Source of the DNA: Burkholderia metallica
Lineage (GTDB): Bacteria > Pseudomonadota > Gammaproteobacteria > Burkholderiales > Burkholderiaceae
Assembly: GCF_902832845.1 (NCBI RefSeq)
Contig: NZ_CADFDB010000001.1
Span: 62,001-126,000 of the forward strand
DNA: 64,000 nt
Direction: 5' to 3'
Within the stretch, counting starts at the first letter, position 1. The number at the start of each line of letters is the position of its first letter. Positions 1-64,000 of the stretch are shown one piece after another. A model generated the notes under the pieces. The model was not told the origin of the DNA. It worked only from the letters and a program-made list of their open reading frames with translations, and did no database searches. A program made the position numbers and the translations under genes.

Positions 1-591
1 ATAGAGCTTCGCGAGGTCGGCGTTGCTGGCCGCCGCGCGCCGCGCATGCCGGGTGTGCAGGCTGACGCGGCGAATCGCATGCGTGCGGCGCGCCGTGTCG
101 CGGTCGCCTTTCCAGTCCGCCACGCGAACGGCGTCGGTGCGCGCCCGGTCACGCGCGTGCAGCGTCGACGGCGCCGTGCGTGCAGCGGCCGTCCTCCGGG
201 CGGATTCGACGGCATTCGCGCTGCCGCCGCCGCGTGGCGGATTGGTCGCGACCTGTGTGCCATCGATCGCATGAAACGGATACACGGGCACGGGCAGCAC
301 GGGCAGCAACGCATCGTTCGATGCCTGCAATCCGGCTTTGGGTACGGGAGCGCCCGGCATACCGGGCTCGCGGCAAACGGGATCGGCCTTGCACGTGCGG
401 TCGACCGCCACGTAGCCGCCCACCAGCAGCACGAGCGTCACGATGCTCAGGAGCGGCGCGCTGGATGCGCGTGGCCGCCGCAACGCGGCGTTGCGCAGCA
501 TCCGCGCGATGCGCGACGACCACGTATCTAACGACGGCGGCGGTGCAGGTGCGGCGCGCGTCGTCGACGGTCGTTCGCGTGCAGTGCTCAT
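1..591 (-). CDS. Hypothetical single-pass membrane protein, 3' end outside window
   Basis: The frame is open for 197 codons from an ATG at 591 to the window edge, so the C-terminus is missing. The N-terminal 45 residues are basic and proline-rich. They are followed by one hydrophobic segment (about residues 48-62, LLSIVTLVLLVGGYVAV) and a Cys-containing Pro-rich stretch (CKADPVCREPGMPG), and the rest is Arg/Ala-rich. This predicts a type II inner-membrane protein with most of its mass in the periplasm. I recognise no domain. It lies about 100 bp downstream of the MocR gene on the same strand, but nothing suggests a shared function. Confidence 0.55.
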   Translation of the reverse strand, partial: MSTARERPSTTRAAPAPPPSLDTWSSRIARMLRNAALRRPRASSAPLLSIVTLVLLVGGYVAVDRTCKADPVCREPGMPGAPVPKAGLQASNDALLPVLPVPVYPFHAIDGTQVATNPPRGGGSANAVESARRTAAARTAPSTLHARDRARTDAVRVADWKGDRDTARRTHAIRRVSLHTRHARRAAASNADLAKLY

Positions 592-694
592 GGGATGCTC
601 CGTGACGTCGGGGGCGCGGAACACGTTCGTCCGCGCGTACTTACCGCTTCATTTTTGGTCGCCGGCGGGTGAAACGCAAGGTGCATGCGGGGTG

Positions 695-2140
695 TCATGA
701 TTCGTCGGTTCTGCGCCGGCCGTTCTGCCGCTGCCGGGCCGCGAGCGCCCCGAGTGTCTCCATCGCGTGCTCGACCGCCGGTGTCCACGGCCGGCCGTAA
801 TTGAGCCGAAGAAAGCGGCGGAATCCGCCGGTCGCGGAAAAGATCGGCCCGGGCGCGATGCTGACGCCGCTTGCCATCGCGTCGCCGAACAGATGCATCG
901 CATCCACGCGCGGCGGCAATTCGATCCACAGGAAATACCCGCCGTGCGGCGCGAACACTTCGGTGCCGGCCGGAAAATACGCGCGCACGGCCGTCAGCAT
1001 CTGTGCCTGGTGCGCGGCGAGATTGCGGCGCAGCTTGCGCAGGAAGCGATCGTACGCACCGTCGCGCAGGTAGCTCGAAATCGCGATCTGCGCGGGCACG
1101 TCGGCGGCCGGCGCGCTCGCGCCTTTTGCCTGCCGGACCTGCCGCACGAAACGGCCGGCCGCGACCCAGCCGATCCTGAACCCCGGTGCGAGGCATTTCG
1201 AGAACGACCCGCAATGCAGGACGAGCCCGTTCTCGTCATACAGTTTCGCGGGGCGCGTGGGAGCCGTGTCGAAATGCAGTTCGCCGTACACGTCGTCCTC
1301 GATCAGCGGCACGTTGCGTGCCGCGAGCAGCTCGATCAGCGCGCGCTTGCGCTCGTCGGTCAGCGTCGCGCCGGTCGGGTTGTGGAACGACGTCATGAAC
1401 CAGCACGCGCGCACCGGGTGCGAGTCGAGCGCTTCGGCGAGCGCATCGAGGTCGAGGCCCGCTCGCGGGTCGACCGGAATCTCGACGGCCTTCAGGTGCA
1501 GCCGCTGCACGGCTTGCAGTGCAGCGTGGAACGCCGGCCGCTCGATCGCGACGATGTCGCCGGGGCGTGTCAGCGCCTGCAGGCTGAGCGTGAGCGCCTC
1601 GATCGCGCCGGTGGTGATGACGATTTCCTCCATCGGCAGCGACGCGCCCGCGTTCAGGTAGCGCAGCGCAATCTGGCGCCGCAGCGCGTCGTGGCCGGGC
1701 GGCAATCCGGCCAGTAGTTTCGTGCGGTCCATGTTGCGCGCTGCGGACGCCACGTGGCGCCACAGGCTGCTCATCGGAAACAGCGAATAGCTGGCGAATT
1801 CGGAGCCGAGCGGAACGACGTCGTCGCATTTGAGCGAATCGAGCAAACGCGTCAGCGTATCGTCGCCGCCGGTCGGCGCGGGGGCGGCCGGCTTGCGCGG
1901 CGGTTCGTGGCCGAACCGCACGTGCCTGTCTTCGAGGTTCGCAACGAAATAACCGGAGCGCGCCCGCGCGACGATCAGACCCTCGCTCTCGAGCAGGTAG
2001 TACGCGCGAAACACGGTGGATGGGCTCACGCGATACGCGCGGCACGCGGCACGCACGGTGGGAATCCGCGCGCCGGCCACCAGGTCGCCGCGCCGGATGG
2101 CGTCGGTGATCGTCTGTGCCAGTGCCGCATAGCGCTTCAT
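695..2140 (-). CDS. MocR/PdxR-family regulator (GntR wHTH plus aminotransferase fold)
   Basis: A 481-residue protein in the usual MocR size range. The first 70 residues form a GntR winged helix (AYRVSPSTVFRAYYLLESEG). The rest is a fold-type I aminotransferase domain with the PLP-lysine region CGSFSKCLAPGFRIGW, a TSFHNPTG segment and the EDDVYGELHF motif. MocR proteins bind PLP or an amino-acid adduct and regulate vitamin B6, GABA, taurine or transport genes. The ATG at 2140 is chosen because it begins exactly at the helix-turn-helix; an upstream extension to 2326 is compositionally non-coding. No typical MocR target (pdx, gab, tau) is adjacent, so the regulon is unknown. It is divergent from the propeller gene at 2414 and might control it. 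Confidence 0.9.
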   Translation of the reverse strand: MKRYAALAQTITDAIRRGDLVAGARIPTVRAACRAYRVSPSTVFRAYYLLESEGLIVARARSGYFVANLEDRHVRFGHEPPRKPAAPAPTGGDDTLTRLLDSLKCDDVVPLGSEFASYSLFPMSSLWRHVASAARNMDRTKLLAGLPPGHDALRRQIALRYLNAGASLPMEEIVITTGAIEALTLSLQALTRPGDIVAIERPAFHAALQAVQRLHLKAVEIPVDPRAGLDLDALAEALDSHPVRACWFMTSFHNPTGATLTDERKRALIELLAARNVPLIEDDVYGELHFDTAPTRPAKLYDENGLVLHCGSFSKCLAPGFRIGWVAAGRFVRQVRQAKGASAPAADVPAQIAISSYLRDGAYDRFLRKLRRNLAAHQAQMLTAVRAYFPAGTEVFAPHGGYFLWIELPPRVDAMHLFGDAMASGVSIAPGPIFSATGGFRRFLRLNYGRPWTPAVEHAMETLGALAARQRQNGRRRTDES

Positions 2141-2413
2141 GCGTGCCCTCCGGCTGATCGTGGCCCTGGGACAAAGCGTAGTACGGCAGCCGTGGCGTGC
2201 AAGCGCGCCCCCAAACCGCCGGCTGATCCGCATGTTTTGAACGCGCTCTGATCCTTTTCTTTCGTCTGACCAGCGGGCATCCTCTCGCAATTCTTGTTCC
2301 CGATGTCCGACCGATACGGAATTCACGCTGCGCCGACGGCGGATCCGTGACGCTCGCGCGTGCTGCGCGGTTCCCTGTCCGCGGCGTCCTTACCTTACCC
2401 GGAAGCATTCAGC

Positions 2414-3826
2414 GTGAAATTGAAGACCCTCGTCGCGGGCCTCGTGGCCGGCATCGCTCTTGACCTGTTCGGCGGCGTCGCAGCCGCAGCCTGCATCAGC
2501 AATCCCGCCTCCCAGCCGAACGCGACGTTTCCCGCCGCGCTGACCGGCAAGCTCGTCTATCACAGCTACGTCAAGTACGGCGACGGCACGAGCCAGCTGT
2601 TTCTCTACGACTTCTCGGCTCGTTCGCTGACGCAGCTGAGCAAGAGCACGTGGGGCATCACCGATCCGATGAACGGCGTGTTCAGCCCTGACGGCAAGTG
2701 GCTCGCGTTCATGGGCATCCGCAACGGCGCATGGAACGTGTTCATGCTGCAGCTCGGCGCCGGCACGCCGCCCGTCAACATGACGAACAGCACGGGCGCC
2801 ACGCGCAACGAGGATCCCAAGTTCAGCACGGACGGCAAGACGCTCGTGTTCAAGCAGAACGGCGACGTCAAGCAGGGCACGCTGTCGTACACGAGCGCGG
2901 GCCCGGTGTTCACGTCGGTCGTGAGCCTGACGAACGCGCCGGCCGGCGCCGAATACTCGATGCCGTATCTCGCGCCGGACGCGAGCGCCGTCTATTACGC
3001 GACCGGCACCGGCTCCAACATGGGACTGATGAAGCGCACGATCGCGACCGGTGCGACCGCCGTGTTCGATCATCCGGCCGGGCTGCAGACGTACTACCCG
3101 ATCGTGCGTGCGGACGGCATGGTGTTCTACGCGCGCTGGAAAGACAGCGGCGGGGCCGACCAGATCTACGCGAAGACCGCCGACCCGGCGTCGACGCCGA
3201 ACGCGTTATCGCTCAACGACTGCGCGAGCAACAACTCGGACCCGGCGCCGGTGAGCGGTACGAACTATCTGTTCTTCTCGTCGACGACGGGGGGCGGCTA
3301 TCAGCTCTATGTCGGCGATGTGACGACCGGCCAGCGCTGGAGCCTGTCGCAGTTCGGTGTGAATGCCGATACGACGAAGGCCAAGCTCGGGTCGAGCTAC
3401 TACGGCGGCCCGGCCACCGCGCAGCCGACGCTGCTGTCGCAAGGGCGTCCGGCCGCCGCGTCGGCGAGCTACAACGCGTCGCTCACGCCCGACAAGGCGT
3501 TCGACGGCAACGCCACGAGCACGCGCTGGGATTCGCCGGAAGGCGCGGGCGTCGGTTCGCAATGGATCTCCGTGGATCTCGGTGCGGTGAAGCACATCGA
3601 TCACGTCGATCTGTACTGGGACGCGGGCGCGCTCGTCTACCAGATCCAGACGTCGAACGACAACGCGAACTGGACGACGATCTATTCGACGAGCAACGGT
3701 GGTTCATATACCCACGTCACACTGCCGAATCTCAACGGCAGCGGACGTTACGTGCGGATGCTCGGCACGCAGCGCGCGACGCAGTGGGGCTACTCGCTCT
3801 ACGAAATGCAGGTGTGGGGGTCGTAA
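2414..3826 (+). CDS. Secreted TolB-like beta-propeller with C-terminal F5/8 type C (discoidin) domain
   Basis: About 470 residues from a GTG start preceded by GGAAG eight bases upstream; an ATG at 2360 is possible but less likely. The N-terminus is a signal peptide (VKLKTLVAGLVAGIALDLF, cut near AAAA-CIS). Residues about 40-330 carry PD40/TolB-type blades with repeated F-S-x-D-G-K phrases (NGVFSPDGKWLAFMG, KFSTDGKTLVFKQ, YLAPDASAVYYATG). The last about 120 residues are an F5/8 type C carbohydrate-binding module (AFDGNATSTRWDSPEG, QWISVDLGAVKHIDHV, GRYVRMLGTQRATQWGYSLY). It probably binds a glycan outside the cytoplasm. No catalytic residues are evident, so it may be an adhesin or accessory protein rather than an enzyme. 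Confidence 0.85.
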   Translation: MKLKTLVAGLVAGIALDLFGGVAAAACISNPASQPNATFPAALTGKLVYHSYVKYGDGTSQLFLYDFSARSLTQLSKSTWGITDPMNGVFSPDGKWLAFMGIRNGAWNVFMLQLGAGTPPVNMTNSTGATRNEDPKFSTDGKTLVFKQNGDVKQGTLSYTSAGPVFTSVVSLTNAPAGAEYSMPYLAPDASAVYYATGTGSNMGLMKRTIATGATAVFDHPAGLQTYYPIVRADGMVFYARWKDSGGADQIYAKTADPASTPNALSLNDCASNNSDPAPVSGTNYLFFSSTTGGGYQLYVGDVTTGQRWSLSQFGVNADTTKAKLGSSYYGGPATAQPTLLSQGRPAAASASYNASLTPDKAFDGNATSTRWDSPEGAGVGSQWISVDLGAVKHIDHVDLYWDAGALVYQIQTSNDNANWTTIYSTSNGGSYTHVTLPNLNGSGRYVRMLGTQRATQWGYSLYEMQVWGS

Positions 3827-4021
3827 GTGCACGCCGGAAGCAGTCTTCAAGGTCGCTGCATGGTGTCGGTCTCCGTTGCTGCGGTGATCGCCGATACATC
3901 GCAGGTTCCGGTATCTCGATGTTTTGGGAAAACGCAGGGGCGTGCAGTCTGTCAATCGCAGGCGATGGGCTGACCGGACGAGGGAAGAAGGGCGAACACG
4001 CAGGAGACGCTGGAAGAAGAC

Positions 4022-4040
4022 GACCCGCTTCGCGCGGGTC
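4022..4040. terminator. Weak hairpin between convergent genes
   Basis: GACCCGC, a 5-nt loop, then GCGGGTC form a 7-bp GC-rich stem between the convergent propeller gene (ends 3826) and the OmpA-like gene (ends 4063). There is no U-tract on either strand, so this is only a possible terminator. The rest of 3827-4062 holds no gene I can support. Confidence 0.3.
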
Positions 4041-4062
4041 GGTCCGAACGCTCCGTGTTACG

Positions 4063-4512
4063 TCAATGCGTCTTGGGTATCGGGTTCAGGTTCGGGCAGC
4101 AGTGATCAGGGCATCCCGGACTAACGTTCACCTCGACGCGCCGCCCCGATTGCCCGAACTCGTCCGGCTTGAAAATTTGACTCATGAAATCGCTTTTCTC
4201 GCCACGGATCGAAAACTGACCTAGGGCAGTCATCACGTTTTCCGCCCGTCGCGTTGCAAGCTGCTGTGCGTCTTGCTCGGTTCTTTCGGCCAGTCCTACA
4301 AGCCATACCGTATCGATGATCGGAAAGCGCCTTTTCAGATCGCTAGACCACGCCGATAACCTCGATAGTTCGATCGAAGAAATTGCGTTCGAGTCAGTAT
4401 CGAAAACAATGTCGATGTAATGGGCAGGCATGTTCGATGGACCGTCACACGCGAATGCTGCATGCGCGCAGCACAACGTGAGCGCGGCGGCAGTCAGGAA
4501 CTTAGTCACCAT
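4063..4512 (-). CDS. Small periplasmic OmpA-like protein in PAAR module
   Basis: 149 residues. The ATG at 4512 gives a clear signal peptide (MVTKFLTAAALTLCCAHAAFA). The body is a compact OmpA/Pal-type domain: a beta-strand IDIVFDTDSNAISSIELSRL, a helix with DAQQLATRRAENVMTAL and the closing GQSGRRVEVNV. A cysteine-rich tail follows (CPDHCCPNLNPIP). Such domains bind peptidoglycan. The gene overlaps the upstream metallopeptidase gene by 11 bp, so the two are translationally coupled. Its position right after a candidate T6SS effector and its periplasmic targeting make it a candidate immunity or accessory protein; that role is inferred from context only. Confidence 0.75.
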   Translation of the reverse strand: MVTKFLTAAALTLCCAHAAFACDGPSNMPAHYIDIVFDTDSNAISSIELSRLSAWSSDLKRRFPIIDTVWLVGLAERTEQDAQQLATRRAENVMTALGQFSIRGEKSDFMSQIFKPDEFGQSGRRVEVNVSPGCPDHCCPNLNPIPKTH

Positions 4513-5149
4513 CGACGACGTACCCCGCAATGCTGTCGGCATTGTTGATTGCCAAGGCCGGATGCGATTGCCCCCATTCAGGAAGGAACCGCGTGATTGT
4601 GTATTGATCATCTGTAGATGACATCGTGTCTTGGAAGTGCGTTGCTTCGTGGATGATAGTGGATACGTGAGAATCGGCATTCGCAGTCCACGGGCGCATC
4701 GTGCAAAATCGCGCGCTGATGGCGATCGTGTGTGTTGTCGTGTCCGGCGCGCAGACGTGCGCCGCTTCCCCGCCGGTGCCGACCGGGTTAGGTGTGCATC
4801 CGGTCGCCAGATCGGCGGCGCTTCCGGTACGGACGACGTTCCTTTCATTGAAGGAGCACACTACCTTAACTACCTTTGTTAGTCCGGTCAGTAGGTGCAT
4901 TCGTGTTGCCTCGTCGTTACGACCGAACCACTTGAACACGCGGTCTTTTTCGTACTGCGACCACTTTCGCAAAGAGACTATGCGAGCGTCTAGCTTCTCG
5001 ATGGCTTTGGTCTGCGCCTTGGCGAACACGGCTCGGAACTCCGAGTTGGTCATGTTCTCGCAGATCGGCCGCAAGTCAACGTTCGCGAAATGCTGCGATC
5101 CTTCGATGGTGTTTGTCGTTGTCTCGGCAACGGTAGTCTGGTTCCCCAT
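4502..5149 (-). CDS. M35-like (lysine-specific) metallopeptidase, candidate T6SS effector
   Basis: 215 residues with no signal peptide. The C-terminal half has the zincin motif HEATHF followed closely by STDDQY, matching the HExxH plus downstream Asp pattern of aspzincins (M35, lysine-specific metallo-endopeptidase family). Before it comes the conserved helix KDRVFKWFGRNDEATRMHLL and a Cys-containing strand region (GTGGEAAHVCAPDTTTHTIA). Proteins of this family lacking a secretion signal and encoded beside PAAR or VgrG genes are predicted type VI effectors. It starts 4 bp after the PAAR stop codon and overlaps the OmpA-like gene, forming a three-gene unit. Local GC is lower than in neighbouring regions, suggesting horizontal acquisition. 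Confidence 0.75.
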   Translation of the reverse strand: MGNQTTVAETTTNTIEGSQHFANVDLRPICENMTNSEFRAVFAKAQTKAIEKLDARIVSLRKWSQYEKDRVFKWFGRNDEATRMHLLTGLTKVVKVVCSFNERNVVRTGSAADLATGCTPNPVGTGGEAAHVCAPDTTTHTIAISARFCTMRPWTANADSHVSTIIHEATHFQDTMSSTDDQYTITRFLPEWGQSHPALAINNADSIAGYVVDGD

Positions 5150-5153
5150 CTTT

Positions 5154-5675
5154 TCAATCCTCGATTACAAGCTTCAAGGTCTGCGCATCTTCGGTCTGCA
5201 CACGCGCAGTACAACCGTGCCGATCGCTCATGCCGGACGCAAGCATGTTCCCTGATCGATCCTTGATCCAATAGCGCACGTTGCTTAACGGCTGCTTGGT
5301 CCGAAAGTCGCGGATCACGAACTGATCGTCATGGATACCCGACGCGGGCGCGAATGCCGAACGTGCGCCGAACGGGTTCGCCGCTTTGCGGCCACCGTCG
5401 CCCCCGTAAAAAATCGTGCTGTCGCTACCCGCGATAAGTCGGTTTTGCCCGCATGGACAGAGTACAGCGTCACCTTCCAGGGCGACGCATCGCCCGTGAT
5501 GAATCGTGCGCTGGGCGCTGCCCACTATCAGGAACGCCCCATCGCAATTTCCGCATGTCGCCTTGTCGCCATCAATGGCTACCTGCTTGCCGTGATTGAA
5601 CATCGTAGACGTAACGGCGATGACGACGCCGCCAGTTGTCGTCGGGTCGCCGTTCCTGACTGCTCGTCGGCTCAT
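5154..5675 (-). CDS. PAAR-domain protein with C-terminal beta-sandwich extension (T6SS spike tip)
   Basis: 173 residues. Residues about 1-90 form a PAAR domain: the start RRAVRNGDPTTTGGVVI, then VAIDGDKATCGNCDG and VALEGDAVLCPCGQNRL, with paired cysteines and His residues suited to metal binding at the spike tip. Residues about 100-173 (HDDQFVIRDFRTKQPLSNVR, YWIKDRSGNMLASGMSDRHG) look like a transthyretin/Ig-like extension used to dock an effector. PAAR proteins cap VgrG and load effectors into the type VI apparatus. No VgrG, Hcp or sheath genes are in the window, so this is an orphan PAAR module. Confidence 0.85.
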   Translation of the reverse strand: MSRRAVRNGDPTTTGGVVIAVTSTMFNHGKQVAIDGDKATCGNCDGAFLIVGSAQRTIHHGRCVALEGDAVLCPCGQNRLIAGSDSTIFYGGDGGRKAANPFGARSAFAPASGIHDDQFVIRDFRTKQPLSNVRYWIKDRSGNMLASGMSDRHGCTARVQTEDAQTLKLVIED

Positions 5676-5685
5676 AGTCGTTTCC

Positions 5686-6027
5686 TCAATCGAAGTTGGT
5701 GTCGCGCGTGCAGGTCATTTGCATATTGCCGCGATACATCGGATCGATTGCATCGGGCGAACAGATCTGCGTAGTGTGTAGCTGCTGCACCATCGCGTAA
5801 AGCGGGATCGATGAGTGAAGAAAATACGAACAATCGGCGTGTTCTTTTTCTGTCATAGGCTCGGAAATATTATGTATGGACGAGCCATCAAAGATCGCCG
5901 GCAATGATTGGTTTGTATATGGGACGAGTATGATTTTTATTAGTAATCCAATGGAAACGTAGATACTTCGAAGCCGCGCATTACCGAGGGGAGGGATGAA
6001 CGCGCAATCGAGCGCTGAGTTTCGCAA
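5686..6027 (-). pseudogene. Uncertain or degraded small gene upstream of PAAR
   Basis: An open frame of up to 113 codons ends 10 bp before the PAAR start, but the only start giving full length is TTG (6027). The first ATG (5856) leaves just 56 residues. The N-terminal part has a hydrophobic stretch (SIYVSIGLLIKIILV) like a signal anchor, and the C-terminal part is Cys-containing (HTTQICSPDAIDPMYRGN). An adjacent frame upstream (6280-5981) ends inside it, so a frameshifted or eroded gene is plausible. I do not recognise the family. The sequence is distinctly AT-richer than the rest of the window. Confidence 0.35.
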
Positions 6028-6676
6028 ACCGAGCGGGAAGATGTGTCACGATCCAGGACTTGATCGTTTGCTGTCGACGCTGCTTGTCTGCAAGCGGATG
6101 CAACTCGATTGATAGGTCGCCGATGAAACGCACTGGGGATTCGACATTAAGCATGTGCGGCCGAATGGAGCGACAGCGACTGCAACGGCAGAGAAATGGC
6201 CGTGCTGCGCCGCTTCGACGAATCATTCGTGGCAGACGTTGCTTACAACGCGGTCGTGAGGGCGTCGTGAACCAGTTCACTCAATCGCGGCTCGCGCCGC
6301 GCTCGGCGGCCGAAAGGCGGTGACTCCAAGCGGACTGCGAACGCGTGGCAGACGTGATTGCACCTGTTGTCGCGCTGGGTGACAGCGGACGAGATCACGT
6401 GTTGGAAGCGGAGTTTCTACTCCGGGAAAATTCCAGGCTCGAACGAGCGATACTGTTCGGCGCGACACCGCGCCGATCCCCGGCGAATGCCTTCTCGTGA
6501 CGAGCGCAAACCGGAAAGGGGGGAATCGTCCTACAGCGGTAATGCGGTCAGGTGAGGTGCCTCGGAAGCATCGCGCAGAAAGTTACCACCGCTGCATGGC
6601 GGTTGCGATCACGCTTCTACAATCCCTGGGCATCAGTCTTCGCGACCGCATGATTTTTTACCGCGCAGCGCGCGTG
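6028..6676. other. Stretch without a supported gene
   Basis: About 650 bp between the T6SS-type module and gbdR. Several short open frames exist on both strands but none has a convincing start, codon pattern or motif. Base composition is mixed and lower in GC than the flanking catabolic genes. It looks like decayed accessory DNA at the edge of an insertion. I saw no transposase remnant, direct repeat or tRNA. Confidence 0.5.
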
Positions 6677-7702
6677 TCACGCGTGGACCGCATGCGTCGG
6701 AAACGCCGGCCCGGCACTGGCCGCACCCTGCGCGAGCGGCGCGACCTGCTTGCGGCGCTCCCTCGTCGGCGCGACGCCGAACGCGTCGCGATAGCTCTTG
6801 CTGAAATGGCACGCCGACTGGAAGCCGCACGCCATCGTGATGTGCATGATCGACATGTCGGTCTGCAGCAGCAGCTCGCGCGCGCGGCGCAGCCGCAGCG
6901 TCAGGTAGTAATGCGTCGGCGTCATCCCGAGGTGTTCGCGGAACAGGCGCTGCAGTTGCCGCTGCGACATGTTCGCGAGGCGCGCGAGCTCCTCGCGCGA
7001 CAGCGGCTCCTCGATGTTGTTCTCCATCAGCGAGATCACCTCGAACAGCGACTTGTTCGCCGAGCCCAGGCGCGCGACGAGCGGCATGCGTTGCTGCGCG
7101 CTCGTGTCGCGTACGTGTTCGACGATGAACTGCTCGGCGATCTGCGTGACGCGCGCGGTGCCCACGCGCGCGGCGATCAGGTTCAGCATCATGTCGAGCG
7201 GCGCGACGCCGCCCGTGCACGTGATGCGGTCGCGGTCGATCACGAACAGTTCCTTCAGGAAGCGCGTGTCCGGAAACTCTTCCTTCAGCGCCGACATGTT
7301 CTCCCAGTGGATCGCGCATGCGTAGCCCGCGAGCAGCCCCGACTTCGCCAGTGCATAGGTGCCCGTGCACAGGCTGCCGAGCGGAATGCCCGCGCGTGCG
7401 AAACGACGCAGCGTCGACAGATGGGCGGGCGTGGTCGCACGCTGCACGTCGACGCCGCCGCACACGAACACGATGTCGGGCTGCCCCGCGCATTCGGCCG
7501 GGCCCGTGTCGACCGTCAGGCCGTTGCTCGCCGTGACCGGGCCGCCGTCCGGGCTGATCACCGACCAGCGGTAGAGCGGCTGGCCGCTCAGGTAGTTCGC
7601 CATCCGAAGCACCTCGATCGCATTGGTGAACGCGATCATCGTGAAGTTCGGTAAAGGCATGAACGCGAAGTGGGACAGCGACGCTGTGCGGTCGGGCGAC
7701 AT
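6677..7702 (-). CDS. gbdR: GbdR, AraC/GlxA-family activator of glycine betaine catabolism
   Basis: 341 residues. The N-terminal half is a DJ-1/PfpI-like ligand-binding domain (DIVFVCGGVDVQ, GIPLGSLCTGTYALAKSGLL). The C-terminal about 100 residues carry the AraC double helix-turn-helix (LARLANMSQRQLQRLFREHL; DMSIMHITMACGFQSACHFS). GbdR responds to glycine betaine and dimethylglycine and activates gbc, dgc, glyA and transporter genes in Pseudomonas and Burkholderia. It is divergent from the glyA-gbcB cluster across 445 bp, the arrangement expected for a local activator. The ATG at 7702 gives full family length. A second GlxA-type paralogue is at 38025. Confidence 0.92.
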   Translation of the reverse strand: MSPDRTASLSHFAFMPLPNFTMIAFTNAIEVLRMANYLSGQPLYRWSVISPDGGPVTASNGLTVDTGPAECAGQPDIVFVCGGVDVQRATTPAHLSTLRRFARAGIPLGSLCTGTYALAKSGLLAGYACAIHWENMSALKEEFPDTRFLKELFVIDRDRITCTGGVAPLDMMLNLIAARVGTARVTQIAEQFIVEHVRDTSAQQRMPLVARLGSANKSLFEVISLMENNIEEPLSREELARLANMSQRQLQRLFREHLGMTPTHYYLTLRLRRARELLLQTDMSIMHITMACGFQSACHFSKSYRDAFGVAPTRERRKQVAPLAQGAASAGPAFPTHAVHA

Positions 7703-8147
7703 GGGGAGCTTCCTGGAATCTCTAATAGCTATAGGCCCGAGGCACCGATCGGGCTGCGGTATTGTGTGAGCGAGCGCAACAAGCGTGCCATACGGCTAAA
7801 CCCTAGCTCCATACGTTGTCTGGGCGTAAGGCCGATGCTGCACTGCACCGTATCCGGGAGATGTCGCACTTCGATCGAGCGGCACAGGCACTGCGGAAGT
7901 GCGTGTCCATAGGTGAACAGCCGTCGCCGTTTTTGTCGGTCATCCGAAAAAGCACGAGCGGTCACTTGTATAAAACGGACGCGGATGGCGGAAAAGGCAA
8001 AGAACGCGTCTAAATTCATCAATCCGCCGAAAATCCGAACGACAAGAATAGAGCCGTCGGCAGCCTTGTACTGGACGAGCGGGAAACCCAGGCAGGGCGG
8101 GCCTTGAGCTTCGGTTTCAGCCCCCTATTCTTCGTCACGGACGCACT
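7703..8147 (+). promoter_or_regulatory. Divergent gbdR/glyA control region with inverted repeat
   Basis: 445 bp without a gene. It contains an 8-bp inverted repeat CGCACTTC (7865-7872) and GAAGTGCG (7896-7903) with a 23-nt spacer, a geometry suited to an AraC-type dimer, so it is a candidate GbdR site. A TATAAA element lies at 7969-7974, but I cannot pair it with a good -35. I see no glycine or SAM/SAH riboswitch fold by eye. The assignment to GbdR is inference. Confidence 0.4.
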
Positions 8148-9422
8148 ATGTCGAACACCCAGCCTTTCTTCTCGCAGTCTCTTGCCGAGCGCGACGCGCC
8201 GGTGCGCAGCGCCATCCTGAAGGAACTCGAGCGTCAGCAGTCGCAGGTCGAGCTGATCGCGTCGGAAAACATCGTGTCGCGCGCCGTGCTCGAGGCGCAG
8301 GGCTCGGTGCTGACCAACAAGTACGCGGAAGGCTATCCCGGCAAGCGCTACTACGGCGGCTGCGAGTTCGCCGATGAAGTCGAGGCGCTGGCGATCGAAC
8401 GCGTGAAGCAGATCTTCAACGCCGGCTATGCGAACGTGCAGCCGCACTCGGGCGCGCAGGCGAACGGTTCGGTGATGCTCGCGCTGGCGAAGCCGGGCGA
8501 CACGGTGCTCGGCATGTCGCTCGACGCGGGCGGCCACCTGACGCACGGCGCGAAGCCGGCGCTGTCGGGCAAGTGGTTCAACGCGGTCCAGTACGGCGTG
8601 AATCGCGACACGATGCGGATCGACTACGACCAGGTCGAAGCGCTCGCCCACGAACACAAGCCGAACCTGATCATCGCCGGCTTCTCCGCGTACCCGCGCG
8701 CGCTCGACTTCGCGCGCTTCCGCGCGATCGCCGACAGCGTCGGCGCGAAGCTGATGGTCGACATGGCGCACATCGCCGGCGTGATCGCCGCGGGCCGCCA
8801 CGCGAACCCGGTCGAGCACGCGCACGTCGTCACGTCGACCACGCACAAGACGCTGCGCGGCCCGCGCGGCGGCTTCGTGCTGACCAACGACGAGGACATC
8901 GCGAAGAAGATCAACTCGGCCGTGTTCCCCGGCCTGCAGGGCGGCCCGCTGATGCACGTGATCGCCGGCAAGGCCGTCGCGTTCGGCGAAGTGCTGCACG
9001 CGGACTTCAAGACCTACATCGACAACGTGCTCGCGAACGCGCAGGCGCTCGGCGAAGTGCTGAAGGCGGGCGGCGTCGATCTCGTCACGGGCGGCACCGA
9101 CAACCACCTGCTGCTCGTCGACCTGCGCCCGAAGGGCCTGAAGGGCGCGCCGGTCGAACAGGCGCTGGAGCGCGCGGGCATCACCTGCAACAAGAACGGC
9201 ATTCCGTTCGACACCGAGAAGCCGACCGTCACGTCGGGCATCCGCCTCGGTACGCCGGCCGGCACGACGCGCGGCTTCGGCGTCGCGGAATTCCGCGAGG
9301 TGGGCCGCCTGATCCTGGAAGTGTTCGACGCGCTGCGCGCGAATCCGGAAGGCGACCACGCGACCGAACAGCGCGTGCGCCGCGAGATCTTCGCGTTGTG
9401 CGAACGCTTCCCGATCTACTGA
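8148..9422 (+). CDS. glyA: Serine hydroxymethyltransferase
   Basis: 424 residues, normal SHMT length. PLP-dependent enzyme converting glycine plus 5,10-methylene-THF to serine and THF. The PLP-lysine motif [15 protein letters not shown] is present (Lys about 234), as are the [14 protein letters not shown] and [14 protein letters not shown] signatures. In the glycine betaine locus this copy consumes the glycine end-product and the methylene-THF formed from the methyl groups, so it is probably the catabolic paralogue (glyA1 type) rather than the only housekeeping copy. It is the first gene of a long co-directional cluster running to gbcB. Confidence 0.96.
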
Positions 9423-9453
9423 TCCCACCGTCCCGACAATACTGGAGCAACAC

Positions 9454-10425
<972 letters not shown>

Positions 10426-10563
10426 GCGCCGCGAACGCCGAACCGCCGCCAGCAATTCAACATTAAAAAAACCGGGACGTGCCCGCGCAAGCCGCGCGGA
10501 CACGCGGACGATGTCGCGCTTGCGCCCCGAGCCGCGCGACCCATTTCCTCACGGAGTCACACG

Positions 10564-11097
10564 ATGCAACCGCAACTGCCGATCAACGTCGATCCCGATA
10601 CCGGCGTCTGGACCACCGACGCGCTGCCGATGCTGTACGTGCCGCGCCACTTCTTCACGAACAACCACGTCGCGGTCGAGGAAGCGCTCGGCGTCGAAGC
10701 GTACGCGGAGATTCTGTACAAGGCCGGCTACAAGTCTGCCTACCACTGGTGCGACAAGGAAGCGAAGCTGCACGGCCTGACCGGCATGGCCGTGTTCGAG
10801 CACTACCTGAAGCGCCTGTCGCAACGCGGCTGGGGCCTGTTCTCGATCATCGAGGCCGATCCGGCCGGTGCGCGCGCGAAGATCGAGCTGCGCCACTCGT
10901 CGTTCGTGCTCCAGCAGCCGGAGAAGGAAGGCAAGCTCTGCTACATGTTCGCGGGCTGGTTCGCCGGCGCGATGGACTGGGTCAACGACACGACGCCGGA
11001 AGGCAAGGGCGCACCGCGTGCGCAATCGAAGGAAGTGCAGTGCGCGGCCGAGCATCACGACCACTGCGTCTTCGAAGTGTCGCCGATCGCGCACTGA
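10564..11097 (+). CDS. DUF5943 / V4R-like protein of dimethylglycine locus
   Basis: 177 residues. It resembles the PA5397-like protein that always accompanies dgcA. It has a V4R-type alpha/beta domain with conserved Cys and His residues (YHWCDKEAKLHGL; KEVQCAAEHHDHCVFEVSP), which may bind metal or sense a small molecule. No enzymatic signature is visible. It lies between the dipeptidase and dgcA on the same strand. Its function is not established. Confidence 0.85.
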   Translation: MQPQLPINVDPDTGVWTTDALPMLYVPRHFFTNNHVAVEEALGVEAYAEILYKAGYKSAYHWCDKEAKLHGLTGMAVFEHYLKRLSQRGWGLFSIIEADPAGARAKIELRHSSFVLQQPEKEGKLCYMFAGWFAGAMDWVNDTTPEGKGAPRAQSKEVQCAAEHHDHCVFEVSPIAH

Positions 11098-11174
11098 TGT
11101 ATTGATGCACTGACACCCCCGCAACAGAACAACACCCGCAACACGAGACATTCGAACGCCAGAGGTCGCCAGCG

Positions 11175-13238
11175 ATGCGTTATCCCCACCTGTTCAAACC
11201 CATGCAGCTGAACCAGCTGACGCTGCGCAACCGGATCGTCAGCACCGCGCATGCGGAGGTGTATGCCGAGCCGGGCGGCCTGCCGGGCGACCGCTATATC
11301 CGCTACTACGAAGAAAAGGCGAAGGGTGGCGTCGGCCTGGCCATCTGCGGCGGGTCGAGCCCGGTGTCGATCGACAGCCCGCAAGGCTGGTGGAAATCGG
11401 TGAACCTGTCGACCGACAAGATCATCGATCCGCTCACGCGCCTCGCCGACACGATGCACAAGCACGGCGCGAAGATCATGATCCAGGCGACGCACATGGG
11501 CCGCCGCTCGTCGTTCCACGGCGAGCACTGGCCGCACCTGATGTCGCCGTCGGGCGTGCGCGAACCGGTGCACCGCGGCAACGCGAAGATCATCGAGATC
11601 GAGGAAATTCGCCGCATCATCGGCGATTTCGCGGCGGCCGCGAAGCGCGTGAAGGCCGCCGGCATGGACGGCATCGAGATTTCGGCCGCTCACCAGCACC
11701 TGATCGACCAGTTCTGGAGCAAGCGGTCGAACCACCGCACCGACGAATGGGGCGGCAGCCTGGAGAACCGCCTGCGCTTCGGCATCGAAGTGCTGACGGC
11801 CGTTCGCGAAGCGGTCGGCAAGGATTTCTGCGTCGGCCTGCGCATGTGCGGCGACGAATTCCACGAAGACGGCCTCGATCACGAAGCGCTGAAGGAAATC
11901 GCGCAGGCGATGTCGGAGACGGGCCTGATCGACTACCTGAGCGTGGTCGGCTCGGGCGGCGACACGCACAACACGATCGCCAACTGCATGCCGCCGATGG
12001 CGCTGCCGCCGGAGCCGTTCGTGCACCTTGCGGCCGGCATCAAGTCGGTCGTGAAGATTCCGGTGATGCACGCGCAGAGCATCCGCGATGCGGGCCAGGC
12101 CGAGCGCCTGCTCGCCACCGGCATGATCGACCTGGTCGGCATGACGCGCGCGCAGATCGCCGATCCGCACATGGTGATCAAGATCCGCGACGGCCGCGAG
12201 GACGAAATCAAGCAGTGCGTCGGCGCGAACTACTGCATCGACCGCCAGTACAACGGTCTCGACGTGCTGTGCATCCAGAACGCGGCGACGTCGCGCGAAG
12301 CGACGATGCCGCACATCATCGAGAAGTCGCGCGGCCCGAAGCGCAAGGTCGTGGTGGTCGGCGCGGGCCCGGCGGGTCTGGAAGCCGCGCGTGTCGCGAA
12401 GCTGCGCGGCCACGACGTCGTGCTGTTCGAGAAGAACGCGGAAGTGGGCGGGCAGGTGATGATCGCCGCGAAGGCGCCGCAGCGCGAGCAGATGTCGGGG
12501 ATCATCCGCTGGTTCGACATGGAAACGAAGCGCCTGGGCGTCGATCGCCGTCTGGGCGTGGCCGCCGACGAGAAGATGATCATGGCCGAGAAGCCGGACA
12601 TCGTCGTGCTCGCGACGGGCGGGTCGAGCTTCACGTGGCAGGTGCCGGGCTGGGGCGTGGCCGAAGGGCTCGCCGTCAGTTCGTGGGACATCCTGACCGG
12701 CAAGGTCGAGCCGAAGCAGAACGTGCTGCTGTTCGACGGCGTGAGCACGCATGCCGGCGCCGGCGTGGCCGACTTCATGGCGAGCCGCGGCTCGAAGGTC
12801 GAGGTCGTCACGCCGGACGTGAAGGTCGCCGACGATTGCGGCGGCACGACGTTCCCGATCTTCTATCGCCGGCTGTACGCGTTCGGTGTGATCCCGACGC
12901 CGAACACGATGCTCGATCGCGTCTATGAAGAGGACGGCAAGCTGATCGCCGTGCTGCGCAACGAGTACACGGAAGAACTGGAAGAACGCGCGGTCGACCA
13001 GGTCGTGATCGAGAACGGCTCGTCGCCGAACGACGAGCTGTACTGGAAGCTCAAGCCGGAATCGGTGAACCGCGGCCAGATCGATCCGCACACGCTCTTC
13101 GCGGCCGAGCCGCAGCCGTGCCTGTCGGAAGAACTCGGCAACGGCCGTTTCCTGCTGTTCCGTGTCGGCGATTGCATCTCGATGCACAACGTCCACGGCG
13201 CGATCTACGACTCGCTGCGTCTCGTGAAGGATTTCTAA
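11175..13238 (+). CDS. dgcA: Dimethylglycine demethylase subunit DgcA
   Basis: 687 residues with trimethylamine-dehydrogenase architecture: an N-terminal old-yellow-enzyme FMN barrel (residues about 1-340, with HFGxEHW-like motifs and ISAAHQHLIDQFWSKRSN), a 4Fe-4S cysteine cluster (CVGANYCIDRQ ... VLCIQNAA) and a C-terminal NAD/FAD Rossmann region (VVVVGAGPAGLEAARVAKLR). It demethylates dimethylglycine to sarcosine in glycine betaine breakdown. It is followed after 2 bp by dgcB, so the two are coupled. Electrons are expected to pass to DgcB and the ETF subunits encoded next. Confidence 0.94.
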   Translation: MRYPHLFKPMQLNQLTLRNRIVSTAHAEVYAEPGGLPGDRYIRYYEEKAKGGVGLAICGGSSPVSIDSPQGWWKSVNLSTDKIIDPLTRLADTMHKHGAKIMIQATHMGRRSSFHGEHWPHLMSPSGVREPVHRGNAKIIEIEEIRRIIGDFAAAAKRVKAAGMDGIEISAAHQHLIDQFWSKRSNHRTDEWGGSLENRLRFGIEVLTAVREAVGKDFCVGLRMCGDEFHEDGLDHEALKEIAQAMSETGLIDYLSVVGSGGDTHNTIANCMPPMALPPEPFVHLAAGIKSVVKIPVMHAQSIRDAGQAERLLATGMIDLVGMTRAQIADPHMVIKIRDGREDEIKQCVGANYCIDRQYNGLDVLCIQNAATSREATMPHIIEKSRGPKRKVVVVGAGPAGLEAARVAKLRGHDVVLFEKNAEVGGQVMIAAKAPQREQMSGIIRWFDMETKRLGVDRRLGVAADEKMIMAEKPDIVVLATGGSSFTWQVPGWGVAEGLAVSSWDILTGKVEPKQNVLLFDGVSTHAGAGVADFMASRGSKVEVVTPDVKVADDCGGTTFPIFYRRLYAFGVIPTPNTMLDRVYEEDGKLIAVLRNEYTEELEERAVDQVVIENGSSPNDELYWKLKPESVNRGQIDPHTLFAAEPQPCLSEELGNGRFLLFRVGDCISMHNVHGAIYDSLRLVKDF

Positions 13239-13240
13239 AG

Positions 13241-15166
13241 ATGAATCCGGCTTTCCTCATTACCGCGCTGCTGTGGCTGTCGGTGGCGGGGCTCGCGTTC
13301 GCGGTCGCGAAGCGCTCGTCTTACTGGCGTCTCGGCCGGGCCACCGCGCCCGGCTCGTTCGGCATCGCGAACCTGTTCGCGATTCCCAAACGCTACTTCG
13401 TCGACCTGCACCACGTGGTCGCCCGCGATCCGTACATCGCGAAGACGCACGTCGCGACGGCCGGCGGCGCGATCGGCGCGCTCGCGCTGGTGTTCATCAA
13501 CTACGGCCTCGCGATCTACTCGCCGTGGCTCGACAAGCTGATCTTCCTTGCGGCGCTCGCGATGCTGGTCGGTGCGGTGTTCGTGTGGCGCCGGCGTGCG
13601 GCCCGGGACGTGCCGGCCCGCCTGTCGCGCGGCCCGTGGAATACGCTGCCGTGGCTGCTCGGCTCGTTCGCGCTCGGCCTCGTGCTGTTCATGCTGGTGC
13701 CGACCGGTGCGATGTCGGGCGCGTTCGCGGTGCTCTGCGCGCTGCTGATCGGCGTCGGCGCGTTCACGATGACGGTCGGCGCCGCGAAGGGCGGCCCGAT
13801 GAAGCATGCGATCGCCGGCCTGCTGCACCTCGCCTTCCACCCGCGCCAGGAGCGTTTCGCCGCGACGCGCGAATCGTTCACGGGCAACGGCACGGCCACG
13901 CCGCCGACCGCACTGAAGCTGCCGGACATCGAGCATCAGGAGTACGGCGTCGCGACGCCGGTCGAATTCCGCTGGAACCAGTTGCTGAGCTTCGACGCGT
14001 GCGTGCAGTGCGGCAAGTGCGAAGCCGCGTGCCCCGCGTTCGCGTCGGGCCAGCCGCTGAACCCGAAGAAGCTCATTCAGGATCTCGTCGTCGGGATGGC
14101 CGGCGGCACCGATGCCGCGTACGCGGGCAGCCCGACGCCGGGCCTCGCGGTCGGCCAGCATCGCGGCGAGCCGAACGGCCCGATCGTGTCGGGCCTGATC
14201 GAAGAGCAGACGCTGTGGTCGTGCACGACCTGCCGCGCATGCGTGCAGGAATGCCCGATGCTGATCGAACACGTCGACGCGATCGTCGACATGCGCCGTA
14301 ACCGCACGCTCGTGCACGGCACGGTGCCGGGCAAGGGCCAGGAAGTGCTCGCGAACCTGCGTGAAACGGGCACGATGGGCGGCTACGACACGGCCGCGCG
14401 CTACGACTGGTCGGTCGACCTGAACGCGCCCGTCGCGCAACCCGGCAAGCCGGTCGACGTGCTGTTCGTCGCAGGTGAGGGCGCGTTCGACATGCGCTAC
14501 CAGCGCACGCTGCGCGCATTCGTCACGGTACTGAACAAGGCAGGCGTCGACTACGCGGTGCTCGGCTCGACCGAAACCGACACGGGCGACGTCGCCCGCC
14601 GGCTCGGCGACGAAGCGACGTTCCAGCAGATGGCGAAGCGCCTGATCGGCACGCTCGGCACGCTGTCGTACAAGCAGATCGTGACGGCCGACCCGCACGT
14701 GATGCACAGCCTGCGCAACGAATACCGCGCGCTCGGGCTGCGCGTGACGGTCAAGCATCACACGAGCTATCTCGCCGAACTCGCCGACAGCGGCAAGATC
14801 GCGCCGAAGGCCGTCGACGCGCTGCAGGACAAGCGCACCACGTATCACGATCCGTGCTACCTCGGCCGCTACAACGGCGAGACGGAAGCGCCGCGCAAGC
14901 TGCTGAAGACGATCGGCATCCAGGTCGTCGAGATGGAGCGCAACGGCATGCGCGGCCGCTGCTGCGGCGGTGGCGGCGGCGCGCCGCTCACCGACATCCC
15001 CGGCAAGCAACGCATTCCCGACATCCGCATCGCCGACGCGCGCACGATCGGCGCGGACGTGGTCGCGGTGGCCTGCCCGAACTGCACGGCGATGCTCGAA
15101 GGCGTCGTCGGCCCGCGCCCCGACGTGCTCGACGTGGCCGAACTCGTCGCCGCCTCGCTGGAGTGA
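13241..15166 (+). CDS. dgcB: Membrane iron-sulfur protein DgcB
   Basis: 641 residues. The N-terminal about 200 residues hold several membrane helices (FLITALLWLSVAGLAFAVA; GAIGALALVFINYGLAIY; LPWLLGSFALGLVLFMLVP). Two 4Fe-4S motifs follow: CVQCGKCEAACP (about residue 254) and CTTCRACVQECP (about residue 328). Then comes a CCG/heterodisulfide-reductase-like region (YHDPCYLGRYNG, GRCCGGGGGAP). It probably carries electrons from dimethylglycine oxidation to quinone. The ATG at 13241 sits 2 bp after the dgcA stop; upstream in-frame extensions lie inside dgcA and are rejected. Confidence 0.93.
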   Translation: MNPAFLITALLWLSVAGLAFAVAKRSSYWRLGRATAPGSFGIANLFAIPKRYFVDLHHVVARDPYIAKTHVATAGGAIGALALVFINYGLAIYSPWLDKLIFLAALAMLVGAVFVWRRRAARDVPARLSRGPWNTLPWLLGSFALGLVLFMLVPTGAMSGAFAVLCALLIGVGAFTMTVGAAKGGPMKHAIAGLLHLAFHPRQERFAATRESFTGNGTATPPTALKLPDIEHQEYGVATPVEFRWNQLLSFDACVQCGKCEAACPAFASGQPLNPKKLIQDLVVGMAGGTDAAYAGSPTPGLAVGQHRGEPNGPIVSGLIEEQTLWSCTTCRACVQECPMLIEHVDAIVDMRRNRTLVHGTVPGKGQEVLANLRETGTMGGYDTAARYDWSVDLNAPVAQPGKPVDVLFVAGEGAFDMRYQRTLRAFVTVLNKAGVDYAVLGSTETDTGDVARRLGDEATFQQMAKRLIGTLGTLSYKQIVTADPHVMHSLRNEYRALGLRVTVKHHTSYLAELADSGKIAPKAVDALQDKRTTYHDPCYLGRYNGETEAPRKLLKTIGIQVVEMERNGMRGRCCGGGGGAPLTDIPGKQRIPDIRIADARTIGADVVAVACPNCTAMLEGVVGPRPDVLDVAELVAASLE

Positions 15167-15170
15167 ATCG

Positions 15171-16340
15171 ATGAACACGATCAAACGAATCGATCCGCGC
15201 CGGCCGTTCATCATCACGGCCGCCGGCCTGAAGCGCATCACGCTCGGCGAGGAAGGCAGCGCCGATGCGAACGCCGCGCACTGGTCCGCGCACGGTCATG
15301 GCGCGACGGCGGCGAAGCCGCGCCGCGCGCTGCAGGATCCGAAGCACGTGATGCTGGTGGTCGCGCACAGTGAGCGCGGCGCGCTCGACGAGCATTCCCG
15401 GCAGGCGATCGCCGCCGCCGCGTTGCTCGCCGATGCGCAGACCGAAGTCGCGCTGCTCGCGTTCGGCGAGCTGAAGGACGACGTGGCCGAACTGGGCGTC
15501 GACAAGCTGCTCGAACTGGCCGGTTTCGATCGGCGCGCGTTCGATCCTGAAAGCGAATTGCAAGCGTTGCAGGCCTGTGTGGCCGCACTCGCGCCGAAAC
15601 ACGTGTTCGTGCCCGACAACGCGACGGGCGACGGCGATCTCGGCCGGCGTTACGCGGCGGCCGCCGGCGCGAGCGTCGCGACGCACGTCGTCGAGATCGA
15701 CGCGAAGCATGTCGGCGCGTATGCGCATGCCGGTCGCGCGTTCGCCACCCGTGCGCTGCCCGACGTGATCCTGCTCGCGCAGAACGCCGTCGACGCGAAG
15801 CTGCCGTTCGTCGGCGCGGGCGAACGCGTGGCCGCCGACTTCATCCGCCCGGCCCATGACGCCGCGCAGCCGTACCGCGATCTCGGCCTCGACGAAATCG
15901 ACGCGGCACAGGTCGCGCTCGAGGAAGCCGATTTCATCGTGTCGGCCGGCAACGGCGTGTCCGACATCGGCGCGTTCGAGCGGCTGGCCGGCGTGTTCGG
16001 CGCGGCGATCGGCGCGAGCCGCGTCGCGGTCGACAACGGCCATTTCACGCGCGACAAGCAGGTCGGCGCCACCGGCAAGACGGTCGAGGCGAGCGTGTAC
16101 ATCGCGTTCGGCATCTCGGGCGCGGTGCAGCATCTGCAGGGGATCAAGGACTGCCGCCATGTGATCGCGGTGAACCTCGACGGCAGCGCGCCGATCGCGA
16201 AGCGCGCGAACCTGACGGTGGTCGGCGACGCGCAGGGCACGATCGCCGCGCTGATCGAACAGGTGCAGGCTGCGCGCGCCGCGCGCGGCGAATCGCCGGC
16301 CGCGCTCGGCACGCGTGAACCCGAAGGAGTCGCCGCATGA
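15171..16340 (+). CDS. etfA: Electron transfer flavoprotein alpha subunit of betaine locus
   Basis: 389 residues. The C-terminal FAD domain has the ETF-alpha signature (RDKQVGATGKTVEASVYIA, FGISGAVQHLQGIKD, VAVNLDGSAPI). The N-terminal region of about 60 residues is longer than in housekeeping EtfA, as in the dedicated ETF of dgc loci. It forms a heterodimer with the next gene, overlapping by ATGA, and likely takes electrons from DgcA. It starts 4 bp after dgcB. Confidence 0.92.
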   Translation: MNTIKRIDPRRPFIITAAGLKRITLGEEGSADANAAHWSAHGHGATAAKPRRALQDPKHVMLVVAHSERGALDEHSRQAIAAAALLADAQTEVALLAFGELKDDVAELGVDKLLELAGFDRRAFDPESELQALQACVAALAPKHVFVPDNATGDGDLGRRYAAAAGASVATHVVEIDAKHVGAYAHAGRAFATRALPDVILLAQNAVDAKLPFVGAGERVAADFIRPAHDAAQPYRDLGLDEIDAAQVALEEADFIVSAGNGVSDIGAFERLAGVFGAAIGASRVAVDNGHFTRDKQVGATGKTVEASVYIAFGISGAVQHLQGIKDCRHVIAVNLDGSAPIAKRANLTVVGDAQGTIAALIEQVQAARAARGESPAALGTREPEGVAA

Positions 16341-17122
16341 ACGCCCCCCGCCAGTTGCAACGTATCGCGGTGCTCGTGTCCGTCGGCCGGCATCCGGTCA
16401 GCGGCGTCGCGCGCTACAGCCGCAACGACGCGGCCGCACTCGAAACCGGCCGCCAGCTCGCCGAGCGGCATCGCGCGACGCTCCACGTGATCCATGCCGG
16501 CGACCCGGCGAACGCGGCACTTGCCGAATATCTGGCGCTCGGCGCCCGGGAGGTCGAGGTGCTGGCCTGCCGCGACGGCGACGATGCCGTGCACGCGCTC
16601 GCCGCCCGCGTCGAAGGCTACGACCTGGTGCTGACCGGCACGCGCGCCGAAGGCGCGTACGACACCGGGATGCTGCCGTACCGCGTCGCTGCGGCGCTCG
16701 GTTATCCGCTCGTCGGCTCGGCCGTCGACGTGAGCGTCGACGGCAGCCGCGTTGCGGTCCGGCAATTTTTGCCGAAAGGGCTGCGGCGGCGCGTCGATGC
16801 GGCGCTGCCGGCCGTCGTCGCCGTCCATCCGCTCGCCAATGCGGAGCCGCGCTACGCGTACGCACGGCTGCGTGCCGGCGCGATCCGACCGGCGCTCGCG
16901 GCACCCGGCGTGGACGCCGATGCGGCTGCATGGGCGGTCGGCCCGGTCGAGCGTAAACCCGTAAAACTGGTCGCCGCCGAGAAGCGCTCCGGGCATGCCC
17001 GGATGCTGTCCGCGACGACGACCGAAAGCCGCGGCGGCAACGTCGTAAATGAAGGGAGTTCGGTCGAAAAAGCACAAGTGATCCTCGCGTATTTGCGCGA
17101 GCATCAGCTCATCGACTATTGA
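16337..17122 (+). CDS. etfB: Electron transfer flavoprotein beta-type subunit of betaine locus
   Basis: 261 residues. It has an AANH/ETF-beta alpha/beta fold with the segment GYDLVLTGTRAEGAYDTGML and an Arg/Lys-rich AMP-binding-type loop, though it diverges from the housekeeping EtfB. Its ATG overlaps the etfA stop codon (ATGA), showing translational coupling and equimolar production. The C-terminus (VEKAQVILAYLREHQLIDY) is typical of the dgc-associated paralogue. It is the partner of the gene at 15171. Confidence 0.88.
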   Translation: MNAPRQLQRIAVLVSVGRHPVSGVARYSRNDAAALETGRQLAERHRATLHVIHAGDPANAALAEYLALGAREVEVLACRDGDDAVHALAARVEGYDLVLTGTRAEGAYDTGMLPYRVAAALGYPLVGSAVDVSVDGSRVAVRQFLPKGLRRRVDAALPAVVAVHPLANAEPRYAYARLRAGAIRPALAAPGVDADAAAWAVGPVERKPVKLVAAEKRSGHARMLSATTTESRGGNVVNEGSSVEKAQVILAYLREHQLIDY

Positions 17123-17174
17123 TTTTGATGCCTGTCGGCAAGAACCCAGGGATGCAAGGAATCCGGAGCAAACG

Positions 17175-18416
17175 ATGAAAGTATCGGCAGACATTCGTGC
17201 ATTGATCGAGCGGCGCAAGGAAGGGCACAGCCTCGAAGCGCCGTTCTACACGAGCGAGGACATCTTTGCGCTCGACATGGAGGCGATTTTCCGCCAGCAC
17301 TGGATCCAGGTGGCGATCGAGCCGGACATTCCGGAGCCGGGCGACTACGTGACCGTGCAACTGGGGAACGACTCGATCCTGATCGTGCGCGACGACGACA
17401 TGGCGATCCGCGCGTTCCACAACGTGTGCCGCCACCGCGGCGCGCGCCTGTGCAACGAGGACAAAGGCTCGGTCGGCAACATCGTGTGCCCGTACCACAG
17501 CTGGACCTACAACCTGACGGGCCAGCTGATGTTCGCCGAGCACATGGGCGAAAAGTTCGACCGCTGCAAGCACAGCCTGAAGTCGGTGCACGTCGAGAAC
17601 CTCGCGGGCCTGATCTTCATCTGCCTCGCCGACGAGCCGCCGGTCGATTTCGCGCAGATGCGCGCCGAGATGGAGCCGTACCTGCTGCCGCACGATCTGC
17701 CGAACACGAAGATCGCCGCGCAGATCGACATCATCGAGGAAGGCAACTGGAAGCTCACGATGGAAAACAACCGCGAGTGCTATCACTGCGTCGCGAACCA
17801 TCCGGAGCTCACCATCTCGCTGTACGAATACGGCTTCGGCTACCAGCGTTCCGACGCGAACGCCGAAGGCATGGACGCATTCGCGGAAACCTGCGTGCGG
17901 CGCGGCAAGGAGTGGGCCGAGATGGGCCTGCCGTCCGCCGAAATCGAAAAGCTGCTCGACGTGACGGGTTTCCGCACGCAGCGGCTGCCGCTCGATCGCC
18001 ACGGCGAATCGCAGACGCTCGATGCGAAGGTCGCGTCGAAGAAGCTGCTCGGCGGCTTCGACAAGGCGGACCTCGGCGGGCTGTCGTTCTGGACCCAGCC
18101 GAATTCGTGGCACCACTTCATGAGCGATCACATCGTGACGTTCTCGGTGATTCCGCTGTCGGCCGGCAAGACGCTCGTGCGCACGAAGTGGCTCGTGCAC
18201 AAGGACGCGAAGGAAGGCATCGACTACGACGTGAAGAACCTCACGGCCGTGTGGAACGCGACCAACGACCAGGACCGCGCGCTCGTCGAATTCTCGCAGC
18301 GCGGCGCGACCAGCAGCGCGTACGAGCCGGGCCCGTACTCGCCGTTCACGGAAGGTCTCGTCGAAAAATTCTCAGCCTGGTACATCGGCCGGCTCGCCGA
18401 AAAAACCGGCGCGTAG
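17175..18416 (+). CDS. gbcA: Glycine betaine monooxygenase oxygenase component (Rieske)
   Basis: 413 residues. The Rieske 2Fe-2S domain has C85-x-H87 (CRHRGARLC) and C105-x2-H108 (CPYHSW). The catalytic domain supplies the mononuclear iron ligands in NNRECYHCVANHPEL (His204, His209). It removes one methyl group of glycine betaine as formaldehyde, giving dimethylglycine. It follows etfB by 52 bp and precedes its reductase gbcB by 30 bp, all on one strand, so the whole betaine-to-sarcosine route is encoded in one run. Confidence 0.95.
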   Translation: MKVSADIRALIERRKEGHSLEAPFYTSEDIFALDMEAIFRQHWIQVAIEPDIPEPGDYVTVQLGNDSILIVRDDDMAIRAFHNVCRHRGARLCNEDKGSVGNIVCPYHSWTYNLTGQLMFAEHMGEKFDRCKHSLKSVHVENLAGLIFICLADEPPVDFAQMRAEMEPYLLPHDLPNTKIAAQIDIIEEGNWKLTMENNRECYHCVANHPELTISLYEYGFGYQRSDANAEGMDAFAETCVRRGKEWAEMGLPSAEIEKLLDVTGFRTQRLPLDRHGESQTLDAKVASKKLLGGFDKADLGGLSFWTQPNSWHHFMSDHIVTFSVIPLSAGKTLVRTKWLVHKDAKEGIDYDVKNLTAVWNATNDQDRALVEFSQRGATSSAYEPGPYSPFTEGLVEKFSAWYIGRLAEKTGA

Positions 18417-18446
18417 TCGTCAGCGGAACAGCAAGCGGAGTCAGAC

Positions 18447-19595
18447 ATGATGCGAGATGCGGCCAACTTCGAGCCGACGGACAGCCGGGTGACGCGCCCG
18501 GCGTTCTGGAATGCCCTTCCCGAGCGCTGGACGAGCGACGTCGAGGAAACGCTGGTGTGCTGCCACGTGCGGCAGGAAACGCACGACGTGAAGAGTTTCT
18601 TCTTCCGTTCGCCGCAGGGCCGCGCGTTCTCGTTCGAGCCCGGGCAGTTCCTCACGCTCGAACTCGACATCGACGGCGAGACGATCAACCGGTGCTACAC
18701 GATCTCGTCGTCTCCGGCGCGGCCGCATACGGTGTCGATCACGGTGAAGCGCGTGCCGGGCGGCAAGGTGTCGAACTGGCTGCACGACAACCTGCAGCCG
18801 GGCGCATCGGTGCGCGTGCTCGGCCCGGCCGGCGAATTCACGTGCGCACGGCATCCGGCGCGCAAGTACCTGTTCCTGTCGGCCGGCTCGGGCGTCACGC
18901 CGCTGATGTCGATGAGCCGCGCGCATCATGATCTCGCCGAGGACCGCGACATCCTGTTCGTGCACAGCGCACGCACGCCGGACGACATCATCTTCGCGCG
19001 CGAGCTCGACCTGATCGCGTCGAACCATACGAACTTCCGCACGTCGTTCGTCGTCGAGCGCGTGGGCGCACGGACCAACTGGCCGGGCGTCACGGGCTTC
19101 CTGACGCTGCCGCTGCTGAAGCTGATCGCACCGGATTTCATGGAGCGCGAAATCTTCACGTGCGGCCCCGCGCCGTACATGAAGGCCGTGCGCGACCTGC
19201 TCGACGAAGCCGGATTCGATCGCAAGCAGTATCACGAGGAAAGCTTCTCGTTCGAGACGCTCGCGCAGACCGCGAGCGACGAGCTGCTCGCCGATCTCGT
19301 GCCGCCGGCCGACGGTGCGGACACCGCCACGAAGCAGTATACGGTCAGCTTCGCGAAGAGCAATCGCGAGATTGCGTGCGGCTCGGAGCAGCACGTGCTG
19401 GATGCGGCGCGCCAGTCGGGCGTACGGCTGCCGGCTTCGTGCACGCAGGGCATGTGCGGCACCTGCAAGGTGAAGCTCGTGTCGGGGCAGGTGGAGATGA
19501 AACACAACGGCGGTATCCGCCAGCGCGAGATCGACCAGGGGATGGTGCTGCTGTGCTGCAGCAAGCCGCTGTCGGATCTCGTGATAGACAAGTAA
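18447..19595 (+). CDS. gbcB: Glycine betaine monooxygenase reductase component
   Basis: 382 residues. The N-terminal FAD domain has RCYTISSSP. An NAD(P)-binding domain follows (FLSAGSGVTPLMSMSR; EIFTCGPAPYMKAVRDLL), and a plant-type 2Fe-2S ferredoxin domain is at the C-terminus (LPASCTQGMCGTCKVKLVSG ... LLCCSKPL). It passes NAD(P)H electrons to GbcA. It is the last enzyme gene of the co-directional cluster begun by glyA. Confidence 0.94.
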   Translation: MMRDAANFEPTDSRVTRPAFWNALPERWTSDVEETLVCCHVRQETHDVKSFFFRSPQGRAFSFEPGQFLTLELDIDGETINRCYTISSSPARPHTVSITVKRVPGGKVSNWLHDNLQPGASVRVLGPAGEFTCARHPARKYLFLSAGSGVTPLMSMSRAHHDLAEDRDILFVHSARTPDDIIFARELDLIASNHTNFRTSFVVERVGARTNWPGVTGFLTLPLLKLIAPDFMEREIFTCGPAPYMKAVRDLLDEAGFDRKQYHEESFSFETLAQTASDELLADLVPPADGADTATKQYTVSFAKSNREIACGSEQHVLDAARQSGVRLPASCTQGMCGTCKVKLVSGQVEMKHNGGIRQREIDQGMVLLCCSKPLSDLVIDK

Positions 19596-19621
19596 AACAA
19601 GTAGACGCGCCATCGGCTGGC

Positions 19622-19640
19622 CCGCAGGCGTCGCCTGCGG
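19622..19640. repeat. Perfect 9-bp dyad downstream of gbcB
   Basis: CCGCAGGCG and CGCCTGCGG are separated by a single T, giving a 19-bp dyad between gbcB and the binding-protein gene. A 1-nt loop makes a stable RNA hairpin at full length unlikely, and there is no T-tract. It could be a protein-binding dyad or a processing site. Confidence 0.4.
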
Positions 19641-19735
19641 ACAAGCATCCGTCGCAAAACGACCGGATCGCCGAATTGTGGTTGAAGAACCTAGAGAGAC
19701 AACGCGCCGGCGTGCGCATTTCAAGGAGATCGACC

Positions 19736-20599
19736 ATGAAGCTGTTCGGAAAACTGTTTTGGACCGGCGCACTGTCGGCCATGGTGGCATTGAGCGCATC
19801 GGCGCTTGCCGATACGAAGCCCACGCTGAAGATCGGCTACGTCGAAGGCTGGGACGACAGCGTCGCGACGTCGAACGTCGCGGCCCGCGTGATCGAGAAG
19901 AAGCTCGGCTACGAAGTGAAGCTCGTGCCGGTCGCGGCCGGGATCATGTGGCAGGGCGTCGCGCGCGGCGATCTCGATGCGACGCTGTCCGCGTGGCTGC
20001 CGGTCACGCACGGGTCGTACTGGGATGAATACAAGTCCAAGGTCGTCGACCTCGGCGCGAATTTCCCCGATGCGAAGATCGGCCTGATCGTGCCCGCTTA
20101 CGTGAAGGCGAAGAGCATCGACGACCTGAACGCGGAGAAGGCCAGCTTCGGCGGCCGGATCGTCGGCATCGATGCGGGCGCCGGCGTGATGCGCAAGACC
20201 GACGACGCGATCAAGAGCTACGGGCTGAGCTACACGCTGATGCCGAGTTCGGGCAGTGCGATGACGGCCGAGCTGTCGCGCTCGGTCAATGCGAACAAGC
20301 CGGTCATCGTGACGGGCTGGGCGCCGCACTGGATGTTCGCGAAGTGGAAGCTGCGCTTCCTCGACGATCCGAAGAAGGTGTTCGGCGGCGCGGAGCACGT
20401 CGACAGCGTCGTGAATCCGCAGCTCGAAACGAAGGCCAAGCCGGTCGTCGCATTCCTGAAGAAATTCCAGTGGAAGCCGGGTGAAATCGACAGCGTGATG
20501 CTCGCGATCCAGAACGGTTCGAAGCCGGAAGCGGCGGCCGATGCGTGGATCGCGGCGCATGCCGACCGCGTGAATTCGTGGACGGAAGGCGCGCAGTAA
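19736..20599 (+). CDS. Glycine betaine/proline-type ABC transporter binding protein (OpuAC family), orphan
   Basis: 287 residues. The signal peptide MKLFGKLFWTGALSAMVALS ends in ASALA. The mature part is an OpuAC-type fold (LKIGYVEGWDDSVATSNVAA; GVARGDLDATLSAWLPVTHG; VTGWAPHWMFAKWKLRFL), the Trp-rich pattern used for quaternary amines. A strong AAGGAG lies about 8 bp before the ATG. No ABC permease or ATPase is adjacent, so it presumably docks onto a core transporter encoded elsewhere, as the CbcX/CaiX/BetX proteins do in Pseudomonas. The likely ligand is glycine betaine or dimethylglycine, inferred from the neighbourhood. Confidence 0.88.
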   Translation: MKLFGKLFWTGALSAMVALSASALADTKPTLKIGYVEGWDDSVATSNVAARVIEKKLGYEVKLVPVAAGIMWQGVARGDLDATLSAWLPVTHGSYWDEYKSKVVDLGANFPDAKIGLIVPAYVKAKSIDDLNAEKASFGGRIVGIDAGAGVMRKTDDAIKSYGLSYTLMPSSGSAMTAELSRSVNANKPVIVTGWAPHWMFAKWKLRFLDDPKKVFGGAEHVDSVVNPQLETKAKPVVAFLKKFQWKPGEIDSVMLAIQNGSKPEAAADAWIAAHADRVNSWTEGAQ

Positions 20600-20610
20600 G
20601 CACACGGCGA

Positions 20611-20633
20611 GCGCGTGACGATTCGTCACGCGC
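20611..20633 (+). terminator. 10-bp perfect hairpin after binding-protein gene
   Basis: GCGCGTGACG, loop ATT, CGTCACGCGC lies 11 bp after the stop codon at 20599. The stem is perfect and GC-rich, but no T-tract follows, so it may stabilise the 3' end or act as a weak terminator. The remaining bases to 20848 contain no gene I can support. Confidence 0.45.
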
Positions 20634-20848
20634 GGCACGTCGACAATCCCCATAAAAAACATACCGGGAATGGCATGAAGGAATCCGAAACAATCGCGAT
20701 GAACTGCGGCCATATCCCGAAACTCTGTTGCTGATTCTGCAAAAAACCCCGTAAGTTGTTACACTACGGCCCTTGCGCAAGAGTCATCACAGCTTACATG
20801 GGACCAGAGCCAGCGTTCACGCGCGCTCTGATCAACAGGAGGAATTGG

Positions 20849-22504
20849 ATGAGTCAGGCAGGACTGCGTGCGAATCGCACCAGTGACGTTGAGGCAACCA
20901 TCTCACATGATTCGACGGGCCACACGCTGCATCGTGGCCTCACCTGGAAAGACGCTTTTTGGGTAACGAGCGGCGTGCCGGCTGGCGTGCTGTTCACGAT
21001 CGGCGGCGTATGCGCGACGATCGGCCAGCCCGCGTGGGCGATCTGGATCGCCGCGATCACGATGGGGCTGATTCAAAGCGCGACTTATGCGGAAATATCG
21101 GGGCTATTTCCCCATAAATCGGGCGGCGCGTCCGTGTATGGCGCGATCGGCTGGGTCCGTTACAGCAAGCTGATTGCCCCGGTGTCCGTGTGGTGCAACT
21201 GGCTCGCGTGGTCGCCGATGCTCGCGCTCGGCTGCGGCCTCGCGGCGAGCTATGCGCTCACGAGCCTCTTTCCCGCCAACGCGGCGGTGCTGCACTGGCA
21301 GCTCAAGGTTGCCGATCTCGGGTTCATCAAGCCGGGTCTTTCGCTGCGGATCAATGCGACGTTCATCATCGCGACGATCCTGCTTCTCATCACGTTCAAG
21401 CTTCAACATAGCGGCGCATCGAAAGCGGCACGCACGCAGCGCATTCTCGGCATCGCGTCGCTCACGCCGCTCTTGATCGTCGGCATCGTGCCGTTCGTGT
21501 TCGGCGACGTGCCGATGTCGAACCTGCTGCCGCTGCTGCCGCTCGGTCACGACGCGCACGGCAACGTCACGGCCGCGACGTTCGGCACGTGGAACGGGCA
21601 GGGTGTGACGATGGCGCTCGGCGCGATGTTCATGGCCGGCTGGGCGTCGTACGGCTTCGAGACGGCCGTCTGCTACACGCGTGAATTCCGCGACCCGCGC
21701 CGCGACACCGCTAAGGCGATCTTCTGGTCGGGCGCGCTGTGTCTCGTCGTGATGACGCTCGTGCCGCTGGCGTTCCAAGGCGCGCTCGGCACGCAGGCGA
21801 TGCTCGATCCAGCGATCGGCGACGGCACCGGCGTCGCGGCCGCAATGGCGAAGATCGTCGGCGGCGGCGCATGGGTCGCGAATGCGGTGGTCGTGATGCT
21901 GATGCTGTCGATCCTGCTGATCGTGATGACGTCGATGATGGGCTCGTCGCGCACGCTGTACCAGGCATCGGTCGACGGCTGGCTGCCGAAGTACCTGTCG
22001 CACGTGAACGAGCACGGCTCGCCCACCCGCGCGATGTGGACCGATCTCGGCTTCAACCTCGTGTTGCTGATGATGTCGGACTACATGACGGTGCTGTCGA
22101 TCTCGAACGTCTGCTACATGCTGTTCGTATTCCTGAATCTTCAGTCGGGCTGGATCCACCGGATGGATCGCGGCAACTGGGATCGGCCGTTCCGCTGCCC
22201 GACATGGCTGCTCGTCGGCGGCGCGATCTGCGGCTATGCGAACCTCGTCTATGTCGGCGCGGGTGCGAACCTGCAGGGCGAGGGCACACTGCGCAACGGG
22301 CTGATCGCGATGCTGCTGATCGTGCCGGTGTTCCTGTTCCGCCACTACTGGCAGGATCGCGGTCGCTTCCCCGCGCAGATGCAGCGCGACATGGAGCTCG
22401 AGGTACCGAAGCGCGCGATGTGGCTGAACCTGATGCCTTACGCGGCGCTGGTCGGCGCGGGGCTGACGATCTGGTTGTCGTATTACTTTGCTTGGGTGAA
22501 GTAA
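20849..22504 (+). CDS. APC-superfamily amino acid/amine permease
   Basis: 551 residues with about 12 hydrophobic helices. It opens LTWKDAFWVTSGVPAGVLF and has the APC helix-1 style GVPAGVLFTIGG and PTRAMWTDLGFNLVLLMM. The ATG at 20849 is preceded by a near-perfect AGGAGG six bases upstream; the frame extends to 20756 but the upstream part lacks coding character. Substrate is not readable from sequence. Position at the end of the betaine cluster suggests uptake of a related amine or amino acid, but this is inference. Confidence 0.85.
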   Translation: MSQAGLRANRTSDVEATISHDSTGHTLHRGLTWKDAFWVTSGVPAGVLFTIGGVCATIGQPAWAIWIAAITMGLIQSATYAEISGLFPHKSGGASVYGAIGWVRYSKLIAPVSVWCNWLAWSPMLALGCGLAASYALTSLFPANAAVLHWQLKVADLGFIKPGLSLRINATFIIATILLLITFKLQHSGASKAARTQRILGIASLTPLLIVGIVPFVFGDVPMSNLLPLLPLGHDAHGNVTAATFGTWNGQGVTMALGAMFMAGWASYGFETAVCYTREFRDPRRDTAKAIFWSGALCLVVMTLVPLAFQGALGTQAMLDPAIGDGTGVAAAMAKIVGGGAWVANAVVVMLMLSILLIVMTSMMGSSRTLYQASVDGWLPKYLSHVNEHGSPTRAMWTDLGFNLVLLMMSDYMTVLSISNVCYMLFVFLNLQSGWIHRMDRGNWDRPFRCPTWLLVGGAICGYANLVYVGAGANLQGEGTLRNGLIAMLLIVPVFLFRHYWQDRGRFPAQMQRDMELEVPKRAMWLNLMPYAALVGAGLTIWLSYYFAWVK

Positions 22505-22583
22505 CGCGCCACGCCGTGTAACGAAGCGCTGCGTCCGGAAACCGCACACGGACGCTGCGATCGATGTCACGGCAACCAATGAA

Positions 22584-22618
22584 GAAAGCCCGACCGGCTG
22601 GCAAGCGGTCGGGCTTTC
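22584..22618 (+). terminator. Intrinsic terminator after APC permease
   Basis: The stem AAGCCCGACCG / CGGTCGGGCTT (22586-22596 with 22606-22616) has a 9-nt loop and is followed by TCGTCATTC. It lies 80 bp after the permease stop and before the tetR operator, closing the betaine region. Confidence 0.75.
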
Positions 22619-22667
22619 GTCATTCATGCCGGCGTGCGCGACGCATTCACGGAGCGTGGCCGCTTGA

Positions 22668-22690
22668 TTTTGAGAATGATCGGTTCTAAT
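22668..22690 (+). promoter_or_regulatory. Operator-like element O1 at tetR promoter
   Basis: TTTTGAGAATGATCGGTTC sits 11 bp before the tetR start. The same core, TTTTGAG-AAyGATCGGTT, recurs at 23332 before the exporter gene, and a diverged form is at 23468. The core is an imperfect dyad centred on GATC. Its position and repetition indicate autoregulation by the TetR protein encoded at 22701. Confidence 0.6.
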
Positions 22691-22700
22691 ATCGGCATCC

Positions 22701-23318
22701 ATGAGCCCGATCTCGACATCTTCCGGCGCCCGTGACAGGGGGCGCCCACGTGAATTCGACACCGACGAGGTGATCGACGCCGCTGCACGCGTGTTCTGGG
22801 AGCAGGGGTATCACGCGACGTCGATCGACGCGTTGTGCGAGGCGACCGGCGTTTTCCGCGGCAGCCTGTACCGCACGTTCGGCGACAAGCATGGGCTGCT
22901 GGTCGCCGCGTTCGACCGCTATGCGGAAGGTGCGATCGCCCGGCTCAAGGAGCGTCTCGCGGCCGATCTGCCGCCGCGGCAGGCACTTAGGGAAGCACTG
23001 CTGCATTACACGGAAATCGGCGTGCGGCTGTCGGAGCGACGCGGCTGCTTCATCACGAATTCGGCCGTCGAACTCCTGCCCGGTGACGACGCACTGCGCC
23101 CGTACATCGAGTCGACCCTGTTGCGCATCGGCACGCAATTCAGTCTCGCCGTCGCGCGCGGCCAGCAGGCCGGCGATTTCGATCGGAACCTCGATCCGGA
23201 AGAGGTCGGCCGATTCCTGCTGTGCCTGATCCAGGGCATGCGCGTGCTGGGCAAGTCGAGTGCGTCGGAGGCGGAGCTGGCATCGATCGTCGATATCGCG
23301 ATGCGGGCGCTGACCTGA
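22701..23318 (+). CDS. TetR/AcrR-family repressor, YxaF/LmrA-like
   Basis: 205 residues. The N-terminal TetR helix-turn-helix reads VIDAAARVFWEQGYHATSID ... TGVFRGSLYRTFGDKHGLL. The C-terminal ligand domain contains a Cys in RRGCFITNSAVELL, as in the TetR_C_33-like group. It lies just upstream of, and co-directional with, a DMT exporter gene. Copies of one sequence element occur before both genes, so it most likely represses itself and the exporter until an unknown inducer binds. Confidence 0.88.
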   Translation: MSPISTSSGARDRGRPREFDTDEVIDAAARVFWEQGYHATSIDALCEATGVFRGSLYRTFGDKHGLLVAAFDRYAEGAIARLKERLAADLPPRQALREALLHYTEIGVRLSERRGCFITNSAVELLPGDDALRPYIESTLLRIGTQFSLAVARGQQAGDFDRNLDPEEVGRFLLCLIQGMRVLGKSSASEAELASIVDIAMRALT

Positions 23319-23324
23319 TTTTTT

Positions 23325-23355
23325 TTGACAATTTTGAGAACGATCGGTTTCAAAT
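23325..23355 (+). promoter_or_regulatory. Exporter promoter (-35 TTGACA) overlapped by operator O2
   Basis: A consensus -35 TTGACA (23325-23330) is followed directly by TTTTGAGAACGATCGGTT (23332-23349) and TTCAAAT, which falls at -10 distance. The element closely matches O1 at 22668 and its dyad arms (TTTGA / TCAAA) flank CGATCG. Repressor binding here would occlude polymerase. Confidence 0.6.
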
Positions 23356-23467
23356 GCGGGGTATTCCGAATGCTCGCATTGCCACCGTGAAGGGCAGGCA
23401 AGGACAGCAAGGCAGTTGACGCGACACTGCCGCTGCGCGCAGCCGCACCGGCATCATTTTTCAATTA

Positions 23468-23491
23468 ATTTGGGAATGATCAGTCATGAAT
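23468..23491 (+). promoter_or_regulatory. Operator-like element O3 over exporter start site
   Basis: TTTGGGAATGATCAGTCATG resembles O1/O2 (GAATGATCrGT core) and covers the ribosome-binding region and ATG (23486) of the exporter. GGGA about 8 bp before the ATG may be the ribosome site. It is a weaker match than O1 and O2. Confidence 0.4.
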
Positions 23492-24478
23492 AACGCAACT
23501 CTCGCAGTGCCCGGTGCGAACGCGTACGGGAAAGGCGTCGTGTCATGCATGGCCGCGACGATCCTGATGGGTGTGATGTTTCCGGTGATGACCGATGCGT
23601 TGCGGTACATCGATCCCTTTACGTTCACGTCGCTGCGCTATCTGATTGCGGGCACGGGCTTCATCGCGTTGCTGCGGATCGTCGAAGGGCCCGGTGCATT
23701 CCGGTCGGCCGGCGAGCCCGTGGCGCTCGCGTGGCTGCTCGGGTCGATCGGTTTTTGCGGATTCGGATCGTTCGTATTCCTGGGTCAGCAACTGGCCGGC
23801 GACGAAGGCGCGCTGACCGCGTCGATCATGATGGCGACGCAGCCGATGATGGGGCTCCTGCTCAACGCCCTGTTGCGGCGTGTCGCGCCCGCACCGGTGT
23901 CGATCCTGTTCGTCGTGCTGTCCTTTACCGGCGTGGCCCTCGTCATTACCCGCGGCGACGTGATCGCCGCGCTGCACGAACCGCGGCACTATGCGGCCAA
24001 CGCGCTGATCGTCGTCGGCGCGTTGTGCTGGGTCGTCTATACGTTCGGCGCGGCGCGTTTTACCCGCTGGTCGGCGCTGAAATACACGACCTTCACGACG
24101 TGGCTCGGACTGACCACGATCGTCGCGGTCAACGTGGTGCTGATCGTCACGCACCGGATCGCGGCGCCGTCACTGGCCGCCGTGCACGCGGTGCTGCCGC
24201 ATCTCGTGTACATGGGGCCGGTGGCCGGTTTCGGCGCGATCCTGCTCTGGATGACGGGCAACCGGATTCTCGGGCCGATGAACGGCGTGCTGTTCATGGA
24301 CATCGTACCCATCACGGCATTCGCCGTTTCCGCATTCACGGGCGTCGTGCCCAATCATGCACAGATCGCAGGCGCCGCCCTGACGGGCACGGCGCTGATC
24401 CTGAACAACCTGTACCTGCGCCGCAGGGCGCGTCGCATCGGCACGACGCCCGCGCGCGTGCCGTCGGTTACCCCATGA
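23486..24478 (+). CDS. DMT/EamA-family permease
   Basis: 330 residues with about ten hydrophobic helices in two EamA repeats (helix 1 GVVSCMAATILMGVMFPVMT; repeat 2 AANALIVVGALCWVVYTFGA; GNRILGPMNGVLFMDIVPIT). Such carriers export amino acids or small metabolites. The gene is 167 bp downstream of the TetR gene, with two shared operator-like elements between them, so it is the probable target of that repressor. Substrate unknown. Confidence 0.88.
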   Translation: MNNATLAVPGANAYGKGVVSCMAATILMGVMFPVMTDALRYIDPFTFTSLRYLIAGTGFIALLRIVEGPGAFRSAGEPVALAWLLGSIGFCGFGSFVFLGQQLAGDEGALTASIMMATQPMMGLLLNALLRRVAPAPVSILFVVLSFTGVALVITRGDVIAALHEPRHYAANALIVVGALCWVVYTFGAARFTRWSALKYTTFTTWLGLTTIVAVNVVLIVTHRIAAPSLAAVHAVLPHLVYMGPVAGFGAILLWMTGNRILGPMNGVLFMDIVPITAFAVSAFTGVVPNHAQIAGAALTGTALILNNLYLRRRARRIGTTPARVPSVTP

Positions 24479-24497
24479 GCGTCGCGTCCTTCGCGCG

Positions 24498-25382
24498 TTA
24501 CGAAAACACCACCGTCCGATCCCCGTTCAGAAACACCCGCCGCTCGATGAACGCCTTCACCGCGCGCGCGAGCGTGAGCGATTCGACGTCGCGCCCCACC
24601 GCGAGCAGTTGCTCGGGGCGCAGCGCATGATCGACGCGCTCGACCACTTGCTCGATGATCGGGCCTTCGTCGAGATCGTCGGTGACGAAGTGCGCGGTCG
24701 CGCCGATCAGCTTCACGCCGCGCGCATGCGCCTGGTGATACGGCTTCGCGCCCTTGAAGCCGGGCAGAAACGAGTGATGGATGTTGATCGCGCGGTTCGC
24801 GAGCTTCGCGCTCGTCTCCCGCGACAGCACCTGCATGTAGCGCGCGAGGATCACGAGCTCGGCGCCGCTCGACTCGAAGAAGTCGAGCCACTGTGCTTCC
24901 TGCTGCGCCTTCGTATCGGCCGTGATCGGGAAGTGGCGGAACGGCAGCCCGTGCTGCGCGGCGAGCGGCTCGAAGTCGGGATGGTTCGACACGATGCCGA
25001 CGATGTCCATCTTCAGCTCGCCCATCCGCCAGCGGAACAGCAGGTCCGCGAGGCAGTGCTCGAGCTTCGACACCATGATCAGCACCTTGGGCCGTGCGTT
25101 CACGTCGTGGATGGCCCACTGCATGTCGTCCTGCTCGCCGCCGAGACTGGCCGCGATCGGCGCGAATTCCTGGCGCAGCGCGTCGATCTGCAGCGTCTCG
25201 TCCGTCGGATGAAACACGCAGCGCACGAAGAAGCGGTTGCTGAGATCGTCGTCGAACACGTTCAGCGCATCGACGTAGCAGCGATGGCGATCGAGAAAGC
25301 CGACGACGGCGGCGACCTGGCCGGCCGCGCTCGGGCACGACAGTGTCAGGACGAATTGATCGGGGCGGTGCTCGGCGGTCAT
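24498..25382 (-). CDS. purU: Formyltetrahydrofolate deformylase
   Basis: 294 residues. The N-terminal ACT domain starts HRPDQFVLTLSCPSAAGQVA. The formyltransferase-type catalytic domain contains the INIHHSFLPGFKGAKPYHQA motif with the catalytic His, and TAHFVTDDLDEGPII. It hydrolyses 10-formyl-THF to formate and THF, recycling folate loaded by methyl groups released in betaine demethylation. PurU paralogues are regular members of betaine and sarcosine loci. The ATG at 25382 fits the ACT domain start. The gene converges on the DMT permease with only 19 bp between stops. Confidence 0.93.
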   Translation of the reverse strand: MTAEHRPDQFVLTLSCPSAAGQVAAVVGFLDRHRCYVDALNVFDDDLSNRFFVRCVFHPTDETLQIDALRQEFAPIAASLGGEQDDMQWAIHDVNARPKVLIMVSKLEHCLADLLFRWRMGELKMDIVGIVSNHPDFEPLAAQHGLPFRHFPITADTKAQQEAQWLDFFESSGAELVILARYMQVLSRETSAKLANRAINIHHSFLPGFKGAKPYHQAHARGVKLIGATAHFVTDDLDEGPIIEQVVERVDHALRPEQLLAVGRDVESLTLARAVKAFIERRVFLNGDRTVVFS

Positions 25383-25551
25383 GAGACTCCTCGGGTGGCA
25401 TGGGCGCACGGCCGTGCGGCGGCGCACGAAAGCGCCGCGCCGCGCGGGTAGCGGGAGGCTCAAGTAAATCAGGACGATTTCGGGGCGGATAGAACCAACG
25501 CGCCGTGTGGCTGGTATCGGCGCGCCAGCGCGCGGGGGCGGGCAGGGCCCG

Positions 25552-26457
25552 TCACGCGCTCGCGCACGCGTCGAGCAGCCAGCGCCGGAACACGTGGGTC
25601 GCGTCCGGCTCGGGCCGCTGCGGCGGCCGCACCAGGAAGTAGCCGCGCGACGTGACGACCGGCGCGTCGACGAGCTTCACGAGTTGCCCGGACGCGACGA
25701 GTTCGTCGACGAGCGGCGACCAGCCGAGCGCGACGCCTTCGCCTAGCAGCGCCGCATGGATCACGAGCGCGTAGCTGTTGAAGGTCACGCCGCGCGCGGC
25801 GGCCGCTGGTTCGAGCCCGTGCGCGTCGAACCAGCCGGACCACGACAGCCAGCGCTCGGGGCGCGTCGGCTGCACGTGCAGCAGCGGCAGCGCGAGCAGG
25901 TGGTCGGCCCGCGCGACGTCGGGGTGCGCAGCGCGGAACGCGGGCGAGCACACGGGCGTGACCGATTCCGGAAAGAGCCGTGCGGCGGTGCACGACGGCC
26001 AGTGGCCGTCGCCGAACAGGATCGCGATGTCGCCGTGATCGCGCTGCGCGTCGTAATCCTGTGACGTGACGACGCGCACGTCGACGTCCGGCATCACGCG
26101 CTTCAGCCCGGCGAGACGCGGCATCAGCCAGTAGGTCGCGAAACCGAAGTCGGTGACGATCGTGAGGGAACCGTGCTCGCGACGCGCCCGCAGCGTCGCG
26201 GTCGCGCCGCGCAGCGTGTCGAGGCTGAGCCGCACGGCTTCGTACAGGCACTGGCCGTCGGCCGTCAGCGTGACGCCGCGCGGGCTGCGTTCGAACAGCG
26301 GCACGCCGAGTTCGGCTTCGAGCTGGTACACCTGCTGGCTCACGGCCGGCTGCGTCGAGCCGAGCTCGCGCGCGGCGGCCGTGAAGCTCGCGAGCCGGGC
26401 GGCCGATTCGAACGCACGCAGCGCCTGCATCGACGGTAACGGTTCGGGTTTCGACAT
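25552..26457 (-). CDS. LysR-family choline-sulfate utilisation regulator
   Basis: 301 residues from the ATG at 26457. The LysR helix-turn-helix is AFESAARLASFTAAARELGS / TQPAVSQQVYQLEAELGVPLF, followed by a GcvA-like effector domain (GSLTIVTDFGFATYWLMPRL). It is divergent from choline sulfatase, the arrangement of the choline-sulfate regulator family. It presumably activates betC and the binding-protein gene in response to choline or choline sulfate. Confidence 0.88.
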   Translation of the reverse strand: MSKPEPLPSMQALRAFESAARLASFTAAARELGSTQPAVSQQVYQLEAELGVPLFERSPRGVTLTADGQCLYEAVRLSLDTLRGATATLRARREHGSLTIVTDFGFATYWLMPRLAGLKRVMPDVDVRVVTSQDYDAQRDHGDIAILFGDGHWPSCTAARLFPESVTPVCSPAFRAAHPDVARADHLLALPLLHVQPTRPERWLSWSGWFDAHGLEPAAAARGVTFNSYALVIHAALLGEGVALGWSPLVDELVASGQLVKLVDAPVVTSRGYFLVRPPQRPEPDATHVFRRWLLDACASA

Positions 26458-26470
26458 AAGTCTCTCTAAT

Positions 26471-26485
26471 GGCCCCATAAGGGCC
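26471..26485. promoter_or_regulatory. Inverted repeat in LysR/betC intergenic region
   Basis: GGCCC-CATAA-GGGCC, a perfect 5-bp dyad with a 5-nt centre, 14 bp upstream of the LysR start. This is where a LysR protein would bind to autoregulate and control the divergent gene. I could not find a second site nearer betC. Confidence 0.35.
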
Positions 26486-26695
26486 GGACGCCTACCCGCG
26501 CGAATTCGGGCGGGGGATAGTGCATCGGACGGTACCGCACACGCGCTTCGCGGCCGGCGGCCACGCCTTCCGCGATTCTAGCCAGCGCGGGCCGCACGCG
26601 CGGCAGTTTCTTCGGGCCGCCTCCGTCATGCCGGACGTCTCGCCGCCCGAGCGGCGCGCCGTTCCATTCGAACACCGTTTTCCCCACGACCGCCG

Positions 26696-28231
26696 ATGAC
26701 GAACCCGACACCCAACATCCTGATCCTGATGGCCGACCAGCTCACGCCGTTCGCGCTGCCGGCCTACGGCAACCGCGTCGCGCGCACGCCGACGCTCGAC
26801 CGGCTCGCCGCGCAAGGCGTGGTGTTCGACGCCGCGTACTGCGCGAGCCCGCTGTGCGCGCCGTCGCGTTTCTCGCTGCTGACGGGCAAGCTGCCGTCGG
26901 GGATCGGCGCCTACGATAACGCCGCCGAATTGCCGGCGCAAACGCTGACGTTCGCGCACTACCTGCGCGCGGGCGGCTACCGGACGATGCTGTCCGGCAA
27001 GATGCATTTCTGCGGGCCGGATCAACTGCACGGTTTCGAGGAGCGCCTCACGACCGACATCTATCCGGCGGATTTCGGCTGGGTGCCCGACTGGGACCAC
27101 CCGACCGAGCGACCGAGCTGGTATCACAACATGAGTTCGGTGCTGGAGGCCGGCCCGTGCGTGCGCACGAACCAGCTCGACTTCGACGACGAAGTCACGT
27201 TCGCCGCGAAGCAGAAGCTGTACGACGTCGCACGCGAGCGCGCGGCCGGGCACGATGCGCGGCCGTTCTGCATGGTCGTGTCGCTGACCCATCCGCACGA
27301 CCCGTATGCGATCACGCGCGAATACTGGGATCGCTACGGCGACGAAGAAATCGACATGCCGGCCGTGCGGCTCGATGCGGCGCAAAGCGATCCGCATTCG
27401 CAGCGGCTGCGCTTCGTGTGCGAGAACGACCGCACGCCGCCCACCGACGCGCAGATCCGCGCCGCGCGCCGCGCGTACTACGGCGCGACGTCGTACGTCG
27501 ATACGCAGTTCGGCGGCGTGCTGGCCGCGCTCGAACAGTGCGGGTTCGCGGACGACACGATCGTGATCGTCACGTCCGACCACGGCGACATGCTCGGCGA
27601 GCGCGGGCTCTGGTACAAGATGACGTTCTTCGAAGGCGGCTGCCGCGTGCCGCTGATCGTCCATGCGCCGGGCCGCTTCGATGCCGCGCGCGTGCGCGGG
27701 CCCGTGTCGCACCTCGACCTGCTGCCGACGCTCGTCGACCTGGCCGGTGTCGCACCGGCCGGCGGCTGGCCCGATGCAGTCGACGGCGCGAGCCTCGTGC
27801 CGCACCTGCGCGGCACGCCTACGCACGACGTCGCGCTCGGCGAATACCTCGCCGAAGGCGCGATCGCGCCGGTCGTGATGATTCGCAGCGGCGACTGGAA
27901 GTACGTGCATTGCCCGCTCGATCCCGACCAGCTCTACAACCTGTCGGACGACCCGCGCGAGCTGACGAACCTGGCCGGTGCGCCGGAGGCCGCGGGCGTG
28001 CTCGCCGCGTTCCGCGCGCAAGCCGCGCAGCGCTGGAACCTGCCCGAGCTGGACCGGCAGGTGCGCGCGAGCCAGCGGCGCCGGCGCTTCCATTACGCGG
28101 CGACGACACAGGGCCGTATCCAGGCGTGGGACTGGCAGCCGTTCACCGACGCGAGCCAGCGTTACATGCGCAATCACATCGAACTCGACACGCTCGAGGC
28201 GATGGCGCGCTTTCCGCGCGTCGGGCGCTGA
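26696..28231 (+). CDS. betC: Choline sulfatase
   Basis: 511 residues. The sulfatase motif C54-A-P-S-R (SPLCAPSRFSLLTGKLPSG) supplies the Cys that becomes formylglycine. The metal ligands are in ILILMADQL, and VTSDHGDMLGERGLWYKM is the second metal-binding loop. The C-terminal RRFHYAATTQGRIQAWDWQP region is typical of BetC. It releases choline and sulfate from choline-O-sulfate, feeding glycine betaine synthesis. betA and betB, needed to oxidise choline, are not in this window. It is followed 45 bp later by a choline-binding protein, likely in one transcript. Confidence 0.94.
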   Translation: MTNPTPNILILMADQLTPFALPAYGNRVARTPTLDRLAAQGVVFDAAYCASPLCAPSRFSLLTGKLPSGIGAYDNAAELPAQTLTFAHYLRAGGYRTMLSGKMHFCGPDQLHGFEERLTTDIYPADFGWVPDWDHPTERPSWYHNMSSVLEAGPCVRTNQLDFDDEVTFAAKQKLYDVARERAAGHDARPFCMVVSLTHPHDPYAITREYWDRYGDEEIDMPAVRLDAAQSDPHSQRLRFVCENDRTPPTDAQIRAARRAYYGATSYVDTQFGGVLAALEQCGFADDTIVIVTSDHGDMLGERGLWYKMTFFEGGCRVPLIVHAPGRFDAARVRGPVSHLDLLPTLVDLAGVAPAGGWPDAVDGASLVPHLRGTPTHDVALGEYLAEGAIAPVVMIRSGDWKYVHCPLDPDQLYNLSDDPRELTNLAGAPEAAGVLAAFRAQAAQRWNLPELDRQVRASQRRRRFHYAATTQGRIQAWDWQPFTDASQRYMRNHIELDTLEAMARFPRVGR

Positions 28232-28276
28232 GCGTCCGGCAGTGCGAACCTTGACGAACGACGGAGGAAGCGGACG

Positions 28277-29245
28277 ATGAAACGGCAATGCAATGCAGCA
28301 ATCCGAAGGATCGGCGCGGCGTTCGCCGCGGCCGCGTGCCTGCTGACGGCGCCAGGCGCGCGGGCGGCCGACCCGCAGACGTGCGGCAACGTGAAGATGG
28401 CGGCGCCCGGCTGGACCGACATCGATGCGACGAACGCGATGGCGGGCGTCGTGCTGAAGGCGCTCGGCTACCGGCAGGACGTGGCGAACCTGTCGGTGCC
28501 GATCACGTACCAGGGGTTGAAGAAAGGGCAGGTCGACGTGTTCCTCGGCAACTGGATGCCCGCGCAGGCGCCGCTCGTGAAGCCGTTCGTCGATGAGAAA
28601 TCGATCGACGTGCTGCACGCGAACCTGAGCGGCGCGAAGTTCACGCTCGCCGTGCCTGATTACGTGGCGGCCGCCGGCGTGCATACGTTCGCCGATCTCG
28701 CGCGCAACGCGGACCGCTTCGGCGGCAAGATCTACGGGATCGAGCCCGGCGCCCCCGCGAACCAGAACATCAAGCGGATGCTCACCGATCACGCGCTCGG
28801 GCCGGCGAACTGGTCGCTCGTCGAATCGAGCGAGACGGGCATGCTCACGCAGGTCGAGCGCGCGGTACGCGACAAGCGCTGGATCGTGTTTCTCGCGTGG
28901 GAGCCGCACCTGATGAACACGAAGTTCCACCTGACCTACCTGTCGGGCGGCGACGCGTATTTCGGGCCGAACTACGGCGGCGCGACGGTCAATACGGTCA
29001 CGCGGCCAGGGTTCGCGGGTCAGTGCGCGAATCTCGCGCGGCTGTTCCGGCAGATGACGTTCTCCGTCGACGTCGAGAACCGGATGATCGCCGACATGCT
29101 CGACAACAAGACGTCGCCCGCGCTCGCGGCGCAGCATGCGCTGAAGGCCGACCCGGCGCTGGTTGCCGGCTGGCTGGACGGCGTGACGACGGCGGCCGGC
29201 GCGCCGGGCCTGCCGGCCGTGCGCGCGGCCCTCGACGGCCGTTGA
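28277..29245 (+). CDS. Choline ABC transporter substrate-binding protein (ChoX-like), orphan
   Basis: 322 residues. The signal peptide ends near PGARA. The mature protein has the ChoX/CaiX pattern: [60 protein letters not shown] and GPNYGGATVNTVTRPGFAGQ, with the Trp/Tyr residues that form an aromatic box for trimethylammonium groups. It is close in design to the carnitine-type protein at 46627. No transporter core genes adjoin, so it probably uses a shared CbcVW-type ATPase/permease. Likely ligand choline, given the betC partnership. Confidence 0.88.
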   Translation: MKRQCNAAIRRIGAAFAAAACLLTAPGARAADPQTCGNVKMAAPGWTDIDATNAMAGVVLKALGYRQDVANLSVPITYQGLKKGQVDVFLGNWMPAQAPLVKPFVDEKSIDVLHANLSGAKFTLAVPDYVAAAGVHTFADLARNADRFGGKIYGIEPGAPANQNIKRMLTDHALGPANWSLVESSETGMLTQVERAVRDKRWIVFLAWEPHLMNTKFHLTYLSGGDAYFGPNYGGATVNTVTRPGFAGQCANLARLFRQMTFSVDVENRMIADMLDNKTSPALAAQHALKADPALVAGWLDGVTTAAGAPGLPAVRAALDGR

Positions 29246-29504
29246 TTCCTCCCTTCGGGCGGCCGGTTTCGGCCGTGCCGCCTGTCTACGTGTTTTCCCG
29301 ACCGGGTCGCATCGTGACCATTTAGTGTCGCCTTCAGACGGGTGACGCGAAATATGGGTTTGTATTTTTCGCCAATGGCTGCGTTATTGCGAAAAACGAA
29401 ATGCCGAAGCCAGCGGGCGGTCTGAATTCGAATCCACCGGTGCATCGCGGCACACGCCGGGACGAGATTCTATCCATCGAACGGTTCAGGGAGGGTGGTC
29501 GACA

Positions 29505-30644
29505 ATGAAGCACACGAAAGTTGCCGTAGCCGCCGCGCTTGCATGCGCGGCCTGCATTCCCGCCATCGGGCATGCGCAGAGCAGTGTGACGCTGTACGGG
29601 ATTCTCGACGCGGGCATTACGTACGTGAACAACACGGGCGGCTCGCACGTGGTCAAGTTCGACGACGGCGTCGCGTACGGGAACCGCTTCGGCCTCAAGG
29701 GCACCGAAGACCTCGGCGGCGGCCTGAAGGCCGTGTTCACGCTCGAGAGCGGTTTCCGCCTCGGCAACGGGCAACTCGGCTTCGGCGGCGCCGAATTCGG
29801 CCGACAGGCGTATGTCGGCCTGCAGAACGACTGGGGCACGCTGTCGTTCGGCAACCAGCTCGACATCACGAACGAACTCGTGTCGATCTACAACATCTCG
29901 GCGTGGGGCAGCGGCTATGCGATCCACCAGGGCGACTTCGACCGCTTCAACGGCGACCGCCTGCCGAATTCGGTGAAGTTCCTGTCGAACGACCTCAACG
30001 GCTTCAAGTTCGGCGCGATGTATTCGTTCGGCAACGTCGCGGGCAACTTCCACCGGAACAGCGCATGGAGCGCGGGCGCGAGCTTCACGAAGGGCGACTT
30101 CTCGATCGGTGCCGCGTACACGCGCCTGAACAACCCGAACGGCATCTATGCGTTCGACCCGTACGCGATGATCGGCACGCACACGTTCCTCGGCCAGCAG
30201 ACCGTCACCGTCGATCCGGCGACCGGCGCGCGCACCGACCTGTTCTCGAACACCGCGATGGACGTCGACAGCCAGGGCACGTTCGGCATCGGCACGAGCT
30301 ACACGATCGGCAAGCTGACGCTCGACGGCAACTTCTCGTACACGACGATCAAGGGCTTCGGCCAGTCGTCGCACATGCAGGTGTACGAAGGCGGCGGCTC
30401 GTACCAGTTCACGCCGGCACTGAGCCTGATCGCCGGCTACCAGCACACGCGCTTCGAAGGCCATCACTGGAACCAGGGCACGGCGGGCCTGCATTACCTG
30501 CTGTCGAAGCGCACGGATGTCTACATCTCCGGCGACTACCTGCGCGCGTCGCAGGGTGTCGATGCGGTGATCGGCTACAGCTTCACGCCGTCGACCACGC
30601 AGACGCAGGCCGACGTGCGGATCGGGATGCGGCATTCGTTCTGA
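29505..30644 (+). CDS. Gram-negative general porin (Burkholderia OmpC-like)
   Basis: 379 residues. The signal peptide is MKHTKVAVAAALACAACIP...GHA. The mature start QSSVTLYGILDAGITYVNNT is the hallmark of beta-proteobacterial trimeric porins. Many alternating beta-strands follow, ending in Phe (DVRIGMRHSF) for BAM recognition. An intrinsic terminator lies just downstream. The 259 bp before it (29246-29504) contain no gene. Cargo is not predictable; the placement after the choline genes may be incidental. Confidence 0.94.
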   Translation: MKHTKVAVAAALACAACIPAIGHAQSSVTLYGILDAGITYVNNTGGSHVVKFDDGVAYGNRFGLKGTEDLGGGLKAVFTLESGFRLGNGQLGFGGAEFGRQAYVGLQNDWGTLSFGNQLDITNELVSIYNISAWGSGYAIHQGDFDRFNGDRLPNSVKFLSNDLNGFKFGAMYSFGNVAGNFHRNSAWSAGASFTKGDFSIGAAYTRLNNPNGIYAFDPYAMIGTHTFLGQQTVTVDPATGARTDLFSNTAMDVDSQGTFGIGTSYTIGKLTLDGNFSYTTIKGFGQSSHMQVYEGGGSYQFTPALSLIAGYQHTRFEGHHWNQGTAGLHYLLSKRTDVYISGDYLRASQGVDAVIGYSFTPSTTQTQADVRIGMRHSF

Positions 30645-30692
30645 TCGGCGTAGGGTGGGGCGGCGACGTCTTCAGCGAGAGGTCTCTCTTTG

Positions 30693-30720
30693 GCGCGAAC
30701 CGAGGTTCGCGCTTTTTTTT
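30693..30720 (+). terminator. Intrinsic terminator after porin
   Basis: GCGCGAAC (30693-30700), a short CGAG loop, GTTCGCGC (30705-30712), followed by eight T. Strong canonical terminator 48 bp after the porin stop, which isolates the cysS leader that follows. Confidence 0.9.
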
Positions 30721-30750
30721 TTGACGGATGCGAACGCCCGCCCGACGGTA

Positions 30751-30780
30751 TTGACCGTTGCCGTCTATAGGCGCTAGCAT
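30751..30780 (+). promoter_or_regulatory. Putative promoter of cysS leader
   Basis: TTGACC (30751-30756) and TAGCAT (30775-30780) are separated by 18 bp. Initiation 7-8 bp downstream would fall at about 30787-30788, exactly at the ATG of the short leader ORF, implying a nearly leaderless leader peptide. No Shine-Dalgarno sequence precedes that ATG, which fits. Prediction by eye only. Confidence 0.45.
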
Positions 30781-30787
30781 CGTCCGC

Positions 30788-30877
30788 ATGCCCGATCACG
30801 CCATTTCCCTCTCCACGCCGCGCCGCGCATGTTGTCAGAACATGCCAGGGGGAAGTTGCGTCCAGCGAACTCGCTGA
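30788..30877 (+). CDS. Candidate 29-residue Cys-containing leader peptide upstream of cysS
   Basis: ATG at 30788 to TGA at 30875-30877. The peptide runs MPDHAISLSTPRR, then A-C-C-Q-N-M-P-G-G-S-C. Cys falls at codons 15, 16 and 24 (TGT TGT at 30830-30835, TGC at 30857-30859). Three Cys in 29 codons is far above the rarity of Cys in this genome. The ORF sits between a promoter-like element and an intrinsic terminator directly before a cysteinyl-tRNA synthetase gene, the classical layout of ribosome-mediated transcription attenuation. Confidence 0.65.
   Translation: MPDHAISLSTPRRACCQNMPGGSCVQRTR
30827..30852 (+). promoter_or_regulatory. Leader hairpin containing the tandem Cys codons, with alternative pairing
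   Basis: GCATGTT (30827-30833), GTCAG, AACATGC (30839-30845) is a perfect 7-bp stem whose ascending arm holds the first Cys codons. Its descending side, 30841-30852, can alternatively pair with 30901-30912 (9 of 12 positions), which includes the ascending arm of the terminator. The two folds are mutually exclusive, as expected for an antiterminator. A second small hairpin CAGCG/CGCTG (30863-30876) overlaps the leader stop codon. Confidence 0.5.
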
Positions 30878-30898
30878 ACATTCAAGCAATCGCCTTCC

Positions 30899-30931
30899 GG
30901 CCGCCTGTGATGCAAAACAGGCGGCCTTTTT
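30899..30931 (+). terminator. Intrinsic terminator in the cysS leader (attenuator)
   Basis: GGCCGCCTGT (30899-30908), an 8-nt loop, ACAGGCGGCC (30917-30926), then TTTTT and a second T-run. It is a perfect 10-bp stem, very strong, placed 37 bp before the cysS start and after the leader peptide. Such a terminator inside a leader would block cysS unless prevented from folding. Confidence 0.88.
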
Positions 30932-30967
30932 GTTTTTGGACCGCCCCTTTCGGGATGGAGAAACTCG

Positions 30968-32380
30968 ATGCCGCTCGCGCTGTATGACACCTGGTCGCGT
31001 ACCGTACGCCCGTTTACCCCGATCCGTGCCGGCCAGGTCGGCATGTACTGCTGCGGCCCCACGGTCTACGACGATGCGCACATCGGCAACCTGCGTACCT
31101 ACGTGTTCGAGGATCTCCTGCGGCGCGTGCTGGAGCGCAACGGCTACGCAGTCCGGCACGTCGTCAATATCACCGACGTCGGCCACCTGACGTCGGATGC
31201 GGACGAAGGCGAGGACAAGATGGAGAAGGGCAGCCGCCGCACCGGCGAATCGGCGTGGGCCATCGCCCGGCGCTACACGGAAGCGTTCATCCGGGACTGG
31301 CGCGCGCTCAATCTCCTCGAGCCGGCGGTCTGGTGCCGCGCCACCGATCATATCGACGAACAGATCGCGTTCATCGCGACGCTCGAGCGCGCCGGCTACG
31401 TGTACCGGACGGACGACGGCCTCTACTTCGACACCAGTCGGCAGGACGACTACGGTTATCTCGCGCGGCTGGACCGCGCGGGGCTGCAGGCGGGCAAGCG
31501 GGTGGCGCGGGGTGGCAAGCGGAGCATCACGGATTTCGCGTTGTGGAAGTTCAGCCCGGCCGACGTCAAGCGGCAAATGGAATGGGACAGCCCGTGGGGC
31601 CGCGGCTTTCCGGGCTGGCATATCGAGTGCTCGGCGATGTCGGCGAAGTATCTCGGCACGTTGTTCGACATCCATTGCGGCGGCGAGGATCACATCGCCG
31701 TGCATCACAGCAACGAGATCGCGCAGACCCGCGCGGCCCACGGCACGCAGCTCGCGAACTACTGGATGCACGGGCACTTCCTGACGCTCGACGCCGATAC
31801 GAAGATGTCGAAATCGAGCGGCGAATTCGTTCGGCTGCAGACGTTGCAGCGCCGGCACGTCGATCCGCTCGCGTACCGTTACCTGTGCCTGACGGCCCAC
31901 TATCGCAGCAAGCTGCATTTCACGTGGGCGTCGCTCGACGCCGCGCAAACCGCGCTGAACCGGCTGCGGCACCTCCATGCCGGCTGGCCGGACGGCGGGC
32001 GCGTCGATGCGGATTTCGCCGCGCGCTTCGACGCGGAACTGAACGAGGACCTGAATCTGCCCAGGGCGCTCGCGGTGCTGTGGGATCTGGTCAGGAGCGA
32101 CCTGCCGGCGGCGACGCTGAAAGCGACCGTCGACAGCTTCGACGCCGTGCTCGGCCTCGGTTTGCGCGAATGGCGGCCGGTTGCGCCCGACGTTCCCGAA
32201 CACGTGCGTGCGCTGCTCGACGCGCGCGAGCGCGCTAGGGCGGACCAGGACTGGGCGCAAGCCGACCGGATCCGGCGCGCGTTGAGCGCCGAAGGGTGGC
32301 ATGTCAAGGACACCGCGGAAGGTCAATGCGTGTCCGCCATCGCCACGGGCCCGACCGAGACGGGCGACCCGACGCGGTGA
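30968..32380 (+). CDS. cysS: Cysteinyl-tRNA synthetase, divergent second-type copy
   Basis: 470 residues, close to the usual 461. Class I motifs are intact: GMYCCGPTVYDDAHIGNLRT (HIGH as HIGN, with the zinc/substrate Cys) and TKMSKSSGEF (KMSKS). The other zinc ligands are HIECSAM and the His/Glu in GGEDHIAVHHSNEIAQ. The DVGHLTSDADEGEDKMEKG insert differs from the DIDDKI region of the standard proteobacterial enzyme, so this is probably an extra, transferred copy. GGATGGAG lies before the ATG. Its leader appears to hold a cysteine attenuator. It may act as a stress-inducible or inhibitor-resistant backup; that is inference. Confidence 0.92.
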   Translation: MPLALYDTWSRTVRPFTPIRAGQVGMYCCGPTVYDDAHIGNLRTYVFEDLLRRVLERNGYAVRHVVNITDVGHLTSDADEGEDKMEKGSRRTGESAWAIARRYTEAFIRDWRALNLLEPAVWCRATDHIDEQIAFIATLERAGYVYRTDDGLYFDTSRQDDYGYLARLDRAGLQAGKRVARGGKRSITDFALWKFSPADVKRQMEWDSPWGRGFPGWHIECSAMSAKYLGTLFDIHCGGEDHIAVHHSNEIAQTRAAHGTQLANYWMHGHFLTLDADTKMSKSSGEFVRLQTLQRRHVDPLAYRYLCLTAHYRSKLHFTWASLDAAQTALNRLRHLHAGWPDGGRVDADFAARFDAELNEDLNLPRALAVLWDLVRSDLPAATLKATVDSFDAVLGLGLREWRPVAPDVPEHVRALLDARERARADQDWAQADRIRRALSAEGWHVKDTAEGQCVSAIATGPTETGDPTR

Positions 32381-32547
32381 CGTGCGCGGGCCACCGGCAT
32401 CGTCGGTGGTCTCGCCCACGGCCCGTTTGCCGCGCCTGGCATATCATCGCGATTTATTCGCGTTTGCACCGTCGTCGCGCGCACGCATCGGCGTGCATCG
32501 CCGTTCCCGAACGGCGGCGGTGCGCCGCGTCGATCGCCCAGACCTCG

Positions 32548-33798
32548 ATGACCGCCCCCGTGCCCGACTCCGCTCCGTTATCCCCGCTCCCCGCGAACCT
32601 GTTCCGCCACGCGCCGTTCCGGCGCTTCTGGGGCACGCGCGTGATGTCTTCGCTGGCTTTCCAGATCCTGTCGGTCGCGATCGGCTGGTACGTGTATGCG
32701 CTCACGCATAGCGCGTTCGCACTCGGCCTCGTCGGCCTCGCGCAGTTCGTCCCGATGTTCGCGCTGACGCTCGTCGTCGGGCAGGTGGCCGATCGCTACG
32801 ACCGCCGTCGGATCGCGACGATCTGCCAGGGCGTCGAGGCACTGGCCGCCGGCGTGTTCCTGGTCGGCGCCGTGCAAGGGTGGCTGGCCGCGCCGGCCGT
32901 GTATGCGCTCGCGGCGATCGTCGGCACCGCGCGCGCGTTCGAGTCGCCGTCGGTGTCGTCGCTGCTGCCGGCCGTCGTGCCGCGCACCGACCTGCCGCGC
33001 GCGACCGCGTTGTCGACGTCCGCGAACCAGGCCGCGCAGATCCTCGGGCCGGCGTTCGGCGGGTTGCTGTACGGCATCGGCGCGCCCGCCGCGTTCGGCA
33101 CGAGCGTCGCGGCATTCGCGATCGCGGCGGTGCTGAGCGGCACGATTCCGCTGCGCAGCGCGCCGCCGGCCCGCGAGCCGGTCACGCTGCGCTCGGTGTT
33201 TTCCGGCATCGCGTTCATCCGGCGCGAACCGGCGATCCTCGGTGCGCTGTCGCTCGACCTGTTCGCGGTGCTGTTCGGCGGCGCGACCGCGTTGCTGCCG
33301 ATCTATGCGCGCGACATCCTGCAGGTCGGCCCGTGGGGGCTCGGCGCGTTGCGCGCGGCGCCCGCGGTCGGTGCGCTCGCGGGCACGCTGTGGCTCACGC
33401 GCTTTCCGTTGAAGGGGCGGCCGGGCCGCGCGATGTTCGGCGGCGTGATCGCGTTCGGCATCGCGACGATCGTGTTCGGGTTGTCGCGGCACTTCGCGCT
33501 GTCGCTCGTCGCGCTGGCCGCGCTCGGCGCGTCGGACGTGGTCAGCGTCGTCGTGCGCCTGTCGCTCGTGCAGTTGCGGACGCCGGACGAGATGCTCGGG
33601 CGCGTGAGCGCGGTCAACGCGCTGTTCATCGGGACGTCGAACCAGCTTGGCGAATTCGAGTCGGGCGTGACGGCCGCATGGTGGGGCGCACCGGCCGCGA
33701 TCGTCGTCGGCGGCACGGCGACGATCCTGGTCGCGCTCGCGTGGATGCGGCTGTTTCCGCAACTGCGGAACATGACGTCGCTCGAACGGGAGCGTTGA
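32548..33798 (+). CDS. MFS transporter, EntS/MFS_3-like exporter
   Basis: 416 residues with 12 predicted membrane helices. Helix 1 region is FRRFWGTRVMSSLAFQILSV. The MFS loop 2-3 motif is GQVADRYDRRRIA. EntS-type features include ALSTSANQAAQILGPAFGGL. The ATG at 32548 follows a stretch without coding character and matches the family N-terminus. MFS_3 members export siderophores or drugs. It follows cysS by 167 bp on the same strand, so read-through from the cysS promoter is possible. Substrate unknown. Confidence 0.88.
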   Translation: MTAPVPDSAPLSPLPANLFRHAPFRRFWGTRVMSSLAFQILSVAIGWYVYALTHSAFALGLVGLAQFVPMFALTLVVGQVADRYDRRRIATICQGVEALAAGVFLVGAVQGWLAAPAVYALAAIVGTARAFESPSVSSLLPAVVPRTDLPRATALSTSANQAAQILGPAFGGLLYGIGAPAAFGTSVAAFAIAAVLSGTIPLRSAPPAREPVTLRSVFSGIAFIRREPAILGALSLDLFAVLFGGATALLPIYARDILQVGPWGLGALRAAPAVGALAGTLWLTRFPLKGRPGRAMFGGVIAFGIATIVFGLSRHFALSLVALAALGASDVVSVVVRLSLVQLRTPDEMLGRVSAVNALFIGTSNQLGEFESGVTAAWWGAPAAIVVGGTATILVALAWMRLFPQLRNMTSLERER

Positions 33799-33829
33799 AG
33801 CGGTGCCGGCGCGGTTTCACGTCCGATGA

Positions 33830-34027
33830 GCGTGGCTGACGAGCCTGCACGAGGGTGTCGGGACGAGCATCGGTTGGGGGCTGCTCGGCGATACGCGCGC
33901 CGGCGCACTGGTTCTGCTGTCGCTGACGGGGGCGATGCTCGTGATCGTCGCGCTCGTACGTGCGGCCGGCGCGCAACGGTCGACGCTCAGGCGCCGGCGT
34001 CGCGCGCGACCTGCACGGCCGTGCCGT
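33830..34027 (+). pseudogene. C-terminal remnant of a PepSY-associated membrane protein
   Basis: After a stop at 33827 the frame reads AWLTSLHEGVGTSIGWGLLG, then a hydrophobic helix ALVLLSLTGAMLVIVALVRA, ending at 34025-34027. This resembles the last helices of PepSY_TM proteins (H-x-G motif, then a helix ending in L-T-G). The rest of the gene is missing, its place taken by the MFS gene whose stop is 32 bp upstream. It overlaps the end of ybjQ on the other strand. There is no start codon or ribosome site, so it is a relic. Confidence 0.55.
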
Positions 34028-34355
34028 AGCAGATGACTTCGGTCACGCCCGAGCCGATCTCGGTCGAGTCGTAGCGCATCGCGACGATCGCATTCGCGCC
34101 GAGCTTGCGCGCGTCGGCGAGCATCTTGTCGAACGCGTGCTGGCGCGCCTTCTCGCACAGCGACGTATAGAGCGTGATGTTGCCGCCGAAGATCGTTTGC
34201 AGCGACGCGCCGAACGAGCCGACGATCGAGCGCGAGCGCACGATGATGCCCTGTGCAACGCCGAGCGAGCGGACGGTCGTATGGCCGGGCAGATCGAACG
34301 CGGTCGTGACACGCTCGGGCGAGAGGTCGTCGATTGAGCGGGAGAGATCGGTCAT
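33987..34355 (-). CDS. YbjQ/UPF0145 family protein
   Basis: 122 residues. It contains the family signatures [31 protein letters not shown] and [20 protein letters not shown], ending with [10 protein letters not shown]. YbjQ proteins are small pentameric proteins of unclear function, sometimes labelled heavy-metal binding. The ATG at 34355 fits the family start. It is downstream of the M28 peptidase on the same strand, but a hairpin separates them. Confidence 0.88.
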
Positions 34356-34429
34356 CGCGTGACACCGTGTGGCGGAAGTGAACGAATGACGATTCTATCC
34401 GGAACGGCGAACGGGCCCGGCCGGGCTCG

Positions 34430-34458
34430 AACGGGCGCGCCTTCGACGCGCGCCCGTT
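34430..34458 (-). terminator. 11-bp hairpin after M28 peptidase gene
   Basis: AACGGGCGCGC and GCGCGCCCGTT with a 7-nt loop lie 25 bp beyond the peptidase stop (34483) and before ybjQ. Perfect and GC-rich but without a U-tract on the minus strand, so termination strength is uncertain. Confidence 0.45.
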
Positions 34459-34482
34459 GTGCCGCACCCGGCCGTGCCCCGA

Positions 34483-35736
34483 TCAACGTCCGGCGGTCGC
34501 GCTGCCGTTTCCGCCGAGATCGACCGCGTACGCGAGCGCCAGTTTGCCGAACTTCAGCGCATGGTTCGCCTGCCGGTCCGAGTTCTCCAGCGTGTCGTTC
34601 ACCGTATGGATGTACGGGCTGTCGTTCTGGTCGGCCTCGAACGGGAACGACGCCGGATACCCCTGCGCATTCCACGACGCGTGATCCGAGCACGCATACC
34701 CGCACTGCGACGTGCCGATCGCAAGCTCCGGCAGGTAGGTCTTCGCGAGGTTCGTCAGATAGGTGTTCTGCGCGGCGTTCGTGTAGTCGGTGATCAGGTA
34801 GATATCCTTCGGATCGCCCTTGTAGTTCGTCATGTCGAGCTGCAGTGCGCCGACCACGTTCGCGTTCTGCGTGCGGAACTGCTTCGCGATCGCTTTCGAG
34901 CCGAGCAGGCCGGCTTCCTCGGCCGCGTACCCGATGAACTTGATCGTCCGTTTCGGCTTGTAGTTGTTCGCGAGCAGCACGCGCAGCGCTTCGGTGAGGC
35001 TCGCGATGCCCGACGCGTCGTCGTCGGCGCCGGGCGAGCGCGTGTTCTCCGTCGTGCGGCCGACCGTAGAATCGAGGTGACCGCCCAGCACGACGGTGCC
35101 CGCGGCCGGATCGCTGCCGCGGATCGTCAGGATCACAGATTTCTGCGGAAAGCCCGTGTGCGCGAACTGCTCGACGGTGATGTCGGCGCGCGAACCCGCC
35201 AGCTGCTTCCACTGCAACGCGAGCCAGTCCGATGCGGCGACGCCGTGCGACGTCGTGTAGTAGCGGTTCGTGAAGCCGGACAGCGACGTGATCGTGCCGA
35301 CGATGTTGCTGGCCTGAAGCTGCTGGATCCACGTGCCGATCTGCGGCGCGTTCGCAACCTTGTATGCGGGCGCCGCGGCCTGTTTCGCGAGCGTCGCCGG
35401 CAACGGCTGCAGCGCTTGCCGTGCTTCGTCAAACGAATCGTGCACGACGTAGCCGGGCCCGTGGCCGCGCGTATGGTGGACGGCATGGGCGAGATCGCCC
35501 AGTCGCGCAGCGTCGATCTCGACGACGTGAACGGTCTCGCGGCGTGCGGTGCCGTCGGCCGTCTTGCCGGCGTCGACGGTCGTGCTGTACTGCGCGGCGG
35601 CGCTTGCGTCGATGCGCTGAAGCTGGCGGAACGCGGTGTCGCCGAGCGTGATCCAGACGGGTGCCGCGTGCGCGGCGGCGCTCAGCAGCATGCCGCCCAG
35701 CGCGGCGCTCAGGTGGGTCGGTTTCAGAGTAGGCAT
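34483..35736 (-). CDS. Secreted M28-family leucine aminopeptidase
   Basis: 417 residues. Signal peptide MPTLKPTHLSAALGGMLLSA ending AHA. A propeptide-like region of about 100 residues precedes the M28 domain. The di-zinc site is complete: VVLGGHLDST (His, Asp), SPGADDDASGIASL (bridging Asp), YAAEEAGLLGS (catalytic and ligand Glu), LQLDMTNYKG (Asp) and SPYIHTVNDT (His). It resembles the Vibrio/Pseudomonas secreted aminopeptidases. It is encoded 79 bp downstream of the zmpB-like gene on the same strand, so the pair likely forms an exoprotease unit: the endopeptidase makes peptides and this enzyme trims them. Confidence 0.92.
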   Translation of the reverse strand: MPTLKPTHLSAALGGMLLSAAAHAAPVWITLGDTAFRQLQRIDASAAAQYSTTVDAGKTADGTARRETVHVVEIDAARLGDLAHAVHHTRGHGPGYVVHDSFDEARQALQPLPATLAKQAAAPAYKVANAPQIGTWIQQLQASNIVGTITSLSGFTNRYYTTSHGVAASDWLALQWKQLAGSRADITVEQFAHTGFPQKSVILTIRGSDPAAGTVVLGGHLDSTVGRTTENTRSPGADDDASGIASLTEALRVLLANNYKPKRTIKFIGYAAEEAGLLGSKAIAKQFRTQNANVVGALQLDMTNYKGDPKDIYLITDYTNAAQNTYLTNLAKTYLPELAIGTSQCGYACSDHASWNAQGYPASFPFEADQNDSPYIHTVNDTLENSDRQANHALKFGKLALAYAVDLGGNGSATAGR

Positions 35737-35815
35737 GGTCGATCTCGTGAGGATGGCGATGTCGATGAAGGGAGCGCGCCGCAGGTCGTGCAGCGTGCTC
35801 CCGCCTGCTGCGGTA

Positions 35816-37528
35816 TTACGACTTCTGCGGAACGGTCACGCCGTACGTGCAGCTCTTGTTGTAGGCGTTGCCGATCGCGGTGAGCTGCGCGTTGCTGTAG
35901 CCGAGCGCGGACGCCGCCGTCAGCACGGCCTGCGCGGCGGCCTTCTGGTTGGTCGAGCTGTTGGTCATCGACAGCCCTTTCAGGAACGCCTTGTCCATCG
36001 CCTGCGCGCCGATCGCGTCGCGCGCGACGAGGTTGCACGACGCCCAGTACTGACCGGCCGTGTGGATCTCCGCGCCGCGGGCCTGCGCATAGGTGCGCCC
36101 GACGTTCCAGTTGGTCACGCGGCCGCCCCAGAACTCGTTGTGCCCGTCCCAGTTGTAGACCCAGTGGTACTGCGCATCCGACGGGCTCCACTGGTTGAAG
36201 TCGCGGCTGTACGCGGCGGCGAGATAGTCGCCGGTGCCTTCCGACAAACCTTCCTGCTGCGACAGGCCGCCGTTCGTCACCCAGTCGTGGATGCCGTGGC
36301 CGAGTTCGTGAATCACGACGTCCGCGTCTTCCGCGTCGTCCACGCCGCCCTGACCGAACGTCAGCCGCCCGCTGCTCGACGAGTACGACGAGTTGTCGTC
36401 GCCCGATTCGCCGTGCGGGTCGTACTGCACGCCGCCCGTGTACTGGTACGGCAGCGCCTTGATCCCGAGCGTCTGGTTCACGTAACGCAGGAACGTGTCG
36501 ATGTGGTAATACGCGTTCACCGCTTCGAAATACAGGTTGCCGCGCGTGAATTCGAACGCGGGTGTCGATTGCGTCGGGCATGCCTTGTCGAGCGGCGCAT
36601 CGAAATCGACGCAGGCCGCGTACGGGCCCGTCAGCGTGTAGCGCGAACCCGACTGCGCGATGTCCTTCAACGTCACGCGCACGCGCGCGGCGGTGAGCTG
36701 TGACGAATCGGCGTCGTTGGCGTCCTTGTAGCCGGTGCTGCCGTAGCTGCTCTTCGTCGGCGAAAGCGGATCGGGGCGGAACACGAAGCCGGTGCCGTCG
36801 GTCGCGTAGAACGCCTTGTCCTCGGCGCGCAGCACTTCGCCGCTGCCCGAGTCGATCAGCAGTTCCCAGTCGCCCTTCGGGCCGTCGTTCGGGCGGCCGC
36901 GCACTTTCCACGCGGTATGCGTGCCGGTCTTGTCGACGAACGCGACGAGCTGCGCATCGAGGTTCGTGAAGCCGCTCACGCCGAGATACGCGCGGGCGCG
37001 GTCGAGCGCCTGCTGCTGGTCGACGGCCTGCGATTTGCGCGCGGTCGCGACCACGCCGTTGATCGTGTTGCTCGCGACGTACAGGATGCGGCCGTCCTTC
37101 GCGACCGTCACCGCGATGTCGCTGCCGTACACCGGCAATCCGGCCGCCTGCTGCTGCATGCGCACGACGGTGAAGTCGGCATCGCTGCGCTCCGACGTGA
37201 CGACGAGGCTCGCGAGCGCGTTCGCGTCGAGCCCGAGCTGCGCGGCCTGCGACGCAACGAAGTCGCGCGCGCTGGCGGCGGGTGTCGCGGCGGCCTTCTT
37301 CGCGCGATACGCGGGGTTGTACAGCGTGACGGCGACGCCGTCCGCGCGGAACTGCCCGGCGGCCGTATCGGTCCTGGCGGCCGGCGGCGCGACGCCGCGT
37401 GTCAGGCTTTCGCGCAGGCTCGTCGCTTGCGGATTCGACACCTTGGTATCGGCCGCGGTGCCGCCGACGATGCCGAAACCGAGCGCGAGACCCAGGGCGA
37501 GCGGCAATGCTTTGCGTGATGTCTGCAT
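35816..37528 (-). CDS. zmpB: Secreted thermolysin-like zinc metalloprotease (ZmpB-like)
   Basis: 570 residues, as a preproenzyme. Signal peptide at 1-26. The FTP/PepSY propeptide region covers about 30-230 (VVRMQQQAAGLPVYGSDIAV). The catalytic domain has the zinc motif VVIHELGHGIHDW and the third ligand in QEGLSEGTGDYLAAAYS. Length and layout match ZmpB, the broad-specificity virulence protease described in B. cenocepacia; the name is by resemblance. It is cotranscribed with, or adjacent to, the aminopeptidase downstream. I found no convincing CepR lux-type box upstream. Confidence 0.85.
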   Translation of the reverse strand: MQTSRKALPLALGLALGFGIVGGTAADTKVSNPQATSLRESLTRGVAPPAARTDTAAGQFRADGVAVTLYNPAYRAKKAAATPAASARDFVASQAAQLGLDANALASLVVTSERSDADFTVVRMQQQAAGLPVYGSDIAVTVAKDGRILYVASNTINGVVATARKSQAVDQQQALDRARAYLGVSGFTNLDAQLVAFVDKTGTHTAWKVRGRPNDGPKGDWELLIDSGSGEVLRAEDKAFYATDGTGFVFRPDPLSPTKSSYGSTGYKDANDADSSQLTAARVRVTLKDIAQSGSRYTLTGPYAACVDFDAPLDKACPTQSTPAFEFTRGNLYFEAVNAYYHIDTFLRYVNQTLGIKALPYQYTGGVQYDPHGESGDDNSSYSSSSGRLTFGQGGVDDAEDADVVIHELGHGIHDWVTNGGLSQQEGLSEGTGDYLAAAYSRDFNQWSPSDAQYHWVYNWDGHNEFWGGRVTNWNVGRTYAQARGAEIHTAGQYWASCNLVARDAIGAQAMDKAFLKGLSMTNSSTNQKAAAQAVLTAASALGYSNAQLTAIGNAYNKSCTYGVTVPQKS

Positions 37529-38024
37529 ACGTGATCCTCATCTCAACGGTTGGACACGCCCGCGCGTTCGTGGCGCGCAGGCACGACACGGCCCGCGCGC
37601 CGGCTCGATGGAACCGGTGCGGCGAAGCGGTGTGGGGAGCGTCGACTGACTAAGGAACCCTAAATGTCAGGTCGAAGGAAAACAGGCGGGTGACGAGCGG
37701 GGCGAGCGGATGGAGAAGCGGACGGCAGGCAGGTGCGGCGACGGCGAATCGAGCATCGTCATGTCATACCCCTCGGATCGGACGGATATCGGTTGATGGC
37801 CCGCATGGCGAGACGTGCGGCGCGCGGCGAGCCGCGTACGCGTGTCGTTAGGGAGCCTATCTAACTTTTTTTGGTATGTTACAGAATATTTTCAACGACA
37901 TTCCAAATTATTTTCGACGACCGCTTCGGTCCGTCGATCAATCGCCGGCATTGTTCAGCGAGCGGCGGCAAACGCCGCCGGAACGTGCAATACCGCGCCG
38001 GATTGTGCCGAATGCCGACGACGA
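37529..38024. other. zmpB upstream region, AT-rich in part, no gene
   Basis: About 500 bp between the zmpB-like start and the end of the AraC gene on the same strand. Positions 37860-37920 are markedly AT-rich with a run of seven T, unusual for this window. I see no open frame with coding character. It probably contains the zmpB promoter and the 3' end of the AraC transcript. Confidence 0.5.
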
Positions 38025-38969
38025 TCAGCGCGTCGCGCGCCGGTCGCTGCGCGGGCTCAGGCCGAAGCGCGCGCGATACGTGCGCGAGAAATGCGACGGC
38101 GACTCGAACCCGCACGCGACGCACACCGACGTGATGCTCATGTCGGTCTGCTGCAGCAGTTCGCGCGCCCGGTCGAGCCGCAGGTTCAGGTAGAAATGCG
38201 TCGGCGTGTCGTTCAGCGTCGCGCTGAACAGCCGTTCGAGCTGGCGCCGCGTGATCGACACCTCCTGCGCGAGCGCATCGGAGCCGAGCGGATTTTCCAT
38301 GTGCCGCTGCATCGTGCCGATCACCTGGATCAGCTTGCGGTTGTGCACGCCGTAGCGCGCGGCGATTTCGAGCCGCTGGCTGTCCGAGCGCTGCCGGATC
38401 CGGCTGACGACGAACTGCTCGGAGATGGCTGCCGCGAGATCGGCGCCGTGCCGCCGGCCGATCAGGTCGAGCATCATGTCGATCGACGCGGTGCCGCCCG
38501 CGCACGTGATGCGCCGCTCGTCGATCTCGAACAGCTCCTGCGTCGCGTTCAGGCCCGGATAGCGTTCACGGAACGCGGCCAGCGCTTCCCAGTGCAGCGT
38601 GAGCGGCTGCGACGCGTCGAACAGCCCGGCTTCCGCGAGCACGAAGCTGCCCGTGTCGATGCCGCCGAGCGTTGCACCATGACGGTGCTGGCGGCGCAGC
38701 CAGTCGCCGATCGCACGCGTGTAGCACACGAGCGGATCGAAGCCCGCGACGACGAACACCGTATTGACGTTGCCGACGTCCGCGCACGCGGCTTCGGCGG
38801 CGACCGGAATGCCGTTGCTCGCGGCGACGGGCGCGCCGTCGGCGCTGATTACGTGCCAGCGGTAAAGCTCGCTGCGAAAGCGGTTCGCGACGCGCAGCGG
38901 CTCCACCGCAGACATGAAGCCGAGCGCGGAGAAGCCGGGCAGCAGCAGGAAGTGGAAATCCTCGGGCAT
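38025..38969 (-). CDS. AraC/GlxA-family regulator (CdhR/GbdR-like)
   Basis: 314 residues from the ATG at 38969. The N-terminal DJ-1/PfpI-like domain begins FHFLLLPGFSALGFMSAVEP and contains GGIDTGSFVLAEAGLF. The C-terminal AraC domain has QEVSITRRQLERLFSATLND and DMSITSVCVACGFESPSHFS. The design matches GbdR (6677) and the carnitine regulator CdhR. With a carnitine operon starting at 46627 it is a candidate CdhR, although it is 8 kb away and not adjacent. Alternatives are another amine or amino-acid sensor. Confidence 0.85.
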   Translation of the reverse strand: MPEDFHFLLLPGFSALGFMSAVEPLRVANRFRSELYRWHVISADGAPVAASNGIPVAAEAACADVGNVNTVFVVAGFDPLVCYTRAIGDWLRRQHRHGATLGGIDTGSFVLAEAGLFDASQPLTLHWEALAAFRERYPGLNATQELFEIDERRITCAGGTASIDMMLDLIGRRHGADLAAAISEQFVVSRIRQRSDSQRLEIAARYGVHNRKLIQVIGTMQRHMENPLGSDALAQEVSITRRQLERLFSATLNDTPTHFYLNLRLDRARELLQQTDMSITSVCVACGFESPSHFSRTYRARFGLSPRSDRRATR

Positions 38970-39100
38970 TGGGGCAGCGGATGGAGTCGGGTGGCGTCGT
39001 GCAGCATGCGGGGCGGCGGGCGCACGCGCATGCGCCGCGCCGCGGCCGGCTCGCGCGCGCCGAACGGTCAGGCGGAGATTATCGCGGGTTTTGCGCGGCG

Positions 39101-40063
39101 TCAGCGCGTTTTTGCGCCGCGCGCGGACCGGCGCGCGGTGGTCGACGGCAACTCGCCGAACTGCGCGTTGTACGCGTTCGCGAAATGCCCGAGGTGGATG
39201 AAGCCCCAGCGCGCGGCCGCGTCGCTGATCGACAGGTCGGCCTGCCGCGTGTCGAGCAGCATCCGCCGCACCTGCGACAGGCGCAGCGAGCGCACGTAAT
39301 GCAGCGGGCTCGTCTGCACGACCGACTGGAAGCTGTTCTGCATCGTGCGCCGGCTCACGCGCAGTTGCGCACACAGGCTCAGCACGTCGACCGGCGCTTC
39401 GGGGTGGTCGATCACGTAGTCGTGCACGCGGCGCACGATGTCGGCGCGGCACGCATGCGTGAGACGGTTCGTCGGTTCGGGTATCCGGTACGTGAGGAGA
39501 TCGACGAGCACGTTGCCGACCTCGCCGCGCAGCTCACGCTGCGCGCGTGCGTCGCGGTACGCATCGGGCGCCGCCAGCACGCGCTCGAGCTGCGTGGCGA
39601 TTTGCACGCTCGCGCGCATCAGCACGGCGGTGGGCATGTCGACCACGCCGCGCCGCAACGCGGCTTCGTCGAGCCGGACATCGGCCGCATCCTCGACCTG
39701 CTGCATCAGCTCGGCGTCGGCGACGACGCCGACCAGCGACATGTCGTCGGGCGAATGCAGCTCGAACGGTGCGCCGCCGCGCGCCATCACCATCGTGCCG
39801 CGTTCGACGCGCGCGCCGCCGAATGCGAACGCGCCCGAGCCGGTGAGCGGCATGCCGAACACCGTATGGTCGTGCGGCAGGCGGCCACGCTGGATGATGC
39901 GCACGTTGGCAGCTTCCTGGAACAACTGCACGCCGTCCAGCACCGCGTGCTTGACCGCGCTGCGATACACGCCGGCGCCGATCTGGTCGTAGCGCTGGTT
40001 CCAGCCGCGCAGCGCGTCGGCATGGCTGTCCGCGTTGTCGAACCTCTCGTGAAACACGAACAC
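39101..40063 (-). CDS. AraC-family regulator divergent from aau operon
   Basis: 320 residues. The start is a GTG at 40063 with TGGAGG six bases upstream. The N-terminal part resembles AraC_binding_2-type cupin domains (FGMPLTGSGAFAFGGARVER). The C-terminal double helix-turn-helix is LSLCAQLRVSRRTMQNSFQS and DLSISDAAARWGFIHLGHFA. It is divergent from the aromatic amine dehydrogenase genes with 244 bp between starts, so it is the likely amine-responsive activator of that operon. Confidence 0.87.
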   Translation of the reverse strand: MFVFHERFDNADSHADALRGWNQRYDQIGAGVYRSAVKHAVLDGVQLFQEAANVRIIQRGRLPHDHTVFGMPLTGSGAFAFGGARVERGTMVMARGGAPFELHSPDDMSLVGVVADAELMQQVEDAADVRLDEAALRRGVVDMPTAVLMRASVQIATQLERVLAAPDAYRDARAQRELRGEVGNVLVDLLTYRIPEPTNRLTHACRADIVRRVHDYVIDHPEAPVDVLSLCAQLRVSRRTMQNSFQSVVQTSPLHYVRSLRLSQVRRMLLDTRQADLSISDAAARWGFIHLGHFANAYNAQFGELPSTTARRSARGAKTR

Positions 40064-40307
40064 GGCGCCTCCAGGTGTGTCGATCGGGACCGCGCAAGAT
40101 TAAACCGACCGCGCGGTCGGCGCAATACGGGGGAGCGCTATTCCGCGCGCCTGCGTCAGAGGGTCGGAAGCGTCCGGCCGGCGCGGCTTTCAGGCGGTTT
40201 TCCAATATCCCGAATCGGCACGCACGCGGTGCCGGTCCGGGTGCTGACCGGATTTATTGTCGAACTACAGTCGCCCCACACAACGTGATTCCCCAACTGG
40301 AGGCGAC

Positions 40308-41465
40308 ATGAGGACAAGGCGACGAACCGCGATGCTCGCGGCGACGCTGGCGTTCGCGGCGGCATGGGCGGGCAGTGCGAGCGCGACGGAAAAGCCCGAG
40401 GAACTGGTCGTGCAGAAGATGCCGCCGTGGCATCCGCACGCGGTCTATATCGTCGACATCTCGATGCCGTCGATGACCGACGGGCGCATCTACGTGTACG
40501 ACGCCGATGCGAAGAAGCTGCTCGGCCAGATCGACGGCGGCTTCGGCCCCGGCTTCGCGATTGCGCCGGACCACCGGACGAGCTTTGTCGCGACGACCTA
40601 CTTCTCGCGCGGGTCGCACGGCACGCGCACCGACGTCGTCGAGCTGACCGACAACACGACGCTCGATCATGCCGGCGAGATCGTAATTCCGGCCAAGCAT
40701 GCGCAGCACGTGCCGTCGCCGTACAACACCGCGTTCAGTGCCGACGGCAAGCGGCTGTACGTCGCGAACATCACGCCGGCCGCATCGGTGACGGTGATCG
40801 ACGCGGTGTCGAAGAAGGTGCTGTCGGAAATCGACACGGCCGCCTGCGTGCTCGCGTATCCGTCGGGCAAAGACCGCTTCACCGCACTGTGCGAAAGCGG
40901 CAAGGCGCTGACCGTCACGCTCGATGCGAACGGCAAGGAGACGAAGCGCGCGATGTCGGACGCGTTCATCGACGTCGACAAGGATCCGGCGTTCGTGAAC
41001 GCGTCGCGCTACCACGGCCGCTATCTGTTCACGACGTACGGCGGCCACGTGCTCGACGCGGATTTCAGCGGCGACAAGCCGGCGTTCGGCAAGCCGTGGG
41101 CACTGCTGACGGACGCCGAGCGCGCCGAAGGCTGGCGCCCGGGCGGCATGCAGCAGACGGCCGTGCACGCGAAGCTGAACCGCTACTACGTGCTGATGCA
41201 CAAGGGCGGTGACGGCTCGCACAAGGACCCCGGCATGCAGGTCTGGGTGTATGACCTGAAGTCGCGGCAGCGCGTCGCGCGCTGGGATCTCGCGCAGCAG
41301 AAGGTCGATCCGCTCGTGTCGATCCAGGTCAGCGACGACGACCGGCCGCTGTTCTACGGGCTGACGGCGACCTCCGACCTCGTCGTGATGGATGCGCGCA
41401 CCGGCACGCTGCAGCACGTCGAGAAGCAGATCGGCAACACGTCGTCGTTGCTCGTCAACCCGTGA
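40308..41465 (+). CDS. aauB: Aromatic amine dehydrogenase large subunit
   Basis: 385 residues. Signal peptide ending near GSASA. The mature part is a seven-bladed beta-propeller of the amine dehydrogenase heavy-chain family (AVYIVDISMPSMTDGRIYVY; GGFGPGFAIAPDHRTSFVAT; YSRG-type loop TYFSRGSHGTRTDVVE; QTAVHAKLNRYYVLMHKGGD). With the TTQ subunit encoded at 42690 it forms the periplasmic alpha2beta2 quinoprotein that deaminates phenylethylamine, tyramine or tryptamine. The order B-E-D-A matches the aau cluster of Alcaligenes faecalis. Methylamine as a substrate cannot be excluded by eye. Confidence 0.9.
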   Translation: MRTRRRTAMLAATLAFAAAWAGSASATEKPEELVVQKMPPWHPHAVYIVDISMPSMTDGRIYVYDADAKKLLGQIDGGFGPGFAIAPDHRTSFVATTYFSRGSHGTRTDVVELTDNTTLDHAGEIVIPAKHAQHVPSPYNTAFSADGKRLYVANITPAASVTVIDAVSKKVLSEIDTAACVLAYPSGKDRFTALCESGKALTVTLDANGKETKRAMSDAFIDVDKDPAFVNASRYHGRYLFTTYGGHVLDADFSGDKPAFGKPWALLTDAERAEGWRPGGMQQTAVHAKLNRYYVLMHKGGDGSHKDPGMQVWVYDLKSRQRVARWDLAQQKVDPLVSIQVSDDDRPLFYGLTATSDLVVMDARTGTLQHVEKQIGNTSSLLVNP

Positions 41466-41472
41466 GGCCGCG

Positions 41473-42027
41473 ATGACACTCGATCCCGTACTGGCCACCA
41501 GCGCGCAGGCCGGCGCCGCCGCCGTCGTGCTGCTCGGCGCGTTCGCGAAGATGCGCCGGCCCGCCGCGTTCGGTCGGGCACTCGCCGGCTACCGGCTGCT
41601 GCCCGACGCACTGACCGCACCCGTCGCGTTCGCGATTCCGCTCGCGGAAGTAGTCGGCGCCGCGGCGCTGCTGTTTCCCGATACGCGCATGGCCGGCGCG
41701 ATCGGCCTGATCGCGCTGCTCGCGGCGTTCGCCGCCGCGATCGCGATCAATCTCCTGCGCGGCCACACCGACATCGACTGCGGCTGTTCCGGCTTCGCGG
41801 CGGCGCGTGCCGACGCACCGCGCGGCATCGGCTGGCTGCACGTCGGGCGCGCGCTGCTGCTCGCCGCGCTGGCCGCGACCGCGTTCGTCGAACCGGGTGC
41901 GCGCGCGGTCGTGTGGTTCGACTACCTGACGCTGTTCTTTTCCGTGCTGCTGATCGTCTGCGCGCTGCTCACCGTCGACGTGCTGCTCGCCAACGTCCCG
42001 CGCCTTTCCCATCTGAGGAATTCATGA
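41473..42027 (+). CDS. aauE: MauE/AauE-like membrane protein for TTQ subunit export/folding
   Basis: 184 residues, four to five membrane helices. A MauE/DoxX-type core has a conserved Cys pair in DIDCGCSGF. MauE works with MauD in forming the six disulfides of the small subunit. It starts 7 bp after aauB and ends in an ATGA overlap with aauD. Confidence 0.88.
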   Translation: MTLDPVLATSAQAGAAAVVLLGAFAKMRRPAAFGRALAGYRLLPDALTAPVAFAIPLAEVVGAAALLFPDTRMAGAIGLIALLAAFAAAIAINLLRGHTDIDCGCSGFAAARADAPRGIGWLHVGRALLLAALAATAFVEPGARAVVWFDYLTLFFSVLLIVCALLTVDVLLANVPRLSHLRNS

Positions 42028-42650
42028 TGCAAACCGCTCTCACCGTTTCCACCGCCCTGTTGTGGGTGGCCGTCCTCGCGCTCGGCGCGATCTGTCTCGC
42101 ACTGGTGCGCCAGATCGGCATCCTGTACGAACGCATCATGCCGGCCGGCGCGTTGATGATCGACAAGGGGCCGGCGGTCGGCGCGATCGCGCCGACGTTC
42201 GAGCTGACCGACATTCGCGGCGCGCGGGTGAAGGTCGGCGGCATCGACGCGTCGGGCAACGCGACGCTGCTGTTCTTCCTGTCGCCGACGTGCCCGGTCT
42301 GCAAGAAGCTGTTGCCGCTGCTGCCGTCGCTGCAGGCGAGCGAGGCGACGCCGGTCAACATCGTGCTCGCGAGCGACGGCGATGCCGACGAACACGCGCG
42401 CTTCGCGCGCAAGCACGACCTCGGGCGCTTCCCGTACGTGCTGTCCCAGGAACTCGGTCTTGCGTACCAGATCGGCAAGCTGCCGTACGCGGTGCTGCTC
42501 GACGAAACGGGCACCGTGCGCGCGAAGGGGCTCGTCAACACGCGCGAGCATCTCGAGAGCCTGTTCGAAGCGAAGGCGCGCGGCGTCGCGTCGCTGCAGC
42601 AGTTCGTGCACGGCGATCACAGTCACGACGCGCACGCGCAGCACGCATGA
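42024..42650 (+). CDS. aauD: AauD/MauD thioredoxin-like disulfide protein
   Basis: 208 residues. An N-terminal membrane anchor (TALLWVAVLALGAICLALVR) is followed by a thioredoxin fold with the redox motif SPTCPVCKKLLPLL. It assists disulfide formation in the cysteine-rich small subunit. The first of two tandem ATG codons overlaps the aauE stop. The C-terminus is His-rich (GDHSHDAHAQHA), an unusual tail that might bind metal. Confidence 0.9.
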   Translation: MMQTALTVSTALLWVAVLALGAICLALVRQIGILYERIMPAGALMIDKGPAVGAIAPTFELTDIRGARVKVGGIDASGNATLLFFLSPTCPVCKKLLPLLPSLQASEATPVNIVLASDGDADEHARFARKHDLGRFPYVLSQELGLAYQIGKLPYAVLLDETGTVRAKGLVNTREHLESLFEAKARGVASLQQFVHGDHSHDAHAQHA

Positions 42651-42689
42651 CCGGCCGACCCACTTTCAACGTCATTGGAGAACAACCAC

Positions 42690-43226
42690 ATGGGCCTGTT
42701 TGATTCATGGTTCGAGCGGTCGGCGCGCGGCGTCGCGCAGCACAGTTCGCGGCGCAGCGCGATGGCGAAGCTCGGCAAGGTGCTGGTGGGGTCGGCGATG
42801 CTGCCGCTCCTGCCCGTCGATCGCACCGCGTATGCGGCCGACGCGGCATCGGGGGCGTCCGGTGCGGCGGCAGCCGGGGCGAGCGACGACCCGACGAGCT
42901 GCGACTACTGGAAATACTGCGCGATCGACGGCTGGCTGTGCAGTTGCTGCGGCGGCACGTCGAGCAGCTGCCCGCCGGGCACGACGCCTTCGCCGATCAC
43001 GTGGATCGGCACGTGCCGCAACCCGCACGACGGTTCGGACTACATCGTGTCGTACAACGACTGCTGCGGCAAGACGTCGTGCGGCAAGTGCTTCTGCAAT
43101 CGCAACGAGCGCGAGAAGCCGCTGTACAAGCTGTCGCTGAACAACGACATCAACTGGTGCATGGCCAACGGCAACTCGAACTATCACTGTTCGGTGTCGG
43201 TTCTGCTGGGAGCGGCAAAGCAATGA
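42690..43226 (+). CDS. aauA: Aromatic amine dehydrogenase small (TTQ) subunit
   Basis: 178 residues. The long leader has a twin-arginine motif (SRRSAMAKLGKVLVGSAMLP), as for MADH/AADH small subunits. The mature domain is rich in Cys for multiple disulfides (CDYWKYCAIDGWLCSCCGG; DCCGKTSCGKCFCN). The two tryptophans cross-linked into tryptophan tryptophylquinone are Trp105 (ITWIGTC) and Trp156 (NDINWCMAN). TTGGAG precedes the start, and the gene ends in an ATGA overlap with the cytochrome gene. Confidence 0.94.
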   Translation: MGLFDSWFERSARGVAQHSSRRSAMAKLGKVLVGSAMLPLLPVDRTAYAADAASGASGAAAAGASDDPTSCDYWKYCAIDGWLCSCCGGTSSSCPPGTTPSPITWIGTCRNPHDGSDYIVSYNDCCGKTSCGKCFCNRNEREKPLYKLSLNNDINWCMANGNSNYHCSVSVLLGAAKQ

Positions 43227-43723
43227 AACGGAAGCAAGCGGGAAAGATCGCCGTCGCGTGCGTGACGGCCGTGGCGGCCTTCGCGCTGGCGGGCGTCGCC
43301 GGCGCGCAGGAAGCCGTGCATTACCCGGCCGGCAAGAACCTGTTCGATGCGCAGTGCGCGGTGTGTCACCAGGCGGGCGGCAAGGGGCAGGACGGCCTCG
43401 CGCCGCCGCTGACCGAGTATCCGGGCAAGTACGCGACGGCCGCATCGGGGCGCGCGCAACTGGTCGCGACGCTGCTGCACGGGATGTTCGGCGCGATCAA
43501 GGTGCGCGACAAGAGCTACAACTTCAAGATGCCGTCGTTTGCGAGCGCGAGCGACGACGACATCGCGCACGTGCTCAACTACGTCGTGTTCGATCTGAAC
43601 GCGCAGCACGGCGATGCGAAGCCGTTCACGGCGGCCGATATCCGCGCGGCGCGCGGGAAGGAGATGGACGGCACGGCCGTTCACGCGCAACGCGAAACCG
43701 TCGTCAAGGGGCTCGGCCTGTGA
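43223..43723 (+). CDS. Periplasmic c-type cytochrome of aau operon (first)
   Basis: 166 residues with signal peptide ending AGVAGAQ. One haem motif, CAVCH (FDAQCAVCHQAGGKGQDG), and a likely axial Met in FKMPSFASASDDDIAHVL. It probably accepts electrons from the dehydrogenase (with or in place of azurin) and corresponds to orf-2 of the Alcaligenes aau cluster. It overlaps aauA by ATGA. Confidence 0.9.
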   Translation: MKRKQAGKIAVACVTAVAAFALAGVAGAQEAVHYPAGKNLFDAQCAVCHQAGGKGQDGLAPPLTEYPGKYATAASGRAQLVATLLHGMFGAIKVRDKSYNFKMPSFASASDDDIAHVLNYVVFDLNAQHGDAKPFTAADIRAARGKEMDGTAVHAQRETVVKGLGL

Positions 43724-44265
43724 GGCTCGCCCGCGCGGCCCCCGTGGGCGACACCGCGCCGCGCACGCGGTGCGCGGCGGTGCGTCGGTTCGGCAGCGTG
43801 TCGCGCCGCGTGGCGTTGCGGCTGATGCTTGGCGGTGCGCTCGTCGGGTTCACCGCGGCATCCGCGCAGGCCGAAGGCGCGGGCGACGCGGCGCTCGCGC
43901 GGCAGCACTGGGTGCTCAACTGCATGGGCTGCCACACGGCGACGGGCGGCGGTATTCCCGGCAAGGTGCCGCCGCTGGCCAACTCGCTCGGCTATTTCAC
44001 GCACCTGCCGGCCGGGCGCGAGTACGTGATGCGCGTGCCGGGCGCATCGAATTCGGCGCTGTCGGACCAGGATCTGGCCGACGTGCTCAACTGGGTGCTC
44101 ACGACCATGAACCGCGACGCGCTGCCGCGCGACTTCCGGCCCTATACGGCCGCCGAAGTCGCCGCGCACCGCCGTCCCGCTTTTTCCGACGTCGCGACCG
44201 TGCGCGCCGGCCTCGTTCGCGCGTTGCAGTCGCGCGGGATCGACGGCGTTGCCGAGCGCTACTGA
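43720..44265 (+). CDS. Second c-type cytochrome of aau operon
   Basis: 181 residues from a GTG that overlaps the previous stop (GTGA); an internal ATG at 43834 would cut into the signal peptide. The leader has a hydrophobic stretch (LMLGGALVGFTAASAQA). One haem motif CMGCH (WVLNCMGCHTATGGGIPG) and a possible Met ligand in YVMRVPGASNSALSDQ. It likely relays electrons onward to the oxidase. A second cytochrome is not part of the described Alcaligenes cluster as I recall it. Confidence 0.85.
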   Translation: MRLARAAPVGDTAPRTRCAAVRRFGSVSRRVALRLMLGGALVGFTAASAQAEGAGDAALARQHWVLNCMGCHTATGGGIPGKVPPLANSLGYFTHLPAGREYVMRVPGASNSALSDQDLADVLNWVLTTMNRDALPRDFRPYTAAEVAAHRRPAFSDVATVRAGLVRALQSRGIDGVAERY

Positions 44266-44379
44266 CCGACTCGTTCAGGACATGTCGCGGCCGGGACGAT
44301 GCGGGCCGATGCGTTCGTGCGCATGATCGCGGAAAGCGCGCGGGACGGGGCGTGACGCGCACGCCGCGTGCGGTGTCGC

Positions 44380-44413
44380 AAAAAAAAACCGCCAACCCAT
44401 GACGGGTTGGCGG
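44380..44413 (-). terminator. Terminator of aceA, possibly bidirectional
   Basis: CCGCCAACCC (44389-44398), loop ATGAC, GGGTTGGCGG (44404-44413). On the minus strand it is followed by nine T. It lies 22 bp after the aceA stop and between two convergent transcripts. Confidence 0.9.
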
Positions 44414-44434
44414 CTCGCGTAACGATGGCCGGTA

Positions 44435-46018
44435 TCAGAACTGGTTCATCGTGTTGTCCTTGCCTGCCGCCTTCAGCGCTGCTTCGCCGCTGAAGTATTC
44501 CTTGTGGTCGTCGCCGATGTCCGAACCGGACATGTTCTGGTGCTTCACGCAGGCGATGCCCTGACGGATTTCCTTGCGCTGCACGCCGGCCACGTAGCCC
44601 AGCATGCCCTGGTCGCCGAAGTATTCCTTGGCCAGGTTGTCGGTCGACAGCGCGGCGGTGTGGTACGTCGGCAGCGTGATCAGGTGATGGAAGATGCCCG
44701 CTTCACGCGATGCGTCGGCCTGGAACGTGCGGATCTTCTCGTCGGCGAGCGCCGCCAGTTCCGTGTCGTCGTATTCGACGCTCATCAGCTGCGCACGGTC
44801 GTAGGCCGACACGTCCTTGCCTGCCGCCTTCATCGCGTCGTATGCCTGCTGACGGAAGTTCAGCGTCCAGTTGAACGACGGGCTGTTGTTGTACACCAGC
44901 TTCGCGTTCGGGATCACCTTGCGGATCTCGCTGACCATGCCGCCGATCTGCGCGATATGCGGTTTTTCGGTTTCGATCCACAGCAGGTCGGCGCCGTTCT
45001 GCAGCGACGTGATGCAGTCGAGCACGCAGCGTGCTTCGCCCGTGCCGGCGCGGAACTGGAACAGGTTGCTAGGCAGGCGCTTCGGACGCAGCAGCTTGCC
45101 GTCGCGCTTGATGACCACGTCACCGTTGCCCAGCTGGTCGGCCGACAGCTCTTCGCAGTCGAGGAACGAGTTGTACTGGTCGCCCAGGTCGCCCGGCGTG
45201 TGCGTCACGGCGATCTGCTTGGTCAGGCCGGCGCCCAGCGAGTCGGTACGGGCGACGATGATGCCGTCGTCCACGCCCAGTTCCAGGAACGCGTAGCGGA
45301 TCGCGCGGATCTTCGCGAGGAAGTCTTCGTGCGGCACCGTGACCTTGCCGTCCTGGTGGCCGCACTGCTTCTCGTCGGACACCTGGTTTTCGATCTGGAT
45401 ACAGCAGGCGCCTGCTTCGATGAACTGCTTGGCCAGCAGGTACGTGGCTTCCGCGTTGCCGAAACCGGCGTCGATGTCGGCGATGATCGGCACCACGTGC
45501 GTGACGTGGTTGTCGATCTTCTCCTGGATCGCGGCCTTCGCGGCGGGGTCCTTGGCGGCGTCCAGTTCGCGGAACAGGCCGCCCAGTTCACGAGCGTCGG
45601 CTTGACGCAGGAACGTGTACAGCTCGCGGATCAGCGCGCTAACCGAGGTCTTTTCGTGCATCGACTGGTCCGGCAGCGGGCCGAACTCCGAGCGCAGCGC
45701 GGCGACCATCCAGCCCGACAGGTACAGGTAGCGGCGTTCGGTGCTGTTGAAGTGCTTCTTGATCGAGATCATCTTCTGCTGGCCGATGAAGCCGTGCCAG
45801 CAACCCAGCGACTGCGTGTACTTGGACGGATCGGCGTCGTAGGCGGCCATGTCGGCACGCATGATCTTCGCGGTGTACTTGGCGATGTCCAGGCCCGTCT
45901 TGAACTTGTTCTGCGCACGCATGCGGGCGGCGTACTCGGGGTTGATCGCATTCCACGCGTTGCCGTGGGTTTCCTTCAAACCGGCAACTGCCTTGATGTC
46001 GTCTTGATACTGGGCCAT
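44435..46018 (-). CDS. aceA: Isocitrate lyase
   Basis: 527 residues, the longer isoform found in Burkholderia and Pseudomonas. The catalytic loop is DEKQCGHQDGKVTVP (KKCGH-type, here KQCGH). Other signatures are VPIIADIDAGFGNAEATYLL, GIIVARTDSLGAGL, and the C-terminal YNNSPSFNWTLNF. It splits isocitrate to glyoxylate and succinate, allowing growth on C2 units such as acetyl-CoA from carnitine or fatty acids. The ATG at 46018 has AGGAGAT upstream. A perfect palindrome lies 115 bp before the start and is probably its operator. Confidence 0.96.
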   Translation of the reverse strand: MAQYQDDIKAVAGLKETHGNAWNAINPEYAARMRAQNKFKTGLDIAKYTAKIMRADMAAYDADPSKYTQSLGCWHGFIGQQKMISIKKHFNSTERRYLYLSGWMVAALRSEFGPLPDQSMHEKTSVSALIRELYTFLRQADARELGGLFRELDAAKDPAAKAAIQEKIDNHVTHVVPIIADIDAGFGNAEATYLLAKQFIEAGACCIQIENQVSDEKQCGHQDGKVTVPHEDFLAKIRAIRYAFLELGVDDGIIVARTDSLGAGLTKQIAVTHTPGDLGDQYNSFLDCEELSADQLGNGDVVIKRDGKLLRPKRLPSNLFQFRAGTGEARCVLDCITSLQNGADLLWIETEKPHIAQIGGMVSEIRKVIPNAKLVYNNSPSFNWTLNFRQQAYDAMKAAGKDVSAYDRAQLMSVEYDDTELAALADEKIRTFQADASREAGIFHHLITLPTYHTAALSTDNLAKEYFGDQGMLGYVAGVQRKEIRQGIACVKHQNMSGSDIGDDHKEYFSGEAALKAAGKDNTMNQF

Positions 46019-46132
46019 GTCAATCTCCTGGGAGCAAAGCACGTTTGAGTAACGGGTTGGGCGTGTCCGCCAGGTCTGTCGAAGCGGACTGCATGGGATG
46101 AATGGTAACGCCGCCCGTCAGGCTTTTGGTGA

Positions 46133-46155
46133 TGTCTTATATAAGACATAAGACA
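46133..46155 (-). promoter_or_regulatory. Perfect palindrome plus direct half-repeat upstream of aceA
   Basis: TGTCTTATATAAGACA (46133-46148) is a perfect 16-bp palindrome. The half ATAAGACA is repeated immediately (46148-46155), giving three half-sites in one block. It lies in an AT-rich segment 115 bp before the aceA start, where the promoter would be. This strongly suggests a dimeric repressor or activator site, perhaps for a GntR- or XRE-type carbon regulator. The regulator is not in the window. Confidence 0.65.
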
Positions 46156-46626
46156 TTATTTTTGCTGGTTTTTCAATGAGATACGTTGCGATTTTTGCGA
46201 TGTAAAACATGTTTTCAAGCGACGAAAAGGCGGCGGCGCGGGAATTCGACGAGGATTCCGCAATACGAAACGCGCTTTCGGCTGCTGGAGGCCGGGCCAC
46301 TTTCACACGGGCCCGTGACATCCGTTCGTCGGCACGGCCGAGCGGCACGGGCCGGGCGTGGCGCCGGCATGCGGCGAGCGGCGGTCGGAATCGGCAATGA
46401 CGCGCCGCATGCGGACAAGCCGGCGCAATCTGAAATGCGCTCGAAAACCCCGTCCACCAAGCCTCTGAAGAAACCTAGTGGTTTCCACTCATAGTCGCAA
46501 ACAGTCAAGAACAGGTCGCCGGCGGTCTTCTCGCGGCCAATATGGCTCGTTACTTTTACTCCCACGATGCAGGCCGGGCACACCCCGCGCACCGGCTGCC
46601 GCGAGTCCATCGGGAGGAACCGAACC
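46156..46626. other. aceA/caiX divergent intergenic region
   Basis: About 470 bp without a gene I can support. It holds the remaining aceA promoter region and the control region of the carnitine operon. GAAACC-TAGT-GGTTTC (46470-46485) is a perfect 6-bp dyad 141 bp before caiX and is a candidate site for the carnitine regulator. Short open frames near 46209 lack a family match. Confidence 0.45.
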
Positions 46627-47580
46627 ATGAAGTCGACGAAGATCGCCGCGCTTGCCGCGGCCGTGCTGGCGACCGGCGCGTTCACGCACGCGGCGCGCGC
46701 CGAAACGGAGGCCGCGACCTGCCGCACCGTGCGGTTCGCGGATATCGGCTGGACCGACATCACGTCGACCACGGCGCTCACGTCGACCGTGTTCGAGGCG
46801 CTCGGCTACAAGCCGACCACGACGATCGCGTCGGTGCCGATCTCGTTCGCCGGCCTGAAGAGCAAGCAGCTCGACGTGTCGCTCGGCTACTGGTGGCCCG
46901 TGCAGCAGAAGCAGCTTCAGCCGTTCCTCGACAGCAAGTCGATCAACGTCGTCGAGCCGCCGAACCTGTCGGGCGCGAAGGCGACGCTCGCGGTGCCGAG
47001 CTACGAATACCAGGCCGGGCTGAAGACGTTCGAGGACATCGCGAAGCATCGCGCGGAACTCGACGGCAAGATCTACGGGATCGAGCCGGGCAGCAGCGCG
47101 AACGCGACGATCCAGAAGATGATCGACACGAACCAGTACGGGCTCGGCGGCTTCAAGCTCGTCGAATCGAGCGAGGCCGGGATGCTGGTGACGGTCGAGC
47201 GCGCGGTGCGCGAGAAGAAGTGGGTCGTGTTCCTCGGCTGGGAACCGCATCCGATGAACATCCAGTTGAGCATGAACTACCTGTCCGGCGGCGACGCGGC
47301 GTTCGGGCCGAACTACGGCGAAGCGCGCGTGTACACGCTGACGGCGCCCGACTTCATCGCGCGCTGCCCGAACGCGGGCAAGCTCGTGTCGAACCTGCGC
47401 TTCTCGACGCAGCTCGAGAACCAGCTGATGCAGTCGGTGATGAACAAGACGAAGCCGGCCGACGCCGCGAAGGCGTACCTGAAGAAGAACCCGCAGGTGC
47501 TCGATCCGTGGCTCGCGGGCGTCAAGACGTTCGACGGCAAGGACGGGCTGCCGGCCGTGAAGGCATATCTCGGCCTGTGA
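46627..47580 (+). CDS. caiX: Carnitine ABC transporter substrate-binding protein
   Basis: 317 residues. Signal peptide ending HAARA. The ChoX/CaiX fold shows [60 protein letters not shown] and [20 protein letters not shown]. It is the first gene of the carnitine degradation run, as caiX is in Pseudomonas aeruginosa. The ATG at 46627 follows GGGAGGAA. No permease or ATPase is adjacent. Confidence 0.9.
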
Positions 47581-47659
47581 CGGCTGGCGCGCCGCACCCG
47601 GCGCGCGCCGACCCGACATCCGCAATGCGACCCAACCCGAATCAAGCGAGGCAACCAGC

Positions 47660-48589
47660 ATGAATCACGAAGTCATCATCACCTGCGCCGTCACCGGCGC
47701 GGGCGATACGGTCGGCAAGCATCCGGCGATTCCGGTTACGCCGAAGGAGATCGCGGCCGCCGCGATCGAGGCCGCGAAGGCCGGCGCGACGGTCGCGCAC
47801 TGCCACGTGCGCGATCCGCAGACGGGGCGCGGCAGCCGCGACCCGAACCTGTACCGCGAAGTGGTCGACCGCATCCGCTCGGCCGACGTCGACGTGATCA
47901 TCAACCTGACGGCCGGCATGGGCGGCGATCTCGAGATCGGCCCGGGCGAGGACCCGATGCGCTTCGGCAAGGGCACCGACCTAGTCGGCGGCCTCACGCG
48001 CCTCGCGCACGTCGAGGAACTGCTGCCCGAGATCTGCACGCTCGACTGCGGCACGCTGAATTTCGGCGACGGCGACTACATCTATGTGTCGACACCCGCG
48101 CAGTTGCGCGCCGGCGCGAAGCGCATCCAGGAACTCGGCGTGAAGCCGGAGCTGGAGATCTTCGACACCGGCCATCTGTGGTTCGCGAAGCAGTTGCTGA
48201 AGGAAGGGCTGCTCGACGATCCGCCGCTGTTCCAGCTGTGCCTCGGCATTCCGTGGGGCGCGCCGGCCGACACGGGCACGATGAAGGCGATGGTCGACAA
48301 CCTGCCGCCGGGCGCGCACTGGGCCGGCTTCGGGATCGGCCGCATGCAGATGCCGATGGTCGCGCAGGCGATGCTGCTCGGCGGCCACGTGCGCGTCGGC
48401 CTCGAAGACAACATCTGGCTCGATCGCGGCGTGCATGCGACCAACGGCACGCTCGTCGAGCGCGCGAGAGAGATCGTCGAACGGCTCGGCGGCCGCGTGC
48501 TGACGCCGGCCGAAGGCCGCCGCAAGCTCGGCTTGCCGGCGCGCGGCGAGCGTGCGCTCGAACGCCGTCCGGTCGCCGAATTCGCGTGA
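47660..48589 (+). CDS. cdhC: 3-dehydrocarnitine cleavage enzyme (BKACE family)
   Basis: 309 residues. BKACE/DUF849 TIM barrel with zinc-ligand motifs: [13 protein letters not shown] at the N-terminus, [12 protein letters not shown], and [15 protein letters not shown]. In carnitine use it transfers the trimethylamino part of 3-dehydrocarnitine to acetyl-CoA, giving betainyl-CoA and acetoacetate. It sits between the binding protein and carnitine dehydrogenase, the same order as caiX-cdhC-cdhA-cdhB. Confidence 0.93.
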
Positions 48590-48677
48590 GCGGTTTCGCC
48601 CCCTGATCGATACGAAGCGGCGGCGCGCTCCGGCGCGGCCGCCCACCGATTTCCCCTGATTTGAAGGATGCGTTGAC

Positions 48678-49643
48678 ATGGCTGTGAAGACCGACATCAA
48701 GACGTTCGCCGCCATCGGCACCGGCGTGATCGGCAGCGGATGGATTTCCCGCGCGCTCGCGCACGGTCTCGACGTGGTCGTATGGGACCCGGCGCCGGGC
48801 GCGGAAGCGCGGCTGCGCGCGAACGTCGCGAACGCATGGCCCGCGCTCGAACGCGTCGGCCTCGCGCCGGGCGCCGATCCCGCGCGGCTGCGCTTCGTTT
48901 CGACGATCGACGCATGCGTCGCCGATGCCGATTTCATCCAGGAAAGCGCGCCCGAGCGCGAGGCGCTGAAGCTCGAACTGCACGAGCAGATCAGCCGCGC
49001 GGCGAAGCCCGACGCGATCATCGCGTCGTCGACGTCGGGGCTGCTGCCGACCGATTTCTACGCACGGGCGACGCATCCGGAGCGCTGCGTGGTCGGCCAT
49101 CCGTTCAATCCCGTGTACCTGCTGCCGCTCGTCGAGGTGCTTGGCGGCGCGCTTACGTCGCCGGAAGCGGTCGAAGGCGCGATGGCGGTCTATCGCTCGC
49201 TCGGCATGCGGCCGCTGCACGTGCGCAAGGAAGTGCCGGGCTTCATCGCCGATCGGCTGCTCGAAGCGTTGTGGCGCGAGGCGCTGCACCTCGTCAACGA
49301 AGGCGTCGCGACGACCGGCGAGATCGACGATGCAATCCGCTTCGGCGCCGGCATCCGCTGGTCGTTCATGGGCACGTTCCTGACCTACACGCTCGCCGGC
49401 GGCGACGCGGGCATGCGACACTTCATGCAGCAGTTCGGCCCCGCGCTCGAACTGCCGTGGACGAAGCTGGTCGCGCCCACGCTCACCGATGCGCTGATCG
49501 ACCGCGTCGTCGAAGGCACGACCGAACAGCAGGGCACGCGCAGCATCAAGGAACTCGAACGCTATCGCGACGAGTGCATCACCGAGGTGCTGAAGTCGAT
49601 CGCCGCGGTGAAGGCGCGGCACGGGATGCGATTCGAAGACTGA
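48678..49643 (+). CDS. cdhA: L-carnitine dehydrogenase
   Basis: 321 residues, 3-hydroxyacyl-CoA dehydrogenase fold. Rossmann start [20 protein letters not shown]. Other signatures are [16 protein letters not shown], the Ser-containing [14 protein letters not shown], and the [14 protein letters not shown] motif with the catalytic His. It oxidises L-carnitine to 3-dehydrocarnitine with NAD. It is followed 11 bp later by the thioesterase gene. Confidence 0.95.
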
Positions 49644-49654
49644 GGGCGAAAGCG

Positions 49655-50143
49655 ATGACGGGCGATACCCCGCTGACGATATACCGCGACGTGGTGCGGC
49701 CCGAATGGGTCGACTACAACGGCCACCTGCGCGATGCGTTCTACCTGCTGATCTTCAGCTTCGCGACCGATGCATTGCTCGATCGCATCGGCCTCGACGA
49801 CGCCGCGCGTCGCGAGCGGGGCCGCTCGGTCTACACGCTCGAAGCGCATGTGAACTACCTGCACGAGATCAAGGAGGGCACACCGGTGCGCGTCGATGCA
49901 CGCGTGCTCGCGCACGACGCGAAGCGGCTGCACCTGTATCTCGAACTGTTCGCGCCCGGGCGCGACGATCCGGTATCGGCGAGCGAGCAGATGCTGCTGC
50001 ACGTCGATACGCGCGACGGCGCGAAGTCCGCGCCGTTCGACGACGACGTGGCCGCACACGTGGCCGAGTTGCACGCATTGCAGCGCGACTGCGCGGCGCC
50101 CGCGTATGCGGGCCGCGTGATCGGGCTGCCGCCGCGCCGTTAG
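49655..50143 (+). CDS. cdhB: Betainyl-CoA thioesterase
   Basis: 162 residues, hotdog fold of the 4HBT type, with VRPEWVDYNGHLRDAFYLLI containing the conserved D-x-x-G-H-L motif. It hydrolyses betainyl-CoA to glycine betaine, linking carnitine to the gbc/dgc genes at 8148-19595. It starts 11 bp after cdhA. Confidence 0.92.
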   Translation: MTGDTPLTIYRDVVRPEWVDYNGHLRDAFYLLIFSFATDALLDRIGLDDAARRERGRSVYTLEAHVNYLHEIKEGTPVRVDARVLAHDAKRLHLYLELFAPGRDDPVSASEQMLLHVDTRDGAKSAPFDDDVAAHVAELHALQRDCAAPAYAGRVIGLPPRR

Positions 50144-50176
50144 CCGGCGCGCACCTTCAACCGCGGAGCGCGCACG

Positions 50177-51133
50177 ATGCTCGAACCGGAAATCGCGGCG
50201 TTCGTCGCTGCCGTCGACGCGTGGTATCCGGCCGACGCGGCGGCGCGCTCGCCCGACGCACAGCGGCGCCTCTACGACCGCTTCGCGGCCGAATGGACGC
50301 CGGCCGCGCTGCCGGACGGCATCGTGCAGCACGACGCCGTGTGGCAGACACCCGACGGCCGCGCGATCGCGCTGCGGCGCTACACGTCCATGCACGGCGC
50401 GCCGCGCGGCACCGTGCTGTTCTTTCATGGCGGCGGTTTCGTCGTCGGCTCGCTCGACAGCCATGCGCTGATCACCGCGCAACTGGCGGCCGATACGGGG
50501 CTCGACGTGATCGCGGTCGACTACCGGCTGGCGCCCGAGCATCGTGCGCCGGCCGCGCTTGAAGATTGCCTGGCAGTCACGCGCGCCGCACGCGATGCAC
50601 GCTGGGCGTTCGGGCCGTGCGCGCGCCCGTTGACGCTCGCGGGCGACAGCGCGGGCGGGATGCTCGCGGCGGCGGTGGCCACCGCGTTACGCGATGCGGG
50701 CGAAGCCGGCCTCGACGGTATCGCGCTCGTCTATCCGATGCTCGGCTTCGAACCGCAGTCGCCCGCGCGTGAAACCGAAGCGCACGCGCCGATGCTGACG
50801 CTCGACGACGTTCACCGCTATCGCGCGCTGTATTGGGAAGGCGGCTTGTCCGATGCGCTGGCGCACGGCCACCCGCTGTTGCGCGCGTCGGTGCCGCTCG
50901 CGGCTTCGCGGTTCGACGGCCTGCCGCCCGTGCTCGCGATCGGCGCGGAACACGACCCGCTGCGCGACGATGCGCGCGTGTACGTCGAACGGATTCGCGC
51001 GGCCGGCGGGGCCGCGCACTACTGGATGGGAGAGGGGCTGGTGCACGGCTGCTGGCGCGCGCTCGGGACGAGCCCGCAGGCCGCTCGGATGCACCGGACG
51101 GTCGGCGGTTTTTTGCTCGCACCACACGCGTAG
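50177..51133 (+). CDS. Alpha/beta hydrolase (HSL family), HocS-like acylcarnitine esterase
   Basis: 318 residues. Oxyanion motif FFHGGGFVVGSLDSH, nucleophile elbow LAGDSAGGMLAAAV (Ser), later Asp in GAEHDPLRDD and His in GLVHGCWRALG complete the triad. In Pseudomonas the short-chain acylcarnitine hydrolase hocS lies in this same operon position, so this protein likely deacylates O-acylcarnitines before carnitine oxidation. Substrate is inferred from context. Confidence 0.85.
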   Translation: MLEPEIAAFVAAVDAWYPADAAARSPDAQRRLYDRFAAEWTPAALPDGIVQHDAVWQTPDGRAIALRRYTSMHGAPRGTVLFFHGGGFVVGSLDSHALITAQLAADTGLDVIAVDYRLAPEHRAPAALEDCLAVTRAARDARWAFGPCARPLTLAGDSAGGMLAAAVATALRDAGEAGLDGIALVYPMLGFEPQSPARETEAHAPMLTLDDVHRYRALYWEGGLSDALAHGHPLLRASVPLAASRFDGLPPVLAIGAEHDPLRDDARVYVERIRAAGGAAHYWMGEGLVHGCWRALGTSPQAARMHRTVGGFLLAPHA

Positions 51134-51155
51134 CGGGCGTTACCGGGAGGCAACG

Positions 51156-52343
51156 ATGCAGGCAGCGCAACACCGTATCGAGGACTGGCGGACGTTTTCC
51201 GCCGACGCGGCCATTGCGGCGGCGACGATCGGCGACGGGGCGGTGGACGTCGAATGGAGCGACGCGCGACGATCGCCGTTTCATTTCGACTGGCTGCGCG
51301 ACAACTGCGCGTGTTCCGCGTGCGTGCATGCGGTGACGCGGGAGCAGGTGTTCGAGATCGCCGATGCGCGCGAGGATCTGTGCGCGCTCGCCGTGCTCGT
51401 CGAAGCCGACGGCGCGCTGCATGTCGAGTGGAACGACGGGCATCGCAGCGCGTGGTCGCCCGGCTGGCTGCGTGCGCATGCGTACGACGATGCGTCGCGC
51501 GCGGAGCGCCAGGCCGCGCACGGCCGGCACGTGTGGGCCGGAGACGATGCAACGGCCATCGGCGTGTTCGCGTGGCGCGACGTGATGGAGGATGACGGTG
51601 CGTTGCTCGCGTGGCTCGCCGCTTTGCAGCGCACGGGGCTGACGCGCGTCGAAGGCGTGCCGGCCGAGCGCGGCCGCGTCGACGAGATCGCGCGCCGCGT
51701 CGGCCTGATCCGCGAAAGCAATTTCGGCGTGCTGTTCGACGTCGAATCGAAGCCGCGCCCGGACAGCAATGCGTATACGTCGCTGAATTTGCCGCCGCAC
51801 ACCGATTTGCCGACACGGGAATTGCAGCCGGGCGTGCAGTTCCTGCATTGCCTCGCGAACGACGCGACCGGCGGCGACAGCGTGTTCCTCGACGGCTTCG
51901 CGCTCGCGGACGCGCTGCGGCGCGAGTATCCGGCCGATTTCGAGCGGCTCGCGTCGACACCGTTCGAGTTCTGGAACAAGAGTGCGAACAGCGACTATCG
52001 CTGCTCGGCGCCGGTGATCGGGCTCGATGCGCGCGGCAACGTCACCGAGGTGCGCGTCGCGAATTTTCTGCGCGGGCCGCTCGATGCGCCGGCCGGCTCG
52101 GTCGCGGCCGTCTATCGTGCGTACCGGCGGTTCCTTGCACTGGCGCGCGAGCCGCGCTTTCGGGTGCAGCGCCGACTGCGCGCGGGCGACATGTGGGCGT
52201 TCGACAACCGGCGCGTGCTGCATGCGCGGACGGAATTCGATCCGTCTACCGGTCGCCGGCATCTGCAGGGCTGCTACGTCGATCGCGACGAGTTGCTGTC
52301 GCGGTGGCGCGTGTTGTCGCGCTCGGCAGCCGTCCCGCGCTGA
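51156..52343 (+). CDS. Gamma-butyrobetaine hydroxylase (Fe(II)/2-oxoglutarate dioxygenase)
   Basis: 395 residues. The N-terminal DUF971-like zinc domain has WLRDNCACSACVHAVTREQ. The TauD-like double-stranded beta-helix provides PPHTDLPTRELQPGVQFLHC (His and Asp of the iron site) and RRVLHARTEFDPSTGRRHL (distal His and 2-oxoglutarate Arg). It converts gamma-butyrobetaine to L-carnitine, feeding CdhA. The ATG at 51156 follows GGGAGGC. It is the last gene of the run, closed by tandem hairpins. Confidence 0.93.
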   Translation: MQAAQHRIEDWRTFSADAAIAAATIGDGAVDVEWSDARRSPFHFDWLRDNCACSACVHAVTREQVFEIADAREDLCALAVLVEADGALHVEWNDGHRSAWSPGWLRAHAYDDASRAERQAAHGRHVWAGDDATAIGVFAWRDVMEDDGALLAWLAALQRTGLTRVEGVPAERGRVDEIARRVGLIRESNFGVLFDVESKPRPDSNAYTSLNLPPHTDLPTRELQPGVQFLHCLANDATGGDSVFLDGFALADALRREYPADFERLASTPFEFWNKSANSDYRCSAPVIGLDARGNVTEVRVANFLRGPLDAPAGSVAAVYRAYRRFLALAREPRFRVQRRLRAGDMWAFDNRRVLHARTEFDPSTGRRHLQGCYVDRDELLSRWRVLSRSAAVPR

Positions 52344-52390
52344 CTGGCGCACCCGGCTTCGTCCCGCACGCGCGCTTGCGTCGCGGACGA

Positions 52391-52490
52391 AAAAGCGCCC
52401 GGACGCGAGGCGCCCGGGCGAAGCCACCCGCTGCCGGGCGGCGGAGGTATGCGTTTCACAAAAAAGACGAGCCCCGCAACGGGGCTCGTC
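52391..52490 (-). terminator. Two tandem hairpins with T-runs on the minus strand
   Basis: Hairpin 1 pairs CGCCCGG (52396-52402) with CCGGGCG (52414-52420). Hairpin 2 pairs GACGAGCCCC (52466-52475) with GGGGCTCGTC (52481-52490). Each has an A-run on its left side (T-run on the minus strand), so both best serve the DUF4148 gene, while their stems also close the convergent carnitine operon. Confidence 0.75.
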
Positions 52491-52541
52491 CTGAGACTGC
52501 TTCATCGCGCGATGCGCGGCGCCCGACGGGGGCGCATCGGC

Positions 52542-52841
52542 TTACTGACCGAAGAAGATCGAGTCGCGAGCGTTCGACGACGCTGCGGCCGGGGCGCCCG
52601 AGTGGACGACCGGAGCCGGTTGCGCGCCGTAGCCGCTGGTGTCGGCACCATGAACACGCGCTTCGGCGCTCTGGATGTCGTTCGGGTAGTACGGGCTCGA
52701 CAGGCCCGGCTTGTAGCCGGCTTGTTCGAGCTGAACCAGTTCGTTCTTCACTTGCGCGCGGGTCACGGTGCTTTGGGCGAATGCGCCGAACGAAGCGGAC
52801 AGGGCGGCAGCGGCAACGACTGCGGAAACGAGCGATTTCAT
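52542..52841 (-). CDS. DUF4148 small secreted protein
   Basis: 99 residues. Signal peptide MKSLVSAVVAAAALSASFGA-FA. Then the DUF4148 core TRAQVKNELVQLEQAGYKPG and YYPNDIQSAEARVHG, followed by a low-complexity Ala/Pro tail. These periplasmic proteins are abundant in Burkholderia and their function is unknown. The ATG at 52841 follows GAGGTCATC. It likely makes a single-gene transcript with strong terminators. Confidence 0.9.
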   Translation of the reverse strand: MKSLVSAVVAAAALSASFGAFAQSTVTRAQVKNELVQLEQAGYKPGLSSPYYPNDIQSAEARVHGADTSGYGAQPAPVVHSGAPAAASSNARDSIFFGQ

Positions 52842-53054
52842 GATGACCTCCGGTGTTTTATTGAGTTCGCTGTCGACACCATGTCTTGAGCGATTGATCA
52901 AATCTTAGTCATCGGAAGGTTCAGGGTAAACGCTGATTTTGACGATAGATTGTTTCTTGGGTGGTAACAGTGGCGCGTCGAATCAGTCTTTCAACCGGCT
53001 TTCTTTTCGGTCGGTGTAATAAGTCTGACGAATGTTGCGCGGCACGCATCGCGC

Positions 53055-54041
53055 TCAGCGCACTTCGGCCGCCGTGTCGAGCGGCCGGCGCGGCGAGCGT
53101 CCGGCCGGCGCGCCCGCGCCGAGGAAGCGCACGCCCGTCGCGGCTTCCGACGCTTCCCACAGCAGCGCCGCCGACGCCACGTCGCGCGCGGCACGCGGCA
53201 CGCTCGCGCGCGCCGGCAGCCCGCGCGACTCGAACCAGCCGGACGGCCCGATATACGCGCCGCCGGCGAGATCGGGTGCGGTCGCCGCATGAATCGCGGG
53301 CAGCGCGCCCTGATCGGCCGGCTGCGCGAGATAACGGTTCGCGGCGCGCATCAGCGCGGCGCGAAGCGGCGCCCCGTCCATCGCCGGGCCCGCGAACTGC
53401 AGGTTGGTCGCCGCGTAGCCCGGGTGCGCGGCCACGCTGATGCCGGCGAACGCCGCGCGCTCGAAACGGCGCTGCAGTTCGATCGCGAACACGAGATTCG
53501 CGAGCTTGCTGTCGCAATAGGCGAGATAACGGTTGTAGCGGTGCTCGGCGCGCAGGTCGTCGACGCGGATCCGGCCGCCGCGGTTCAGGCCGCTCGACAT
53601 CGTCACGACACGTGCGCGGCGCGCGGCGCGCAGCGCGGGCAGCAGATGGCCGGTCAGCGCGAAATGGCCGAGGTGGTTGGTGCCGAACTGCATCTCGAAG
53701 CCGTCGTGCGTATGGCGCAGCGGCAGGAACATCACGCCGGCGTTGTTGCAGAGGATGTCGACGCGGCCATGGCGTTCGGCGACGTCGGCCGCAAAGCGCG
53801 CGATGGACGCGAGGTCGGCCAGGTCGAGCGGATCGACTTCGACCCGGGCATCGGGATGGAGCCGGCGGATCGCGTCGGCGGCCTGCGCGGCGCGGGCGGC
53901 GTCGCGGCAACCCATCACGACCGTCGCGCCTTTCGCGGCCAGCGTTTCGGCGAGCTGCCAGCCGAGGCCGCTGTTGGCGCCGGTCACGACCGCGACCTTG
54001 CCGCCCTGCGCCGGGACGTGGCGCGCGCTCCATGCATGCAT
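53055..54041 (-). CDS. Short-chain dehydrogenase/reductase (retinol-dehydrogenase-like)
   Basis: 328 residues. NAD(P) motif VVTGANSGLGWQLAETLAAK, CNNAGVM, catalytic Ser in VVTMSSGLNRGG and Y-x3-K in LAYCDSKLANLVF. The ATG at 54041 is preceded by AAGGAGG. The C-terminal extension (SEAATGVRFLG) exceeds that of classical SDRs, as in the RDH-like group. Substrate unknown. A perfect dyad (54086-54103) 45 bp upstream is a probable repressor site. Confidence 0.88.
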   Translation of the reverse strand: MHAWSARHVPAQGGKVAVVTGANSGLGWQLAETLAAKGATVVMGCRDAARAAQAADAIRRLHPDARVEVDPLDLADLASIARFAADVAERHGRVDILCNNAGVMFLPLRHTHDGFEMQFGTNHLGHFALTGHLLPALRAARRARVVTMSSGLNRGGRIRVDDLRAEHRYNRYLAYCDSKLANLVFAIELQRRFERAAFAGISVAAHPGYAATNLQFAGPAMDGAPLRAALMRAANRYLAQPADQGALPAIHAATAPDLAGGAYIGPSGWFESRGLPARASVPRAARDVASAALLWEASEAATGVRFLGAGAPAGRSPRRPLDTAAEVR

Positions 54042-54085
54042 GTCTGCCTCCTTCGGCGCGACCGGGCGGTCGCGACGCGTAATCA

Positions 54086-54103
54086 TTACATCGATTGATG
54101 TAA
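54086..54103 (-). promoter_or_regulatory. TetR-type dyad upstream of SDR gene
   Basis: ATTACATCGATTGATGTAA contains TTACATC and GATGTAA as exact inverted repeats around GATT. Size and composition are typical of TetR-family operators. No regulator gene adjoins. It lies in the promoter region of the SDR gene. The rest of 54042-54207 carries no gene. Confidence 0.6.
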
Positions 54104-54207
54104 CGATAGTGCGCGCAGGCGCGGCAGACAAGCGGGGGAATTAGGCACGCGCTTCTAGCGCGGGCGCATCGCGGGATGTCGAGCCCGTGACACGCGGCGG
54201 GCGGGAT

Positions 54208-54498
54208 TTACCTGCCGCCGGCCAGCGCGAGCACTTCCGCGGCGGAGATCATCGCGGCCGCGTTCGCGGGGGCCGGGCGCTCGGCCGGGCGGAATACTTC
54301 GTCGCCGCGATGGATGACCTGGCGCGACAGCGCGCAGGTGCCGGTGCGCTGCGCGAAGCGGCGGCGCCAGCGCTGTTCGCCGTAATGACAGCGGCCGGGT
54401 TCGACCCAGCGGACGACGAGCAGCGTATCGGAGCGTTCGAGGATTTCGACGTGGACGTCGGTGGGATCGAGCACAGGCAGGGATTTGGAGGCCTTCAT
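54208..54498 (-). CDS. DUF3331 protein
   Basis: 96 residues from the ATG at 54498, preceded by AGGAAA; a GTG at 54549 would add 17 residues. The DUF3331 pattern is visible: LLVVRWVEPGRCHYGEQRWR and CALSRQVIHRGDEVFRP. These small proteins are common in Burkholderia, often near regulators, and their role is unknown. The single conserved Cys in GRCHYGEQ and another in TGTCALS may bind metal. Confidence 0.8.
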   Translation of the reverse strand: MKASKSLPVLDPTDVHVEILERSDTLLVVRWVEPGRCHYGEQRWRRRFAQRTGTCALSRQVIHRGDEVFRPAERPAPANAAAMISAAEVLALAGGR

Positions 54499-54691
54499 TT
54501 TGCCGTTTCCTAAAGCTCGTGCGGTTTCGGCCGTGGCAGTGGATGTCACTACCCGAGGGCGAATCCGTAGCGGTTTCCATGAGTGGTGCGCTAAATGTAA
54601 GCGTCTGTGACCGGAAAAAACATCCTGTCTGGCTCAAATTACCTTTTGCCGATTCAGAAACAATCCACGCTTATTTTCTTGAAAACCACAG

Positions 54692-54723
54692 ACAAAAACG
54701 CCCCGGACGTGAAGTCCGGGGCG
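54692..54723 (-). terminator. Strong minus-strand terminator without an upstream gene (small RNA candidate)
   Basis: CGCCCCGGAC (54699-54708), loop GTGAA, GTCCGGGGCG (54714-54723). On the minus strand it ends in TTTTTGTC. No coding frame on the minus strand feeds it: 54724-55163 lacks a supported gene. The simplest reading is the 3' end of a small RNA of up to a few hundred nt starting within 54724-55060. Alternatively it ends an untranslated remnant. Confidence 0.55.
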
Positions 54724-55067
54724 GAAAATCGGCCCGCGCGCCGTGTCTGCTCGCCCAGTCACGGTGCCCATCGCCGGGGGACGGAGGTGCCCGCAGGGAT
54801 CGAACGCGGGCGGGGAGGCGACGGGCCGGAAGCGCGGTCCGGTACGTGATGATCGCGCGCGCATCCCGTTGAGACCCTGACGCGAACATGACTTTTTCGT
54901 CAGGTTCGCGCGGCGCCGCGCCGGGCGTGGGCGAAGGCGCCGCTCCAAGGCCCCGACGACAGGGGCGCTGCGGCAGATCCGGGAGTGTTCTTGCGGCGGC
55001 CGTCGACCCGCGAAGCTTCCCGCGTCGTCCGATTTTCCCGTCGGGGTAAATACTGAATCCTGATTCC
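54724..55067. other. Non-coding stretch upstream of fucose operon
   Basis: About 340 bp without a supported gene on either strand; open frames here lack starts or coding character. The minus strand may hold the body of the candidate small RNA ending at 54692, including a hairpin CCCGC/GCGGG near 54790-54815. Confidence 0.4.
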
Positions 55068-55107
55068 GTGACAAACGCGAAACCGCTTCCTATTATTGGT
55101 TGGACCT
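55068..55107 (+). promoter_or_regulatory. Fucose operon promoter with FadR/GntR-like operator
   Basis: GTGACA (55068-55073), a 17-bp spacer and TATTAT (55091-55096) form a good sigma-70 promoter. TGGTTGGACC (55097-55106) follows directly and fits the FadR-type GntR consensus TnGTnnnACnA except for its last base. It overlaps the expected start of transcription. The GntR protein encoded at 63734 is the natural candidate repressor. Confidence 0.6.
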
Positions 55108-55163
55108 TTAGTCCTTTGTGCCAATCGGCCGACGGCTGGCCGGCTTTTTCGGGAGAGTTGCTC

Positions 55164-55928
55164 ATGAGATTGCAGGGCAAGCGCGCGCTGGTGACGGCGG
55201 CCGGGCAGGGCATTGGCCGCGCGACCGCGCTGCGGTTCGCGAGCGAGGGCGCCGACGTGCTGGCGACCGACATCAACGAAGCCGCGCTCGTGCGGCTCGA
55301 GGCCGATGCCGAACGTGAGGGCGGCCGGCTCGTCACGCGGCGGCTCGACGTGACCGACGCGCAGGCCGTCGCGGCGCTCGCCGCGCAGGAGCGCGCGTTC
55401 GACGTGCTGTTCAACTGTGCGGGCTATGTGCACCACGGCTCGATCCTCGATTGCGACGAAGACGCGTGGGCGTTCTCGCTGAACCTGAACGTCACGTCGA
55501 TGTACCGGCTGATCCGCGCGCTGCTGCCGGCGATGCTCGAAGCCGGCGGCGGGTCGATCATCAACATGGCGTCGGCCGCATCGAGCGTGAAGGGCGTGCC
55601 GAACCGCTTCGTCTACGGCACCACCAAGGCGGCCGTGATCGGGCTGACCAAGGCGGTGGCCGCCGATTTCGTCGAACGCGGCATCCGCTGCAACGCGATC
55701 TGCCCGGGCACGATCGAATCGCCATCGCTGGAGCAGCGGATCGCCGACCAGGCGCGCACGCGCCACGTGTCGACCGACGAGGTGCGCCAGGCGTTCGTCG
55801 CGCGCCAGCCAATCGGCCGCATCGGCAGCGCGGACGAAGTGGCCGCGCTCGCGCTGTACCTCGCCTCCGACGAAGCCTCGTTCACGACCGGCGCGATCCA
55901 TCTGATCGACGGCGGCTGGTCAAACTGA
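55164..55928 (+). CDS. 2-keto-3-deoxy-L-fuconate dehydrogenase (SDR)
   Basis: 254 residues, classical SDR. TAAGQGIGRATALRFASEG for NAD, FNCAGYVHHG, catalytic Ser in INMASAASSVKG and Y-x3-K in FVYGTTKAAVIGL, then RCNAICPGTIESPSL. The match is to the SDR that oxidises 2-keto-3-deoxy-L-fuconate to the 2,4-diketo acid in the non-phosphorylated L-fucose route. The ATG at 55164 begins at the SDR core after GGGAGAG. First gene of the fucose operon. Confidence 0.88.
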   Translation: MRLQGKRALVTAAGQGIGRATALRFASEGADVLATDINEAALVRLEADAEREGGRLVTRRLDVTDAQAVAALAAQERAFDVLFNCAGYVHHGSILDCDEDAWAFSLNLNVTSMYRLIRALLPAMLEAGGGSIINMASAASSVKGVPNRFVYGTTKAAVIGLTKAVAADFVERGIRCNAICPGTIESPSLEQRIADQARTRHVSTDEVRQAFVARQPIGRIGSADEVAALALYLASDEASFTTGAIHLIDGGWSN

Positions 55929-55994
55929 CCATGTCAAACTGACCTGACCGATCGAGCCTTCCCATTCACCTTCCGTTTCCGTTCAGACGACGAC

Positions 55995-56837
55995 ATGAAA
56001 CTGCTGAGATTTGGCGACAAACACCATGAAAAGCCGGGCCTGCTCGATGCGCAGGGCCGCATTCGCGACCTGTCCGGCGTGATCGACGACATCGCCGGCG
56101 ATGCGCTGACGCCGGCCTCGCTCGCGCGGCTGCGCGACATCCCGCCGTCGTCGCTGCCGCTCGTCGACGGTACGCCGCGCATCGGCGCGTGCGTCGGCCG
56201 GGTCGGCAAGTTCATCTGCATCGGCCTCAACTATTCCGACCACGCGGCCGAATCGGGGATGGACGTCCCGAAGGAGCCCGTCGTGTTCGGCAAGTGGACG
56301 AGCGCGATCTCGGGACCGAACGACGACGTCGAGATTCCGCGCGGCTCGGAGAAGACCGACTGGGAGGTCGAGCTCGGCGTCGTGATCGGCCAGGGCGGCC
56401 GCTATATCGACGAAGCCGACGCGCTGTCGCACGTCGCCGGCTACTGCGTGGTGAACGACGTGTCGGAGCGCGAATACCAGCTCGAACGCGGCGGCACGTG
56501 GGACAAGGGCAAGGGCAACGACACGTTCGGCCCGCTCGGCCCGTGGCTCGTGACGGCCGACGAAGTGCCCGATCCGCATGCGCTGCGGCTGTGGCTCGAC
56601 GTCGACGGCCATCGCTACCAGAACGGCACGACCGCGACGATGGTGTTCCGCGTGCCGCACCTGATCAGCTATCTGAGCCGCTTCATGAGCCTGCAGCCGG
56701 GCGACGTGATCTCGACCGGCACGCCGCCGGGTGTGGGCCTCGGGCAGAAACCGCCCGTCTATCTGCGCGCCGGGCAGGTGATCACGCTCGGCATCGACGG
56801 GCTCGGCGAGCAGCGCCAGCGCACCGTGCAGGCCTGA
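55995..56837 (+). CDS. 2,4-diketo-3-deoxy-L-fuconate hydrolase (FAH family)
   Basis: 280 residues. The fumarylacetoacetate-hydrolase fold has [20 protein letters not shown], the acidic metal ligands in [18 protein letters not shown] and the [18 protein letters not shown] loop. In this pathway it cleaves 2,4-diketo-3-deoxy-L-fuconate to pyruvate and L-lactate. It lies between the SDR and the dehydratase, so substrate assignment rests on context. Confidence 0.9.
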
Positions 56838-56860
56838 ATTCCTTTCGCGGACGATTCGTC

Positions 56861-58985
<2,125 letters not shown>

Positions 58986-58997
58986 GGGCCGCGATCC

Positions 58998-60536
58998 ATG
59001 CAACCCGACCTGAACCTGCCCGCCACGCCGCCGCTGATCGCGCTGACCGGCATCGGCAAGCGCTTTCCGGGCGTGCAGGCGCTCGACGATTGCCGTTTCG
59101 ACCTGCGCGCGGGCGAAGTGCATGCGCTGATGGGCGAGAACGGCGCCGGCAAGTCGACGCTGATGAAGATCCTCGCGGGCGTCTACCAGCGCGACGAAGG
59201 CGAGATACGGATGGACGGCCGCGCGGTGGAGATCGCCGATCCGCGCGGCGCGCAGGCGCTCGGCATCGGCATCATCCATCAGGAACTGAACCTGATGAAC
59301 CACTTGAGCGTCGCGCAGAACATCTTCATCGGCCGCGAGCCGCGCGGCCGCTTCGGCGTGTTCGTCGACGAAGACAAACTGAACCGCGATGCAGCCGCGA
59401 TCTTTCAGCGGATGCGGCTCGATCTCGATCCGCGCACGCCGGTGGGCCGGCTCACGGTCGCGAAGCAGCAGATGGTCGAGATCGCGAAGGCGCTGTCGTT
59501 CGACTCGCGCGTGCTGATCATGGACGAACCAACCGCCGCGCTGAACAACGCGGAGATCGCCGAGCTGTTCCGCATCATCGGCGACCTGCGCGCGCACGGT
59601 GTCGGCATCGTCTACATCTCGCACAAGATGGACGAGCTGCGCCAGATCGCCGATCGCGTGACCGTGATGCGCGACGGCAAGTACGTCGCGACCGTGCCGA
59701 TGGCCGGCACGTCGATGGAGTCGATCATCGCGATGATGGTCGGCCGCCAGCTCGCCACCGAATCCCGCACGCCGCCCGATACGTCGGCGAACGATATCGC
59801 GCTCGAAGTGCGCGGGCTGTCGCGCGGCCGCGCGATCCGCGACGTCGGCTTCACGCTGCGGCGCGGCGAGATTCTCGGCTTCGCCGGGCTGATGGGCGCG
59901 GGTCGCACCGAGGTCGCGCGCGCGGTGTTCGGCGCCGACCCGGTCGACGCGGGCGAGATCCGCGTGCACGGCAGGGCCGTGACGATCCGCACGCCGGCCG
60001 ATGCGGTCCGGCACGGCATCGGCTACCTGTCCGAAGACCGCAAGCACTTCGGGCTCGCGGTCGGGATGGACGTGCAGAACAACATCGCGCTGTCGAGCAT
60101 GCGCCGCTTCGTGCGCCGCGGCGTGTTTCTCGATGCGCGCAAGATGCGCGACACCGCGCAGTCGTACGTACGGCAGCTCGCGATTCGCACGCCGTCGGTC
60201 GCGCAGCCGGCGCGCCTGCTGTCGGGCGGCAACCAGCAGAAGATCGTGATCGCGAAGTGGTTGCTGCGCGATTGCGACATCCTGTTCTTCGACGAGCCGA
60301 CCCGCGGCATCGACGTCGGCGCGAAAAGCGAGATCTACAAGCTGCTCGACGCACTCGCCGCCGACGGCAAGGCGATCGTGATGATCTCGTCGGAGCTGCC
60401 CGAGGTGCTGCGCATGAGCCACCGGATTCTCGTGATGTGCGAAGGCCGCGTGACGGGCGAACTGCGCGCGGCCGACGCCACGCAGGAAAAGATCATGCAG
60501 CTCGCGACGCAGCGCGAGTCGACCGTGTTGTCCTGA
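58998..60536 (+). CDS. Sugar ABC transporter ATP-binding protein (RbsA-like, two NBDs)
   Basis: 512 residues with two ABC domains. NBD1 has Walker [18 protein letters not shown], signature [15 protein letters not shown] and Walker [16 protein letters not shown]2 has a degenerate Walker A region ([19 protein letters not shown]), signature [15 protein letters not shown] and [14 protein letters not shown]. This is the RbsA/MglA pattern. It powers sugar import with the permease and binding protein encoded next. Likely ligand L-fucose, from context. Confidence 0.94.
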
Positions 60537-60561
60537 TTCCGATTCAGACGTCTACCCAATC

Positions 60562-61599
60562 ATGTCCAACGATACGCATCCCGTTCCGCCCCTGGCCTCC
60601 GGCGACCCGCCGGCCGCCGCATCGCGCCTGAAGTCGCGCTTCTTCAACCCGGCCGCGCGGCAGAAGCTGCTCGCGTTCGCGAGCCTCGTGCTGCTGATCG
60701 TGTTCTTCAGCGTCGCGTCGCCGAACTTCCTCGAAGTCGACAACCTCGTGTCGATCCTGCAGGCCACCGCGGTGAACGGCGTGCTGGCCGTCGCGTGTAC
60801 GTACGTGATCATCACGTCGGGCATCGACCTGTCGGTCGGCACGCTGATGACGTTCTGCGCGGTGATGGCCGGCGTCGTGCTGACGAAGTGGGGAATGCCG
60901 CTGCCGCTCGGGATTCTGGCCGCGCTCGGTTTCGGCGCGCTGTCCGGCTGCGTGTCGGGCTTCGTGATCGCGAAGATGAAGGTGCCGCCGTTCATCGCGA
61001 CGCTCGGGATGATGATGCTGCTCAAGGGGCTGTCGCTCGTGATCTCGGGCACGCGGCCGATCTACTTCAACGACACGCCGGGCTTCACGTCGATCGCGCA
61101 GGATTCGCTGATCGGCAACCTGATTCCCGCGCTGCCGATTCCGAACGCGGTGCTGATCCTGTTCCTCGTCGCGATCGGCGCGTCGATCGTGCTGAACCGC
61201 ACGATCTTCGGCCGCTACACGTTCGCGCTCGGCAGCAACGAGGAAGCGCTGCGGCTGTCCGGCGTGAACGTCGATGCATGGAAGATCGCGGTCTACACGT
61301 TCAGCGGCGCGGTATGCGGGATCGCGGGACTGCTGATCGCGTCGCGGCTCAATTCCGCGCAGCCCGCGCTCGGGCAGGGCTACGAGCTCGATGCGATCGC
61401 GGCCGTCGTGATCGGCGGCACGTCGCTGTCGGGCGGCGCGGGCAGCATCGTCGGCACCATCATCGGCGCGTTCATCATGAGCGTGCTGACCAACGGCCTG
61501 CGCATCATGTCGGTCGCGCAGGAATGGCAGACGGTCGTGACGGGCGTGATCATCATTCTCGCCGTCTACGTCGACATCCTGCGCCGGCGCCGCCGCTGA
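60562..61599 (+). CDS. Sugar ABC transporter permease (RbsC-like)
   Basis: 345 residues with 8-10 membrane helices. RbsC signatures are VIITSGIDLSVGTLMTFCAV, FVIAKMKVPPFIATLGMMML, YTFALGSNEEALRLSGVNVD and IGGTSLSGGAGSIVGTIIGA. It forms the channel of the fucose importer. It starts 25 bp after the ATPase gene. Confidence 0.94.
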   Translation: MSNDTHPVPPLASGDPPAAASRLKSRFFNPAARQKLLAFASLVLLIVFFSVASPNFLEVDNLVSILQATAVNGVLAVACTYVIITSGIDLSVGTLMTFCAVMAGVVLTKWGMPLPLGILAALGFGALSGCVSGFVIAKMKVPPFIATLGMMMLLKGLSLVISGTRPIYFNDTPGFTSIAQDSLIGNLIPALPIPNAVLILFLVAIGASIVLNRTIFGRYTFALGSNEEALRLSGVNVDAWKIAVYTFSGAVCGIAGLLIASRLNSAQPALGQGYELDAIAAVVIGGTSLSGGAGSIVGTIIGAFIMSVLTNGLRIMSVAQEWQTVVTGVIIILAVYVDILRRRRR

Positions 61600-61687
61600 G
61601 GCACGCACCTGTGCATGCATGTGCTTCATCGCCGGTTCCGGCCGGCGTTCCAGTCGTTCCAGTCGATACGAAAAAAGGAGACGCGAA

Positions 61688-62629
61688 GTGATCAGGAGCA
61701 AGGTGTTGAATGCGGTCGTCGGGCTGACGTTCGCCGTCGGCGTCACGGCCGGCGCGCACGCGCAGGAAGCGTATATCCCGCTGATCTCGAAAGGGTTCCA
61801 GCATCAGTTCTGGCAGGCCGTGAAATCGGGCGCGATGCAGGCCGCGAAGGACTACAAGGTGAAGGTGACGTTCGAAGGCCCCGAAACCGAGGCGATGGTC
61901 GACAAGCAGATCGACATGCTGTCGGCCGCGATCGCGAAGAAACCGGCCGCGCTCGGCTTCGCCGCGCTCGACAGCAAGGCCGCGCTGCCGCTGTTGAAGA
62001 AGGCGCAGGCCGAGAAGATTCCGGTGATCGCGTTCGACTCGGGCGTGGACAGCGACATCCCGGTGACGACGGCCGCGACCAACAACAAGGCCGCCGCCGC
62101 GCTCGCCGCCGACAAGCTCGCCGCGCTGATCGGCGACGAAGGCGAGGTGGCTGTGGTCGCGCACGACCAGACGAGCCGCACCGGCATCGACCGCCGCGAC
62201 GGCTTCCTCGACCGGATGAAGGCCGCGCACCCGAAGGTGCAGGTCGTGACCGTGCAGTACGGCGAAGGCGACCAGCTAAAGTCGACCGAAGTGACGAAGT
62301 CGATCCTGCAGGCGTATCCGAAGCTCAAGGGGCTGTTCGGCACCAACGAGGGCTCGGCGATCGGCGTGGTCAACGGCGTGCGCGAGATGAAGCGCAAGGT
62401 CGTGATCGTCGGCTACGATTCGGGCAAGCAGCAGAAGGATGCGATCCGCAGCGGGCTGATGGCCGGCGCGATCACGCAGAACCCGATCGGGATCGGCTAC
62501 AAGACGGTCGAGGCGGCCGTGAAGGCGACCAAGGGCGAGAAGCTGCCGAAGGTCATCGATACCGGGTTCTATTGGTACGACAAGACCAATATCGACGATC
62601 CGAAGATCGCGGCGGTGCTGTACGACTGA
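61688..62629 (+). CDS. Sugar ABC transporter substrate-binding protein (RbsB-like)
   Basis: 313 residues from a GTG preceded by AAGGAGA; the upstream ATG at 61619 would disrupt the signal peptide. Signal peptide ends near GAHAQ. The periplasmic-binding fold type I shows FQHQFWQAVKSGAMQAAKDY, DSGVDSDIPVTTAATNNKAA and GLFGTNEGSAIGVVNGVRE. It delivers the sugar, probably L-fucose, to the permease. Confidence 0.93.
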   Translation: MIRSKVLNAVVGLTFAVGVTAGAHAQEAYIPLISKGFQHQFWQAVKSGAMQAAKDYKVKVTFEGPETEAMVDKQIDMLSAAIAKKPAALGFAALDSKAALPLLKKAQAEKIPVIAFDSGVDSDIPVTTAATNNKAAAALAADKLAALIGDEGEVAVVAHDQTSRTGIDRRDGFLDRMKAAHPKVQVVTVQYGEGDQLKSTEVTKSILQAYPKLKGLFGTNEGSAIGVVNGVREMKRKVVIVGYDSGKQQKDAIRSGLMAGAITQNPIGIGYKTVEAAVKATKGEKLPKVIDTGFYWYDKTNIDDPKIAAVLYD

Positions 62630-62701
62630 TTGCCGCGTCGAGCGGCGGGGGCGGCGGCAGCACACGCCGCCGCCGCTGCGGCGACCGGACACGAGGGCAT
62701 C

Positions 62702-63574
62702 ATGAGCGCAATGCGTATCGATTCGCATCAGCACTTCTGGCGTTATCGCGCGGCCGACTACCCGTGGATCGGCCCGGGGATGGACGTGCTCGCGCGCGAC
62801 TATCTGCCCGATGCGCTGGGGCCGCTGATGCATGCGCAGGCGCTCGGCGCGTCGATCGCGGTGCAGGCGCGCGCCGGGCGCGACGAGACGGCGTTCCTGC
62901 TCGATCTCGCGCGCGACGATGCGCGCATCGCGGCGGTGGTCGGCTGGGAGGATCTCGCCGCGCCGCAGCTCGCCGAGCGCATCGCCGAATGGCGCAGCCC
63001 GAAGCTGCGCGGCTTTCGTCACCAGGTGCAGGACGAAGCCGACGTCGCGGCGTTCGTCGCGGACGCGGGCTTCAATCGCGGCGTCGCATGGCTGCAGGAG
63101 AACGGTTACGTGTACGACGTGCTCGTGTTCGAACGCCAGTTGCCGGACGTGCGCGCGTTTTGCGCGCGGCACGATGCGCACTGGCTCGTGCTCGACCATG
63201 TCGGCAAGCCCGCGCTGGCGGCATTCGAGCATGACGAAACCGCGTTGCCGCGCTGGCGCGCGGCGCTGCATGAACTGGGCGCGATGCCGCATGTCGCGTG
63301 CAAGCTGTCGGGGCTCGTGACCGAGGCCGACTGGCGGCGCGGATTGCGCGCGCGGGACATCCGGCACATCGAGCAATGCCTCGATGCGGCGCTCGACGCG
63401 TTCGGCCCGCAGCGGCTGATGTTCGGGTCGGACTGGCCCGTGTGCCTGCTGGCCGCGTCGTACGACGAAGTCGCGTCGCTCGTCGAGCGCTGGGCCGAAA
63501 CGCGGCTGTCGGCGGCCGAGCGCGACGCATTGTGGGGCGGCACGGCCGCGCGGTGTTACGGGGTGCCGGCGTGA
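62702..63574 (+). CDS. L-fucono-1,5-lactonase (COG3618 amidohydrolase)
   Basis: 290 residues. It begins RIDSHQHFWRYRAADYPWIG with the metal-binding HxH, and continues LRGFRHQVQDEADV, LVLDHVGKPAL, HVACKLSGLVTEADW and RLMFGSDWPVCLLAASYDEV (Asp). COG3618 members of this type hydrolyse L-fucono-1,5-lactone, as shown in B. multivorans. Operon position between the transporter and the regulator agrees. Confidence 0.92.
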   Translation: MSAMRIDSHQHFWRYRAADYPWIGPGMDVLARDYLPDALGPLMHAQALGASIAVQARAGRDETAFLLDLARDDARIAAVVGWEDLAAPQLAERIAEWRSPKLRGFRHQVQDEADVAAFVADAGFNRGVAWLQENGYVYDVLVFERQLPDVRAFCARHDAHWLVLDHVGKPALAAFEHDETALPRWRAALHELGAMPHVACKLSGLVTEADWRRGLRARDIRHIEQCLDAALDAFGPQRLMFGSDWPVCLLAASYDEVASLVERWAETRLSAAERDALWGGTAARCYGVPA

Positions 63575-63668
63575 GTGCGCGGCTTCGTCGGACGCATGCC
63601 GGCGGCCGTCGTCGCGCATCGATGGTTGCGGCCGCATCGATGCGCGGGGCGGCTCACGGGCCCCGCCA

Positions 63669-63708
63669 TATAAAATAGGCGCGAACGGTCTGCGCGATTC
63701 GTCGGACC
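63669..63708 (+). promoter_or_regulatory. Promoter and dyad upstream of GntR gene
   Basis: TATAAAAT (63669-63676) is a strong -10-like element. CGGTCTG (63686-63692) and CGGACCG (63703-63709) form a 7-bp dyad with one mismatch and a 10-nt spacer at the expected transcription start. It shares GGACC with the fucose promoter operator at 55097. It may be the autoregulatory site of the GntR protein. Confidence 0.4.
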
Positions 63709-63733
63709 GAAACCGATTACCAGCGTCGAACGT

Positions 63734-64000
63734 ATGTCCATCCAGCCGATTCAGAACCGCCGTCTCTACCAGCAGATCGCCGACAAGCTCAGTGCGATGA
63801 TCGAGTCCGGCGATTTTCCGCCGGGCAGCTACCTGCCGCCCGAGCGCGAACTGGCCGAACGGTTCGGCGTGTCGCGCACGTCGGTGCGCGAGGCGCTGAT
63901 TGCGCTCGAAGTGAGCGGGCTCGTGAGCGTGCGCGTCGGCGACGGCGTCAAGGTGCGCCACCCCGAAACGGCCGCCGAACCCGACGTCGCGGAGAAGGTC
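63734..64000 (+). CDS. GntR/FadR-family regulator of L-fucose genes, 3' end outside window
   Basis: The first 89 codons are present and the C-terminal ligand domain is cut by the window edge. The GntR winged helix is clear: YQQIADKLSAMIESGDFPPG, SYLPPERELAERFGVSRTSV, REALIALEVSGLVSVRVGDG. The wing and spacing suit the FadR (FCD) subfamily common in sugar-acid operons. Adjacent to the fucose operon, it is its likely repressor, with candidate sites at 55097 and 63686. Confidence 0.88.
   Translation, partial: MSIQPIQNRRLYQQIADKLSAMIESGDFPPGSYLPPERELAERFGVSRTSVREALIALEVSGLVSVRVGDGVKVRHPETAAEPDVAEKV

Follow-up and report, generated by a model that had tools for sequence, protein, structure and literature searches.

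In the pheST, trp, his and leu attenuators of Escherichia coli, a protector, an antiterminator and a terminator are combined with control codons in a translated leader. Attenuation by the ribosome is also said to govern a spare aminoacyl-tRNA synthetase gene, trpRS1 of Streptomyces, which Vecchione and Sello reportedly described in 2010 as encoding an auxiliary, antibiotic-resistant TrpRS, and leaderless polycysteine sORF attenuators of mycobacteria were reportedly described by Canestrari in 2020. For Actinobacteria, leader peptides with cysteine have been predicted before cys or cbs genes; in the part of that paper that deals with them, no conserved terminator hairpin is reported and Rho is suggested (PMC1262725). 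For cysS itself, an attenuator of Rhodobacterales, uORFC-8-2, was predicted in RNA Biol in 2021, and the section on this motif gives 145 examples, exclusively upstream of cysS in Rhodobacterales (PMC8632094). We found no betaproteobacterial cysS leader in the open-access literature, which was judged mostly from listings, and one may be in print elsewhere.

The locus considered here lies before a second, auxiliary cysteinyl-tRNA synthetase gene, cysS2, of Burkholderia metallica. Our main reading, to which we assign a probability of about 0.88 on comparative sequence evidence, is that its leader is a ribosome-mediated transcription attenuator that would sense the charging of tRNA-Cys and control cysS2.

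The cysS2 leader and its proposed mode of action

The window, which is the whole stretch of 64,000 nucleotides that was analysed, is part of a 1.68-Mb contig in a genome of 7.55 Mb. The leader occupies about 200 nt between an upstream porin-like gene and cysS2, with the following features.

30692..30713, plus strand: terminator-like site 3' of the porin-like gene, ahead of the cysS2 unit
30751-30756 and 30775-30780, plus strand: promoter-like site (sequence pattern), -35 TTGACC and -10 TAGCAT with an 18-nt spacer
30788..30877, plus strand: leader peptide ORF of 29 codons, encoding MPDHAISLSTPRRACCQNMPGGSCVQRTR and then a stop, with Cys at codons 15, 16 and 24
30798..30861, plus strand: predicted protector stem (regions 1:2), arms 30798-30801/30858-30861 and 30803-30812/30847-30856
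30827-30833/30839-30845, plus strand: inner Cys-codon hairpin of the protector, 7 bp
30830..30835, plus strand: tandem Cys codons 15-16 (TGT TGT), the proposed stalling site
30844-30853/30892-30901, plus strand: proposed antiterminator (regions 2:3), in the window with additional pairing of 30855-30859/30886-30890
30857..30859, plus strand: third Cys codon (codon 24)
30899..30937, plus strand: predicted intrinsic terminator, 10-bp stem 30899-30908/30917-30926 followed by a T-run
30968..32380, plus strand: cysS2, second (auxiliary) cysteinyl-tRNA synthetase

The leader frame with its three Cys codons, the 7-bp hairpin over the Cys codons (30827-30845) and the 10-bp terminator with its T-run had all been named in the original prediction for this locus, and each is present in the window exactly as described there. 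The promoter-like site is the only one in 30600-31000 (shuffles, 0.0 with sd 0.2), and the leader folds with -60.9 kcal/mol (z -3.3 against shuffles, 1/200 as low). Known RNA families were considered as well: no riboswitch, T-box or known sRNA of Rfam matched the leader at the gathering threshold, where three sub-threshold matches were seen (E 0.67-0.99), and a T-box was also missing from 30740-30970 at E up to 1. Elsewhere in the window, at 54693-54843 on the minus strand, the Burkholderia sRNA family ncS037 (RF02868) was matched with 146 bits.

We propose a transcription start that coincides with the leader ATG or adjoins it, so that ribosomes would load on a leaderless mRNA. With ample Cys-tRNA, the ribosome would reach the stop codon and cover region 2, and the terminator at 30899-30937 would form, leaving cysS2 off; the same outcome is expected without translation, when region 1 would pair with region 2. 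With Cys-tRNA in short supply, because cysteine is low or because the housekeeping CysRS fails or is inhibited, the ribosome would stall at codons 15-16 and break the Cys-codon hairpin, and region 2 (30844-30859) would be freed to pair with region 3 (30886-30901) once the latter is transcribed. This pairing would occupy the GGC at the base of the terminator, and with the terminator disrupted, polymerase would read on into cysS2. Conservation of the promoter-like site, the frame, the tandem Cys codons, the terminator and the association with cysS2 argues for this scheme, as do double changes in the protector stem and the terminator; the transcription start, the stalling, the antiterminator with its register and the signal are the parts that we infer.

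Conservation of the frame and of the pairing elements

The pattern used to collect leaders required TTGAC, followed by a -10-like box and, 4-11 nt after the box, by an ATG; their presence is therefore partly selected, and a constant distance of 7 nt between box and ATG is not. A first alignment, A1, comprised 39 leaders. It drew on the window, on 21 loci of the genus and on L002-L031, which are 30 of the 80 named loci; six loci that were identical to others and seven without this leader (L022, L026-L031) were dropped. The second, A2, comprised 57 distinct leaders: those of A1 except L023 and L025, which are divergent, and 20 out of 23 newly collected ones, the divergent L036, L040 and L042 being left out. 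Three loci (L195, L198 and L044) have the leader frame and a visible terminator that the terminator pattern missed, and two (L185 and L199) have no usable frame. Covariation was tested on A2 with 500 shuffles each, and duplex energies and equilibrium folding on the 39 leaders of A1.

In all 57 leaders the -10 element (TANNAT) ends 7 nt ahead of the ATG. The -35 element is TTGACC in 56 leaders and TTGACG in one, and the spacer measures 18 nt in 40 and 17 nt in 17. Transcription usually starts about 7 nt past the -10 element, and the fixed spacing therefore suggests that the mRNA is probably leaderless, with its start at or next to the ATG at 30788; 12/57 leaders have a Shine-Dalgarno-like tetramer in the 20 nt that precede the ATG. 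The promoter-like site thus predicts a start upstream of the terminator, in line with the original prediction.

The leader frame is open over its first 72 nt in 57/57 leaders, compared with 25/57 and 36/57 for frames +1 and +2. Tandem Cys codons (CC) are found in this frame in all 57 and in neither other frame, the first of them at codon 15 in 52/57, and both TGT and TGC are used among the leaders. Codon 24 is not always Cys, being Arg in L006, L011, L013, L024, L186 and L194. The length of the frame ranges from 24 to 29 codons (25 in 48/57), with TAG as the stop in 55/57 and TGA in 2/57; the window and L088 have CAG at codon 26, where most relatives have TAG, and thereby gain four codons. Alignment gaps within the frame are 3, 6 or 9 nt long, and gaps downstream of it have lengths not divisible by three; L006 possibly contains a 1-nt shift within the frame that is masked by compensation. 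No synonymous bias was detected in the 48 leaders of equal length (0.28 in the frame vs 0.33 and 0.30 in the others), so conservation in the frame, as far as the alignment tells, concerns the Cys codons and the RNA. An alignment of leaders had been named beforehand as the test that could refute attenuation by a leader peptide at cysS2, and the finding that ORF, Cys codons and terminator are all conserved in relatives supports that proposal.

The protector stem has 60 double-change cells in A2, where shuffles average 29.9 (0/500 as high), and 35 in A1; the unit of this count is the sequence and not the event, in leaders that are related to one another. Its cells are paired in 78.3%, vs at most 54.6% when the arms are slid. 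In 21 of the double changes, the third base of the first Cys codon is altered from TGT to TGC together with the matching partner base, so that the cysteine and the base pair are both kept. Similarly, the terminator is paired in 92.5% of cells and has 22 double-change cells, which are a replacement of G-C by A-U at one pair in 22/57 leaders (mean 8.6, 0/500 as high). Ten protector pairs carry a double change (shuffled mean 7.9, 17/500 as high); further pair types in the protector were not raised (409/500 shuffles as high), and in the terminator neither the pairs with a double change (497/500 as high) nor further pair types were raised. The protector duplex reaches a z of -2 or lower in only 10/39 leaders, nearly all of the cepacia type, and its energy lies above the shuffle mean in some of the 39. 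In the consensus fold, with a z of -7.8 for the whole leader, the Cys hairpin and the terminator appear and the outer protector helix does not. On these alignments, a protector stem that holds the control codons and an intrinsic terminator are both predicted before cysS2.

The evidence for the antiterminator is of a different kind. The register 30844-30853/30892-30901 is paired in 80.9% of cells over 57 leaders vs at most 62.1% when slid (80.7% in A1), with column shuffles at 80.2% (73/500 as high). It does not covary, its score lying under the shuffle mean with 500/500 as high. Region 2 would be restricted in its changes by having two pairing partners, which is offered as an explanation of this and not as evidence. 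In half-transcribed folds, i.e., of the RNA from ribosome to polymerase with the right arm of the terminator not yet made, placing the ribosome on the first Cys codon gives an antiterminator that takes the terminator's basal GGC in 54/57 leaders (the others being L179, L181 and L144), and with shuffled upstream sequence the antiterminator appears in 212/1710. The consensus fold of the half-transcribed leaders shows it too, yet no better than shuffled columns (z -0.5, 52/200). Duplex energies and an exchange of region 3 were tried as further support and gave none that was clear: the antiterminator duplex is slightly under shuffles (mean z -0.9 over 39 leaders), and 17 representatives tolerate an exchange of region 3 between them with little loss (permutation p 0.21).

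The original prediction had placed the alternative pairing at 30841-30852/30901-30912, where 9 of 12 positions do pair in the window, as claimed, and control through this register would mean a deeper invasion of the terminator stem within the same attenuation scheme. By the shuffle test it outperforms its neighbour, with 64.6% of cells paired over the 57 leaders against 62.8% in shuffles (0/500 as high), a covariation score reached by 1/500 shuffles, and 16 double-change cells (28/500 as high), 14 of them at one pair. It is nevertheless the less paired of the two, two of its 12 pairs form in 0/57 leaders and two are gapped in 41, a slide by +2 leaves 60.0% paired, and the neighbouring register is the one chosen in the half-transcribed folds. 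We consider control through it unlikely, and the conserved antiterminator is proposed to use one or the other of these two candidate registers.

At equilibrium with the ribosome at codon 15, the terminator still forms with a probability of 0.99 in the window (0.46-1.00 over 39 leaders), and in the window its probability is 0.99-1.00 whichever of the four modelled states is taken. As the terminator wins at equilibrium, kinetic control must be assumed for the attenuator. The constancy of the terminator, together with the lack of purifying selection on the amino-acid sequence, would also suit a terminator that ends a separate short untranslated RNA or merely dampens cysS2, the short frame being there by chance. 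Such a terminator would leave the in-frame tandem Cys codons of 57/57 leaders, the fixed place of the ATG, the gaps in threes, the Cys-keeping double changes and the linkage to a CysRS gene to coincidence, and we regard it as very improbable.

Linkage of the leader to cysS2 and wider occurrence

The product of cysS2 (30968-32380) matches NCBIfam TIGR00435 with 399 bits (cut-off 340). At the positions that we take to correspond to the Zn ligands of E. coli CysRS, the residues look kept in an alignment to 3sp1. The genome has a second cysS copy at G000:C5:154797-156161, 38% identical to cysS2, and the closest named relatives of both the window cysS2 and its leader are from Burkholderia. A covariance model found one strong site in the own genome, at 150 bits, with the next at 20, and none of 11 regions upstream of housekeeping cysS (the 306 nt before the own copy and ten others) contains a CC uORF. 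Model R1, run with stricter filters over 300 genomes of the order, gave matches in 26 of them; those outside the own genome all score at most 37.3 bits and are for the most part taken for chance or terminator-like matches.

In the genus sample, cysS2 is carried by 23/65 genomes (21 nearly complete, one split and one fragmented), and the leader accompanies it in 23/23, including 21/21 with a nearly complete gene. In the family sample, which shares 21 carriers with the genus sample, there are 43 carriers among 398 genomes (E up to 1e-150), and the leader frame plus terminator are present in 41/43. The two exceptions belong to other genera: L185 has lost the leader ATG and L199 is without the leader, and both offer a natural comparison for cysS2 without attenuation. 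A different departure is seen in one genome of the genus, at L144 (G063:C3:1871500-1876200), where cysS2 appears as two separate matches about 1.1 kb apart behind an intact leader that resembles an Achromobacter leader. Overall, the leader is kept in Burkholderia, Paraburkholderia, Trinickia, Achromobacter and Variovorax, and is less strictly conserved in Chromobacteriaceae.

Plasmid or chromid records that match at all number 37, and the leader is present in 7/7 of those examined, which have matches over 80% or more of the query; these seven were not used for pattern finding, come in part from species already represented among the genomes, and include one whose leader is identical to that of a genome already in the set. 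In Paraburkholderia sprentiae (L183), cysS2 and its leader are located on a plasmid typed as conjugative, and a gene for a tyrosine recombinase follows, its near end about 1.2 kb past the cysS2 match. In addition, the cysS2 proteins of Achromobacter and Variovorax branch among Burkholderiaceae rows in a protein tree with bootstrap not settled, which was used only for this placement, a housekeeping row with an absurd branch being disregarded. The plasmid and chromid copies and this branching suggest that the gene and its leader travel together, and cysS2 is probably mobile.

A constant operon or pathway partner of cysS2 was not found in a small sample of ten loci with one neighbour each. Six of these neighbours have a Pfam match above the cut-off (LysR, VgrG-like, folD-like, ClpP/NfeD-like and two MFS), and the other four have no Pfam match or one below it. 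The neighbours bear on the idea that cysS2 is chiefly a zinc-starvation (Zur) paralogue with the leader as a secondary addition. CysRS paralogues with kept Zn ligands, as they look to be in cysS2 too, are described in Zur regulons of beta- and gamma-proteobacteria, including a cluster of Cupriavidus metallidurans, and the zinc set that is named in the corresponding part of that paper (PMC2770081) is absent from the six neighbours with a Pfam match. A chiefly zinc-related role is in our view hardly probable; Zur control and attenuation of cysS2 could coexist.

Among the 80 closest named cysS2 relatives, 41 have a short CC frame within 300 nt upstream, compared with 8/80 on the opposite strand, which suggests that cysS leaders of this sort are common in Betaproteobacteria. 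The leader type described here for Burkholderia cysS2 accounts for 23 of the 41, and CC frames beyond this type include those of Chromobacterium, Vogesella, Undibacterium, Janthinobacterium and Collimonas. In the two Undibacterium loci (L027, L028), Cys-rich frames precede cysS, one of them ending in six consecutive Cys codons, and no intrinsic terminator was seen by eye upstream of cysS. Frames with Cys codons near their end also precede cysS in four proteobacterial loci (L168, L170, L171 and L172), e.g., MFVRAFSPCCCACCCR and MKTSFAICGICIIG. Seven alphaproteobacterial loci of one family (L150-L156), which we guess to be Rhodobacteraceae, have mostly Ile/Cys-rich frames of 13-15 codons before cysS, e.g., MNTASIIIICCITR; by eye, five have CC, L154 and L155 have separated Cys codons, and some of the ATGs lie a few nt past a -10-like box and may be leaderless too. 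Rows titled Chloroflexi or kin have a short CC frame upstream of cysS in 2/13 cases. An arrest peptide that senses something else through the nascent chain, such as thiol oxidants, a metal or a ribosome-targeting drug, would account for the well-conserved peptide part near the Cys codons, roughly (R/H)ACC..xPxGxCV, but it is the least credible reading and is set aside because this part coincides with the paired RNA arms, and also in view of the similar synonymous share in all frames and of the more distant cysS leaders, which share little beyond the Cys codons.

For cysteine-responsive attenuation, these comparisons provide evidence in Betaproteobacteria of a cysteine-specific attenuator on a synthetase gene that is a mere spare copy. 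It is possible, if doubtful, that cysS2 and its leader form a self-contained, horizontally moving rescue cassette that is on only when housekeeping charging fails, for instance in the presence of a natural CysRS inhibitor. If so, leaderless attenuators with Cys codons ahead of cysS would be widespread in proteobacteria, as a device that emerged or spread several times. The question of which condition leaves tRNA-Cys uncharged despite the housekeeping CysRS is made testable by this locus, and the leader offers a possible sensor of tRNA-Cys charging.

Comparison with described attenuators

The arrangement of protector, proposed antiterminator and terminator with control codons is that of the E. 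coli attenuators, from which the Burkholderia leader differs in its presumed signal, tRNA-Cys, and in its apparently leaderless start. With trpRS1 of Streptomyces it shares, by the reported account, a spare aminoacyl-tRNA synthetase gene with an attenuator of its own and another copy without one; the differences lie in the amino acid, Trp and not Cys, in the host, Actinobacteria, and in the resistance that is known for trpRS1. The mycobacterial polycysteine attenuators are similar in that a leaderless, Cys-rich sORF responds to cysteine, as the title of that report has it, the leaderless start of the Burkholderia frame being a prediction. The mycobacterial leaders and those predicted in Actinobacteria (PMC1262725) precede cys or cbs genes, whereas the Burkholderia leader combines an intrinsic terminator with a synthetase gene.

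The resemblance to uORFC-8-2 is considerable. As presented in the section of PMC8632094 on this motif, a uORF that starts with AUG and has two tandem Cys codons precedes cysS, the first stem holds these codons, a U-run is consistent with a terminator stem, and the proposed logic is the same; the tandem Cys codons are usually codons 14 and 15, and 15 and 16 in the Burkholderia leader. Unlike uORFC-8-2, the latter belongs to Betaproteobacteria and not to Rhodobacterales, precedes a second cysS, and has a different peptide and a different RNA. The uORFs of the seven alphaproteobacterial leaders, with their 13-15 codons and Cys, likewise look unlike the Burkholderia leader by eye. The original prediction had regarded an attenuator of this kind on a synthetase gene in Burkholderia as notable, and since a tandem-Cys uORF attenuator before cysS had already been predicted in Rhodobacterales, at least in the passages of PMC8632094 that treat it, the novelty is smaller than first thought. 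The kind of attenuator is known; what appears to be new, judging from the sequences compared here, is the clade, the auxiliary and probably mobile gene under its control, and the joining of an intrinsic terminator to a frame that is apparently leaderless.
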